A program made the translations under genes and the position numbers. A DNA stretch of 49,765 bases from Bdellovibrionales bacterium (GTDB taxonomy: Bacteria; Bdellovibrionota; Bdellovibrionia; Bdellovibrionales; UBA1609). The notes under the pieces are model-generated. The model saw only the letters and a program-made list of their open reading frames with translations. It had not been told where the DNA came from and did not search any database. The stretch covers positions 1 through 49,765 of the forward strand of contig SKYF01000177.1 in assembly GCA_007128005.1 (NCBI GenBank). Reading direction: 5' to 3'. Shown here piece by piece: positions 1 through 49,765 of this stretch (within the stretch, counting starts at the first letter, position 1; each line of letters opens with the position of its first letter).

Positions 1-1771
1 CAATAAAGTCCTTAAGCCTTTGCACTCTCTGCGGGGAGGGCTCCTCCACATCCAATTCGCGCAAGGCCCCCTCCTCGGCATCCCTGATGCCATAGCTCTT
101 GGCCAACTGAGCTATATCTTTCTGAGCCGCCTCGCTGTAGGCCTTGGTATTGGCCTCACGAATCTGCATCAAGCCCTGAGTGAATGTCTTTAAGTCCCTC
201 ATCTTACGAGCCAGATAGCGAGTGCGATAGGTGGGGCTGCGAACAACAATTTTAAGGTCTTTAAAATACTCCCGAGCCGCAAAGTTATTTCCTGTCAGCA
301 AAGACAACTTGTGTAAAAGAGGGACCAGATTGTCATCTCCTGAGAGTGCCTCCCAAGGGTTGACTTCAGGAAACTTCTTCCCTGTCTGCTCTTCTATTAG
401 GTCGACAATGGCACTGTAGACCAAGTACTTCCCATCACCGGGCCTTAGGGCATCCATTGTCTGGTGACCTTGAGGTTGGTCCTTGCCCTCAAAAGTGTCA
501 TAGCGATCCATCAGAACAAAGTCCGGACCTAGCAATTCCGCCAAGGGCTTAAAGGCAAATTCACGTCCCACATAGGTCAATCCGTCCCACATTCCCTGTA
601 TGAGCATCAACCTGGGTCGTTGCTGCATCTCTGAGGGCTCAGGCAAAGGAGTGCTATAGTGAATCTGCGTCCACAATGCGTAGAGGGTGCCAATGGGGTT
701 GAGCTTTCCACTGCGGACCACGTTGCGCATGAACTGTTTGTCTTTGTCTGCAATGCGGTCCATGAAGTTGGGATCATCCGCGAGAGTGCGAAAAAGCTTT
801 TCTTCCAACTCCACCCGTTCCCGAGGGCTGCCCTGACCCATAGCCAAGTCAGCAGGAGGGCTTAAGGGCATCACCCCAATAATTTGATCCAAGACTCTCT
901 TATAACGACCCTCGCGGTGGCGCGGCCAGTACTGGGTGTAAAAATAGAGCCAAAACTCCCCACCCCAGCTGTGCCCTGACAAAACCACCTTCACATCCGG
1001 ATGGGTGGTCTTCTCAATGACGGCCAAATTGTACTCAATCAGATCATCAAAGCTATCCACAGCGTAACGGGGACCTTTTCCGTGTCCATGCTGATCCACC
1101 GCCGCAAAGGCAATTTTGTGCTTTGCCAAATGGGTTGCAATCGAGCTGCCATTCATAGCCTCAGCTGAGGGAGTTCCCCCTCCATGCACATGAAAGACCA
1201 CTACTGAATCCCCTCTTTGAGGAGAGAAGAGATAGCCCTCCGACAGCCATTGATCCCAGGACGTCATCAGTGGCCTATTAAAGTAGAGCTGAGTGGTCGT
1301 CCACTGCCCCGGATGGACTTCTAATTCCAGATGAGCTGACATCCCCAGACCAGGACTAAATCGCGACACTTCAGATGGGTGCTCAGTATTGATACTGGGG
1401 GTCTTAAGCCAGGCCACCTGTGACCCAGCTTGAGTAGAGATGACAGATGAAAAGGCGGGAAAGGGATGAAGGCCTTTGCGCAGGGGCTGCGAGGCCTCAC
1501 GCTGCCAACTGACAAATTGGGGGTCGGGCTGAGCCCTTCGAGCTTCTTCCACCCGACTGTGCCCCTGTGCCACATAGGAAATCAGAGGGGCTTGATGGCT
1601 TGCATGATTGAGCAGTTCCACACAAGAGGGCAGGAGAAAACTACCGGAGCTGGTTGGGTAGGCAGTTCGTCCTCCCCCATCTGCTGCAGACCAAGCAGAA
1701 GCGGAATAAAGAGCAAGTGTGATGAAAATTGCTAAAAAACGGCTCAAACTGTGACCAAAGCTACTAAACAA
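1..1771 (-). CDS. Secreted alpha/beta hydrolase, 3' end beyond window
   Basis: This gene is absent from the ORF track because its stop lies outside the window, but reading the minus strand from 1771 gives an uninterrupted frame of 590 codons to base 1. It starts with TTG preceded by GAGGGGGAG and a hydrophobic signal sequence (FLAIFITLALYSASAWSAA). A hydrolase core follows, with an oxyanion-type HVHGGG loop and a nucleophile elbow GHSWGG (Ser at about residue 268). A later WDG and a GHQ motif are candidates for the acid and histidine of the triad. The fold and secretion are seen; the substrate is unknown. A C-terminal region of about 200 residues past the hydrolase core looks helical and charged. 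Lipase, esterase or peptidase are all possible. Confidence 0.8.
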   Translation of the reverse strand, partial: MFSSFGHSLSRFLAIFITLALYSASAWSAADGGGRTAYPTSSGSFLLPSCVELLNHASHQAPLISYVAQGHSRVEEARRAQPDPQFVSWQREASQPLRKGLHPFPAFSSVISTQAGSQVAWLKTPSINTEHPSEVSRFSPGLGMSAHLELEVHPGQWTTTQLYFNRPLMTSWDQWLSEGYLFSPQRGDSVVVFHVHGGGTPSAEAMNGSSIATHLAKHKIAFAAVDQHGHGKGPRYAVDSFDDLIEYNLAVIEKTTHPDVKVVLSGHSWGGEFWLYFYTQYWPRHREGRYKRVLDQIIGVMPLSPPADLAMGQGSPRERVELEEKLFRTLADDPNFMDRIADKDKQFMRNVVRSGKLNPIGTLYALWTQIHYSTPLPEPSEMQQRPRLMLIQGMWDGLTYVGREFAFKPLAELLGPDFVLMDRYDTFEGKDQPQGHQTMDALRPGDGKYLVYSAIVDLIEEQTGKKFPEVNPWEALSGDDNLVPLLHKLSLLTGNNFAAREYFKDLKIVVRSPTYRTRYLARKMRDLKTFTQGLMQIREANTKAYSEAAQKDIAQLAKSYGIRDAEEGALRELDVEEPSPQRVQRLKDFI

Positions 1772-1888
1772 GCTCTCCCCCTCGTCAGAAGATGTAGAGA
1801 AAGTGTGACATAGCCCATCTTGACACATCTAGGTACTGTAGATTTTTTAAAAATCCTTAAAATTTGGAAATTGTTGACTTTTCGTCAA

Positions 1889-1916
1889 CTTGACAGACCC
1901 CCAATTGACCCCAAAT
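1889..1916 (+). promoter_or_regulatory. Sigma-32 (heat-shock) type promoter of hsp20
   Basis: CTTGACA, a 13-base spacer and CCCCAAAT match the RpoH consensus CTTGAAA-N(11-17)-CCCCATNT closely, and the site sits about 47 bases before the Hsp20 start. The spacing and the identity of the downstream gene both support the call. Confidence 0.75.
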
Positions 1917-1962
1917 TAAAACTGAAAGTAAGAGCAAGGAAACAAATTAATGGAGGTGCAAG

Positions 1963-2481
1963 ATGAGAAAAAGTCTGACAACTCGACCCACTCAAAGTGT
2001 TTGGGACTTTATGAATGAAATGGATCAAGTGTTCAACAAGGTGTTTGATAGCCCGATGAGTGCGACAAGCTCTTCGTTGGCTGAAATGGTGGATTTTGCC
2101 CCCCCTGTGGACATTGAGGAAAACAAGGATTTTTACTTGTTGAGCTTTGATATTCCGGGTGTGGATGCCAAAGATGTCAAAATTGATGTGAGCAATGGGC
2201 AGCTGACCGTCTCTGGACAGAGGGTAAAGACTCATCGTGAGGAGCAAGGGCCGTTGCGTCGCTATGAAAGGCAGTTTGGGCAGTTCACTAGGAGTTTTAT
2301 GCTTCCTACTCAGGTGGAAGAGGACAAGATTCAAGCTCGCCACGAGGGTGGAGTTCTTGAAATTATGATCCCTAAGTCTGGGGCGGCAAAGCCAAAGACA
2401 ATTAAAATTGAATCCGAGAAAGGTGGACTGTTCTCAAGGCTTCTTGGCAAGACAGACAAAGAGTCTGGGGACCAACATTAA
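1963..2481 (+). CDS. Small heat-shock protein, Hsp20/alpha-crystallin family
   Basis: A 172-residue ATP-independent holdase chaperone that binds unfolding proteins in the cytoplasm. The alpha-crystallin domain spans about residues 48-140, with a DIPGV segment near 63-67 and the conserved GVLEI strand at 130-134. A C-terminal IKI (IxI-type oligomerisation motif) lies near 147-149. The start is an ATG with GGAGG seven bases upstream. The gene stands alone, with its own RpoH-type promoter, and faces purD tail to tail with only 18 bases between stops and no clear hairpin. Length and domain order are typical for the family, so function is well supported; the client set is unknown. Confidence 0.95.
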   Translation: MRKSLTTRPTQSVWDFMNEMDQVFNKVFDSPMSATSSSLAEMVDFAPPVDIEENKDFYLLSFDIPGVDAKDVKIDVSNGQLTVSGQRVKTHREEQGPLRRYERQFGQFTRSFMLPTQVEEDKIQARHEGGVLEIMIPKSGAAKPKTIKIESEKGGLFSRLLGKTDKESGDQH

Positions 2482-2499
2482 GGCTCCCCCTGCCTGTCC

Positions 2500-3750
2500 T
2501 TAGTCCCCAATGTCTCGGCGCAACTGCATTCCTGGCCATTTGACTTGATCTGCCTGATGATAAGCATTGACCAGGGCTTCCTTCAGGTCAGAACCAAGAC
2601 CTAGGGCATTGAGGACTCGTCCTCCCTGAGTGACCCAGGCCTCTGTCTGAGAGTTGCGTCCCGTTCCGCCGTGAAGAAAGTAACTGCTAGGAGTTTCAAA
2701 AAATACATCTCCCTCAATGGGGGTCCCTTTTACGGGAGAGGCCGGGTAGTTTTCTGCGGCCAGCACCACTGTGGCAGTGGCGATGGGCTTCCAGGCAGGC
2801 TCAGGAAGTTCTCCTCTGGCCACTGCCATTAGAACCTGTCCCCAGTCACCCTCTAACAGCGGGAGGACCACTTGGGCCTCGGGATCACCAAAACGCACAT
2901 TGTACTCCAACACCTTTGGCCCCTTGGGTGTGACCATCACTCCAATGTACAGCACCCCCCGATAAAGAAGCCCCATGGCCTGAAGCTGACGAATGGAGGG
3001 TGCAACCAGTTGGCTCTCAATCTGCTCCAACAGCTCGGGCGCGATAGAAACGGGAGCCACAGCCCCCATTCCTCCTGTGTTAGGACCTTGGTCTCTTTCA
3101 TTGAGCCTCTTGTGGTCCTTGGCCAAAGGCAGCAGGCGATAATCCGTGCCCTCCGTTAAACAGAGAAAGCTCAGCTCAGAGCCCTGTTGATGCTCTTCGA
3201 TCAGTACCTTTTCCCCGGCAGGGCCTAAAATCTTGCGCTCAAAAAGGTCCCGCCCCACTTGCAGAGCCTCTTCCAAACTCGCACAGATAAAGACTCCCTT
3301 GCCAGCTGCGAGTCCATCGGCCTTCAGAACATAAGGGGGCTCAAAGTCAGCCAAAGCCCCCTTGAGCTCCTGCTGAGAAGTGACTACCTGGTATCTGGCC
3401 GTAGGCACCCCAGCCTCTATCATAAACTCCTTGGCAAAGCTCTTACTGGACTCAAGTCGAGCGGCCTCGCCGCTGGGACCAAAAACCGCAACCCCTTCCC
3501 GGCGCAGATCATCTGCCAAGCCCTCGGCCAGAGGTTGCTCAGGGCCAATGACCACCAAGTCTATGGCCGTTTTTTTGACCAATTTACTCAATGCCTCTGA
3601 ATCCGAAGAGCTCACCTCGTGAACCAGGGCCTCTTTGGCCATGGCGGCACTGCCGGGCGCCACATGGACTTCTGTTACCGAGGCTGACAATCTCAGTGCT
3701 CGAACCAAGGCATGTTCTCTGGCCCCCTGACCAATGACCAATACTTTCAT
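2500..3750 (-). CDS. purD: Phosphoribosylamine-glycine ligase (GARS)
   Basis: Catalyses the second step of de novo purine synthesis, joining glycine to 5-phosphoribosylamine with ATP. The protein has 416 residues, close to the usual 420-430. The N-terminal signature GQGAREHAL is a variant of GSGGREHAL. It is followed by GPEQPLAEGL and the ATP-grasp region (LKADGLAAGKGVFIC; EYNVRFGDPEAQ). The ATG at 3750 has AAAGGAGAG upstream. It appears to be transcribed alone, divergently from the SDR-like gene, with no other pur gene in the window. Function is confident. Confidence 0.97.
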   Translation of the reverse strand: MKVLVIGQGAREHALVRALRLSASVTEVHVAPGSAAMAKEALVHEVSSSDSEALSKLVKKTAIDLVVIGPEQPLAEGLADDLRREGVAVFGPSGEAARLESSKSFAKEFMIEAGVPTARYQVVTSQQELKGALADFEPPYVLKADGLAAGKGVFICASLEEALQVGRDLFERKILGPAGEKVLIEEHQQGSELSFLCLTEGTDYRLLPLAKDHKRLNERDQGPNTGGMGAVAPVSIAPELLEQIESQLVAPSIRQLQAMGLLYRGVLYIGVMVTPKGPKVLEYNVRFGDPEAQVVLPLLEGDWGQVLMAVARGELPEPAWKPIATATVVLAAENYPASPVKGTPIEGDVFFETPSSYFLHGGTGRNSQTEAWVTQGGRVLNALGLGSDLKEALVNAYHQADQVKWPGMQLRRDIGD

Positions 3751-3838
3751 TTTGAACTCTCCTTTGAAAGACGTATTTAAGGCTGGTCCTCCTGCACTGT
3801 CAATTGACCCCTACATGGAAGCACCCTAACCTGAGTTT

Positions 3839-4627
3839 ATGCGAACTATGTCCTTAAAACTCCAAGACAAAACTATCGTTCTTTCGGGTACATTTGACCC
3901 TCTTATGCAGAACCTAGCCAGCACTCTGACTGGCTTTGGAGCCGATATTGCCCTCATTGGCCCCAATGTCACGCAGGCAAGGCGCTTTAGCGATAGCCTT
4001 AACGATGCCCGAGAAATCGATCCTAACTTTGGTCGCAGTATGATTGTTGAGGCCTCATTGACAGATGAAAGTAGCGTTCAAGAGGCTCTGTCTCGCACGG
4101 CGGAGTCATTTGGTGGCCTGGATGCTCTGATCGACTCAACTGTCAGCCACTCAACAGGTCTCTCCTTTAGTAGTTCCACTGCTGAACAGCTGCTCGGCGA
4201 AGCTCAAGCCGTATTGCACAGAAGTCTGATCACCGCCCAAAAGGCCTTAAAATTTATTGAATGCCGGCAAAAAGGCAGGGTGATTTTCCTGGTTCAAGAC
4301 TCCTGGCGCTGGTCCCTCCCGGGAGAGGAAATTTCCTCGGTCTTTCGCTCCTGCCTGCAGCAACTCACTAAAGTCCTCGCTCAGGAGATCACTGAAAAAA
4401 ATATCACGATAAATGCCGTGGCCCTTGGGGTGACCGAGCCCTTTTTGCGAGAGCGGTTTCCCAATGCCCCATCCATTGAGCAAGCCTTAACTGAGCTCAA
4501 AAAACACTGCCCCCAAGCTCGTCTGGTTGAAAATCAAGATATCTCCCACCTCGTGGCTTTTTTAGCCAGCCCCTTGAGTTCGGCAATCAGTGGGCAAACC
4601 CTCACGGCCAATGGGGGCTGGATTTAA
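3839..4627 (+). CDS. Degenerate short-chain dehydrogenase/reductase (SDR)-like protein
   Basis: A 262-residue Rossmann-fold protein related to FabG-type SDRs. The C-terminal pattern (VAFLASPLSSAISGQTLTANGGWI) is typical of enoyl/ketoacyl reductases, and a TINAVALG segment matches the usual structural motif. Key catalytic features are missing. The NNAG position reads IDSTVSHS, and the YxxxK pair is replaced around ISSVFRSCLQQ. The dinucleotide glycine motif is also poor (LSGTFDPLMQ). It may therefore bind a ligand without redox activity, or use unusual residues. The start is uncertain: ATG 3839 or 3848 (MSLKLQ), neither with a clear ribosome site. It converges with the NodU-like gene, 14 bases apart. 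Confidence 0.75.
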   Translation: MRTMSLKLQDKTIVLSGTFDPLMQNLASTLTGFGADIALIGPNVTQARRFSDSLNDAREIDPNFGRSMIVEASLTDESSVQEALSRTAESFGGLDALIDSTVSHSTGLSFSSSTAEQLLGEAQAVLHRSLITAQKALKFIECRQKGRVIFLVQDSWRWSLPGEEISSVFRSCLQQLTKVLAQEITEKNITINAVALGVTEPFLRERFPNAPSIEQALTELKKHCPQARLVENQDISHLVAFLASPLSSAISGQTLTANGGWI

Positions 4628-4641
4628 AGCGACCTAAAAAA

Positions 4642-5700
4642 TTAAGCCAACTGACCTTCCGGGAGAGGCTGAGGCTTCTTGCGATCATCTGCTGGAGTTT
4701 TTGAGAGCGGAGCTTTGGACTTGGGCTCCTGCTGGAGCCCAAGGAGTGCAGATGCCCCACTGGCACGCAACTGACTGAGTGATCCAGAGAGGATAAATAA
4801 TTTTTGCCGATCAAAAATTCTCGGCAAGACAACAATCAAAATTTCATAAAGTAAACCCTGACCCACCACGCAGATTCTCTCTTCACCCCCCACTAAGAGG
4901 CGTCGAGAGGACTTTAGGGTCATAGCCCACTCCATCACCAGGCTCTCTAAGGAGGCATAAATATCGATCTCCCTGGATGTCACTGGCTGATCGGGGCTGC
5001 GCTGTGGGGAATGAAAGGCGCGGGCAAAGTCCGGGTGATTGTCTTTTAAGATCAGCTGTCCTTGAGAGCCAATTTCCAACCATTCCTCCCGCAACTGATC
5101 TAAAAAGCGAGGCTCCCCATAGCCCGACAGCTCCACAAACTGCCTCTGCGCTCTGCCCCCAGAGAAACCACAAAACTCCGCAAGCCTCTCAAAAAACTCC
5201 TCTGCAGAGTTTCCCTCTGCCTCGGGCCATTTTTTTTGCAGCCCCCTCTCTCCCGCCTCCCAGAGCTGGGCTGTCAGCTGATTCACCTCAGGATCTAAAC
5301 AGATCACAGTCGCTTGACGAAAGCCCGACTGACGAAAGGCCTCATAGGCTAGGGCTCTCTGTGGAGAGATCCGATAAGGTTTTAAATGTCCCAGCCCAAG
5401 AGACTCCACCCAACGAGCTCTCTTTCGATAAACCCAAAACTTGTTCCAAAAATGCCCCTCTTGACTATCTACAATCGTCATCCATTCTATCTGTTGGGGA
5501 TCTATACCTGTGGAGGAATAAACCCTTTGAAGGGCCTGGGGGAGGTCTTCGAACCCGACCTTATGTTGAGCGATGACATGTTGAGCGACAACTTCTTGGG
5601 TGTTGTTTCCCCATCGACTCAAGACAAATGAAACTGTGGGCTCGACTCCGTTGGAGGCCAAACTATCAATCGTTAAACTGTACGTCGAACTCTGCGCCAC
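4642..5700 (-). CDS. NodU/CmcH-like (ASKHA fold) protein lacking metal-binding histidines
   Basis: A 352-residue protein that I align by eye to the N-terminal Kae1-like domain of carbamoyltransferases of the NodU/CmcH/TobZ family. Supporting landmarks are GIDPQQIEWMTIV early, a segment AYEAFRQSGFRQATVICLD where the family has HHxxHAxxAFxxSGFxxAxxxxxDG, a later FVELSGYGEPRFLD resembling K(L/V)MGLAPYG, and DIYASLESLVMEWA resembling the DxAxSxQxxxE helix. The paired histidines are replaced (SPQRALAYEAF) and the DG of the next motif becomes DPEV, so the usual metal and carbamoyl chemistry is unlikely. The C-terminal 40 residues are Pro/Lys-rich and probably disordered. The homology is an inference, not a search result; the role is unknown. 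Confidence 0.55.
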   Translation of the reverse strand: MAQSSTYSLTIDSLASNGVEPTVSFVLSRWGNNTQEVVAQHVIAQHKVGFEDLPQALQRVYSSTGIDPQQIEWMTIVDSQEGHFWNKFWVYRKRARWVESLGLGHLKPYRISPQRALAYEAFRQSGFRQATVICLDPEVNQLTAQLWEAGERGLQKKWPEAEGNSAEEFFERLAEFCGFSGGRAQRQFVELSGYGEPRFLDQLREEWLEIGSQGQLILKDNHPDFARAFHSPQRSPDQPVTSREIDIYASLESLVMEWAMTLKSSRRLLVGGEERICVVGQGLLYEILIVVLPRIFDRQKLFILSGSLSQLRASGASALLGLQQEPKSKAPLSKTPADDRKKPQPLPEGQLA

Positions 5701-5800
5701 AGACTTTTAAGATTAGCAAGGTCAGGCCCCCAAGATCAATCCTGGAATTTTTAAATTTTCTTTATGGTTTCTCACCCTCTGGGCTGTGGAACTTCACCTT

Positions 5801-7117
5801 TCAAAGCTGACGAGAGAGAATCAGACCTTCGGCCTGGGCAAACTTCTCCGGAGCCACATACAACCGGTCAATAGTGCGAATTTCCTCATATTTTTTAAAA
5901 ATCTCTGTGCTGTCTTGAAGGCTGTAGGGCTGGGCCCTGCGGTCATATTGATCGACCACGTAGATCCCAAAGGGCTTTTCCTGGGGAGTCATCGTGTGAT
6001 ATTTACTCAGCCTTAGCTGAGAACTGGCCCAAATCACCTCGACCCCTTCAGATTCAAGGGCCTGGGCCATTTTCTCCGGTCGCTCCGTGGCCCTTGTAGA
6101 ATGCAGCTCAAAGAGCATACGAAAGGGCTTTCTCTCCGAAATCCTCCGAGCCCAGGGGTTGTCCACTGAAGCCAGGTGTTCAAAAAGAGCATAGTCTGTG
6201 CACTTGATGTACTCCTCAATCTCTGCTGGGAGAAAGAAGCTACAGTCCGGAGAAGTCAAATAACGACTCAAAATCTCTTCGTAGATGATGCCCTTGTGAT
6301 GAAAGTAGACCATCAAATGCATATGGTGCCGCGCTAACAGGAAATCATCAAAGGTATAAAGGGCTCTGCGATTGAGGGCCAAGTGGAGATTTCCATCCAC
6401 TAAATGCGAGCTCATGTTGGCCAGTAGCCACGACTGCTCCACTTTCCCATAATTGGTCCCACAAAAATAGGCATCCCTAGCCAAATAGTCCAGGCGATCT
6501 ACGTCCATCTCAGAGCTGATCAACTGACTGAGAATCACCCTAAAGTTGAAGCCCTGATCCAAAAAAAAATCATCTTCAACCTGCAAGCTCACATCTACTA
6601 AACAGGCAATGTGTTCTGGCCCAATATCGGGAAACTGGGCGCGCAAAATGGGGGTCAAGGAAGAGTCGGTGATAAATTTAATCGTGTAGTCCTCATGATT
6701 GGCTCTAGACTTCAAATCAGGTGCCCCCTGGCGCAAGCGATAGATTTCCACTCCAAGATCCCCAAGCGGGGGCATCACCTCTTCTGTGGTGTGAGACAGG
6801 GGACCATGGCCGATATCATGAAGCAGGGCTGCAAGCCTCAGCACCTGGCGCAGTCGCTGACGAACCTGATGATTGGAAAACTGAAAGTCCTTAAAAATAT
6901 GATCAAAGGCCACCGCAGCAAGATGGCAGACCCCAATCGAATGCAGGTAGCGGTTGTGAGTCGCCCCAGGGAAGCTGAATTCGGAAAAACCCAACTGCTT
7001 GATCGAGCGCAATCGCTGATAGGCCAAACTGTCCAAAACCGCCACCTCAGCCCGAGACAGCTCAATGGATCCATGAATGGGGTCTCTGATCTCCATATCC
7101 CCTTTTAGGCCTTTCAT
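5801..7117 (-). CDS. HD-domain phosphohydrolase (dGTPase/SAMHD1-like family)
   Basis: A 438-residue metal-dependent phosphohydrolase. It opens with IRDPIHGSIELS, typical of this family, and the metal ligands are visible: H in RYLHSIGVCHLA, HD in ALLHDIGHGPLSH, and the distal D in MDVDRLDYLARDAYF. Relatives hydrolyse dNTPs or other nucleotides; the exact substrate cannot be told from sequence. The frame opens at ATG 7117 with a weak site. An ATG at 7096 (MEIRDPIHG) preceded by AAAAGGGG is the better fit to family N termini. It diverges from thyA, whose product also concerns dNTP pools, which makes a role in nucleotide balance plausible but unproven. Confidence 0.9.
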   Translation of the reverse strand: MKGLKGDMEIRDPIHGSIELSRAEVAVLDSLAYQRLRSIKQLGFSEFSFPGATHNRYLHSIGVCHLAAVAFDHIFKDFQFSNHQVRQRLRQVLRLAALLHDIGHGPLSHTTEEVMPPLGDLGVEIYRLRQGAPDLKSRANHEDYTIKFITDSSLTPILRAQFPDIGPEHIACLVDVSLQVEDDFFLDQGFNFRVILSQLISSEMDVDRLDYLARDAYFCGTNYGKVEQSWLLANMSSHLVDGNLHLALNRRALYTFDDFLLARHHMHLMVYFHHKGIIYEEILSRYLTSPDCSFFLPAEIEEYIKCTDYALFEHLASVDNPWARRISERKPFRMLFELHSTRATERPEKMAQALESEGVEVIWASSQLRLSKYHTMTPQEKPFGIYVVDQYDRRAQPYSLQDSTEIFKKYEEIRTIDRLYVAPEKFAQAEGLILSRQL

Positions 7118-7152
7118 CTCAAGGCGTCAAAAGCATTTTAGCCTGGCTCATC

Positions 7153-7182
7153 TTGGACTTACTCACTGCTTCAGGTTAGACT
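7153..7182 (+). promoter_or_regulatory. Candidate sigma-70 promoter of thyA-folA
   Basis: TTGGAC and TAGACT are separated by 18 bases and lie about 30 bases before the preferred thyA start. It is a moderate match only. Confidence 0.35.
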
Positions 7183-7210
7183 GTCGCCAAAAATGCCGAG
7201 GAGCGCAAAA

Positions 7211-8005
7211 ATGCAGACCTATCTCCAGCTCATGGAAAAAATCTTGAATGAGGGTGTCGACAGAGAAGACCGCACGGGTGTTGGAACGCTCAGTCTCTTT
7301 GGACACCAGATGCGCTTTGACCTGAGCCAGGGCTTCCCCCTAGTGACAACCAAAAAGGTTCATCTGCGCTCAATCATCCACGAACTGCTGTGGTTTCTCA
7401 AAGGCGACACAAATATCCAGTATTTAAAGGACAACAATGTCAGCATTTGGGACGAATGGGCTGATGCCGAGGGCAACCTCGGGCGAGTCTATGGGGCCCA
7501 GTGGCGCTCGTGGCGGGCACCTGATGGGCGCTGCATAGACCAGATCCAGCAGGTCGTTGAAGGCCTTAAAAATGACCCCTATTCCCGGCGTCACCTGGTT
7601 GTGGCCTACAATCCAGGTGAGATTCAAGAAATGGCTCTGCCTCCCTGCCACGCTTTTTTTCAATTTTACGTCGGAAAAGATCGGCTCTCCTGTCAGATGT
7701 ATCAGCGCAGCGCCGATGTGTTTTTGGGAGTTCCCTTTAATATCGCTAGTTACTCGCTTTTAACCTTAATGATGGCCCAGGTCTGTGGCTACAAACCCGG
7801 AGAGTTTATTCATACCCTTGGGGATGCCCACCTCTACTCCAATCACTTGGATCAGGCCCGACTGCAGCTCAGCCGCGAGCCTCGACCTCTGCCCCAAATG
7901 AAACTCAACCCTGAGGTCAAATCTCTCTTTGAATTTCGCTATGAGGACTTTGAGCTGGTGGACTATGATCCCCACCCTCATATCAAGGCAGAAGTGGCGG
8001 TTTAA
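7211..8005 (+). CDS. thyA: Thymidylate synthase
   Basis: Methylates dUMP to dTMP using methylenetetrahydrofolate. I prefer the ATG at 7211 over the ORF-track start at 7193, because GAGGAG lies eight bases upstream and the product is then 264 residues, the same length as the E. coli enzyme. The nucleophile Cys in LPPCHA then falls at residue 146, also matching E. coli numbering. Other signatures are [36 protein letters not shown] and HTLGDAHLY. The gene is followed one base later by folA, which regenerates the folate oxidised in this reaction, so the two form a natural operon. Confidence 0.97.
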
Positions 8006-8006
8006 G

Positions 8007-8525
8007 ATGATTTTATCCCATATCGTGGCAGCAGCAAAAAATGGCGTGATCGGCAAAGACAACCAACTCCCTTGGCACATTCCCGAGGATCTGAAATTCT
8101 TTAGAGAAAAAACAAAGGGCAGGGCCCTTATCATGGGCCGAAAGACCTTTGAATCTGTGGGGCATCCCTTGCCTGATCGTCTCAATGTGGTGGTCACTCG
8201 TAACCCAGACTTCAAACAAAGGCATGAAAGTCCAGACTCCAAAACCCCCGTGCACGTGGTCTCCTCTTTAAAAGAAGCCATCGATTACTGCTCTGAACAG
8301 GTTCACCGCTACGGAGAAGAGGTGTTTATTATTGGTGGGGGGGAGATCTTTCGCGAGTCTATGAATATTGTTGATCTGATTTACCTAACGCGTATCCATC
8401 GAGATTACCCCGGCGATATCACCTACCCAGACGTAGATCCTCTGAAGTTTGAGGAGATCGAACGCCGGGACAGGAGCGAACCCACCGAATTCTCCTTTCT
8501 TACCTACTCGCGCAAAGACCTATAA
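8007..8525 (+). CDS. folA: Dihydrofolate reductase
   Basis: NADPH-dependent reduction of dihydrofolate to tetrahydrofolate, replacing the cofactor consumed by ThyA. The ORF-track frame opens at 7929 inside thyA, but family alignment puts the start at ATG 8007 (MILSHIVAAAKNGVIG), one base after the thyA stop, giving 172 residues. Diagnostic motifs are NGVIGKDNQLPWHIPEDLKFF, ALIMGRKTFESVGHPLPDR and a late IIGGGEIFRES. The 14-residue excess over E. coli FolA comes from an insert around residues 66-85. Translation is probably coupled to thyA because the ribosome site is weak. Confidence 0.96.
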   Translation: MILSHIVAAAKNGVIGKDNQLPWHIPEDLKFFREKTKGRALIMGRKTFESVGHPLPDRLNVVVTRNPDFKQRHESPDSKTPVHVVSSLKEAIDYCSEQVHRYGEEVFIIGGGEIFRESMNIVDLIYLTRIHRDYPGDITYPDVDPLKFEEIERRDRSEPTEFSFLTYSRKDL

Positions 8526-8574
8526 AATAAGAACATAAGTTGCCCTGCACCCCCTTTTCTACGGGACAAACACC

Positions 8575-8607
8575 TTGCAATCCACTATAGTAACGTGTAC
8601 TATAGTG
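8575..8607 (+). promoter_or_regulatory. Promoter and 9-bp inverted-repeat operator of the BrnTA-type locus
   Basis: A perfect inverted repeat CACTATAGT-N7-ACTATAGTG occupies 8583-8607. A promoter-like TTGCAA (8575-8580) and TACTAT (8598-8603), 17 bases apart, overlap it. This arrangement suits autorepression by the downstream ribbon-helix-helix antitoxin. The predicted transcript start is only a few bases from the toxin ATG. Confidence 0.6.
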
Positions 8608-8613
8608 TTGTAT

Positions 8614-8970
8614 ATGGCGCAGTTTAAATTCGTCCTCTGGTTGGCTTATTGGTATCTCCAGACTGAGTCATTTGAATTTGAATGGGATGTGGGGAATTGC
8701 ACAAAAAGCCTTAAAAAACATGGGGTTAATTGTGACGATGTTGAATCCATCTTCTCTCTGAAAATGGCCGTTCCCATTGGTAGACAGGTTCGCCCTGAAG
8801 TCGAAGAAGAACGACTTTGTATAGTCGGGCCTACACGAATCGGAACATTTATTTCTGTGGTTTTTACTCTCAGGGATGGGCGAGTTCGCCCCATAAGCTC
8901 TAGGCCGGCGAGTCGAAAGGAGAAGATGCTTTATGAAAAAATACGCAAAACGCTTGAAGGAGTACGATAA
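8614..8970 (+). CDS. brnT: BrnT-family (DUF497) toxin
   Basis: A small RelE-like ribonuclease toxin of a type II toxin-antitoxin pair. The core FEFEWDVGNCTKSLKKHGV matches the BrnT pattern FEWDxxKxxxNxxKHGVxF, followed by DVESIF, and the C-terminal half has the RPISSRPASRKEK pattern typical of the family. The ORF track opens at a TTG at 8575 that lies in the promoter; ATG 8614 (118 residues) is more likely, although the transcript may then be nearly leaderless. A start farther in cannot be excluded, since 20 residues precede the conserved core. The antitoxin gene overlaps its end by 38 bases, in line with coupled expression. Confidence 0.8.
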   Translation: MAQFKFVLWLAYWYLQTESFEFEWDVGNCTKSLKKHGVNCDDVESIFSLKMAVPIGRQVRPEVEEERLCIVGPTRIGTFISVVFTLRDGRVRPISSRPASRKEKMLYEKIRKTLEGVR

Positions 8971-9169
8971 AATTGACTTCGACCCCAAAGAAATCATCGA
9001 GGGGATGAGTCGTCTAAAAGGTGCTCGTCGCAAACCAACCAGTGTAGCTCTTGAAGAAGAACTACTGAGTGAGCTCAAGGCCATAGCACAGAAACAGGGG
9101 GTGCCCTACCAAGTGCTGATGCGATTATTAATCGCTGATGGTGTAAAGAGGCTGAAAGAAGCCGTTTAA
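8933..9169 (+). CDS. brnA: Ribbon-helix-helix antitoxin (BrnA/CopG-like)
   Basis: A 78-residue protein with a charged N terminus and a C-terminal ribbon-helix-helix motif (KPTSVALEEELLSELKAIAQKQGVPYQVLMRLLIADGVKRLKEAV). It directly follows and overlaps the BrnT-like toxin, the usual toxin-first order of this family. It should bind and neutralise the toxin and, as a dimer, repress the operon at the palindrome at 8583-8607. The N-terminal segment would be the toxin-binding part. The family call rests on context and the RHH pattern. Confidence 0.8.
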   Translation: MKKYAKRLKEYDKIDFDPKEIIEGMSRLKGARRKPTSVALEEELLSELKAIAQKQGVPYQVLMRLLIADGVKRLKEAV

Positions 9170-9217
9170 GCCCATATAGCCCTTAGTCCGGTTTTTCTCA
9201 AATAGGGACAAAAATCC

Positions 9218-9305
9218 TCAAGCCTCAAACTGAGACACCGAAGAGAGGGATGACAGTAAAGAACCCACTGGGATGGGCCCAGTAGGCATCAAGGATCGAT
9301 GCCTA
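9218..9305 (+). promoter_or_regulatory. Flagellin-1 leader: weak sigma-28 candidate and two stem-loops
   Basis: TCAA-N15-ACCGAAGA (9218-9244) is a weak match to the FliA consensus TAAA-N15-GCCGATAA with the right spacing. Two hairpins follow: ACTGGG-N5-CCCAGT (9267-9283) and TAGGCATC-N7-GATGCCTA (9283-9305), a perfect 8-bp stem. They lie just before the GGAGGAGG ribosome site and could govern mRNA stability or translation. No U-tract follows, so they are not obvious terminators. Confidence 0.4.
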
Positions 9306-9332
9306 GTCAATTCTTCACGGAGGAGGAAAAAA

Positions 9333-10178
9333 ATGGGTTTACGGATCAATACCAACACAGCTTCGCTGAACGCTCAGAGAAATCTGATGAGCACGAAGTT
9401 GGGTTTAGACAGAAGCCTGGAGAGACTCTCCTCGGGCTTTCGCATCAATCGAGCCGGTGACGACGCTGCCGGACTCGCAATATCAGAAAATCTAAGAGCT
9501 CAAATCAGAGGTCTTAGACAGGCCTCTCGAAATGCCCAGGACGGTGTGTCTTTGGTGCAGGTGGCTGAGGGCTCACTCAATGAGATCAGCTCGATCCTGA
9601 TCCGGCTGCGTGAGTTGGCTGTTCAGGCGGCTTCAGACACCATTGGCCCGGTCGAACGCCAGTTCTTGAATGTGGAGTTTGACCAGCTTCTCTCGGAGAT
9701 CGATAGGATCGCCGACAGCACTGAGTTCAATGGCACCCAGCTACTCAGCGGAACCGGGTCCATTCTGGACTTTCAGGTCGGCACCCGAAACGATCCAAAC
9801 ATCGACCGTCTGTCGTTTGATGCCTCAAAGGCCGATGCCAATACGGCGGCCCTTGGGATGAACTTGACCAGTGTTGCCGACAAGGCCTCAGCACAAAACA
9901 CTCTGGCAGCCATTGACTCGGCGATTGTGAGTGTTTCGGCCATGAGGGCGGATTTTGGAGCGATTCAAAACCGACTCCAATCCACCATCAGCAACCTGGC
10001 CGTGTCGGTAGAGAATATGTCTGCAGCCAACAGCCGAATTCGCGATGTGGATGTGGCGGAGGAAACTGCAGAGTTGACGAAGAATAATATTTTGTTGCAG
10101 GCAGGGACGTCTGTGCTCGCACAAGCGAACCAAACAGCCCAAACTGCATTGACTCTTTTGAATCGCACCTTCAGCTAA
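9333..10178 (+). CDS. fliC: Flagellin (short, Bdellovibrio type), copy 1
   Basis: A 281-residue filament subunit made only of the conserved N-terminal (MGLRINTNTASLNAQRNL, GDDAAGLAISENLRAQIRGL) and C-terminal (SAANSRIRDVDVAEETAELTKNNILLQAG) D0/D1 regions joined by a short middle, with no variable D2/D3 domain. The ORF track adds 20 residues. The true start is ATG 9333, because GGAGGAGG stands just upstream and the protein then begins MGLRIN as in relatives. Bdellovibrio builds its sheathed polar flagellum from several such short paralogues. A second copy lies 361 bases downstream, and hairpins occupy both leaders. Confidence 0.95.
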   Translation: MGLRINTNTASLNAQRNLMSTKLGLDRSLERLSSGFRINRAGDDAAGLAISENLRAQIRGLRQASRNAQDGVSLVQVAEGSLNEISSILIRLRELAVQAASDTIGPVERQFLNVEFDQLLSEIDRIADSTEFNGTQLLSGTGSILDFQVGTRNDPNIDRLSFDASKADANTAALGMNLTSVADKASAQNTLAAIDSAIVSVSAMRADFGAIQNRLQSTISNLAVSVENMSAANSRIRDVDVAEETAELTKNNILLQAGTSVLAQANQTAQTALTLLNRTFS

Positions 10179-10542
10179 TCACTTGGGGGGGGGACTCCCC
10201 CAGTGATTCGATGACTGGTGTCTTGGTTCAAAACTTTTAGCTCACAAGAGATGCAATGGATTGCATCTCGACCCCAAGGCAAATTAGCTCAAAGGGTCAC
10301 TAAATATAAATACTTGTTTCCTGCGCCGCAGGGGCCGCCCCTTATTTAAGGGCGGCTCCCTCATTCCATCCGGCAAGCCCACAAAAATTATTTGAAAACT
10401 GGACTCATAAATACCATCTAAAAAGCCGATCTCATTATGGGGACATACACCCAATTAACAATAACCGCGGCACACGATGTGCCCGTAGCCAAGGGATTGG
10501 CGCTTATCAAGGAGGATGAGAAATGCAAGGAGGATAAAAATG
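10177..10542 (+). promoter_or_regulatory. Inter-flagellin region: hairpins, sigma-28 candidate and duplicated ribosome site
   Basis: This 361-base gap holds no gene. It has a strong stem over the flagellin-1 stop (AATCACT/AGTGATT plus G5/C5, 10177-10208). A perfect 9-bp stem GAGATGCAA-TGGA-TTGCATCTC (10248-10269) follows, then a GC-rich terminator-like stem GCCGCCC/GGGCGGC (10334-10356), and finally a GGCACA-CGA-TGTGCC stem (10469-10483). TAAA (10408) and GCCGAT (10425-10430) resemble a FliA promoter with 13 instead of 15 bases between. A ribosome-site plus ATG block is duplicated at 10508-10542. Confidence 0.55.
10334..10356 (+). terminator. GC-rich hairpin, possible flagellin-1 terminator
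   Basis: GCCGCCC pairs with GGGCGGC around a 9-base loop. The flanking GGG/CCC could extend the stem across a bulged T. The following bases are only moderately T-rich (TCATTCC), so termination efficiency is uncertain. Confidence 0.4.
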
Positions 10543-11373
10543 GGATTACGAATATCTACCAATGTGGCTTCTCTGAATGCTCAGAAGAACCTCAGTGGAA
10601 CCGGTCGAGACCTGGATCGTTCGCTGGCTCGACTCAGCTCAGGCTTTCGCATCAATCAAGCCGCTGACGATGCAGCTGGTTTGGCAATCAGCGAAAACCT
10701 GAGAGGGCAGATCCGAGGACTCAAGCAGGCCTCACGCAACGCCAATGACGGTGTGTCTTTGGTGCAGGTGGCCGAAGGAGGGCTCAACGAAATGTCTTCT
10801 ATGCTGATTCGATTGAGGGAGCTTGCCGTGCAGGCCGCTTCCGACACCATCGGTGACACTGAAAGACGGTTTATCGATGTCGAGTATCAGCAGCTGAAAT
10901 CTGAGATGCAGAGAATTGCAGAGGTCACTCGGTTCAATGGACGAGACCTGCTCAACGGCACAGGGGGAGTACTGGATGTTCAAGTGGGTGTGTACAATGA
11001 CCCCTTTAAGGACAGGCTGTCCTTCAATGCCTCTGCGGCCAATGCATCCCTGGATGCTCTGGGCCTTACGGCAGAGACAGTGGGCACAAAAGAGCAGGCT
11101 CAGGCCAGCTTGGATGTGGTGGACAGGGCGATGGTTTCAGTCAATGCGATGCGCGCCAACTTTGGAGCCTTGCAAAACAGACTGACCTCAACCATCAACA
11201 ACCTGGCCATTGCCCATGAGAACCTGTCAGCTGCCAACAGCCGCATTCGCGATGCCGACATTGCTGAGGAGACAGCTGAGCTCACTCGCAACAGCATCCT
11301 GATGCAGGCAGGAGTCAGTGTCCTGGGGCAAGCCAACCAGATGCAGCAAGTTGCTCTCCAGCTCTTGAGCTAA
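10540..11373 (+). CDS. fliC: Flagellin (short, Bdellovibrio type), copy 2
   Basis: A 277-residue paralogue of the preceding flagellin with the same D0/D1-only layout. The start is ATG 10540, preceded by AAGGAGGAT; the ORF-track extension MRNARRIK is leader sequence. The N terminus MGLRISTNVASLNAQKNL and the C-terminal SAANSRIRDADIAEETAELTRNSILMQAG are canonical. Compared with copy 1 it has ADDAAGLAISE instead of GDDAAGLAISE and lacks the final TFS. Having its own promoter candidate and a hairpin-rich leader suggests separately tuned expression, for instance placement in different parts of the filament. Confidence 0.95.
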   Translation: MGLRISTNVASLNAQKNLSGTGRDLDRSLARLSSGFRINQAADDAAGLAISENLRGQIRGLKQASRNANDGVSLVQVAEGGLNEMSSMLIRLRELAVQAASDTIGDTERRFIDVEYQQLKSEMQRIAEVTRFNGRDLLNGTGGVLDVQVGVYNDPFKDRLSFNASAANASLDALGLTAETVGTKEQAQASLDVVDRAMVSVNAMRANFGALQNRLTSTINNLAIAHENLSAANSRIRDADIAEETAELTRNSILMQAGVSVLGQANQMQQVALQLLS

Positions 11374-11417
11374 GAGAGACACTAAGACCTGAGAGCTATA
11401 CTTATTCTAAAAAATCC

Positions 11418-11449
11418 AAGAAGGCCTCCCTAGGATGGGAGGTCTTCTT
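11418..11449 (+). terminator. Hairpin terminator after flagellin 2
   Basis: AAGAAGGCCTCCC-TAGGAT-GGGAGGTCTTCTT forms a 13-bp stem with one G-T wobble, 45 bases after the flagellin stop. The T-rich 3' arm suits an intrinsic terminator, although a long U-tract is lacking. Confidence 0.6.
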
Positions 11450-11564
11450 ATAGGCCCCTGCGCCCAAAATGACTTCCTAGCTGCGCCTCTGGACTTTAGT
11501 CCCATCGACAGCTTCAAGGAGAGTCGGTAAGCTCAAACATATCGACAAAAATGAGGGGGCTAAA

Positions 11565-12401
11565 ATGATCCAAAAGCACAGTAGAATCCGAAGATTTCAA
11601 TTGAGAAACTTGGTCGTACTCGGCAGCATTTTCACCAGCTTGGGGCTGATGGCCCCCCACATAAGTCTCGCCAGTGTTCCCAGTGGACAGAGACTCTCCC
11701 TGGGTCAGGGCATCGCCAGTCCAGCCAACACGAACTTTGTCAATTACCGTGGAGGCTGGACAGCTCAAAACCCCGTAGGGGCCGTCGTTCAAGAGAACTG
11801 GCGGGTGACAGGACAGTTCAGTAGCAATGGCAACAATGTATTTGGTGGAGAATTGGGCTACGGAGATGGCAGCTTTGGCTTGGCCGGAGGCTATCGGCAG
11901 GCGGACTGTGACAACTGTGATGGACAAGCCGCTCTGGCGGCCGCCTTTACTCCTGCAGCTTCCGTTGGACTGGGCTTTCGCTTTATGGAAGACCTCTATG
12001 GAATAGGACTCCTCTTCAATACAGGACAGGGCTGGCGCTTTGGAATTACCGGAGAGCTGGACGATGGCGGACCCAGCTCCTCCGACCGGGTGGCAAGACT
12101 GGGGGCTGGACTTGGCTATATGGCTGGAGCTTGGAGCTTTGTCCTAGATGCCTCTCACCGGCTTGTTCACAGCAGTCAAAGCTCCGATGATCGCATCTTA
12201 CTGACTCCAGGGCTAAGCCTTCGCGCTGACTTCTTAGAGGTCTCTCTCAACTACAAAGTCGTGGTCAACGACAACAGCTCCAGCGGGTCAAGCACTGATG
12301 GCTTCTGGTTTGGACTTGGCTTGAGTGGGGCCAGCTACCATGTGGGACTGTACATGGACTATGAACAAGAACTCGCTGCCAACCTAAGTTTTTATTTTTA
12401 A
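11565..12401 (+). CDS. Predicted outer-membrane beta-barrel protein
   Basis: A 278-residue protein with a basic N terminus and a signal peptide ending near ISLAS (about residue 37). Alternating aromatic/hydrophobic strands follow (for example FGGELGYGDGSFGLAGGYRQ, WRFGITGELD, LSLRADFLEVSLNYKVVV). The last residue is Phe after LSFYF, the usual signal for BAM-assisted insertion. Around twelve strands seem possible by eye. A CDNC pair near residue 112 could form a disulphide. Start ATG 11565 has GAGGGGG five bases upstream. No family could be named. Its end overlaps the convergent ubiB gene by 18 bases. Confidence 0.75.
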   Translation: MIQKHSRIRRFQLRNLVVLGSIFTSLGLMAPHISLASVPSGQRLSLGQGIASPANTNFVNYRGGWTAQNPVGAVVQENWRVTGQFSSNGNNVFGGELGYGDGSFGLAGGYRQADCDNCDGQAALAAAFTPAASVGLGFRFMEDLYGIGLLFNTGQGWRFGITGELDDGGPSSSDRVARLGAGLGYMAGAWSFVLDASHRLVHSSQSSDDRILLTPGLSLRADFLEVSLNYKVVVNDNSSSGSSTDGFWFGLGLSGASYHVGLYMDYEQELAANLSFYF

Positions 12402-14051
12402 GTAGGTCCACAGACCTAAAGCTCCTGCTAAAAAATAGGCAATGAAGGCCGTCCAGGGCCAACCAAAAGGACCTGAGCCCTGGGCAAAGACAATCATCAG
12501 AGTTCCAGATAAAATAAGGCTGCTTATTACAAGGCCAGAGACCAAAAGACCTGCGGATTTTTCAAGAGCCGCGGGCAAGGACTCCACTCCCTCGACCTGA
12601 ATCGGAAGTCTGTAGTTGGGGCTGTTCCAACGATGAAGGATCATCCTCAACTGAGAGGGCAGTAAAGCCACCAGACTCTGCATATCTCTAAGTCCCTGGG
12701 ACACTCTTTGCGAGCTCATTTTGACCTGTCCAGCCAAGGAATTCTTAAACAGTCCGGCCGAATCGTCTAAAGTCTCTGCCAAAAAATCAAAATCTGCTGA
12801 GTGTGTTTTAAGTACACCTTCAAGAGTCACCAGGGAGCGGAAAAACAAAATCAATTCTCTAGGCACCTGAAGATGGTGCTTTGAAGCCAAGGCCACTGAT
12901 TCCATCAGCCAAAGTCCTAGGTTCAACCGAGGAGCCCCGGGCCCTACCCGAGAACCCAAGAGATGGCGCAAATCCTGAGAAAGCAGAAAAATGTCGGTTC
13001 GTGCAGAGTAAGGGGCCAAGGTGACATAACACTGGGCTAAGCGATCAAAGTTTTGATCCCTGACTGCCCAAAGCAGCTCCCCAATGGCTAGTTGAGTGGA
13101 GGGACTCAAGCTCCCGACCAAACCAAAATCCACCAGGGCCAGTCGATCATCTGGAAGCCAAAAAATATTCCCCCCGTGCAGATCCCCATGAAAATATCCA
13201 AATTCAAGGACCATCTTGAAGTAGGCCCTATACAGTTGACGCACAAACAGGTCTTTTTCAACAGAGGACTTGTCCCGAACCTGACACAGGGGCTGACCAT
13301 CAAGGTGCTCCATCACCAAAACTTGAGATCCACTCAATCTGGAATCCACCTGAGGAATGTAAACATCGGGAGAGCCTGCAAAAAACTCCCTGAATTGCTT
13401 TAAATGCCTGGCCTCCACGTCAAAATCCAGTTCCAAGAGCAGGGACTGGGCCAGCTCATCGACCACTGCGGGAAGCTGCAGATACCTTAACTGTGGATAT
13501 AGAATTTCCAATAGGCTGACCGCCTCAGCTAGAAGTCCCAAGTCCTCCTTGATCAGCTTTTCAAGGCCTGCTCGCTGAATCTTAACCACCACAACACTGC
13601 CGTCTAACAAAACCGCCCTATGCACCTGGGAAAGGCTGGCTGCACCCATGGGAATAGGATCCAACTGTGCAAAAGCCTCTGTCCAAGGCCTGCCCAAATG
13701 GTGGTTCAAAGTCTTTTCAATGAGTTTGAAGTCCTGGGCTGGAACTGAGTCCTGGAGCTTGGCAAGCTCTTGCCTCCACAGCAAAGGCAAAAGATCGGGA
13801 CGACCTGAGAGGAACTGGCCGAACTTAATAAAAACAGGTCCGAGCCTCTCTAAAACCTGCCGAAGACTCTGTGGGGAAAAGAGTGTCTCAGCGGGATTTT
13901 CGAGGCGAACTCTTGCGACGAGCCTTTCGAGCCCCTCCTGAGCGAGAAGAGTGAGAATGCTTTGTAGACGCAGAGCGCTTTTTAGACGGCTTCTCTTGCT
14001 TCTTTTGCTTTTCTTGCTTCTCTTGCTGCTTTCGCCTGCTGGATTGAACAA
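12384..14051 (-). CDS. ubiB: UbiB/ABC1-family atypical kinase-like membrane protein
   Basis: A 555-residue member of the ABC1/ADCK/UbiB atypical kinase family. The family signature FIKFGQFLSGRPDLLP comes first, then a nucleotide-binding Lys in VVVVKIQRAG (about residue 157), HGDLHGGN (about 288-295) and VDFG (about 307-310). Two C-terminal membrane helices end the protein. Relatives support quinone biosynthesis or lipid homeostasis, and menaquinone genes are present elsewhere in the window. The ORF track opens at TTG 14075; I favour TTG 14051 because GGGGGAGAGG lies right before it. Either way the first 55 or so codons overlap the end of rnr in another frame. Confidence 0.88.
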   Translation of the reverse strand: MFNPAGESSKRSKKSKRSKRSRLKSALRLQSILTLLAQEGLERLVARVRLENPAETLFSPQSLRQVLERLGPVFIKFGQFLSGRPDLLPLLWRQELAKLQDSVPAQDFKLIEKTLNHHLGRPWTEAFAQLDPIPMGAASLSQVHRAVLLDGSVVVVKIQRAGLEKLIKEDLGLLAEAVSLLEILYPQLRYLQLPAVVDELAQSLLLELDFDVEARHLKQFREFFAGSPDVYIPQVDSRLSGSQVLVMEHLDGQPLCQVRDKSSVEKDLFVRQLYRAYFKMVLEFGYFHGDLHGGNIFWLPDDRLALVDFGLVGSLSPSTQLAIGELLWAVRDQNFDRLAQCYVTLAPYSARTDIFLLSQDLRHLLGSRVGPGAPRLNLGLWLMESVALASKHHLQVPRELILFFRSLVTLEGVLKTHSADFDFLAETLDDSAGLFKNSLAGQVKMSSQRVSQGLRDMQSLVALLPSQLRMILHRWNSPNYRLPIQVEGVESLPAALEKSAGLLVSGLVISSLILSGTLMIVFAQGSGPFGWPWTAFIAYFLAGALGLWTYLKIKT

Positions 14052-15990
14052 GGCCCTCTCCCCCGGCAAGTACAAAATCCACTCGCCCCTGATCGCTGTC
14101 GGTCGCAGCCACCTGAACCTTCAGCAAATCCCCTATGGAGTAGGTCATACCAGACTTTTTGGCAACTAGGCGCAAGTTTTCTTCATCAAACTCAAAGCGC
14201 TCGCCCCCCAAGTCTTCTAGGCGCACCAGCCCATCCACCTCAAATTGACGTAAAAGTACAAATAGGCCAAATTTGGTCACCGAAGACACCATGGCCTCAA
14301 ATTCCTGACCAAGGAACTGGCTCATAAAGCGAGCCTTCTTGATCGCTTGAATCTGACGCTCCGCTTTGACTGAGCGCTGCTCACAGGCACTCAGGTGAGA
14401 GCCTGCCCCCTCCAACTCCTCTAAACCCATGGTCTCATAGCCGGGCAACCTTAACACCACTGATTTCAAAAGCCGATGGACGATCAAGTCGGGGTAGCGA
14501 CGAATGGGCGAAGTAAAATGAGTGTAATCGGAAAAACCCAAGCCAAAGTGGCCCACATTGTGGGGGCTGTATTTGGCCTGAGACATTGAGCGCAGGGTTA
14601 GAATATGGAGAACGTGCTGCTGAGGCTTCCCATCAAAGGCCTGCAGAGCCTTGGTGAGTTTGTTCTGTAACTTCCCAGAACCTGCCACCTTCACCTTAGA
14701 GCCAAAGGCCTCTAAAAAACCCTCGAGCAGTTCAATGGAGTCTCGATCTGGGGGCTCGTGGATCCGATATATCCCCGGCACCTCTCGACGGGTGAACTCT
14801 AAGGCCACGGCCACATTGGCCATCAACATCATCTCCTCGATCATGCGATGGGAAAAAAGTCTCTCCGAGCGGATAATGTCCACCGCATTCCCCGTCTCAT
14901 CCAACTCCACCTCAGTCTCGGGGATTTCCAAATCAATGGAGCCCTCGCGAAAGCGCTTCGCCATTAAAATCTTGGCCAGATCTGCGGCCCGTAAAATAAC
15001 ATCTTCAACGGCCTTCAGATGATCCGGCCCCTCTCCATCAATCACCTCCTGGGCCTCACCGTAGATCACCCGAGCCTGGCTGTTGATCACAGCCTCGAAG
15101 ACTTCAGACTTTAGCATCAGGCCCTGAAAATCAAATTCCATCTCACAGGCTAAGGCCAGCCTATCCACATGGGGATTGAGGGAGCACAGGTGATTGGAGA
15201 GCTTTTCTGGAAGCATGGGAGAGACGAAATTGGGAAAGTAGGTGCTTGTGCCGCGAAGATAGGCCTCTTCATCCAGAGCTGTTCCAGCCTTCACATAGTG
15301 ACTGACATCGGCAATGGCCACGATCAACCGAAATCCTTTGCCGTGTTTTTCCACATAGATGGCGTCATCAAAGTCTTTGGCCGTTCTCCCATCAATAGTG
15401 ATCAGCTTAAGTCCCCGTAGGTCTCGACGCCCCTCGATCTCTTGAGCCGTCACTTCATTGGGCAATCGATCCACATCATACATCACCTGAGTTGAAAATC
15501 GGTGCGGAATGTTGTGGGAGTGGAGCACTCTTAGCGCGTCATTCATAGGGTCCAGGGCATCGCCAATCACCGCCACCAGCTTGCCTCGAAAGCCCTGGTC
15601 GGAATCAGGAAAGGAGACGATCTCCACACTCACCCATTCTCCGTTTTTGGGCTGATGGACGGCGTGGGGAATGACCTTTAAATCCTCTCCCCAGGCTCCG
15701 CTGGTGTCCCTTAAAATCCCTCTGCCTGGAGACATCTCGTAGTACTGCCCCGTCACCCGGGCGACATTTCTCTTTACTACCTCTGCAATTTCACCGCGAA
15801 AGCGATTTCCCCTAGGTTCCGGATAAACCGAGACCATCACCCGATCGTTGGTCATTATGCCCTTCATAGAGTGCTTGGGGATGTAGACATCAGACATATC
15901 CGGGCTGTCCGGGATAAAAAAACCAAACCCATCGGGGTGTCTTTTAATCACTCCCGGAACCGGTTTTCCTCTAGATCTTGTATTCTTCAT
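13888..15990 (-). CDS. rnr: Ribonuclease R (RNB-family 3'-5' exoribonuclease)
   Basis: A 700-residue processive exoribonuclease that degrades structured RNA. An N-terminal cold-shock-like segment (GVIKRHPDGFGFFIPD) is followed by the RNB catalytic core with TIDGRTAKDFDDAIYVE at about 198-214, holding the metal-binding aspartates, then HFGLGFSDYTHFTSPIRRYPDLIVHRLL and a C-terminal S1 domain (FGLFVLLRQFEVDGLV). The last 50 or so residues are a very basic Lys/Gln/Ser/Arg tail, which overlaps the beginning of ubiB in another frame. The ATG at 15990 lacks a strong ribosome site. It lies in a minus-strand series behind the MBL and STAS genes. Confidence 0.95.
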   Translation of the reverse strand: MKNTRSRGKPVPGVIKRHPDGFGFFIPDSPDMSDVYIPKHSMKGIMTNDRVMVSVYPEPRGNRFRGEIAEVVKRNVARVTGQYYEMSPGRGILRDTSGAWGEDLKVIPHAVHQPKNGEWVSVEIVSFPDSDQGFRGKLVAVIGDALDPMNDALRVLHSHNIPHRFSTQVMYDVDRLPNEVTAQEIEGRRDLRGLKLITIDGRTAKDFDDAIYVEKHGKGFRLIVAIADVSHYVKAGTALDEEAYLRGTSTYFPNFVSPMLPEKLSNHLCSLNPHVDRLALACEMEFDFQGLMLKSEVFEAVINSQARVIYGEAQEVIDGEGPDHLKAVEDVILRAADLAKILMAKRFREGSIDLEIPETEVELDETGNAVDIIRSERLFSHRMIEEMMLMANVAVALEFTRREVPGIYRIHEPPDRDSIELLEGFLEAFGSKVKVAGSGKLQNKLTKALQAFDGKPQQHVLHILTLRSMSQAKYSPHNVGHFGLGFSDYTHFTSPIRRYPDLIVHRLLKSVVLRLPGYETMGLEELEGAGSHLSACEQRSVKAERQIQAIKKARFMSQFLGQEFEAMVSSVTKFGLFVLLRQFEVDGLVRLEDLGGERFEFDEENLRLVAKKSGMTYSIGDLLKVQVAATDSDQGRVDFVLAGGEGLVQSSRRKQQEKQEKQKKQEKPSKKRSASTKHSHSSRSGGARKARRKSSPRKSR
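13987..14035 (-). repeat. Purine-rich imperfect AAGCAAGAR repeat in the rnr/ubiB overlap
   Basis: On the minus strand the sequence runs as successive AGCAAGAG, AGCAAGAA and AGCAAAAG units over about 45 bases. It is read as a Lys/Gln/Glu tail in rnr and as Ser/Lys/Arg repeats in ubiB. Confidence 0.7.
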
Positions 15991-16024
15991 ATGGGAGGCA
16001 GCCTAGCATGACAAGAAAGGGGCT

Positions 16025-16492
16025 TCAATTGCGATGCTTGAGAAAGGCAAAATAGCTGCTTACTTCACTTTCAAGAGGAACCTGCCCCCCGCAGCCGGGG
16101 CAGGAGATCTCCTGAGGTAAGTCCAGAGACTCACGATGAACCACTGACCCCTCGAGATAGTCTTGGCCCCTCTGGGCCAAGTAATCCACCCCAGAACTGC
16201 AATGGGGGCATTTTAAAGAGAGCTCCACTGAGGCCACCCTTGCCTTCAATTGACTGATGGCCTTCAGACTGTTGAGCTGATCCAAAATCCCTTGAGAGCA
16301 GCGATGCAAGACGAGTTGCTCTACCCCAAGCTCAGCCAACCACACTTGAAAGAGTCTGAGCCCCCCAGCACTGATGGACTTCACTTGAGAAAAGTCCAAT
16401 TGAAGCTCCTTGGACAGACCTGACTTCAGCTTTAGACTCTTAAAGGTCCCCGATTCATCAATATGTCCCTGAATAGCCACGGTCTCAGACAT
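16025..16492 (-). CDS. STAS-like domain protein with zinc-ribbon segment
   Basis: A 155-residue protein. The first 95 residues resemble a STAS/anti-sigma-antagonist-like fold (VAIQGHIDESGTFKSL, LQLDFSQVKSISAGGLRLFQVWL). Two CxxC knuckles follow, CPHC and CPGC, spaced to bind one zinc ion. The start is ATG 16492 (MSETVAIQGH), which overlaps the stop of the upstream MBL gene by eight bases; the longer ORF-track version would extend into that gene. The coupling suggests joint function with the MBL hydrolase. No phosphorylatable serine is obvious in the STAS core, so a structural or sensing role is as likely as partner switching. The family call is by pattern only. Confidence 0.6.
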   Translation of the reverse strand: MSETVAIQGHIDESGTFKSLKLKSGLSKELQLDFSQVKSISAGGLRLFQVWLAELGVEQLVLHRCSQGILDQLNSLKAISQLKARVASVELSLKCPHCSSGVDYLAQRGQDYLEGSVVHRESLDLPQEISCPGCGGQVPLESEVSSYFAFLKHRN

Positions 16493-17459
16493 CAAAAACG
16501 AGCCCGTCCCATGCAAACTCCCAATCCACTTCAAAAACGTCAGATCCGGAATCTCTTAAGGCTTTTAGACGTGCCTGATAGTAGTCCTCGGTTCTTCTCT
16601 GAAGGTAGGCGATGTGCTCATCGCTGGCTGAAGGGTCATGGTGCATAAAGTAGACTTTGGGAATTTTTTCTCTCATCGCTAAGTCCAAACCTATGGGAGC
16701 TGAGGAATGACCCCAGTTGGTTTTTTCAATGGCCTCCTCGAAAGTGTACTGGGCATCAAACACCATCACATTGCAGTTTTGGTACAGGGGCAAATCAAGT
16801 CCTAGATCGTCTCGACTCACCCTGAGGGCTTCACTGTCCACACAGTGAGAGTAAGCTCGTCCCTGATGTTCAAAGCGATAACCCCAACAGGGATCGGGGT
16901 GATCGAGCTGATAGGGAGTCACTTGAATGTCGCCAATCATCTGGGGTTTACGAGGCTCCATGGAGTGAAAGAAAATCTGTGCCCCGAGGGCCTCAAAGGG
17001 AACCGGAAAGTTCGGCTTAGTAAACATCCGGCGGATATTTTGCTCCAGATCCTCTTGAACAGCGTAAAAGTGCACCCTATTGCCCGGAATAAAGATGGGA
17101 ATAAAAAAAGGCAAGCCAATCAAGTGATCCCAGTGAAAATGGGTCATAAATATATGGGCTTCACCCTTACCCATCCCACAGGGGCCAGCCATCAAATGCT
17201 CGGCAAGAGGACGAATGCCGCTGCCTCCATCCACGATCAGCTGCGTTTTGTCAGTAAAAACTTCCACGCAAGAGGTGTGGCCGCCGTAGCAGGGCTGCTG
17301 ACTCTCTGGAAGGTTTAAAAACTCATCAACTGAGAGCTGGGGGTTGTTTTTTTGCTGTTTGACGAAACTCTCAAGGGCCTTCTTTACTTTAGAAAAGGCC
17401 TGACTGCGCGCAGGAGCAGCCGGCAAAGACCCCCTGACTCCCCACATCTTCACTTTCAT
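16485..17459 (-). CDS. Metallo-beta-lactamase-fold hydrolase
   Basis: A 324-residue MBL-fold protein of the class that includes PhnP, RNase Z and cyclic-nucleotide phosphodiesterases. It begins MKVKMWGVRGSLP, a common opening of this group. The metal motif is THFHWDH (107-112), further ligands are likely at LDHPDPCWGY and FDAQY, and the terminal His at NWGHSS or MHHDPS. An insert of about 50 residues (residues 15-60) carries a basic helical stretch. The substrate is unknown; a phosphodiester is likely given the family. It heads the minus-strand series MBL - STAS/zinc ribbon - rnr - ubiB. Confidence 0.88.
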   Translation of the reverse strand: MKVKMWGVRGSLPAAPARSQAFSKVKKALESFVKQQKNNPQLSVDEFLNLPESQQPCYGGHTSCVEVFTDKTQLIVDGGSGIRPLAEHLMAGPCGMGKGEAHIFMTHFHWDHLIGLPFFIPIFIPGNRVHFYAVQEDLEQNIRRMFTKPNFPVPFEALGAQIFFHSMEPRKPQMIGDIQVTPYQLDHPDPCWGYRFEHQGRAYSHCVDSEALRVSRDDLGLDLPLYQNCNVMVFDAQYTFEEAIEKTNWGHSSAPIGLDLAMREKIPKVYFMHHDPSASDEHIAYLQRRTEDYYQARLKALRDSGSDVFEVDWEFAWDGLVFDV

Positions 17460-17584
17460 AAACTCCCCACCGCTAAGTTCTTGTCCTTTGACTCAGTCTA
17501 ATTGAGGATTTAGCCTATTGTCCAACCCTTCCCCACCCTCATTAATTCCTTGTCCGTAAAGCCGGCTTGGCCTATGAAGTCATT

Positions 17585-18340
17585 ATGTTACAGTCCCTTT
17601 GCGACACAGCCTTTGCCCTCTGGCCGCAGCCTCTGCCAACAAGAGAGCAAGTGGCAAAAGCCAAAATCATTGCCCATAGAGGGCTTACGGGTCTTTCCGG
17701 TGACAGGGAAAACTCTCTGACAAGTTTTCGACGTTGCCGAGACGCGGGGGTTTGGGGAGTGGAGTTAGATGTGCGCTGGAGTCAAGACAACATCCCCTTT
17801 GTACTGCACGATGAAGAGCCCAACCGCATTTACCCAAAGACCAAGATAAAGCCTAGCCAGGAGAATTTTTCTACCCTTAAAAAGCTCTGCCCAGACATAC
17901 CCAGTCTTGAACAGGTCCTAGACAACTGCGCAGGCCGCACCCATCTGATGATTGAGCTGAAAGAACCCTTAGACTCTGAGCGTCAGGAGCGGTTGAAGAG
18001 CCTTCTTGACGGCTTTGAAGCCTGTACTGACTATCACTTGCTCTCCTTGCAGCCCAGTTTTTTTAGAGACCTCGGTGGCTTTCCTCGCGAAGCCCTTATT
18101 CTTGTGGCCTTGACCAACACTCGGCAGATCAGCCAGGAGGTCCTCAACCAAGGCTATGGCGGCATTGCCGGACACTATGTTCTTATCAACCGGAGAATTC
18201 TTAAGCTCCATCAGCAGCGGGGGCACAAAGTGGGGGTGGGCTTTGTGGCCTCGCAAAACAATTTGTACCGAGAGCTGATGAGAGGCATAGAGTGGATTTT
18301 CACAAACCGAGCTGTCGTATTGCAGAGTTATTTGGACTAG
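17585..18340 (+). CDS. Glycerophosphodiester phosphodiesterase
   Basis: A cytoplasmic GDPD-family enzyme of about 251 residues that cleaves glycerophosphodiesters into glycerol-3-phosphate and alcohol. All catalytic landmarks are present: AHRG (about 30-33), ENSLTSFRRC, GVELDVRWSQDNIPFVLHDE, and MIELKEP. There is no signal peptide. The ORF track opens at TTG 17567; ATG 17585 with GAAG upstream is slightly better but both are weak. It starts a plus-strand pair with the 2OG oxygenase gene 33 bases downstream, diverging from the MBL gene. Confidence 0.9.
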   Translation: MLQSLCDTAFALWPQPLPTREQVAKAKIIAHRGLTGLSGDRENSLTSFRRCRDAGVWGVELDVRWSQDNIPFVLHDEEPNRIYPKTKIKPSQENFSTLKKLCPDIPSLEQVLDNCAGRTHLMIELKEPLDSERQERLKSLLDGFEACTDYHLLSLQPSFFRDLGGFPREALILVALTNTRQISQEVLNQGYGGIAGHYVLINRRILKLHQQRGHKVGVGFVASQNNLYRELMRGIEWIFTNRAVVLQSYLD

Positions 18341-18373
18341 AGTTGAACATTCAAAAAAAGAGGGGGGTGGTCT

Positions 18374-19342
18374 ATGTTGGAAAAGAAAGTTCCTGAGCTG
18401 AGTCTGAGTCAATACACCGAAGGCTCACTGAAAGAGCAAAAACAGTTCATCGACGGGCTGTTTACCTCCCTAAGGGACTTTGGCTTTGTCATTTTAAAAG
18501 ATCACCCAATAGAAAAAGAGCTCTTGGAGGAGGCCTACAGACTGAGTCGGGATTTTTTTGCCCTGCCCACCAAGACCAAGCAATCCTACAGTCAATCCGA
18601 TATGGGCTTTCAAAGAGGTTACACTCCCTTTGGACAAGAGCATGCAAAGGACGCCCAAGTTCCAGATCTCAAGGAGTTTTGGCATGTGGGCAGAGACCTT
18701 CCGGAGGGGCACCGCTACGGAGATCTGTTTCCAAAAAATATCTGGCCTCAAGAGATCCCCGAGTTTCAGCCGACCTTTCAAAAGCTTTTTTCTCAGCTCG
18801 ACGGCGTTGGCAGAGTCATGCTCAGGGCTTTAACTGGCCCTTTGGAACTCCCACAAAACTATTTTGATCTGATGACAGAAAGCGGGAGTTCGATCTTACG
18901 TCTGCTCCACTACCCGCCCATTGCTGAAGGCGTGGACCCTCGCTGCATTCGAGCTGCTGCTCACGAAGACATTAATCTCATCACCCTACTCGTCAGTGCT
19001 TCCGCATCAGGACTTCAACTCAAGACCCATGAGGGCAAATGGCTTCCTGTGGAAACTGAGGCCAATAATTTGGTTGTGGACTCCGGGGACATGCTGGCTC
19101 GCATCACTAACGGGGTCATCCCTTCCACCACTCACCGAGTGGTCAATCCGGAAGGCCCCAACACCAGTCGCTACTCCATGCCCTTTTTTATGCATCCCAA
19201 CCCAGATGCCCTCTTAAGCTGCATTCCCTCCTGTCGAGGAGAAGGCCCCAAATACCCAGATATCACCGCCGATGAGTTTTTAATGGAAAGACTCCGAGAG
19301 ATTGGCTTAAAGCATCTGCCTAAAGAGGGACCCAGTTTATAG
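18374..19342 (+). CDS. 2-oxoglutarate/Fe(II) oxygenase, isopenicillin N synthase family
   Basis: A 322-residue soluble non-haem iron oxygenase. The N-terminal region FGFVILKDHPI is typical of the IPNS-like group. The double-stranded beta-helix core has the iron triad HED (His197, Asp199) and His254 (STTHRV), and RYSMPFF (Arg266, Ser268) to hold the 2-oxoglutarate carboxylate. The substrate is unknown; relatives act on peptides, amino acids and hormones. The ATG at 18374 has GGGGGTGG upstream. It probably shares a transcript with the GDPD gene. Confidence 0.9.
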   Translation: MLEKKVPELSLSQYTEGSLKEQKQFIDGLFTSLRDFGFVILKDHPIEKELLEEAYRLSRDFFALPTKTKQSYSQSDMGFQRGYTPFGQEHAKDAQVPDLKEFWHVGRDLPEGHRYGDLFPKNIWPQEIPEFQPTFQKLFSQLDGVGRVMLRALTGPLELPQNYFDLMTESGSSILRLLHYPPIAEGVDPRCIRAAAHEDINLITLLVSASASGLQLKTHEGKWLPVETEANNLVVDSGDMLARITNGVIPSTTHRVVNPEGPNTSRYSMPFFMHPNPDALLSCIPSCRGEGPKYPDITADEFLMERLREIGLKHLPKEGPSL

Positions 19343-19417
19343 AACCCATAAAAATATTTCACTAGCCCTGGACCTAGACCTTTGGTAAGTAAATTTTACA
19401 TTAACTAGGGGGGTTTA

Positions 19418-20236
19418 ATGAAATTTTTATCTGTTCTGCTTCTATGTTGTTCCTCAGGCCTGCTCTTGAGTCACAATCTAAGCCACGCTCTGAATTTAAC
19501 GCACCAGATCTCAGATGCCTCTTCAGACGAATATTTTGAGCTGGTGGAGATGACCATTGAGGCCCTTGAGCCCGATGACGAGCGTTACGATCACCTCTTT
19601 CCAGGACTGATGTTGGAGTCTGTGGCCTCTGATTGCTCCGGCCAGAAGCGTCTCCACTCTCTGAACTCAGGAGTGGGCACAAACCCACCGCAGCGACCAG
19701 CTCCCAGCCCCTCCCGCCCCCCTCAGTCAGGGGCCAGCAATGGGGGGATTGTGGCTGTGGACCAAATTATTTCCACAGGAGAAAGGGTCTGGAAAATCGT
19801 GGAGGCCAACCGCCCCGTGGTTCACAGCCAATTGCCAAGAGCCCACGCTCTACCTAGGGGTGTGAGCTGCTGGACAGATCTTCAGATGTGGAGCATTCCC
19901 CGCACCCAGGATTTTAAGATCACCTACAGAAATGGCTTTGGGGTCGATGTGATCGACTTTGTCTACCGAGTCTCCTACACCTCAGGAGGAAACTTTGAAA
20001 ACCAAGGGGCCTTTTTGTCCAATGTGTCTGTTCAAGCTGCAACCCTGAACGTCTCTTGGGGCTTTACTTTTCACGCCACAGCCCAGGTTGGTCAGGTTGT
20101 TAACCTTGGGACCAACGACGACCCTCTGGCGGGAATGGAAATGATTGTCAACTGGAAGGCCGGCTCCGTTCTCCGTCACATGGAGAGCACTCAAAGTGTC
20201 TTTGTCTCTGGAGATGGCGTGCTTCGCAAGCTCTAA
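19418..20236 (+). CDS. Secreted protein of unknown function
   Basis: A 272-residue protein with a clear signal peptide (LSVLLLCCSSGLLLSHNLSHA). An acidic segment and a Pro/Ser-rich linker (about 88-110) follow, then a compact domain starting IISTGERVWKIVEANRPVVH and rich in beta strands (FKITYRNGFGVDVIDFVYRVSYTSGG, LNVSWGFTFHATAQVG). A conserved-looking GVSCWTDLQMW motif sits near 150. The two non-leader cysteines (SDCSG and VSCW) could pair. I do not recognise the family. ATG 19418 is preceded by AGGGGGG. It converges with valS, six bases apart. Confidence 0.7.
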   Translation: MKFLSVLLLCCSSGLLLSHNLSHALNLTHQISDASSDEYFELVEMTIEALEPDDERYDHLFPGLMLESVASDCSGQKRLHSLNSGVGTNPPQRPAPSPSRPPQSGASNGGIVAVDQIISTGERVWKIVEANRPVVHSQLPRAHALPRGVSCWTDLQMWSIPRTQDFKITYRNGFGVDVIDFVYRVSYTSGGNFENQGAFLSNVSVQAATLNVSWGFTFHATAQVGQVVNLGTNDDPLAGMEMIVNWKAGSVLRHMESTQSVFVSGDGVLRKL

Positions 20237-20242
20237 GGCTGA

Positions 20243-22930
20243 CTAGCGCAGGCGAGCGAGGCTGTCCTCAAGGCTTTGGATCTGTGCCTTGAGCTGATCC
20301 AGCTGAGCTCGCCCCTGCTCCACAACTTCTTCAGGAGCATTTTTTATAAAATTATCATTATTTAGCCGTGACTGAAGTTGAGAGATCTCCTTGTGCTTTT
20401 TCTCAAGTGATTTCTTGGTGCGCTTGATCTCCTCGGCAATATCCACCAAACCCTCTAGGGGCACCACCACGTCCACTCGGACCTCTCCCACCACAACAGG
20501 TGTCACCGCACACTTAGATAGCGAATCCACGGGCCCAATCTCACAGACCTCAAGTTTTGCCAAAGACATGATGGAGTGCCTGTTGTCCCCCAACAGCTTC
20601 TGCACCTGGGCACTTTCAGGGACCAGGCGAGCAGTGATTTTTTCCCCGGGCTTGATGCGATTTTCTCCGCGGATATTGCGGATGGCTGTCACCACTTCTC
20701 TGACCAAATCCACGGCAAAGGCGACTTCCTCAGATCCCACAGACAGCCACTGCTTGTCATTGCGTGGGGTGGGGAAGCTCTCCACCACCAAGCTCTCTTT
20801 CGCCTTGATTGGCAATTTTTGGTAGATCTCCTCAGTGATAAACGGCGTAAAGGGGTGAAGGAGTCTCATCAGGCGGTTTAAAACCTGGGCCAATACAAGC
20901 TGAGTGGCCTTTTTCTCGCCCTCAGAGGAGCCATAAATCACCGGTTTAATAAACTCTAAATACCAATCACAGAACTCATGCCAGGCAAAATTATATATGG
21001 CATTGGCCGCATCGGCAAAACGATAGGACTGTAAGGCTTCATCCACAGCTCCTTCCACCAAGCCCAATTTGTAGACAATCCACTGATCCGCTGCCGACAC
21101 ATCCGCTTTTTGAGGCAAGGCCTCCAACCCCTCTTTGGGGACTTCAAAGCCCTCAAGAGCAGATAGGGAAAAGCGAGCTGCGTTCCAAATCTTATTCATA
21201 AAATTGCGGTAGCCCTCAAGCCGCTGGGGCGAAAACTTGAGATCTCTTCCGGCAGCAAGCTGAGAGATCAGGGTGAAGCGAAGGGCATCGGCACCATTTT
21301 TCTCAATCAGCTCCACGGGGTCAACGGCGTTGCCTGAGGACTTGGACATCTTTAGACCCTGAGCGTCCCGGATGAGTCCATGGATATAGACCGTGCGAAA
21401 AGGGACATCTTTACAAAACTCCAGCCCCGCCATAATCATCCTGGCCACCCAAAAAAAGATAATGTCATGGCCAGTGACCAGAACATTGGTTGGATAGAAG
21501 GTCTTCAACGCCTCTGTTTCCTGTGGCCAACCCAAAGTGCTAAAGGGCCATAGAGCCGAGCTAAACCATGTGTCCAACACGTCTTCGTCTTGCTGAATCT
21601 TCTGACTCCCACAGTGGCTGCACTGAGTGGGGTCCACCTCTGATACAGACAACTGGCCGCAGTCCTCGCACTTCCAGGCAGGAATGCGATGCCCCCACCA
21701 CAGCTGGCGGGATATACACCAGTCCTGAATAATGCTCATCCAGTGCAAATAGGTCTTTGTCCAGGTTTCAGGCTCAAAGCGCAATGTTCCACTCTCAACC
21801 ACTCGTTTTGCAGGGACTGCAAGCTCCGAGGTCTTCACAAACCACTGCTCGGACAAAAGGGGCTCCACCACACAGCCCGTGCGGGAGCAGTGTCCCACCG
21901 AATGAGTGTGAGCCTCAACTTCAACAAGTAAACCAGCCTTCTCCAGATCCTCCACCACCTTGTTGCGTGCCTGCCCAGCCGTCAGCCCCCTGTAGGCCTC
22001 GGGAACACTTTCATTGAGTGTCCCATTGCGCTCCATAATATTGATCATTTCCAACTGGTGACGCTGGCCAATTTCATAATCGTTGAAATCATGAGCCGGA
22101 GTGATCTTCACTGCGCCTGAACCAAACTCCCTATCGACGTATGTGTCGCCTATAACGGGAATTCTGCGTCCCGCAAGAGGAAGCTCAATCTCTTTGCCAA
22201 TAAAATCTTGAAAGCGAGGGTCTTCTGGATGAACGGCAACGGCCACATCCCCTAACATGGTCTCTGGCCGAGTCGTGGCCACAACTAAAGAGCCCGATCC
22301 ATCGGCCAAGGGGTAACGAATGTGCCAAATGTGACCCTTGACCTCGCGGTGCTCAACTTCTAAATCGGATAGAGCTGACTCCAACTGAGGACTCCAGTTG
22401 ATCAAACGAGTGCCCTTATAAATCCAACCCTTCTGATAAAGTGAAACAAAGACTTTGCGGACAGCTTTTGACACATCTTTGTCGAGAGTGAATTTGAGGC
22501 GATCCCAATCACAGGAATCTCCCAAGCGCTTCATCTGCTCGACAATACGGCTTCCGTACTGCTCCTTCCACTGCCAGACCCTCTGCTCAAAGGCCTCTCG
22601 CCCCAAATCCTGACGACTCAACTTCTCCTTGCGAAGCTCTCGCTCTACCACGCTCTGTGTGGCAATTCCGGCGTGATCCGTTCCTGGCAACCACAAGGCA
22701 TTGTAGCCAGACATCCTCTTCCAGCGAACAAGTACATCTTGGATGCTGTGGTCAAGGGCATGACCCATATGCAGTGAGCCTGTGACGTTGGGCGGAGGCA
22801 AAATCACACAAAAAGGTGGCCGAGTGGAGACATCCTCAGCTTTAAAAAAACCCTGTTCCTCCCACCAACTGTAGAGACGGGTTTCGACTTCTTCAGGATT
22901 GTAACGATCTGAAAGTTGATTGGGGCTCAT
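20243..22930 (-). CDS. valS: Valyl-tRNA synthetase
   Basis: Class I aminoacyl-tRNA synthetase that charges tRNA-Val and edits threonine. It shows PPPNVTGSLHMGHALD (HIGH motif variant), GTDHAGIATQ, a large CP1 editing insert (TTRPETMLGDVAVAVHPEDPR), GLKMSKSSGNAVDP (KMSKS), and a C-terminal Lys/Glu coiled-coil (IKRTKKSLEKKHKEISQLQSRL). Full length is about 895-901 residues, in the normal range. The start is unclear: GTG 22948 or ATG 22930 (MSPNQLSDRYNP); I give the ATG. It lies behind the MFS-rhodanese gene on the same strand. Confidence 0.96.
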   Translation of the reverse strand: MSPNQLSDRYNPEEVETRLYSWWEEQGFFKAEDVSTRPPFCVILPPPNVTGSLHMGHALDHSIQDVLVRWKRMSGYNALWLPGTDHAGIATQSVVERELRKEKLSRQDLGREAFEQRVWQWKEQYGSRIVEQMKRLGDSCDWDRLKFTLDKDVSKAVRKVFVSLYQKGWIYKGTRLINWSPQLESALSDLEVEHREVKGHIWHIRYPLADGSGSLVVATTRPETMLGDVAVAVHPEDPRFQDFIGKEIELPLAGRRIPVIGDTYVDREFGSGAVKITPAHDFNDYEIGQRHQLEMINIMERNGTLNESVPEAYRGLTAGQARNKVVEDLEKAGLLVEVEAHTHSVGHCSRTGCVVEPLLSEQWFVKTSELAVPAKRVVESGTLRFEPETWTKTYLHWMSIIQDWCISRQLWWGHRIPAWKCEDCGQLSVSEVDPTQCSHCGSQKIQQDEDVLDTWFSSALWPFSTLGWPQETEALKTFYPTNVLVTGHDIIFFWVARMIMAGLEFCKDVPFRTVYIHGLIRDAQGLKMSKSSGNAVDPVELIEKNGADALRFTLISQLAAGRDLKFSPQRLEGYRNFMNKIWNAARFSLSALEGFEVPKEGLEALPQKADVSAADQWIVYKLGLVEGAVDEALQSYRFADAANAIYNFAWHEFCDWYLEFIKPVIYGSSEGEKKATQLVLAQVLNRLMRLLHPFTPFITEEIYQKLPIKAKESLVVESFPTPRNDKQWLSVGSEEVAFAVDLVREVVTAIRNIRGENRIKPGEKITARLVPESAQVQKLLGDNRHSIMSLAKLEVCEIGPVDSLSKCAVTPVVVGEVRVDVVVPLEGLVDIAEEIKRTKKSLEKKHKEISQLQSRLNNDNFIKNAPEEVVEQGRAQLDQLKAQIQSLEDSLARLR

Positions 22931-22980
22931 AGTTTGGGAACTTAGCACCCCTTGCCAAGGCAGGCAAGCTGGGCCTGGCC

Positions 22981-24528
22981 CTACTCCGAGACCTCCAGAC
23001 CCCCTTCCAAAACATACACATTGAGATAACCCTGTGCCTCCAACTCAACGGCCAACTGGGTCGAGGCCCCTCCATCCGGACAGACCAGCACAATCGGGTG
23101 ACTCTTCGCCGACTCCTCTCCTAGGCTCTGAAGGTGTTTTTTTATAGCTTCAGCGGTCATAGGCCGAGCCATCTCTAAGAGAGCGCTTTGAGGATGGCCT
23201 CTCAGCTCTGACTCCTTGCAGAGGGCAAAAAATAAAAAGGGCACATTGTTGAGCTTGAGGTTTTCCAACTGAAAAAATCCAATCTCCTGAACCTGGTCAG
23301 GATGAATTTGACGAGACCTCTTTCCTCCTTCAGGCAGGCTTCGATAAAGCCTCAAACTGAGCCCACCAGCTCCCAGAGCCAGCACAGATGCAACAAAAAA
23401 GGGCCAACTCGGCCCAAATTCTCCATAAAGCCATCCCCCAATGGCTGGCCCCACAATCCGACCCATCGCTGAAAAGCTCTGATTCACACCCAGTGCTGAA
23501 CCCTGCTCATCGGCCTCAGCTAACAAGCTGATACTGCCCGTGATTGCAGGATTAATAAATCCTGTTCCCAAGGCCATCAGGGTCACCGCTCCCGCCAATT
23601 GCCAGACCTCTGAAGACAGACCAATCAGACCATAGCCTATAGCTGCAAACAACAACCCCAGCAGCAACAATTTCCTTTCACCGAGCCGAGAAATCAAAGG
23701 CCTTATTAAAACCCCTTGAGTGAGAACCATAATCAGCCCCACATAGGCAAAGCCAAAACTGGCTAAACTTAAGGACCAAGAGTATTCGTCTTGAACTAAT
23801 AAAAATAAAGGCGCTTCAATGACTGCTAAAGCACAGCTGCTCATAAAAAAAGTCAGCATCAGGGGGCCAAGCACAGGTTTCTTCACATGCTTGATCAAAA
23901 GCTGAAACCGAGGCTTCGCCTGGTGGTAAGCCAAGGGCTTTTGTGGAGAACGACTTTCTGGGAGCACAAAGTAGGCAAACAAAAAGTTGAGAAGACTGAT
24001 GCCCGCTGCGACGACAGCCGCAAAGCTCAGACCCAAGGGAGGGGCGTCCCCCAATCGCTGCCCAATCTCCCCAAAAATTCCCCCAAAAAAGGGCCCCAGC
24101 ATAAATCCCAAACCAAAGGCAGCCCCAATAAGGCCCATCCCTTTAGAACGCTCCTTTTCAGGAGTGACATCAGCAATATAGGCCATCGCCGTGGCGATGT
24201 TTGCCCCAAAAAAGCCCGCCAAAGCCCGAGCCAAAAACAGGGTCCACAGGGAGGCGGCCATGGCAAACCACAGGTGAGCGACAGCCACACCCAACAGTGT
24301 CAGCAAAATAACTGGACGTCTTCCTACTCTATCGCTGATTTGACCCCAAAAGGGGGCAAAGAGGAACTGCATCAGAGAATAGACGGTCATCAGCAAACCG
24401 ATCTCAAGGGGGCCTGCCCCATACTCCCTGGCCAAGTAGGGGTTGAGGGGAATAATCATTCCAAAGCCTATGAGATCAATAAAAACAGTGATAAAAATAA
24501 CAGCCAGGGGTTTATTTTTCATGCACAT
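22981..24528 (-). CDS. Major facilitator transporter with C-terminal rhodanese-like domain
   Basis: A 515-residue fusion. Residues 1 to about 395 form a 12-helix MFS transporter of the TetA/drug-efflux type: FIDLIGFGMIIPLNPYLA, then loop 2-3 motif GQISDRVGRRPVIL. The rest is a soluble rhodanese-like domain, ending VLVCPDGGASTQLAVELEAQGYLNVYVLEGGLE, with an active-site Cys at about 483 in a CPDGGAS loop. The fusion suggests transport coupled to sulphur or thiol chemistry, or a regulatory use of the domain; substrate unknown. The ATG 24528 has a weak site; MKNKPLAV at 24522 is an alternative. Confidence 0.88.
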   Translation of the reverse strand: MCMKNKPLAVIFITVFIDLIGFGMIIPLNPYLAREYGAGPLEIGLLMTVYSLMQFLFAPFWGQISDRVGRRPVILLTLLGVAVAHLWFAMAASLWTLFLARALAGFFGANIATAMAYIADVTPEKERSKGMGLIGAAFGLGFMLGPFFGGIFGEIGQRLGDAPPLGLSFAAVVAAGISLLNFLFAYFVLPESRSPQKPLAYHQAKPRFQLLIKHVKKPVLGPLMLTFFMSSCALAVIEAPLFLLVQDEYSWSLSLASFGFAYVGLIMVLTQGVLIRPLISRLGERKLLLLGLLFAAIGYGLIGLSSEVWQLAGAVTLMALGTGFINPAITGSISLLAEADEQGSALGVNQSFSAMGRIVGPAIGGWLYGEFGPSWPFFVASVLALGAGGLSLRLYRSLPEGGKRSRQIHPDQVQEIGFFQLENLKLNNVPFLFFALCKESELRGHPQSALLEMARPMTAEAIKKHLQSLGEESAKSHPIVLVCPDGGASTQLAVELEAQGYLNVYVLEGGLEVSE

Positions 24529-24595
24529 TGGGTTGTACTTTTCCTATGTTTAGACTTCAACTCAGATTTTATCTAAAACAGGCCTGGAGGAAGCA

Positions 24596-25759
24596 TTGAG
24601 GCAAAACGTGAGGCAAGAAAAGTTAGTTTTTTGGGCTCTGCTAGTTATCGGCTTGTTTGGCCCTGCATTCATAGAGGCCGCACCCCTTCACCCCACGCGA
24701 GCCTTGGAGCCAGGACGCTGGGCCTCCCAAGCGGGCTTTAGTTTTTTCAATACAAGTGCCAATTTTGACACCCAATGGGGCTCTTTTGAGCGGCTCCCTG
24801 ACTCAAACTCCTACCAGAACTATCTCTTTGATTATAGAGGTCAGTACGAGCTCAATCAGTTTTGGGCTCTTAAAACTTATCTTGGTCTTGCTGTGGCCGA
24901 GAGCTTTGATGGGATCTACTCTCGCTCCAACTCCAGCCTTACGGAAGTTGGCCTGGGGACCAGTTTGGCCTGGTTTATATCCCGCTTTCAGGTCTTTCCC
25001 GAGTTTTGGTTTTACTACCCCCTCAATCGAGTCGACCCTTTGACGGATGCCGTTCTCACGGGAGAGGGTGCTATGACTTTGGACACAAATTTGTGGCTGC
25101 GCTGGGATCTAGCCAATTGGCTCCAGCCCTTTGCTCGTATAGGCTGGTCCTACCGGGACGAGGGACGCTCCTCCTTACTTCACTGGGATCTGGGAACTCA
25201 CCTCTATCTCAATCACTGGATTTATAGGCTTCAGTTGCAAGGCTACAATTCGACAACCGATGATGCCTATTTGCTCAACCCTGAATTTCGCGACAATGTG
25301 ACGACAGCCGTCAATGGAGGCAGCTTTCGGTTCTTTTCTATCAACCCCAGTCTTCTCGAGTTTCAAGCCAAAGTAGATTACGCTCTCAGCCCCGAAGTCT
25401 TTGTCGGCGTTGGGGGAGCTTACACCCTCGATGGTCAAAACTCCGCCCAAGGCTACACCCTCTTTGTCACTGCAGCTGTGGATGTACAGCTGGGCAAAGT
25501 CGCAAAACCTCAACCACAGAGAGAGAGACGCCGTCAGGAAGTTGAACGCTTCCGCGTGGACACAAGGGATTATGACGAGCAGCTGTTCCGAGAGCGCCCT
25601 TCACCTGAAGTTGAAGAGCAAATGAGACGAGAGGAGCGGCTGAGGCAGCAGAGACGAAGGCAACTTGAAGAACAGCGACGTCGCCTACAGAGGCCGACTC
25701 AACCCAGTGACGAGGAGATCGACCAACTGCTTCAAGAGACCGAGGAGCGGCTCCGATAA
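24596..25759 (+). CDS. Outer-membrane beta-barrel protein with charged C-terminal helix
   Basis: A 387-residue protein starting at TTG 24596, chosen because GGAGG lies six bases upstream. The signal peptide ends near FIEAAP. Residues 35-300 show barrel-like alternation with many aromatic strand ends (YQNYLFDYRGQYELNQFWALKTYLGL, FQVFPEFWFYYPLN, LWLRWDLANWLQPFARIGW). After a last strand (YTLFVTAAVDVQL) comes an 80-residue Arg/Glu/Gln-rich helix (EEQMRREERLRQQRRR). A barrel that ends with a long charged helix instead of Phe is unusual. The helix probably lies in the periplasm and could bind peptidoglycan or a partner. No family is recognised. Confidence 0.7.
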   Translation: MRQNVRQEKLVFWALLVIGLFGPAFIEAAPLHPTRALEPGRWASQAGFSFFNTSANFDTQWGSFERLPDSNSYQNYLFDYRGQYELNQFWALKTYLGLAVAESFDGIYSRSNSSLTEVGLGTSLAWFISRFQVFPEFWFYYPLNRVDPLTDAVLTGEGAMTLDTNLWLRWDLANWLQPFARIGWSYRDEGRSSLLHWDLGTHLYLNHWIYRLQLQGYNSTTDDAYLLNPEFRDNVTTAVNGGSFRFFSINPSLLEFQAKVDYALSPEVFVGVGGAYTLDGQNSAQGYTLFVTAAVDVQLGKVAKPQPQRERRRQEVERFRVDTRDYDEQLFRERPSPEVEEQMRREERLRQQRRRQLEEQRRRLQRPTQPSDEEIDQLLQETEERLR

Positions 25760-25769
25760 CTCCTATGAA

Positions 25770-26387
25770 CTAGAGAGACTTTGAGATGGCTTCGGAAATT
25801 CGACTGCGAATCACTTGAGCTGAGTCAGATCCCGTCACTTCGCTCGAGGTTGGACCTGCCTGCCCTTGCCCTGCCTCCGCTTTTCTTGTCTCTTTCATTT
25901 CAACCTCTCCCAACTGCGACTCGATCACGGGACTGGGCATAATTTTTTGAGCTTGATCTAGCATGGTCAAGTGAGACTGAATGATGGCCTTTAAATTGTT
26001 TTCAAACTGCATTCTTAAGCGCTTAAGATCATTGATTTCTTGATAGATACGCTTCAAGGAGTCTCGGGCGTCACGGACAATCATCTCCGCTTTCTGATTG
26101 GCATCATTGATAATTAACCGAGCTTCCCGATCTGCATCTGCCTGCAACTTTTCAGACATCTTAGTTGCGGTTGTGATGGTATTCTTCAGAAGGTCGTCTC
26201 TTTCGCGAAAATCGGATATGGTCAATTCTTTTTCACGCAGAGTTTCCCTCAAACTGTTTCTCTCTCTAACCACTGATTCATACTCATCAGCTACACTGCG
26301 CAAAAAATCCATGACCTCATCGCCATCTAGGCCCATCATTTTCCGAGCAAAAGTCTTGTGAGCAATATCTATTGGAGCAATCTTCAT
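25770..26387 (-). CDS. divIVA: DivIVA-family polar/septal scaffold protein
   Basis: A 205-residue coiled-coil protein with the DivIVA N-terminal lipid-binding segment (KIAPIDIAHKTFARKMMGLDGDEVMDFLRSVADEYE) followed by long heptads and a variable Ser/Glu-rich tail. DivIVA senses curved membrane at poles and septa. In Bdellovibrio a DivIVA has been reported to influence progeny morphology (from memory). The ORF track opens at TTG 26393, but ATG 26387 is better placed behind GGGGGGAT. It follows proC, yggS and maf on the same strand, echoing the YggS(YlmE)-DivIVA neighbourhood of Gram-positives. A hairpin lies in the 110-base leader. Confidence 0.93.
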   Translation of the reverse strand: MKIAPIDIAHKTFARKMMGLDGDEVMDFLRSVADEYESVVRERNSLRETLREKELTISDFRERDDLLKNTITTATKMSEKLQADADREARLIINDANQKAEMIVRDARDSLKRIYQEINDLKRLRMQFENNLKAIIQSHLTMLDQAQKIMPSPVIESQLGEVEMKETRKAEAGQGQAGPTSSEVTGSDSAQVIRSRISEAISKSL

Positions 26388-26406
26388 ATTCAATATCCCC
26401 CCGTTT

Positions 26407-26443
26407 ATATCCCTCTCAGCTTAAGTAAGGCTGAGAAGGATAT
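26407..26443 (-). promoter_or_regulatory. Stem-loop in the proC-divIVA gap
   Basis: ATATCC-C-TCTCAGC, a 9-base loop, then GCTGAGA-A-GGATAT pair over 13 bases with a single mismatch. No U-tract follows on either strand, so a processing or leader element ahead of divIVA is more likely than a terminator. Confidence 0.45.
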
Positions 26444-26503
26444 CAAGGCCCTTGGTCGAAGCTGCTCTGAAGTGTGATAGAATCTCGACCACAGCCCCCG
26501 ACC

Positions 26504-27316
26504 TTAGTCCAGTCTGCCAAGCTCCCGATCTCGCATGACAGCTTTTTCAAAGCTAATACGCAGTAGCCTTTCCATCTCTAGCTCCCGAATGGAGTCAAGC
26601 CCAGCAGCCGTCACTCCTTTTTTTGAGACCACCTTATTCTGGAGTTCTTCAATTGTAGTTAAGGGGGTTTCGTGGGCCATCAATGCAGCACCCATAAAGG
26701 TCCCCACCGTCATCCGACGAGCCTCCTCGGAAGAAAAATCGTGGTCCATCAACCAGTCTTGCCAATACTCCATCAGCTCATAAACAAACCCAATGCCACT
26801 GGAACAGGCCACAGTCAGAGCCTCGAAGGCCTCTCCCTCCTCCACAAAAACAATTTCTCCAAGGGGTTTAAACAGATCCTGAGCAAGGGTCTTTAGCCAC
26901 AGGGCCTCCCCTGAGACGCTGCACCCGATGACCGAACGGCGCACTTTGACAGCGGCATTGGGCATAATTCGAATCAACTGATTCACATTGGGAATTAGTT
27001 TTTTCAAGTTCTGTAGACTCACTCCTGCAGCCAGACTCACAACTATGTGAGAGCCATCAAAGCTCGAAGCAATTGGTTCAACAGCAGTCACTAAGTCCTG
27101 AGGTTTTACTCCCAGCAGGATCACCTCGGCTTTGTCTATGAGTTCCTCATTGTTGGCCGCTTTGTGAACTCCGGTTTGCTCCACCAGACGATCCAGTTTT
27201 CCTGCTGAGCGATTGCTCACCCAAATATGCTCGGGCTTGACGCTTGCAGATTCAATGAGGGACCGAATGATCGCCTGGCTCATGTGGCCGGCTCCCAAAA
27301 AACCATAGGTTCTCAT
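26504..27316 (-). CDS. proC: Pyrroline-5-carboxylate reductase
   Basis: Last enzyme of proline synthesis, reducing pyrroline-5-carboxylate with NAD(P)H. The 270 residues match the family. The Rossmann opening is YGFLGAGHMSQAIIRSL, with VSNRSAGKLDRL for cofactor choice, VILLGVKPQDL, LIRIMPNAAVKV, and the C-terminal domain with NKVVSKKGVTAAGLDSIRE, close to the family TSPGGTT region though not identical (SKKGVTAAG). Its ATG overlaps the yggS stop by four bases (ATGA), so the two are translationally coupled, as is common for this pair. Confidence 0.95.
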   Translation of the reverse strand: MRTYGFLGAGHMSQAIIRSLIESASVKPEHIWVSNRSAGKLDRLVEQTGVHKAANNEELIDKAEVILLGVKPQDLVTAVEPIASSFDGSHIVVSLAAGVSLQNLKKLIPNVNQLIRIMPNAAVKVRRSVIGCSVSGEALWLKTLAQDLFKPLGEIVFVEEGEAFEALTVACSSGIGFVYELMEYWQDWLMDHDFSSEEARRMTVGTFMGAALMAHETPLTTIEELQNKVVSKKGVTAAGLDSIRELEMERLLRISFEKAVMRDRELGRLD

Positions 27317-28059
27317 ACTTGCCTCCCCTGCCGCTCGCCCAACAAAATAGACCCCAACCTGACAATTGAGGCCCCCTCTTCAATGGCCACAGCATAGTCC
27401 TGACTTGTACCCATGGACAAGTGAGGAAGTGAGCAGTGAAACTTTACTTCGAGTAGAGACTTTAGCTCTGCCAATCGCTTAAAATAAGGCCTGGAGTTTT
27501 CCGCGGAATCCTGATGAGGAGGCATTGTCATAAGCCCATCTAAGATCAAGTAGGGCGAATCCTTGACTTGCTGGGCTAAACTCTCCAAATCCTGAGGCGA
27601 CACCCCCGCCTTTGAAGGCTCTCCAGATAAATTTACCTCTATGAGAACTCGTTGGCTCTTTGGACTTAGATTTAGATTCGCCTTCGCCATCTGCCTCTCC
27701 AATTCAACAACCAAACTCGGCCGGTCTATTGATTGGATCAGGTGAAATCGTTGGATAACCCTGCTGACTTTATTGCGCTGAAGGTGGCCAATGAAGTGCC
27801 ATTCCAGCTGAGTCACATCGACGGGCACCTCATGAAGCAGCCTTTCCTGTTTTGCGAGAGCCTCCTGGACATAGTTTTCTCCAAAGCAGAGCAATCCCTG
27901 GGCCACAGCCTCTAGAATTGTCTCCACAGGCTGACCCTTGCTGACTGCCAACACCTTCACAGGGTGGTTCCAGTTCTTTGGCCGACGACTCAGAGCGATC
28001 TCAATCTCCCTCTGAACACTCTGCCATCTACTTGCGATAGACTCTCCAGCCCTGCTCAT
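27313..28059 (-). CDS. yggS: YggS/PLPBP-family pyridoxal-phosphate homeostasis protein
   Basis: A 248-residue fold-type III PLP-binding protein that buffers pyridoxal phosphate and affects amino-acid metabolism; it has no known catalytic activity. The PLP lysine is in VLAVSKGQ; other signatures are CFGENYVQEALAK, EWHFIGHLQRNK, SIDRPSLV, GLMTMPPH, and the phosphate-binding LSMGTSQDYAVAIEEGASIVRLGS. Its start lies 32 bases inside the end of maf. Gram-positive relatives (YlmE) sit next to divIVA, as does this gene here, one gene away. Confidence 0.95.
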   Translation of the reverse strand: MSRAGESIASRWQSVQREIEIALSRRPKNWNHPVKVLAVSKGQPVETILEAVAQGLLCFGENYVQEALAKQERLLHEVPVDVTQLEWHFIGHLQRNKVSRVIQRFHLIQSIDRPSLVVELERQMAKANLNLSPKSQRVLIEVNLSGEPSKAGVSPQDLESLAQQVKDSPYLILDGLMTMPPHQDSAENSRPYFKRLAELKSLLEVKFHCSLPHLSMGTSQDYAVAIEEGASIVRLGSILLGERQGRQV

Positions 28060-28624
28060 TGATTGTCCTCTCTAACAGCTCCATGGGTAACCCCACCACA
28101 TTGCTCCAAGATCCCTGAATGGATTCCACAAGATTGCCTCCAAGCCCCTGAATTCCATAAGCCCCGGCCTTATCCAAAGGTTCACCTGTTGCAATGTAGT
28201 CCTGAATTTCTTGCTCAGTCAGAACTTTCATTTGGACTGAAGTCTTGTCCACTCGACCTAGCCTGAGCCCAGTCGGGCCATGCTGAAGACAAATGGCGGT
28301 AAAAACCTGGTGAACACGCCCGGACAAAAGCCCCAAAAACTCTGCCGCTTGAACAGAATCCTGGGGCTTACCCAACAGGCGATCCTTGAAAACGACGGCA
28401 GTATCTGCAGAAAGAAACAAATATCTGTTAGAATTCAACACTTTAACGCTTTGCAGATATGCCTCCAGTTTACTCTCTGCCACAGCCATGAAAGCCTCGG
28501 GCAGATTTAAGTTTTTATCAATTATTTCCGATACTTTTACTGAATCTACTCGGATGTCATAGCCGGCCTCAGTGAGCAACTGATACCGACGAGGAGATTG
28601 GGACAGAAGGAAAATTTGCAGCAT
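28028..28624 (-). CDS. maf: Maf-family nucleotide pyrophosphatase
   Basis: A 198-residue septum-associated nucleoside-triphosphate pyrophosphatase that removes non-canonical nucleotides. Signature elements are FLLSQSPRRYQLLTEAGYDI (usually LASxSPRRxxLL), a central FLSADTAVVFKDRLLGKPQD with the catalytic Asp, and VHQVFTAICL and KAGAYGIQGLGGNLVESIQGSWSNVVGLP. Which Maf subtype (dTTP/UTP or m7GTP) is not certain. It diverges from tadC, just 30 bases between starts, so one or both promoters must lie inside coding sequence. It leads the maf-yggS-proC-divIVA series. Confidence 0.93.
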   Translation of the reverse strand: MLQIFLLSQSPRRYQLLTEAGYDIRVDSVKVSEIIDKNLNLPEAFMAVAESKLEAYLQSVKVLNSNRYLFLSADTAVVFKDRLLGKPQDSVQAAEFLGLLSGRVHQVFTAICLQHGPTGLRLGRVDKTSVQMKVLTEQEIQDYIATGEPLDKAGAYGIQGLGGNLVESIQGSWSNVVGLPMELLERTINEQGWRVYRK

Positions 28625-28654
28625 GGCAGAGGATAAAACACGAGAAAGTAAAAA

Positions 28655-29563
28655 ATGTTAAGCTTTGAATTCATTATCTTAATCAGTGGCCTGGCCTTGG
28701 CTGGATTCAGCGTGTACCTGTTCACCACGGCGGTCTTTACCAACGATGCCGACAGCGAAGCCTTGGCCTGGGCTTCAGGGGACGAGCCCAAGCCCTCTAA
28801 GTCTCCCATTATCAATTTTTCCCGCAGCCTAGTTCACAACTTCACTCTGCAACATGCTCAGAAAATAAAAAGTCCCCGGTATCGCTCCAAGGTGCAAAAA
28901 ACGATCCTCACCGCTGGTCTGAGCCAAGAACTCAACGTAGATGAATACATTGGCCTCCAAATTCTCTGGGGAGTCATGGCACCGATCTTCTTTGTAATTA
29001 TCAATTTTGCTCTTAGTCTCAATTTGCCTCTGTTTCTTATTCTAGCCATGATTCCTCTAGGAATCTTCTTTCCCTCTTTTTATTGCTCTGGACATCGCAA
29101 ACAGCGCTACACCTCTGTCGTATCAGACTTGCCTTTTTTCACTGATCTCCTGGCTCTCTCCACCGAGGCCGGCCTGGATTTTATCAACTCCATTCAGCGC
29201 ATTGTGGAAAAAGCAGAAAGCAGCGTTTTGGCCGAAGAATTTTACATCGTCTTGAAAGACATAAAACTCGGCTCATCTCGTGCGGAGGCCCTCAAAGGCC
29301 TTGCCCAGCGTCTTCACATTCCTGAAATCACAAGTTTTGTAGCCGTCATCATAGATGCCGATCAGACGGGTGCACCCATAGCACGAGTCCTTAAGGATCA
29401 GTCGGAACAAATGCGTCTTGAACGCCTAGTTCGGGCAGAGCGCGCAGGAGCCAAGGCCTCCCAGCTTATGCTACTGCCCATGATCGCCTTTATTGTCCCG
29501 GCTGTGATGATTGCAGTCTTTGCGCCCTTGGCCTTGAGTTTTTTATCCGGAGGTGGTGGCTGA
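28655..29563 (+). CDS. tadC: TadC-like inner-membrane platform protein (GspF domain)
   Basis: A 302-residue membrane protein with one N-terminal helix, a pair of central helices (LQILWGVMAPIFFVIINFALSL; LPLFLILAMIPLGIFFPSFY), a cytoplasmic GspF/T2SSF domain (PFFTDLLALSTEAGLDFINSIQRIVEKAE, EALKGLAQRLHIPEITSFVAVIIDADQTGAPIARVLKDQSEQMR) and a C-terminal helix. TadC works with TadB as the platform of Tad/Flp pili. No TadA ATPase, TadB, secretin or pilin is in the window, so the rest must be elsewhere. It begins a plus-strand operon with DUF192 and FHA genes (one-base and 14-base overlaps). Confidence 0.9.
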   Translation: MLSFEFIILISGLALAGFSVYLFTTAVFTNDADSEALAWASGDEPKPSKSPIINFSRSLVHNFTLQHAQKIKSPRYRSKVQKTILTAGLSQELNVDEYIGLQILWGVMAPIFFVIINFALSLNLPLFLILAMIPLGIFFPSFYCSGHRKQRYTSVVSDLPFFTDLLALSTEAGLDFINSIQRIVEKAESSVLAEEFYIVLKDIKLGSSRAEALKGLAQRLHIPEITSFVAVIIDADQTGAPIARVLKDQSEQMRLERLVRAERAGAKASQLMLLPMIAFIVPAVMIAVFAPLALSFLSGGGG

Positions 29564-29910
29564 TGGCTAGGCTTATTAACCTCACCCAAAAGCAAACTCT
29601 GGCCGGCTCAGTTCTCAAAGCACGAAGTCTGTGGTCGCGTATGAAGGGCCTGTTGGGAAGAGACTCTCTGGGACCCTCTGAAACCATGTGGATTGCCCCT
29701 TGTTCAAGTATTCACACTTATTTTATGCGCTTTCCCATCGATGTGATCTTTGTCGACCGAAAACTCAGAGTGAAAGCTTATTATTTTAATGTCCCCCCAG
29801 GCAAAACCATTTGGCCCAGATGGGGATACCATTCCGTTTTTGAGTTCCAAGCTGGAGCCTTAATAGAGGCTCACATCCAAAAAGGAGATCAACTCCATGT
29901 GGAGGATTAG
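29563..29910 (+). CDS. DUF192 protein
   Basis: A 115-residue member of the DUF192 family (KARSLWSRMKGLLGRDSL, MWIAPCSSIHTYFMRFPIDVIFVD, then the closing EFQAGALIEAHIQKGDQL). The family forms a small beta-barrel of unknown biochemical role. It usually carries an N-terminal signal peptide; this one does not and should be cytoplasmic. It overlaps the tadC stop by one base (TGATG) and its own end overlaps the first FHA gene by 14 bases, so all three are probably translated together. DUF192 genes next to Tad loci occur in related bacteria (from memory), hinting at a role with the pilus. Confidence 0.9.
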   Translation: MARLINLTQKQTLAGSVLKARSLWSRMKGLLGRDSLGPSETMWIAPCSSIHTYFMRFPIDVIFVDRKLRVKAYYFNVPPGKTIWPRWGYHSVFEFQAGALIEAHIQKGDQLHVED

Positions 29911-31555
29911 AGTGCTCACCGGCCCAATGGCCGGAAAAGCCTTTGAGCTAAAGAGCGGCACCAATGTCCTTGGTCGGGCAGCCTCTTGTGATGTGGTTTT
30001 GAACGACAAAGGCATCTCAAAAGAGCATGCTAAAATTGATGTCTTAGACGATAAAATAATTCTCAGTGATCTGAACTCACGCAATGGAACCTTTATCAAT
30101 GGAATCAAAATCAAATCCCAGCGAGTTCATGAAGAGGACAAAATTGCCTTCTTTAATATGATCTGTGACCTCAAAAAACATGAGAATGTACGCGCCTTAA
30201 GTCCATCTGTAAGAGCACCCACCAGCTCACCACAATTGTCACACCAACCTGACTCCTTAAACCGCGTTTATATGCAACAGGCCGCTTTTGATCTTCAGTC
30301 GCCCCCCCCTCAAGATATGGGATATTCGTCCCAGGCAGAAGATCCAGGCGCAGACTCCGCCCCTCCCATCAAGGGCAATCAGTTGGCTGACTTTCCTAAG
30401 CTAGCCCAAAGCTATATTGAGAATGTTGCTCTGCCAGGAGTGTATCGTTTAGCAGAAGTGATGGAATTTCGCTGGGTACTTATGCTCTTTATGATTGCCT
30501 TTATTCTACTTGTGACCTCTCTGTCTTCTTTACCCCTTATGCGTATCCTCAAAGCCAGCATTGAGCAGGAGAGCCAGCGCCGAGCTATGACGATTGCTCG
30601 GAACCTGGCCCAATTTAACGCCGGAGCAATCCGAGAAGGGCAACTCACCGGGACTTCTGTCAACATCGCCACAAGAGAGGTTGGGGTCGATGCGGCCCTT
30701 ATCATCTCCAGCTCAGACGGAAGTGTGATTGCGCCGGCCAACCGGGCTGCTAAATATCCGGACTTGCCCTTTGTCCACGAAGCCCGTCGTCTGGGACAAG
30801 AGTCGGTTGAACAGATAGATAGCTCAACCATTGGAGCCATCGTACCCATAGATGCATTTAACCCTGAAACAGGTGCGCGAGGAGTCATTGCCTATGCCGT
30901 TGTTATCTATAATATGGGCTCTTTGGCCGTAGATGATAGGCAGACCATAAGTCTATTTATTCAGACGTTTTTTATAGCGGTTGTGGTGGGCTCTATTCTA
31001 TTTTTTCTGCTCTTTAAGCTGATGGAGTTCCCCTTAAGAAGTCTTAACTCCCAGTTGAGTGTAGCGTTAAGGGATAAAACAGACAATCTCTCGGTAGATT
31101 ACCAGTTCCCAGCCCTGCAGGAGCTTATTTCGAATATCAATAGTCTTCTCAATAGGACCTTTTTTGGCGCAGAAAATGACGGTAGCTCCGCAGCTATCCA
31201 GGAAAAAGACCGCAGCCTCGAGCTACAAAACACTGTGGATGTCATAGGCTACCCAGCAATTGGCATTGACGCAGAAACACTGACAGTTAGACACATAAAC
31301 CAAGCCTTCGAAGAAAGAACTGCACAGAGCCTCTCGCATCTTTTACATATGCCTCTGGCCAACATCACTGACCAAGCTCTACAGCTCAGCCTGAGAGACC
31401 TGGCCGATCAAGTCACTCAAAATCCAGACCAAATATCTAGCAATGATTTGGAAATTGGAGGGGAAAATCAGCAGATTTTAGCTTACGGAGTGTGGGGAGG
31501 CACAAAGCTAGCTTATATACTCATGATCATTGTGCCAAAGGCGGGGGAGGACTGA
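29897..31555 (+). CDS. FHA-domain transmembrane sensor-like protein
   Basis: A 552-residue inner-membrane protein. A cytoplasmic FHA domain (about 5-95) has all phosphothreonine-binding residues: GRAASCDVVL, GISKEHAKI, DLNSRNGTFING. After a linker rich in Pro/Ser/Gln come TM1 (193-214), a periplasmic sensor-like domain (215-350), TM2 (354-376) and a cytoplasmic part with a PAS-like segment (435-520: VIGYPAIGIDAETLTVRHINQAFEE). There is no kinase, cyclase or HTH domain, so its output must be by protein contact. ATG 29897 follows AAAGGAG. It is the first of three consecutive FHA genes. Confidence 0.85.
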   Translation: MWRIRVLTGPMAGKAFELKSGTNVLGRAASCDVVLNDKGISKEHAKIDVLDDKIILSDLNSRNGTFINGIKIKSQRVHEEDKIAFFNMICDLKKHENVRALSPSVRAPTSSPQLSHQPDSLNRVYMQQAAFDLQSPPPQDMGYSSQAEDPGADSAPPIKGNQLADFPKLAQSYIENVALPGVYRLAEVMEFRWVLMLFMIAFILLVTSLSSLPLMRILKASIEQESQRRAMTIARNLAQFNAGAIREGQLTGTSVNIATREVGVDAALIISSSDGSVIAPANRAAKYPDLPFVHEARRLGQESVEQIDSSTIGAIVPIDAFNPETGARGVIAYAVVIYNMGSLAVDDRQTISLFIQTFFIAVVVGSILFFLLFKLMEFPLRSLNSQLSVALRDKTDNLSVDYQFPALQELISNINSLLNRTFFGAENDGSSAAIQEKDRSLELQNTVDVIGYPAIGIDAETLTVRHINQAFEERTAQSLSHLLHMPLANITDQALQLSLRDLADQVTQNPDQISSNDLEIGGENQQILAYGVWGGTKLAYILMIIVPKAGED

Positions 31556-31556
31556 T

Positions 31557-32501
31557 ATGGGCCATCCTGCCTTAGCACAAATTCCTACCCTTGAGTACAG
31601 TCTGAGGATCAGTGCTGGGCCCGAGAAGGGGAGCGTCTACAAAATCGTCTCCGCTCAAGTATCTATTGGGAGGGATTCTGAAAATGATATCGCCCTAACT
31701 AATGACAAGAAATGCAGCCGAAAGCATGCAGTTATCTCAATCGCAGCCGATGGGTCCATACAGATTCAAAACGTCAGTGACCGCAACAAGCTGTTTGTTG
31801 ATGGCCAAGTCACCACCTCACGGCCCCTACGCAACGGATCAAAGATTCAAGTCGGAGATACTGAGCTCTCACTGCATATTCAGATCAAAGCATCCAACAA
31901 GAACCTTGCGGCCCCGGCCTCAAGACGTCCTATTGCGGGAAAAGCCTCAAAGTCTGCCTCTTCACTGAACCCAGCCCGCATCTTTCTAATCCTCTTCCTA
32001 CTCGCTTTTTTTACGATGCTGCTCACTGACGGCCCCTCAAATGAAGATACCCCAGTAGACCTTCGTACTCGCGAAGACATCGAAGCAGAGATTCAGCTCA
32101 CTCGGGAGTTGAAACAAAAAGCTGAGGAACAGCGCCGCCAACCTCGTCAAGGGGATCCTCTCACTCTCAAAGAAGCTCGGGCCAATTACGTTAAGGGGTT
32201 TCGGGATTACCAGGCCGGACAGTATGAGCGGGCAATAAAAGGATTTCAGGCCTGCCTGGCCCTTGATCCAGAACATGTTCTGTGTCAACGCTACCTGCTC
32301 TTATCCCAGAGAAAGTTCAACGAGTTGGTTCAATATCACGTGGTGTTGGGGCGAAGATATCGAGACCAAGGCCAGTATGCGGCCTGTTCCTCGGCCTTTA
32401 GAAACGTCATGGCCATGGTCAAAGACCAGAACAGTGATATCTACCGCGAAGCAAAAGCCAACTTTGATGCCTGTCGAGCACAGATCGCGGAGAGGTTCTG
32501 A
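31557..32501 (+). CDS. FHA-TM-TPR-like protein
   Basis: A 314-residue protein. I start it at ATG 31557, which follows GGGGGAGG, not the ORF-track TTG at 31530. Its FHA domain (about 13-110) keeps GRDSENDIALTNDKKCSRKH, but the NG loop is altered to DRNKLFVDG. A single TM helix (141-157) follows, then a charged helical linker and a TPR-like helical region (about 190-310: ARANYVKGFRDYQAGQYERAIKGFQACLALDPEH). The FHA is predicted cytoplasmic and the TPR region periplasmic. It overlaps the next gene by one base. A scaffold role is inferred. Confidence 0.82.
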   Translation: MGHPALAQIPTLEYSLRISAGPEKGSVYKIVSAQVSIGRDSENDIALTNDKKCSRKHAVISIAADGSIQIQNVSDRNKLFVDGQVTTSRPLRNGSKIQVGDTELSLHIQIKASNKNLAAPASRRPIAGKASKSASSLNPARIFLILFLLAFFTMLLTDGPSNEDTPVDLRTREDIEAEIQLTRELKQKAEEQRRQPRQGDPLTLKEARANYVKGFRDYQAGQYERAIKGFQACLALDPEHVLCQRYLLLSQRKFNELVQYHVVLGRRYRDQGQYAACSSAFRNVMAMVKDQNSDIYREAKANFDACRAQIAERF

Positions 32502-34477
32502 TGGGTCGACTCAAGGTTTTTAAAAGTGGCTATGAGTTTATCCAGGTTGAGTTGATCTCAGGAAACAAATATGTCGCCGGTCGATCCAAAGACTGTGAGA
32601 TCGTCTTGGAAAAAGATAAGGGCATCTCACGAAGGCACATTCAAATATGGGAGGAAAATGGAATATGGTCTGTTCAATTACTTTCCCAGTATGGAGCTTT
32701 GATTTATGAGGATCAGCCTGTAGAAGCTCTAGACCTTTATGACGGCTGTGTTTTTTCCTCTCCCCCCTATGAATTTCACTACCTAGCTGATAAGCATATC
32801 GCCGCAGAACCCGAAGCCCCTGTGGCCACTCAGCAAACAGAACTACTCGGGGGGGAGACTGAAGTCACTTCTCCGGGCATCAGCCACCTTGTGCCTTTTT
32901 TAAAGATCTATCTCCCTAGCGGACACAAGGAAACTCTTCAGCTTGAGGGCAGCCTGTGGACTGCGGGCAGAGACCCCAGCTGCGAAATCCATGTCCCAGT
33001 TGAACACCTCAGTCGTCGTCATTTTGACCTCACTCAAACCAACGAGGGCTTCTTTCTCACCGATCTAGGTAGCTCCAATGGCACACTTGTCAACGGGAAT
33101 TTGGCTCCCGCTCACGAACCTATAGGCATCCAAAGTGGAGATGTCATCACCATAATGGACGTCCGCATTGAATTTCAGGTTAGAGATACCAGTTTTGAAG
33201 ACAAACTTCAGGCTGCGGTGGATCCCTCAGTCTTTGAAGCTGTGGAATCTGCATCCTTATCACCCGAGTCCTCTGACAGCAAAGCCCTCTCCCTGTCTCA
33301 CTCTCCACAGGCCTTGGTTCTTCCCGACTTCCTGGTTCCTGCCGACGCAGGGCCGGATTATCCATTGGATTTTCCCTCCGGAGGAGCCGTCAAGGTCCAT
33401 CAAGGGCCTCTGGGTTTTTGGCATCGATTGGACAAGAATCAAAAAATACGTGTCGTTTTGATTGCTCTTCTCCCATTGGTTCTCTTCCTGCTTTTCAGTG
33501 AACCTAAAAAGGAGGAACGGATAGACCTCCCTTCTCTCCCACGAGAGTTTGACCACTTGACAGATGAACAAAAAAATCTCGTTATTGACCTGTATCGCCT
33601 CGCCCAAAGGCAGTTCCAAAGCCGAGATTTTGAGCTCTGCCTCGTTGAGCTTAGAAAGCTTCACGATGTGATTCCAAGTTATTTGGAATCCAAGATCCTA
33701 GAACAAAACTGTCGCACAGGCTGGGACATGCAGCAGAGAGAAATTGAGCGAAGGAGAGAACTTGAGCGCCTGCGCCGAATCGAAGCCCAAGTCAAGGACT
33801 TGACTCAGGCTTGCGCCCAACAGATCACCCGCACTACCACTACCGATGAGATTCGACGCTGCCTGAGAGAAGCCATTGAACTCTCCCCTGAAAATCCAGG
33901 CATCTGGGAGCTCATTCAACAGGTAGAGGCAGAGCAGGAGAGAAGAGAGCAAGAACAGCAAAACCAGGCCCTGAGACAGCAGCGATTTCGAGCCGGTCAG
34001 TCCATACTTTCCAGGGCCCGAAGCCTAAGAGAACAGGGCCAAGCACTGAGAGCTATCGCCGAGTACGAAAAATTCGTCAACGGAAACTACCCAGACCTCA
34101 ACAATAGCCTCCCAGCTGCACGATCTGAGCTTTCTCAATTGCAAACTCAGCTGAACCAGAACCTCAGTAGTCTTATTCAACAATGCCAACAGCAGTTGGG
34201 GGCAGAAAACTATCGCGAGGCCATTATGACCTGCCGTAGAGCCCAGCAACTAGCACCTCAAAATACACAGGCCAGAAACCTTATCCAACAGGCCATGAAT
34301 CGGCTCAGACAAAAAATGCAACCTATTTACCAAAAGAGCGTTATCGAAGAAGACATTGGCAATGTGGATGCTGCCAAAGCCATGTGGCAGGAAATCCGAG
34401 AAAAGAGCATCCCCGGTGAGGATTATTACGACAGGGCGACCAATAAACTCAGACAGTACAAACTGATTTTTGACTAG
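32501..34477 (+). CDS. Double-FHA, TM and TPR-like helical protein
   Basis: A 658-residue protein with two FHA domains. The first (about 5-95) keeps GRSKDCEIVL and GISRRH but has lost the Asn loop (LLSQYGALIYED). The second (about 132-228) is complete (GRDPSCEIHV, LSRRHF, SSNGTLVNG). A TM helix lies at 317-333. The C-terminal 320 residues are Gln/Arg-rich TPR-like helical repeats (LIQQCQQQLGAENYREAIMTCRRAQQLAPQNTQ). Pairing one intact and one degenerate FHA suggests one site reads phosphothreonine and the other is structural. It is coupled to the FHA-TPR gene upstream. Confidence 0.84.
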   Translation: MGRLKVFKSGYEFIQVELISGNKYVAGRSKDCEIVLEKDKGISRRHIQIWEENGIWSVQLLSQYGALIYEDQPVEALDLYDGCVFSSPPYEFHYLADKHIAAEPEAPVATQQTELLGGETEVTSPGISHLVPFLKIYLPSGHKETLQLEGSLWTAGRDPSCEIHVPVEHLSRRHFDLTQTNEGFFLTDLGSSNGTLVNGNLAPAHEPIGIQSGDVITIMDVRIEFQVRDTSFEDKLQAAVDPSVFEAVESASLSPESSDSKALSLSHSPQALVLPDFLVPADAGPDYPLDFPSGGAVKVHQGPLGFWHRLDKNQKIRVVLIALLPLVLFLLFSEPKKEERIDLPSLPREFDHLTDEQKNLVIDLYRLAQRQFQSRDFELCLVELRKLHDVIPSYLESKILEQNCRTGWDMQQREIERRRELERLRRIEAQVKDLTQACAQQITRTTTTDEIRRCLREAIELSPENPGIWELIQQVEAEQERREQEQQNQALRQQRFRAGQSILSRARSLREQGQALRAIAEYEKFVNGNYPDLNNSLPAARSELSQLQTQLNQNLSSLIQQCQQQLGAENYREAIMTCRRAQQLAPQNTQARNLIQQAMNRLRQKMQPIYQKSVIEEDIGNVDAAKAMWQEIREKSIPGEDYYDRATNKLRQYKLIFD

Positions 34478-34488
34478 GAGGCCTAAAA

Positions 34489-35184
34489 ATGCCCTTGGAA
34501 GAGAGATCCTATAGCGGAAAGTTCTTCAGACCTCGGCCTGAAGTTCTCGCCGACCCTCAAGACCAGCTGTTTTTAGTCGCAACTCCTTGGGGCCCAAGAA
34601 GTACAGCAAAAAAAACCATTCAGGTGATTCAGGATCACTTCTTATCCAGTTTAGAGGACCAAGAGGCCACATCCCCTTTTCCCACTCTCAGTTGCCTGTC
34701 AGCAGCCGAGAACAACCTGAGAACCTCATTACAAATAGCTAATCAAAATATTTACCGAGAAGACAACCGCAATGAATACACTGCCGGTGTTGAGCTGTTT
34801 GCAGCCACCCTCAAGGGCAATGAACTCATCTGGGCTCAGGTGGGCCAGCCCGCAGTTTTTTTAAGTCGTCCCAACAGCCCTCTTGTTCCCCTTAACACTC
34901 CTATCGATATGACCACCGACTTCGCCCATAAAAAAAACTCTCTTCACCCTCTCCCTCAGACCCTTTTGGGCATCGACCCATCAGTCAACTTGACCTCTCA
35001 GTCTGTCCGCCTTCACTTAGGGGACGAGATCCTGCTTCTATCCCGGAGTACATTACCCCCAAGTCTGTTTTCGCTCTCTGAGTCCGATCGATCAGTGGAT
35101 GCCGTCAGTCGGGTTTTGGCAAAATCCGATTCAGAAATGCCTTTTTGGATTGGAAAAATTCACTTTGAGAGTGTTCTGAGTTGA
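34489..35184 (+). CDS. PP2C-like pseudophosphatase
   Basis: A 231-residue protein placed 11 bases after the last FHA gene with GGAGG before its ATG. Its strand pattern follows PP2C phosphatases: LFLVATPWGPRSTAKKTIQVIQDHF (where active members have DGMGGxxxGExAS), EYTAGVELFAATLKGNELIWAQVGQPAVFL (family: GTTxxxxxxxxxxLxxxxVGDSRxYL) and LGDEILLLSRSTLPPSLFS (family: GDxxLLCSDGLxD). Each metal-binding Asp is replaced (WG, GQP, RST), so it should be inactive. The homology is drawn by eye from conserved spacing. It may bind phosphoproteins or a partner, for example as a counterpart to the FHA readers. Confidence 0.6.
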   Translation: MPLEERSYSGKFFRPRPEVLADPQDQLFLVATPWGPRSTAKKTIQVIQDHFLSSLEDQEATSPFPTLSCLSAAENNLRTSLQIANQNIYREDNRNEYTAGVELFAATLKGNELIWAQVGQPAVFLSRPNSPLVPLNTPIDMTTDFAHKKNSLHPLPQTLLGIDPSVNLTSQSVRLHLGDEILLLSRSTLPPSLFSLSESDRSVDAVSRVLAKSDSEMPFWIGKIHFESVLS

Positions 35185-35193
35185 TTTCTAAGC

Positions 35194-37029
35194 CTAGCGT
35201 TTAGAGCGGCTCAACACCCGATTTCGAGCGATTGCGGCGTACCTGCGCCTTTCAGGCAAGGCCAGATAGAGATCGACTAGATTCGGCCCTCTAAGAACAT
35301 TTAAGTCAACGTCCCAATTTAAAAAATTGGCAAAACTCATTTCTGCAACTTTTCTTTGCAACTTGAAGTTTAAGTATCCGCGCAAAAAGACTTCCTGTAA
35401 AATCAGTTTTTTTTGAGCGTCTTCCTCCATCACCCAAGCTAAGAGATCAATAAATAGGCGATCTTCACACTCCTGATGGGTCGGACGTCTTTTTGGAGCT
35501 TGATCCACATCCAGCCAAATGGCACAGCCTTTAAGAAGAAACCCTTTTAACTCCTGACCCAAATTTCTTTTTGCGACATACCTCCAAGAGGATTCAACAA
35601 AGTCTTTCCCAGTAACAAAGTACTCCCAGTCTCTTTGTCTTAAAGCCAAATCGGCTCTCCAACCTAGAATCTGACTGTCCCAGGGCCTATCCTCCATCAG
35701 GCTTTCAATTTTATCAATTCGGTCAAAAGGGTCAGATCTGCCCTCGGGCCAAATAGAAGCCGATATCTCAATTTTTTGGAGGGTGCTAAAATCTAGACTC
35801 ATCCACGGCTCAAATCCCTTATCTTCAAAGAACTTTTCTGCCTCTTGAATAATTTGAGAGACCCGAGGCTCATCTACGTTCAGTGGCATGACCTCCATTC
35901 GATCCAGCAGGGAATTATAAATTTTTAGCGGTTCCTCATATAATATAAGAATCTCTCCGGATCTCAGAGCAAATCTAGTAGAACCAAACTCGCGCCATTG
36001 AGGCCATGCGGACTCTAAAAGTATAAACCGATCTGGATCCCAATCTACCTGGGGTCTGATCAGGGTGTTTTTCAAACTCACAACCTCTAAAGAGCGGAGG
36101 GGGGGCTGTGGACCTACAGCCTTAACAAAATCATACAAGGTTGCGCCCACATCTACTAAGGACACATTGCGATCGATCTTCCACTCCAAGCCTGGTTCTC
36201 TGCGGCGTTGGGCTGGTTTCACAAAAAGTGCAACTCTAGCCTCTGAAGAATAAAGAGAGTAAGGTGGGAGCTCCCCTGGGCGCCTTGGCCCCTCACTCCC
36301 ACCATTCAGACCCATAAGTACAACATGGGTTTTGTGCCATCTCTTTTTCCTTTTCAACCCCTCTACCAGGCCCAATAGAGCGTCACTAATTTCAATAAGT
36401 TGCCCCTGAGAGGACCTTTCTCGAGCCAGCCCAGATGCGGAATACGTAGGGACATCGGGAAACTGTAAGTCGGTCAAATGAAGAACTGAAAAGAAGGGGT
36501 CATTCCCGACCTCCCTGTCTAACCAGGATAAGAACAAGCGCGTCGTTTGGGATGCCTGCCTGTAAAGCCGACTCAGATCAATCCGCAAGTTATCCTCAAA
36601 GAGTTCAAAGCCCTGGCTTAATCCGGATCTTCGCCAGATAGGAGGACCTCCCGCGAAAAAAGCTGTGCGATAGCCTCTCTCAACGGCCTCCTCTGCCACC
36701 GTCTTCACCTGGTTGGAGAGGTGTTGGTCTCCATTGTGCCAGACGTTGTGTTCGTGAGGATAACGAGCTGTCAATACAGAGGCTAATGCGGCCTGACTCT
36801 GGGTTGACGGGGTAAAGGTATGGGTAAAGCGCACAGCTTCGTCACAAAAAATCTGCAATCCTTCCATCTCCTGAGCCAAGTGGGGGTTTAAACCACAGGA
36901 AAGGAGATCAGCTGACAGATTCTCAACAGCAATAACCAACACAGAGGAAGTAGGTGAAGACCTCCATCCGCAGCCCGACAACAGGGCCAGGCAAAGAGTC
37001 CCCCAAAATACACTCTTAAAATAAAACAA
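35194..37029 (-). CDS. Sulfatase/alkaline phosphatase-fold lipoprotein, probably inactive
   Basis: A 611-residue predicted lipoprotein (lipobox LLSGC, Cys at about 20) starting at TTG 37029 with GGAG upstream. The fold is indicated by TPSTQSQAALASVLTARYPHEHNVW (normally CxPSRxxLLTGxxPxxHG), GYRTAFFAGG, FFSVLHLTDLQFPD and DRNVSLVDVGATLYDFV. Metal-site residues are missing: the N-terminal DD is VENLSADLL and the usual SDHG is MGLNGGSEG. About 280 C-terminal residues are helical and unfamiliar. The FHA operon and TolQ/R genes flank it on the other strand. Hydrolysis is doubtful; carbohydrate binding is possible. Confidence 0.7.
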   Translation of the reverse strand: MFYFKSVFWGTLCLALLSGCGWRSSPTSSVLVIAVENLSADLLSCGLNPHLAQEMEGLQIFCDEAVRFTHTFTPSTQSQAALASVLTARYPHEHNVWHNGDQHLSNQVKTVAEEAVERGYRTAFFAGGPPIWRRSGLSQGFELFEDNLRIDLSRLYRQASQTTRLFLSWLDREVGNDPFFSVLHLTDLQFPDVPTYSASGLARERSSQGQLIEISDALLGLVEGLKRKKRWHKTHVVLMGLNGGSEGPRRPGELPPYSLYSSEARVALFVKPAQRRREPGLEWKIDRNVSLVDVGATLYDFVKAVGPQPPLRSLEVVSLKNTLIRPQVDWDPDRFILLESAWPQWREFGSTRFALRSGEILILYEEPLKIYNSLLDRMEVMPLNVDEPRVSQIIQEAEKFFEDKGFEPWMSLDFSTLQKIEISASIWPEGRSDPFDRIDKIESLMEDRPWDSQILGWRADLALRQRDWEYFVTGKDFVESSWRYVAKRNLGQELKGFLLKGCAIWLDVDQAPKRRPTHQECEDRLFIDLLAWVMEEDAQKKLILQEVFLRGYLNFKLQRKVAEMSFANFLNWDVDLNVLRGPNLVDLYLALPERRRYAAIARNRVLSRSKR

Positions 37030-37084
37030 CTGAGCTCCAATAAAAATTAACGCCTCCCAGCACCAGCTGACCTCAAATGATACC

Positions 37085-37114
37085 TTGACCCCTACTTTTA
37101 AGACCAGCGATAAT
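37085..37114 (+). promoter_or_regulatory. Sigma-70-like promoter of tolQ-tolR
   Basis: TTGACC and GATAAT lie 18 bases apart, about 37 bases before the tolQ start. The match is good at both hexamers. Confidence 0.55.
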
Positions 37115-37151
37115 TTTGAGGGTGGATTTTTACGTATAGAGGAGGCCTTCC

Positions 37152-37790
37152 ATGCTCACAGAACGCCTGTACATAATTGCAGATCTAGGACACGATATCA
37201 CCCTGTGGATTCTAATAGGTTTAAGTGTGTTCAGCATCGCGTTTATGCTCGAACGTTGGCTCGTACTGCGCTCTGTAAAAAAAAATAGCCTTAAAGTCAG
37301 TTCGCGCCTCAGAGAATCCCTTCAGGCCAATAGCCTCAGTGAAATTGAAGACCTCAGCCGAGATCGAGAGACATTGGAGGGCAGGGCCTTAAACTATGGC
37401 TTGCGTCATGCTCGGGAGCACGGCTCTGAAGGCCTGGAGGAAATCTTTAATTCCTATGCAAATATGGAGCGACCCTACTTGGAAAAGTATCTTAGCTTTC
37501 TCGCCACCGTGGGTTCAAACGCCCCCTTTATAGGTCTGCTTGGCACGGTCTTTGGAATCATGGATGCTTTCAGGGCCTTGGCAGTCACTCAAGGTGATCC
37601 GGCAGCCGTGATGATTGGAATCTCTAAAGCGCTTATCGCCACTGCAGTAGGGCTGATGGTCGCCATCCCTGCAGTGATCTCCTATAACTATTTTCAGCGT
37701 CAGGTAAAATCTATCTTACAGAGCCTTGAGAGTGTCCGTGACATCTGCTTGGCCTATGCAAAAACCTATCGGCGGGGGGAGAGCTCCTAA
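37152..37790 (+). CDS. tolQ: TolQ/ExbB/MotA-family proton-channel subunit
   Basis: A 212-residue inner-membrane protein with an N-terminal helix (LWILIGLSVFSIAFMLERWL), a cytoplasmic loop and the conserved helix pair (LATVGSNAPFIGLLGTVFGIMDAF and ISKALIATAVGLMVAIPAVISYNYF). These are the family signatures for proton-driven energy transduction. The start follows GAGGAGG. It overlaps its TolR partner by one base. No TolA, TolB, Pal or TonB accompanies it. Relatives of this pair power gliding in Myxococcus (AglR/Q/S), so a gliding or cell-envelope role is as plausible as Tol function. Confidence 0.93.
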   Translation: MLTERLYIIADLGHDITLWILIGLSVFSIAFMLERWLVLRSVKKNSLKVSSRLRESLQANSLSEIEDLSRDRETLEGRALNYGLRHAREHGSEGLEEIFNSYANMERPYLEKYLSFLATVGSNAPFIGLLGTVFGIMDAFRALAVTQGDPAAVMIGISKALIATAVGLMVAIPAVISYNYFQRQVKSILQSLESVRDICLAYAKTYRRGESS

Positions 37791-38200
37791 TGGCCGCAAA
37801 GATTTCGGGCGACGATGAGCCCATATCGGACATCAATATTGTCCCCTTTGTGGACATTATTCTTGTCGTACTCATTATTTTTATGATCACGACCCCCTTT
37901 ATCATGCAGTCTCATATAAAAATTGACCTCCCTCAAGCGGCCAGTGGAGAAGATGGAACTCCAAGTGAATTCAATATCTCAGTGGCCTCAGATGGACGCA
38001 TTCTCCTGAACGGAGAGGTCAGCGACTTGCAAAGGGTCAATGCCAAATCCCAGGAGCTCAGTCAAACCAACCCTGAAGTGCAAGCCATCATCGCCGCGGA
38101 TCGAGAGGTCCCCCATGGACAAGTTGTCGAAGTTATCGATGCGGTGAAAACTGGTGGTGTCAAACGCTTTGCTATCACCATAGACCGCAAGCGCCAATAG
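37790..38200 (+). CDS. tolR: TolR/ExbD-family protein
   Basis: A 136-residue partner of the TolQ-like protein: a short cytoplasmic N terminus, one TM helix with the key proton-carrying Asp (NIVPFVDIILVVLIIFMI), and a periplasmic domain (FNISVASDGRILLNGEVSD, VQAIIAADREVPHGQVVEVIDAVKTGGVKRFAI) of the ExbD type. It is coupled by a one-base overlap. No third energy-transducing protein is nearby. Confidence 0.93.
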   Translation: MAAKISGDDEPISDINIVPFVDIILVVLIIFMITTPFIMQSHIKIDLPQAASGEDGTPSEFNISVASDGRILLNGEVSDLQRVNAKSQELSQTNPEVQAIIAADREVPHGQVVEVIDAVKTGGVKRFAITIDRKRQ

Positions 38201-38282
38201 ACCTTTAAAAAAAGTCAAAAATCAACAACAGCCCTCTAGACCTTTGGCCGACCCCTTTCCTGACAAGCAACAGGGGGAGCCA

Positions 38283-39527
38283 ATGGCAGATCTAAAAGAA
38301 CGGGGCCCAAGGGCCCAACAACGACTCAATTTGGGACAAATCTCTGATTCTCAGCTGAGCCTGCGAGTTGCGCGCAGCCGACAGGAGATGGAGGAAGCCT
38401 ATAAATTGTGCTTCGAAGCCTATGCACAAAAAGGCTACACCAGTAGGGTTGAGGAGGCTCTTGGCATGAGATTTAGCATCTACAATGCCTTGCCCACCAC
38501 CCTCACACTGATTGCCCAAGATGAAGGTAAAGTTGTCGGCACTCTCACTCACATTGTTTACTCCAGCCTTGGCCTCCCAACAGGAAAGATCTTTGACCTC
38601 CAGCACCTCTTACGACGCAGCCCCTACCTCTGCGAGGCCTCGGCCTTGGCTGTGGCTGATTCTCATCAAGGTCATGGAGGCCATGTCCTATTTCATCTTA
38701 TTCGTAACTACTTTGCTCTGTGCGAGGAATCCCAGGCGCTAGACCAATTGATTATCAGCATCAATCCCAGCCACAAGTCCTTCTACGAAAATATTCTTCT
38801 CTTTGATCGACTTGCAGAAGGCTGCCTCAAAAATGATTATGACTTTGTCTGTGGAGCTCCCGCCCTTGGAATGCAAATGCCCCTAGGGGAACTGCGAGGG
38901 CGAGTCCACCAGAAGTACGCTCACTTACCCAAAAAAGAAAATCTGTTTCATTTTCTCTTTGGTGGGACACTTTATAGTGAACGCCCATTCGTCCAAGATG
39001 GCTCTGCCAGCCCTCTTGTCATTGATACTCCAACGATGACTCCCGAAGACCTCTACCACTTCTTTGCTCAACTGAGATCAGATCTTGTTTTGAGTCTAAA
39101 GGAGCAGCACCAGTATTTCATACGTAGCAGCTATAACTTTCAAAATTATCAGAGTGTTTTTGATGAACTTGGACTATTAAAACCAAAACTCAGGCGCCAG
39201 TTACATAGATTTACCACCAACATACCCATCTTTTTCCTACTTACAGGACAGATCACCCAAGTTCGTAACGCCTCCCGTAGCCACCTTGCTGTCAAGAGAA
39301 CCAAGAGACTTGATGATTTCCCCCATTCTGGATTCACAAGAGCATTCATTGATCTGGGATCAAGGGGTCCAGTTGAACTCAACCTTAAACTGACCCAGTC
39401 CACTGAGCGAGATCTCGTCTTTGAGATCAAGAACCATAGCTCGGCCTGGGAGGCCTTTATGGATAAGACCGAAGCAATGTACTTGCCTTCTAAACGAGAA
39501 GGGCTCTACAATCTGAAAGTAGCATGA
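38283..39527 (+). CDS. FeeM-like GNAT acyltransferase with C-terminal PilZ-like region
   Basis: A 414-residue protein; I use ATG 38283 (behind GGGGGAG), not TTG 38244. Residues 25-185 resemble the N-acyl amino-acid synthase FeeM/acyl-homoserine-lactone-synthase-like GNAT fold: RVARSRQEMEEAYKLCFEAY, LGLPTGKIFDLQHLL, EASALAVADSHQGHGGHVLF, and ISINPSHKSFYENILLFDRLAE. Such enzymes join acyl chains from acyl-ACP to amino acids. The rest ends with a region that recalls PilZ (RRQLHRFTTNIPIFFLL then RNASRSHLAV), a c-di-GMP binding fold, but this is weak. It overlaps the AraC gene by four bases. Confidence 0.6.
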   Translation: MADLKERGPRAQQRLNLGQISDSQLSLRVARSRQEMEEAYKLCFEAYAQKGYTSRVEEALGMRFSIYNALPTTLTLIAQDEGKVVGTLTHIVYSSLGLPTGKIFDLQHLLRRSPYLCEASALAVADSHQGHGGHVLFHLIRNYFALCEESQALDQLIISINPSHKSFYENILLFDRLAEGCLKNDYDFVCGAPALGMQMPLGELRGRVHQKYAHLPKKENLFHFLFGGTLYSERPFVQDGSASPLVIDTPTMTPEDLYHFFAQLRSDLVLSLKEQHQYFIRSSYNFQNYQSVFDELGLLKPKLRRQLHRFTTNIPIFFLLTGQITQVRNASRSHLAVKRTKRLDDFPHSGFTRAFIDLGSRGPVELNLKLTQSTERDLVFEIKNHSSAWEAFMDKTEAMYLPSKREGLYNLKVA

Positions 39528-40306
39528 TCGATAGACAACTCTCCAATCTAAAGCCCTTGGTCGTGGACACGGCCACCTATAGCTCGCGCTACTATCGAAT
39601 TTCCTCTGATTTATTATTCATGCAGCGATCCCATTTTTGGCAGTCTCCTGCCTCTGAAATTGATGCTTTTCCTGACCTATGGACTCTCACTTTTTGTGAT
39701 TTTGAGCCGGGGCAGGTGGCTTTAAGAGCCAGGGGTAAAGTCCTTCCCCTTATAGGAAAAAACATTGTTTTTATCCCCAAGTTTAACCTGGTGGAATGGA
39801 TTCTTGGGACCGGTCATCTCAACTGGTCCTGTATACTTTCAAAAAATGACCCACCTACGACTGCCCCTCGGACAGCCTGTGTTTTTCCCTGGCCGAAAAA
39901 TCTGGACATCCTCAATCCCACTGATGTCCTCAACTGGCTGCAAAACGCCAACGCCCTCCTTCCCATTGATAAAATGGACAAGAGCTCTGTGGTGGCTGAA
40001 AGGACAAAGCAAGAGATCGACCAGAACTTTAAACAGAGTTTTAAGATTGGAGATGTAGCTAAAAAGCTCGGTTACCATCACTCCGTGATGGACAGAGAGT
40101 TTAAGTCCTGTTTTGGCATCAGCCCACTCACCTATCGCAACCGTCTGAGGGTCTTTGAGGCCCAAAGTCTTCTGTTATTTCAGTCATTGGATGTCAGTCA
40201 AACAGCTCAAACTGTGGGGTTTTGCGACTCCAGCCAATTGAGTCACCACTACAGAAGCCTCATAAAAGCCTCTCCGTCGCTGTTTAGGCCACTTAAGACT
40301 GACTAA
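39524..40306 (+). CDS. AraC-family transcriptional regulator
   Basis: A 260-residue protein with a C-terminal double helix-turn-helix of the AraC/XylS type (FKIGDVAKKLGYHHSVMDREFKSCFGISPLTYRNRLRVFEAQSLLLF then DVSQTAQTVGFCDSSQLSHHYRSLIKASPSLFR). The N-terminal half has a cupin-like pattern and would bind an effector. Its ATG overlaps the acyltransferase stop (ATGA), so both proteins are made together. The natural reading is that the regulator answers to the product of that enzyme, but nothing in the sequence proves it. Confidence 0.85.
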   Translation: MIDRQLSNLKPLVVDTATYSSRYYRISSDLLFMQRSHFWQSPASEIDAFPDLWTLTFCDFEPGQVALRARGKVLPLIGKNIVFIPKFNLVEWILGTGHLNWSCILSKNDPPTTAPRTACVFPWPKNLDILNPTDVLNWLQNANALLPIDKMDKSSVVAERTKQEIDQNFKQSFKIGDVAKKLGYHHSVMDREFKSCFGISPLTYRNRLRVFEAQSLLLFQSLDVSQTAQTVGFCDSSQLSHHYRSLIKASPSLFRPLKTD

Positions 40307-40318
40307 AGATCCTTTTGC

Positions 40319-41497
40319 TTAAGCTCCGCTCTCCACTGCAATCTTGCCCATTGGATTTCTCAACACTTGGTCTGTTTTCTCCACTCGGCTGAGTCTTTCA
40401 TAGGGAAGAACTCTGCTGTTAAAAAGGGCAAAAAGCTCCTGGTCGAATTTGCTGGGGACAGATTGAGCGCTCAGAAGAACCAACTCAGCCCCCCGCCTCG
40501 AACAGGGCCTTGCCACAACTGCAAGCTCAGACTTTAAAGAACTCTCCTTTTCCAAGAGCAGCTCCTCCAAACACAGGTTCAACCGCATCAGGTTCACAAG
40601 CTCTCCACTGACTTTGATGGTCTGTTTCAGTCGACCCACAAAGCTCATCCGATCTTGAGACCAGAACTTGACTTGATCCTCGGTCTGATACCAGCTGTTC
40701 TGCTTGGGGTCCTGGGCAACAGGTGGCAGGGAACTCGCCAAGTCCACCTCCAGCTGAACTGTTAGGAGACTTGAGGACTTGATCTTCAAAACACTCTGTT
40801 CCGTTAACTCCCACTCCATATGTGACAGCCTCTTAAAAACTGGCAGACTGGAGTTGGCTTGAGCTCTCTCAATCCCTAAGGAGCTGAGCTCTGCTGTAGC
40901 CACCTGAGAGGCCGCCTCTGTCATTCCATAGCTGGGCAAAAGGGGCCAACCCAAGGCTCTGGCTCTCTTATAGAGACTCTCTCCTAGGGCTCCCCCTCCA
41001 ACCAGGACTGCTCTCAAACTATCAGGGGCTTGGCACCCCCCCTTCACCAAATCATAGACTTGAGTGGGAACAAGGGAAGTCAAGCTGACCCTATGATCTT
41101 GAAGGGCCTGAACAAAGCCCCGAGTCTCCCAAGGCCCTGGCCACAAAAAGGCCTGCACTCCGGACACCAAATAACTGCGGGCAAAAATGGACAGCCCTCC
41201 CACATGAAACAATGGCAGAGGACAGAGCCAGAGATCCTTTGACTGCACCTCAAGATGCCTATTGACGGCTTGAGCGGAGACTAAGAAAGCCTGACGAGAT
41301 AGGCCTACCAGTTTATAGACGCTTGGCCGAGTGGTACCTGAAGTGGCCAGCCATATCAGCTCTGGCCAAATCCTTCTCTGCTCTTCACTTCTCTCTGCGA
41401 TCTGCTCGCGAAGCTTGAGAGGCCAGTTGGGATTCAGCAAAAGGTGAGACCCCTTGCCCTCCCAGTCGACTGTGGGTGTTGTCAGAGAGGACCTCAT
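40319..41497 (-). CDS. menE: o-Succinylbenzoate-CoA ligase
   Basis: A 392-residue acyl-adenylating ligase that activates o-succinylbenzoate with CoA in menaquinone synthesis. The ANL-family motifs are WLATSGTT (A3, though followed by RPSVYK, not GKPK), CPLPLFHVGG, LRAVLVGGGAL, LLPSYGMTEAASQVA (A5) and the C-terminal catalytic Lys in LRNPMGKIAVES. The N-terminal 50 residues are shorter than in many homologues. Its ATG overlaps the menC stop by four bases. Last gene of the men operon. Confidence 0.9.
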   Translation of the reverse strand: MRSSLTTPTVDWEGKGSHLLLNPNWPLKLREQIAERSEEQRRIWPELIWLATSGTTRPSVYKLVGLSRQAFLVSAQAVNRHLEVQSKDLWLCPLPLFHVGGLSIFARSYLVSGVQAFLWPGPWETRGFVQALQDHRVSLTSLVPTQVYDLVKGGCQAPDSLRAVLVGGGALGESLYKRARALGWPLLPSYGMTEAASQVATAELSSLGIERAQANSSLPVFKRLSHMEWELTEQSVLKIKSSSLLTVQLEVDLASSLPPVAQDPKQNSWYQTEDQVKFWSQDRMSFVGRLKQTIKVSGELVNLMRLNLCLEELLLEKESSLKSELAVVARPCSRRGAELVLLSAQSVPSKFDQELFALFNSRVLPYERLSRVEKTDQVLRNPMGKIAVESGA

Positions 41498-42459
41498 AGG
41501 ACCTCTACTTCCTTCCAGTTCCGTGCCTTTAGCTGAGATTCAAAACCCAGCCCTCCACCCTCAACTTCCACATGAGCTTGAGGGCCCTGATAGGAAATGC
41601 TCTCTGAAAACTCATCTGGCTGATAAAAATCTTTGGTTTGCAGACCACAGACCTCATCGCTTGTAAACTTCTGTGCCTGCAGCATAGCGTAGACCTGCCC
41701 CAGAGGATGGTCCAAGTTGGTGGTGGTGATCACTCTTTGTACTCCCGAGCTCTTTCTGGCCCAGTCCATGTCTCCGACCAAAGGCTTCCAGATGCGGATC
41801 TTTGCCTGTCTTAAAACCTCAAAATCAATCTGTCGGTCTGCTGCCACAGGAGCCCACCCTTCCATCTCCATCCAAGACTCCAAAGTGGCATCACTGATGG
41901 GGTCTTCAATAAAGTCAATCCAGGGTTCTAAAATGGCCTGGAAGTCTCTCCACCAATTTATAAATTGGGTGGCTGAGTGAAAGCTTCCATTAAAGTCCAA
42001 GCGAAGACGCTGATGAGGACTCAGACTCCCTAACCACAACTCGAGAGTGTCCCTCACCTCTCTTTGATTCTCAGCCCGAAGTTTGATTTTCAAGTGACTA
42101 TAGCCAAGCCCATCTAGATCCGAGCCCGGCACAGGGTTGAGAATATGACTGAGAGGGATCATATGGTTCAGATTGAGTAAGCTCTGTTGATGAGTCCGGC
42201 CCAGGGCGTCTTCTTTGGCCATATCGAGAGCTCTTTGTACCAGAGGCTCGGGGGAACGAAAGCCTGCTGACAAAGAGGGGAGCAGCTCCCTTAGGCCTGG
42301 CTCTCCAAGCTCCGGCCATGACTGCAAGCAGCCATAACCCATATCCAGGCTGCTTTCACAAAACTCACAGCGCAAAAGCAGCCCTTCTACCTCTGTCAAA
42401 TTTCCTGCAGCGCTCTTCAAAACGTAGGGGCTCACCCAGAGTCGCCGCAGCTGACTCAT
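41494..42459 (-). CDS. menC: o-Succinylbenzoate synthase
   Basis: A 321-residue enolase-superfamily enzyme that dehydrates SHCHC to o-succinylbenzoate. The active-site set is visible: KIKL (catalytic Lys), LDFNGS (metal Asp), FIEDPI (metal Glu/Asp), ADRQ (third metal ligand) and WKPLVGD (second Lys). Overall identity to known MenC cannot be measured here, but motif order plus position between menA and menE make the call firm. The start ATG 42459 lies 10 bases after the menA stop, with TAGG upstream. Confidence 0.92.
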   Translation of the reverse strand: MSQLRRLWVSPYVLKSAAGNLTEVEGLLLRCEFCESSLDMGYGCLQSWPELGEPGLRELLPSLSAGFRSPEPLVQRALDMAKEDALGRTHQQSLLNLNHMIPLSHILNPVPGSDLDGLGYSHLKIKLRAENQREVRDTLELWLGSLSPHQRLRLDFNGSFHSATQFINWWRDFQAILEPWIDFIEDPISDATLESWMEMEGWAPVAADRQIDFEVLRQAKIRIWKPLVGDMDWARKSSGVQRVITTTNLDHPLGQVYAMLQAQKFTSDEVCGLQTKDFYQPDEFSESISYQGPQAHVEVEGGGLGFESQLKARNWKEVEVL

Positions 42460-42469
42460 GATAACCTAC

Positions 42470-43354
42470 TCATGGCATAAGCCCCATCACCACAAAGGCA
42501 AAAACAAGTTGAGCCCCAAACAGAATGTGCACCACAGCCGCCTTGCCCAAAAGCTCATTGTAGTGAGCCCCTGGCTCTGTGAAAAACACCTGGTGGATAA
42601 TCTGACGCACCAGAGGCCACACCACCAAAGGCAGGAAAGCCGCAAGCCACTGCCCCTGCTGAAACCAATAAACCCCCAAAGCTAGGGCCAAGAGATAGAT
42701 CAAAAGGATCTCTATGCGGGAAAACTTCAGACCAAAGCGCACGGCAAGGGTCTTTTTTGCTGCCCTCAGATCCTGTTCCCTGTCCCGAATATTATTTATG
42801 ACCAACAGAGCCGTGGCCAAAAGCCCGACTTGAAGACCGGCCACAAGGGCGGCAGGGTGCAGAGTCATTGTGTGCAGGTAAAAGACCCCTCCCACTGCAA
42901 TCAATCCAAAAAATAAAATCACAAAGACTTCCCCTAGCCCCAAGTAGGCCAAAGGCAGGGGGCCCCCTGTGTAGGCGTAAGCCAGAGCCAAGGAGACAAG
43001 TCCGATGGCTACTATGGGCCACCCCCCTTGCATAACAAGAGGAATCCCTGAGACAAATGCCAACAAAACAAACACAGCTCCCATCATCATGACCTGGCGG
43101 ACAGAGTACAGACCGCTTTGAGTCACCCTCTGGGGGCCAATCCTATCCGACTGATCTGCGCCTTTCTTAAAATCAATGGCATCGTTAAAGAGGTTGGTTG
43201 CAAGTTGAATGCACAGAGCTGAAAATAAGGCCAGTCCACTGACCCACCACAAAAGCTCATAGCCTAGAGCAGGCACAAGGGCTGTGGCCACCAGCACGGG
43301 AACAACAGCTGCCGTTAAGGTCTTGGGGCGAAAAGCCTTCAGCCAATGGATCAT
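42470..43354 (-). CDS. menA: 1,4-Dihydroxy-2-naphthoate polyprenyltransferase
   Basis: A 294-residue UbiA-family membrane enzyme that prenylates DHNA with loss of CO2 to give demethylmenaquinone. Multiple TM helices surround two Asp-rich motifs: NLFNDAIDFKKGADQSDRIGPQRVTQSGL and NNIRDREQDLRAAKKTLAVRFG. I start it at ATG 43354, preceded by AGAGGA, not the GTG one codon earlier. It sits 12 bases after menB. Confidence 0.94.
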   Translation of the reverse strand: MIHWLKAFRPKTLTAAVVPVLVATALVPALGYELLWWVSGLALFSALCIQLATNLFNDAIDFKKGADQSDRIGPQRVTQSGLYSVRQVMMMGAVFVLLAFVSGIPLVMQGGWPIVAIGLVSLALAYAYTGGPLPLAYLGLGEVFVILFFGLIAVGGVFYLHTMTLHPAALVAGLQVGLLATALLVINNIRDREQDLRAAKKTLAVRFGLKFSRIEILLIYLLALALGVYWFQQGQWLAAFLPLVVWPLVRQIIHQVFFTEPGAHYNELLGKAAVVHILFGAQLVFAFVVMGLMP

Positions 43355-43366
43355 CACACAGTCCTC

Positions 43367-44206
43367 TTAAGGTAGTCGTGGAAACTTGGAAAAATCTGGA
43401 GAGCGCTTTTCCACAAAGGCATTTTTGCCCTCCTTGGCCTCTTCAGACATATAATAGAGAAGAGTGGCATTGCCGGCCAAATCCAAAAGCCCCATCTGAC
43501 CATCGCAGTCTGCGTTGAGGGCGGCCTTTAGACAGCGAATGGCCAGAGGCGAATGACTCAATATCTCCCGACACCAGGCCAATGTCTCTTGCTCCAGCTC
43601 CTCATAGGGGACGACCTTGTTGACGAGCCCCATCTCCAGGGCCTCCTCAGCAGAGTACTGACGGCAGAGAAACCAAATCTCTCTGGCCTTTTTTTGACCC
43701 ACCACTCGAGACAAATAACTGGAGCCAAGTCCTCCATCAAAGGATCCCACCTTCGGCCCCGTCTGGCCAAAGCGAGCGTTGTCAGCCGCAATGGTGAGGT
43801 CACAGACCACATGAAGCACATGCCCCCCACCAATGGCATACCCTGCCACCATGGCGATCACTGGCTTAGGCAGAGAGCGGATTTGCTTTTGTACATCCAA
43901 AATATTGAGTCGAGGAATCCCGTCGCTGCCCACGTAGCCCGCATGGCCTCGCACTTTTTGATCTCCTCCAGCACAGAAGGCCTCTTTGCCCTCTCCGGTT
44001 AAGATCACCACTCCCACTCGCGAGTCCTCTCGCACCCACTCAAAGGCTTCCTGAAGCTCCTTGACTGTTTGAGGTCTAAAGGCGTTGCGCACCTCAGGTC
44101 GATTGATAGTGATCTTGGCAATTCCGTCTTCCGTGACTTCTAAGCGAATGTCTTCAAAACTCTTTACCGAATTCCAGGCGGTCTTCTGTACATTTATTTG
44201 ACTCAT
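43367..44206 (-). CDS. menB: 1,4-Dihydroxy-2-naphthoyl-CoA synthase
   Basis: A 279-residue crotonase-fold enzyme that closes the second ring of naphthoquinone from o-succinylbenzoyl-CoA. It shows [18 protein letters not shown], a [16 protein letters not shown] segment and the oxyanion [18 protein letters not shown]. MenB-specific features are [10 protein letters not shown] and the C-terminal [16 protein letters not shown], close to the usual EKRxPDFxxFPR ending. AAAGGAG precedes ATG 44206. Confidence 0.96.
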
Positions 44207-44226
44207 TTCATTCTCCTTTGGGGGCC

Positions 44227-44442
44227 TTAAGTCTGCTTTAAAATTTCCATCACCTCTTCCATCTTCGCCTCGACGGAAAAGCGATACCCCCCCACATAAA
44301 TCCGCAAATGCCCTGAAGAGCGGCTGGTCCCGGTCACCTCCTCAAGGGCTCCCACACTCGTAAGTCGAATTTGGACAAGTTGGCTGTCTGTGGTCTTAAG
44401 CTTCATAAACAGTCCGTCTTCACTGATTTCAATTGGATTCAA
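44227..44442 (-). CDS. Small protein of unknown function inside the men operon
   Basis: A 71-residue protein starting at TTG 44442, with an excellent ribosome site GAGGAGGT six bases upstream, so it is very likely translated. The sequence suggests a small mixed alpha/beta fold ([44 protein letters not shown]). It overlaps the end of menH by 14 bases and lies 20 bases before menB. It is too short to be the missing DHNA-CoA thioesterase (hot-dog fold, about 140 residues). No family recognised; the operon position hints at a link with menaquinone or a regulatory role. Confidence 0.7.
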
Positions 44443-45208
44443 CTTCTACCTCCTCAAGGTCAATGCTTTTTAAAAAATCCACCAAATGTCCTGCCAACTC
44501 TCGAGGGGCCTCCACTGGCACCCGATGCCCTGCCCCCTTGACTTCCCGCCACTCACCGGGAATGCCCTGCTCTCTGAGCTGTCGATAAAGCTGAGAGTAA
44601 ACTCCATCATGTTCTCCCCAACACCACAACAGCGGACGGCCAATCTCCTGCACCTCTTCTAGCGAAAACAAATGTTGGGTTCTGTCCCAGCGAGCCAAGG
44701 CCAGAGCCAAGGCCTCACGATCAAAGTCCTCCTCCTGAACTCTGTAGGCTTTGGACCGAGAGTCTGAACCTCTCAAAACATCCTGGCCCTGCCAGTCTTC
44801 AGCCAGCCGAGCAAAGTCCTCGCCTGAGGCAAAGCGTTCAGACCAATTTTGCCTCCAGGCCTGGCGCTCGTAGCTGTCCTCTTCCCCTGGGTGGGCAGAA
44901 ATTAAAATCCCAGCAGACCACAGCTGAGGGTAGGCCACAAGAGCCTGCATGGCCAGCCGTCCTCCCATGGAGTAACCCAGCAAAACACGGGGGAAGTCCG
45001 GATGAGTGTGCACCTCTACTAACTCACAAAAGCGCTCCACCCACTCGGACATGGTAAGGTCCGCCGACAAAGGCGTGTCTGGTGAGAAAAGGTCCGGAGC
45101 CCAGCAGCTGAACTCCAGTTCGGGATGGTCCGCAGCCCAGTGCCCTAAGCTGTGATCAAAAATATCACCTCGGTTGAGAAATCCATGTAAAGCAATCAGT
45201 TGAATCAT
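44429..45208 (-). CDS. menH: SHCHC synthase, alpha/beta hydrolase
   Basis: A 259-residue alpha/beta-hydrolase-fold lyase that eliminates pyruvate from SEPHCHC. LHGFLNRGDIF near the N terminus matches MenH, the nucleophile is in LLGYSMGGRLAM, the Asp is in CWGEHDGVYSQ, and the His in VKGAGHRVPVEAP. The position directly after menD is typical. ATG 45208 follows AGAGAGGG. Confidence 0.9.
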   Translation of the reverse strand: MIQLIALHGFLNRGDIFDHSLGHWAADHPELEFSCWAPDLFSPDTPLSADLTMSEWVERFCELVEVHTHPDFPRVLLGYSMGGRLAMQALVAYPQLWSAGILISAHPGEEDSYERQAWRQNWSERFASGEDFARLAEDWQGQDVLRGSDSRSKAYRVQEEDFDREALALALARWDRTQHLFSLEEVQEIGRPLLWCWGEHDGVYSQLYRQLREQGIPGEWREVKGAGHRVPVEAPRELAGHLVDFLKSIDLEEVEVESN

Positions 45209-45217
45209 TGCCCTCTC

Positions 45218-46900
45218 TTATAGACCCTTTTTTAGGGCCCTTTCTAGCCGCTCTGTGGCTTGGTTGTCCGGTCGAACTTCAAAGATCATGGAGACAGAGT
45301 CAAGGGCCTTGAGCTCTTGGGGCTGAGTGAGGAGTCGATATTCCAGCCCCCACATCTCGGCCCAAGACCGAAAGCCCAATTGATGGCGATTTTGATAGAT
45401 GGGATGCCCATACAGCCCCCGAAATATCTGCCCCCCCTGATTGTTCAAAATCACCAACTGAGCCCTGGCTTGAAGCCGAGCTTGAATTTGGCCAAGGGGC
45501 CAAAGGCCCGCCAAATCATAAAGAGCGCTGAGATCTCCCAGTAGGGCCCAATTCTCCTCATCTGAACCCTGAATAAGCCCCAGAAAACTCGAAACGAGAC
45601 CATCAATGCCGTTGGCCCCCCTATTGGCATGAATCCTCCACTGCCTGGGCCCCACACTGGCCCAGTTATCCCACTCTCGAACGGGTAAACTGTTGCCCAA
45701 AAATACATGGGCCTTGGGGCCGATGGACTCGGAGATTCTGCGCACCCAGGCCCACTCGGACTCTGGCTCCCCGTCCACTAGCTGATCCAACTGCCTGCGT
45801 CTGTCCCTGTCTCGATCCAGCAGGGCCTGTCTCTGCGAGCCCGGCCAGCAATTGCTCAGAACCTGCACAGTCTCAAGTGCTGAGGGCTCTGCACCCCAGA
45901 GCCGCTCAAGGTGGACGCTCTCTGTGCTGGAGCTCGGTCTTTGCCGACTTAAACCTGAAAAGCCACCCAAGGCAAAAGACAGCACAGGAAGACTGCGAAA
46001 CTCCTTTTCCAGATCCCGCCACAGGCGCAATGAGGGAACGCCGCCAAAGCGGAGGATCCCATCAATTTCCCCCTGGCGAATCAGCTCTCGCAACAGCGAC
46101 TCGCCACTGGTCCACTGCAGCCGCCTGAGCTCCTCCGGGCCTTGCCTCAGTCCCGAGGGGGCCTCCAGCAAGCAGGGGGCTCCCACAGCAATCAACAGCT
46201 CCGCCACCCTCTCCGCATAGCCCAAGGGCAGTCCCCCCACAATGACCAATGGACGCTGAGACCTCTGAGCAAAAGCCCTCAAACTCTCTGCCACAGAGCC
46301 TGTCCCTGACTGGGTGGATAAGGACGGGCTAAAGTCCCTTGCCTTTTTAGGCGCCTGAGCCTCCTTCAGACAAAGCTCGAGATCCAGCAAAGAACCATCC
46401 ATCAGAGGCCCATCAATCAAAGGTTCATCAAAGCACAGGTTGATGTGAATGGGCCTTTGGACCGACCAAGATGACAGCTCAGACCAAGGGGTTAGGTCCT
46501 CAGGGCTGCAATCCAGACTGCTCTCCACATAGGTAGAAAACAGGCCCACCTGCTCGATGCTCTGGGGGGCCCCCTGCCCGCGGTAGGACTTCGGCCTGTC
46601 TGCAGTCACCAGCACGAGGGGAACTCTCAGGTAGTGGGCTTCAATGGCGGCAGGCAGGAGCTCCGCTGCCGCCGTGCCTGACGTGGTGATGACCGCCACC
46701 GGCTGCCTCAACACTTGGCTTCGTCCCAGAGCAAAAAAAGCCGCCGACCTCTCCTCGAAAAAAGTCCACAGATGAAAGTCAGAACTACGACTTAAGAGTT
46801 CGACCAAGGGGGCATTTCTCGAGCCCGGGCACAGACAGAGCTCCCTCACTCCAAGAGCAAAGAGATGCTCCAGACACTGCCTTGCCACCTCAACATTCAT
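45218..46900 (-). CDS. menD: SEPHCHC synthase
   Basis: A 560-residue thiamine-diphosphate enzyme that adds the succinic semialdehyde unit from 2-oxoglutarate to isochorismate, the first committed step of menaquinone synthesis. N-terminal features are LCPGSRNAPLVELL and FFEERSAAFFALG with the ThDP-activating Glu, and TSGTAAAELLPAAIEAHY. The ThDP motif is GDLSALYDLAGLWPLGQIQ with a later NNQGGQIF. Its start overlaps the menF stop by 11 bases and follows AAGGGG. Confidence 0.96.
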   Translation of the reverse strand: MNVEVARQCLEHLFALGVRELCLCPGSRNAPLVELLSRSSDFHLWTFFEERSAAFFALGRSQVLRQPVAVITTSGTAAAELLPAAIEAHYLRVPLVLVTADRPKSYRGQGAPQSIEQVGLFSTYVESSLDCSPEDLTPWSELSSWSVQRPIHINLCFDEPLIDGPLMDGSLLDLELCLKEAQAPKKARDFSPSLSTQSGTGSVAESLRAFAQRSQRPLVIVGGLPLGYAERVAELLIAVGAPCLLEAPSGLRQGPEELRRLQWTSGESLLRELIRQGEIDGILRFGGVPSLRLWRDLEKEFRSLPVLSFALGGFSGLSRQRPSSSTESVHLERLWGAEPSALETVQVLSNCWPGSQRQALLDRDRDRRRQLDQLVDGEPESEWAWVRRISESIGPKAHVFLGNSLPVREWDNWASVGPRQWRIHANRGANGIDGLVSSFLGLIQGSDEENWALLGDLSALYDLAGLWPLGQIQARLQARAQLVILNNQGGQIFRGLYGHPIYQNRHQLGFRSWAEMWGLEYRLLTQPQELKALDSVSMIFEVRPDNQATERLERALKKGL

Positions 46901-48050
46901 TATTTAAACCCCTTAACACCACAGACCGCTTGAGAGCCAGCTCCTGCCACTCTCCCTCAAGCTGACTCTCCTCCACCACTCCGCAACCACTGCCCAGACG
47001 TAAAACCCCATCTGCCCACTGCACATTGCGAATGGCCACCACGGCCCAGCTGGGTCCACTTTCCGGCCCCTGATAAAAGCCAAAAGGCGCTCCAAAGCGA
47101 CCGCGATCCAGCTGCTCTGTGGAGGCCTGCTCCGTCCAAGGAGTCAGGGCCTCTCGGGGAAAGGAGCCCAGCGCGGCCGTGGGATGCAACAGCTCCACTA
47201 AGCTCTGAAAGCCTTTGTCCTCCTCCCAGAAGGACTCCTTCAGCTCTGCCCTGATATCCGTTCTTAAATGTTTAATCTGCGGCATCTGCCATTCATATGT
47301 CTGCCCACTTTCAAGTTCCCTGACTTGAGAAGCTCCACCCAGTCGCTCACAAATATCCCTGACCACCCACTGGTGCTCAGCCCACTGTTTAGGATCTGTC
47401 AAAAGACTCGGCCCTTGAGGTCGCTCCGTCCCCGCCAAAGCCATTGTCTGAAGTTGGCCCTTAGGCTCAAGACTCAATAGGAGCTCGGGGGTCAAGCCCA
47501 AAAGGCCCTCATTCGCGGGGGCATCTAACCAAAAGCCATACAGCCAAGCCGGGCCCAGTTGGCTTGAGAGGTTCAGCAACCAAGCCCTCCTCTCCTCGAC
47601 AGTGGGACAGTGGCTGCGGCGAGCAAAGGTGATTGGCACCAGCTTGCTTGCCTGCTGCTCGGCGATCATCGCCTTGGCCCGAGCAAAATCCTGAGCAAAG
47701 CCTGAAAGCTCTGGCTCCTGCCAAGGACTACCAGCCCCTTGCCTTTCTTGCCCTTTGGTGGCTCTAGCACCCGCCCCTTGCAGCCTATCCCTGAACTCAG
47801 AAAGCTCTACTTTTTGATGGAATCGAAAGCCCAACCAGGGAAGAGGCTCCCTCAAAAAAAAATCTGGGGCGTAAAAAATGGCCTGAGCCCCTTGGGCCCT
47901 GGCCTGTTTGGGGTGAGCAAAGGATCCCAAAAAACCCCAACCCAAATGCAGGCCTCCACCAGGATCGGAGATAAGGGCCCCCTGACGGAGAAATTCGCTG
48001 AATTCCTGATCCATTTGCTGATCCATTTGCTGATCCATTTCCTGGTCCAT
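46890..48050 (-). CDS. menF: Isochorismate synthase
   Basis: A 386-residue chorismate-binding enzyme converting chorismate to isochorismate. Signature segments are FARRSHCPTVEERRAWLLNLS, WLDAPANEGLLGLTPELLLSL, ALAGTERPQG, ELLHPTAALGSFPREAL and the C-terminal GSGCGVVEESQLEGEWQELALK with the magnesium-binding Glu. The ORF opens at ATG 48077, but ATG 48050 has AGGGAG seven bases upstream. The protein then begins with a four-fold MDQ(E/Q) repeat, so any of four in-frame ATGs could serve. It heads the men operon. Confidence 0.92.
   Translation of the reverse strand: MDQEMDQQMDQQMDQEFSEFLRQGALISDPGGGLHLGWGFLGSFAHPKQARAQGAQAIFYAPDFFLREPLPWLGFRFHQKVELSEFRDRLQGAGARATKGQERQGAGSPWQEPELSGFAQDFARAKAMIAEQQASKLVPITFARRSHCPTVEERRAWLLNLSSQLGPAWLYGFWLDAPANEGLLGLTPELLLSLEPKGQLQTMALAGTERPQGPSLLTDPKQWAEHQWVVRDICERLGGASQVRELESGQTYEWQMPQIKHLRTDIRAELKESFWEEDKGFQSLVELLHPTAALGSFPREALTPWTEQASTEQLDRGRFGAPFGFYQGPESGPSWAVVAIRNVQWADGVLRLGSGCGVVEESQLEGEWQELALKRSVVLRGLNNEC
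48003..48050 (-). repeat. 12-bp tandem repeat at the menF start
   Basis: Four copies of ATGGAYCAGSAA run in frame, encoding MDQE-MDQQ-MDQQ-MDQE, and each copy carries an ATG. The unit length keeps the frame under expansion or loss. Confidence 0.85.
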
Positions 48051-48156
48051 ACAGAAACTCCCTATTTCGCATCTCATAAAAGGTCACCGAGATAATGAAA
48101 TAATCTGCTCAAATTTACCCTAGGGCTGTGCTATCAAGAGCTGCAGGGAGAGGACG

Positions 48157-48969
48157 TTGAACACAATCCACAATTCACCTTTAACAAATCGCGTTAAAAT
48201 TGGCGCCTGTGAGGTGGGAGGCAATGATTTCTGTCTCATTGCGGGCCCCTGCTCCTTGGAGTCTCTGGAGCATTTTCAGAACGTGGCCCATCGAGTAAAA
48301 AGCCTTGGTGCTGTGGCTCTCAGAGGAGGGATGTTTAAACTGCGCACCAGCCCTGAAAGTTTTCAGGGGCTGGGCAAAGAGGCCTACTCCATCGCCCGAC
48401 AAGTGAAACAAGAAGTTCAACTGCCCTTTATCTCCGAAGTCACCGACCCACGGCACATTGGAGATATGCTCGACCTTGTCGATGCCTTTCAGGTGGGCTC
48501 GCGCAATATGTACAATTACTCTCTCCTTAAAGAACTGGGCTCTACCGACAAGCCCATTCTGCTGAAGAGAGGCTTTTCGGCCCTTATAAAAGAATGGCTT
48601 TTGGCCGCCGACTATATCGTCAAAGGTGGCAATGATCAGGTGATCCTCTGTGAAAGGGGCATTCGCAGCTTTGAAACCGCCACCCGCAACACCTTTGATA
48701 TCAATGCCGTCTCCTATATCAAACGCTACTCTTCTTTCCCAATTGTCGCCGACCCCTCTCATGGAACTGGTGACAGCCGCCTGGTCGTTGATGTGGCTCT
48801 GGCGGCTGTGGCGGCTGGCTGCGACGGGCTTCTGATCGAGGTTCACCCCAACCCCTCCCAAGCCCTGTCCGATGGCTTTCAAGCCCTGGACTATGCGGCC
48901 CTTGAAGATCTGACCACTCAACTCAATTTGCTCTTGCCCGTCTTTGGCAAGAGACTAGGAGATCGATGA
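48157..48969 (+). CDS. aroF: 3-Deoxy-7-phosphoheptulonate (DAHP) synthase, short AroF type
   Basis: A 270-residue enzyme joining phosphoenolpyruvate and erythrose-4-phosphate as the entry to the shikimate pathway. Signatures are CLIAGPCSLES, LRGGMFKLRTSPESFQGLG, QVGSRNMYNYSLLKELG, ILLKRG, CERGIRSFETATRNTFDINAV and VADPSHGTGD; the FKxRTSPxSFQG and RGIRxFExxTR motifs separate it from KdsA. It lacks an ACT-type regulatory domain, so feedback control is probably minimal. The start is TTG 48157 with GGGAGAGGA upstream. It diverges from the men operon, which consumes chorismate. Confidence 0.92.
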   Translation: MNTIHNSPLTNRVKIGACEVGGNDFCLIAGPCSLESLEHFQNVAHRVKSLGAVALRGGMFKLRTSPESFQGLGKEAYSIARQVKQEVQLPFISEVTDPRHIGDMLDLVDAFQVGSRNMYNYSLLKELGSTDKPILLKRGFSALIKEWLLAADYIVKGGNDQVILCERGIRSFETATRNTFDINAVSYIKRYSSFPIVADPSHGTGDSRLVVDVALAAVAAGCDGLLIEVHPNPSQALSDGFQALDYAALEDLTTQLNLLLPVFGKRLGDR

Positions 48970-49685
48970 CTCCCTCCACCAGCCCAAACCCAGAGTTTAT
49001 CCGCTCCCTGTTTAGCTCTATCTCCAGCGACTACGACAAGGCCAATGACGTCATCACTTTTGGCCTGGCTCGCAGATGGAGGCGAAAGCTGGTGAGGTGG
49101 AGTGAAGCCAGCAAAGGCAGCCGGGTCTTAGACTGCGCCACAGGAACCGGTGATCTGGCCTTGGACTTCAAGGCCCATGTAGGCCCAGAGGGAGAGGTTA
49201 TTGGCACTGACTTTTGTGAGGATATGCTCAAATGGGCCCCCAAAAAGGCCCTTGAGCAAGGTTTGCAGGTTCAGTTTGAGTGGGCCGATGCCACAGACCT
49301 CAAATACCCGGATGCCTCCTTTGATGTGACTAGCATCGCCTATGGGATTCGCAATGTGAACGAGCCCCTCAAAGCTCTCAGCGAGATGGCTCGAGTCACT
49401 CGGCCTGGAGGCTTTGTTATGGTTCTAGAAACTGGGGACTCTCAGTGGCCGATCTTTAAGAGCTTTTATCGATTTTATTTCAATCATGTGGTTCCGCGAC
49501 TGGGAGGCCTTGTCACCGGACATCGATCTGCCTACGAGTATTTAAATCGCTCGTCTAGCAAGTTCCCAGCAGCCGACAAATTTGTGGAATTGATGCACCA
49601 AACAGGCCGTTTCTCTAAGATTGATTATGTTCGACTGATGGGCGGGGCCAGTTTTATCTATCGTGGCCAAGTGTCTGAGCCTTAG
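48966..49685 (+). CDS. ubiE: Demethylmenaquinone methyltransferase
   Basis: A 239-residue SAM-dependent methyltransferase that completes menaquinone (MenG/UbiE). It shows FSSISSDYDKANDVITFGLARRWRRKL, SAM motif LDCATGTGDLAL, ADATDLKYPDASFDVTSIAYGIRNVNEPLKAL and the C-terminal ending GGxSFIYRG. ATG 48966 overlaps the aroF stop by four bases (ATGA), so the two are coupled. It ends in a 4-base convergent overlap with the next minus-strand gene. Confidence 0.95.
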   Translation: MTPSTSPNPEFIRSLFSSISSDYDKANDVITFGLARRWRRKLVRWSEASKGSRVLDCATGTGDLALDFKAHVGPEGEVIGTDFCEDMLKWAPKKALEQGLQVQFEWADATDLKYPDASFDVTSIAYGIRNVNEPLKALSEMARVTRPGGFVMVLETGDSQWPIFKSFYRFYFNHVVPRLGGLVTGHRSAYEYLNRSSSKFPAADKFVELMHQTGRFSKIDYVRLMGGASFIYRGQVSEP

Positions 49686-49765
49686 GCCGCCCTTTTTTCA
49701 TCCATCAGCCGCTCTATCTCATAGAGACTCTTTTCCAAATGAACTGGGCTAGGTGCTTCCGGCAA
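49682..49765 (-). CDS. C-terminal end of an unidentified gene entering from the right edge
   Basis: The minus strand is open from 49765 to a TAA at 49684-49682, giving 27 residues ending HLEKSLYEIERLMDEKRAA. It looks helical and charged. The stop overlaps that of ubiE, an arrangement used several times in this window. Too short to identify. Confidence 0.4.
   Translation of the reverse strand: MPEAPSPVHLEKSLYEIERLMDEKRAA

Follow-up and report, generated by a model that had tools for sequence, protein, structure and literature searches.

Class III carbamoyltransferases of the NodU/TobZ/GdmN/NovN type (PF02543) combine a Kae1-like ASKHA N-domain with a YrdC-like C-terminal domain (Carbam_trans_C, PF16861). 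In GdmN, the iron is held by H133, H137, D156, and D333, and the H27N substitution abolished activity (PMC9633730). A stand-alone degenerate Kae1-like protein is also known, namely, TsaB/YeaZ, a TsaD paralogue (PMC11648230), which has no metal or nucleotide site, is descended from TsaD, and acts as its partner. The initial annotation of the gene considered here was therefore mistaken in regarding a stand-alone degenerate Kae1-like domain as undescribed (PMC11648230). What appears to be new is the carbamoyltransferase origin of such a protein, and its distribution is narrow; no earlier description of a carbamoyltransferase-derived pseudoenzyme was found in the open literature searched (CC-licensed papers).

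The gene lies in the window, by which we mean the whole stretch of 49,765 nucleotides that was analyzed:

4642..5700, minus strand: probable stand-alone degenerate Kae1-like (Carbam_trans_N-derived) pseudoenzyme (ORF, hhalign, AlphaFold2, Foldseek)

Its reading frame is intact and encodes 352 amino acids from a GTG start codon, with no clear ribosome-binding site upstream of that codon. The stretch RISPQRALAYEAFRQSGFRQATVICLDPEVNQ, quoted by the initial annotation as the motif region, is indeed present in the product. The protein resembles class III carbamoyltransferases in that it aligns with their Kae1-like N-domain over most of its length and shares their YGEPxF and RxPE...DLxAS stretches, and a full-length member is found at the same locus in a related genome (G005). 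It differs from them in lacking HHxxH, the base histidine, the second metal aspartate, GG..N, and the YrdC-like C-terminal domain, in measuring 352 rather than ~610 residues, and in falling below Pfam detection on its own. TsaB/YeaZ is likewise a stand-alone degenerate Kae1-like ASKHA protein, but the window protein derives from a carbamoyltransferase instead of TsaD, and no catalytic carbamoyltransferase with which it could pair was found in its genome. A role as a TsaB replacement was ruled out: TsaD and a TsaB-like protein of 249 aa are already encoded in the genome, and the window protein shows no sequence relation to TsaD.

Homology, fold, and distribution

Such proteins escape annotation. 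With the single window sequence, HMMER found no family in Pfam or NCBIfam, even at E 10, and only chance-level matches in the PDB; a match to glycyl-tRNA synthetase (E 0.07) is regarded as chance as well. A plain HMMER version of the Pfam comparison that the initial annotation had proposed would thus seem to refute its assignment to Carbam_trans_N, and yet the link is seen once two relatives are included or profiles are compared with profiles. By hhalign, the window protein alone matched true carbamoyltransferases at 97.9% (E 3.5e-13), and the three degenerate proteins matched ten true carbamoyltransferases at 99.7% (E 2.2e-25). A control with the TsaD of the same genome gave 0.3%, that is, no detectable sequence relation to TsaD/Kae1, which belongs to the same fold superfamily by Foldseek and differs also in having the metal site that the window protein lacks. 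The match to PF02543 is graded across the three proteins: the relative in G028, a genome of another genus, reaches E 6.6e-5 (22.9 bits, just below the Carbam_trans_N cut-off of 24 bits), that in G001 reaches 0.039, and the window protein has none.

The predicted fold agrees with this assignment. An AlphaFold2 model of the window protein (pLDDT 80), for which the input alignment included true carbamoyltransferases, gave GdmN, NovN, TsaD, and TobZ as its best PDB matches in Foldseek. A second model (pLDDT 72), for which the three degenerate sequences alone were used, again matched GdmN first (E 7e-12), with TobZ and YeaZ/TsaB also among the matches, so that the fold assignment is independent of the true-enzyme alignment. 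By profile comparison and structure search, the window protein belongs with the Kae1-like N-domain of class III (NodU/TobZ/GdmN) carbamoyltransferases, and the homology proposed by the initial annotation holds.

The degenerate form belongs to a few Bdellovibrio-like bacteria: it was detected by profile search in 3 of 144 genomes of the class, namely, the window genome (G000), G001, and G028. The only other genome of the genus in the set, G001, encodes a relative of 343 aa with 36% identity to the window protein; G028 has a 396-codon frame, corresponding to 388 aa from the start codon. Beyond these two relatives, the related-genome search finds full-length carbamoyltransferases of ~610 aa in which HHLSHAASAFY is intact (E down to 6e-17). 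A pattern-based scan of GTDB contigs gave the same order, the two relatives surfacing first and the true enzymes after them. The losses of the metal site and the C-terminal domain are common to all three degenerate proteins. In G028, a true carbamoyltransferase is still present elsewhere in the genome.

Residues lost and kept

A residue table was derived from a 13-row alignment that includes the three degenerate proteins and true enzymes. The positions of interest in the window are as follows:

5350..5364, minus strand: position of the HHxxH metal motif, which reads PQRAL (residues 113-117) and has no histidine (alignment, residue table)
5281..5295, minus strand: position of DGVGE, which reads DPEVN (residues 136-140), the metal aspartate being kept and the glycine and glutamate lost (residue table)
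5104..5121, minus strand: YGEPRF (residues 194-199), the best-conserved motif in common with true carbamoyltransferases (alignment)
4963..4974, minus strand: REID (residues 243-246), kept in all three degenerate proteins (alignment, residue table)
4774..4776, minus strand: S309, at the position of the second metal aspartate (D333 of GdmN, D339 of the G005 enzyme) (residue table; PMC9633730)

H133, H134, and H137 of the true enzymes are replaced by P113, Q114, and L117 in the window protein, by P, G, and L in G001, and by D, E, and A in G028, in line with the claimed loss of the HxxxH metal site. The initial annotation also held that the following DG was gone, which is correct for the glycine (G157, now P137) but not for the aspartate: D156, the first metal aspartate, persists as D136 in the window protein, as E in G001, and as D in G028. 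The second metal aspartate has become S in the window protein, K in G001, and P in G028. For G028, a shift by one residue could bring an aspartate back to this position, and its protein may therefore be an intermediate. At the position of the general base (H11; GdmN H27), the window protein has Ser16; a 5-residue insertion blurs this placement, and no histidine is nearby. This base, G311, N315, and E160 are lost in all three proteins, as is the GG..N motif. The YrdC-like domain is absent from the window protein, and no match to it was found anywhere in the G000 or G001 genome, which bears out the earlier claims that the C-terminal domain is missing and that the protein stands alone. Residues kept in all three are mostly structural (L17, P42, S185, G198, F199, L211, G215, G234, R265, D277, S281, G310, G345, and A346 in G005 numbering).

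ASKHA proteins bind many ligands. Conceivably, the window protein has been re-purposed as a ligand- or nucleotide-binding sensor or enzyme, in which the ASKHA cleft with D136 would accommodate another small molecule without a histidine metal site. The predicted retention of the fold is consistent with this idea, and so is the fact that each of the three proteins has D or E where true enzymes have D156. Against it, G311 and N315 of the nucleotide loop and the GDAGG motif are lost. Furthermore, the three degenerate proteins agree at 14 positions where true enzymes rarely have the same residue (two of these, the start Met and a position within the unaligned tail, are trivial), and inspection of this list revealed no evident clustering of new polar residues around the former active site. 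We consider re-purposing of this kind improbable.

A shared locus and the origin of the gene

The gene is flanked by the following features:

5801..7117, minus strand: HD-domain protein (dGTPase-like), 438 aa, upstream and co-oriented, a fixed neighbor in the family
3839..4627, plus strand: short-chain dehydrogenase (SDR), convergent, at the start of the conserved right flank
2500..3750, minus strand: PurD (phosphoribosylglycinamide synthetase), in the conserved right flank

In the family, the genes typically run in the order HD protein, sometimes a DCC1-like gene, SDR, and PurD. A carbamoyltransferase-related gene directly follows the HD gene in 3 of the 28 relatives' loci inspected (G005, G028, and G001), the window being a fourth case, and the products measure 611 aa in G005 (the full enzyme), 388 aa in G028, 352 aa in the window, and 343 aa in G001. 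A tree of carbamoyltransferases, in which L084 is a poorly aligned row with a very long branch, unites the three degenerate proteins in one clade (92/95) nested among the enzymes of the family itself and places the G005 enzyme as their weakly supported sister (56/71). Within the 13-row alignment, R243 and E244 occur together elsewhere only in this same G005 enzyme, where the motif reads REMD. Given the common locus in three degenerate and one full-length genome, the clade, and the shared R243/E244, the window protein reads as a derivative of the family's NodU/TobZ-type enzyme that would have arisen as a single gene was reduced in place. That the change ran from a G005-like to a G028-like form is suggested by the active site and domain of the G005 enzyme, both of which are intact. 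Because the steps can be followed at one syntenic position, a conversion from enzyme to scaffold becomes directly testable.

An assembly artefact was ruled out, as the gene follows the same HD gene in three separate assemblies. A phage gene was dismissed on the grounds that there is no phage match and no relative on viral contigs, and a defence gene because PADLOC gave no match.

Synteny raises the question of whether the window protein serves the dNTPase-like HD-domain protein encoded next to it as a regulatory or partner subunit. The gene is directly downstream of the HD gene and co-oriented with it in G000, G001, and G028, with a 100-nt gap in the window. However, most of the family has the HD gene but not this one, the full-length enzyme occupies the same place in G005, and synteny alone is a weak argument. 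A dedicated subunit of this type therefore seems very improbable to us, although the HD protein would be the first partner candidate to consider, even if it is usually found without this gene. The HD protein itself weakly resembles the dGTPase models of NCBIfam (E 3e-5) and PADLOC (E 2e-5), and its presence in 41 of 47 family genomes makes it look housekeeping rather than defensive.

Selection, decay, and a putative scaffold role

The window protein evolves much faster than its neighbors. Between G000 and G001, its identity is 36%, compared with 91% for the HD protein, 87% for ThyA, 71% for PurD, and 69% for the SDR. Such very fast evolution might reflect relaxed constraint or late decay, and it may be argued that the gene is a decaying pseudogene, the truncated remnant of an unneeded carbamoyltransferase that happens to be open in these genomes. 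The low identity fits this explanation, as do the loss of catalytic residues and of a whole domain, the absence of the gene at this locus in most relatives, and the lack of a clear ribosome-binding site before the GTG. Codon-position matches of 0.47, 0.56, and 0.32 for positions 1, 2, and 3 (third-position chance, 0.27) compare with 0.38, 0.47, and 0.29 in a codon-shuffled alignment control, so that this measure alone is modest evidence. Simulated unconstrained drift broke the frame in all of the 500 runs made at every step from 0.2 changes per site upward, whereas the frames of 343, 352, and 388 codons are open in all three lineages with third positions near chance identity. That the frames stay open at such saturated divergence speaks against a plain pseudogene, as do the shared, newly fixed residues and the ASKHA fold predicted from degenerate sequences alone. 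Selection for a protein product is thus likely, and decay is in our opinion unlikely, though slightly less so than the re-purposing discussed above.

We favor, with a probability of about two in three (0.68), the explanation that the window protein is a non-catalytic pseudoenzyme, a truncated class III carbamoyltransferase kept as a binding or scaffold subunit. A full-length class III gene just downstream of the HD gene would have been reduced to its N-terminal Kae1-like domain, losing the metal ligands, base, and nucleotide loop but not the ASKHA core, a course of events supported by sequence, synteny, and the modelled fold. The missing residues suggest that carbamoyl-adenylate is no longer made or used, and from what is known of the family, carbamoyl transfer is not expected of a protein that lacks the metal site, the base, the nucleotide loop, and the YrdC-like domain. 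By analogy with TsaB, the protein would most likely have been retained for a non-catalytic role in binding or as a scaffold, with contacts perhaps made via two conserved stretches, YGEPRF and RxPxQPVTxREIDxxASLExLxxxW. Since D136 is still there, some residual ion or ligand binding is conceivable. Neither G000 nor G001 yielded a full-length carbamoyltransferase; the partner would thus not be another carbamoyltransferase of the same cell, and a role as subunit of a second such enzyme was ruled out. Taken further, the scaffold explanation might make this a second, independent TsaB-like non-catalytic ASKHA subunit, derived from an antibiotic/nodulation-type carbamoyltransferase and now serving an unrelated partner in a cell without a catalytic homologue, with full-length, intermediate, and reduced forms all surviving at the same locus among extant relatives. 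This extension is tentative, and we think it somewhat less probable than its converse.

Some other observations concern the family and the window. In G028 (L025, contig C616, 2981-5126), a full-length carbamoyltransferase is followed by a small membrane-like protein without a Pfam match, and a similar hydrophobic stretch follows the carbamoyltransferase in one frame in another genome (L014, G019:C384). These two arrangements suggest a system of a carbamoyltransferase and a membrane partner in this family. Between the folA and flagellin genes of the window lies a BrnT-type ribonuclease toxin (8575-8970; Pfam PF04365, E 2.7e-15) that was not found at the corresponding site of the congener. The tandem flagellin-like genes at 9273-10178 and 10516-11373 share ~70% mutual identity, and both are found in the congener with 96 to 98% identity.
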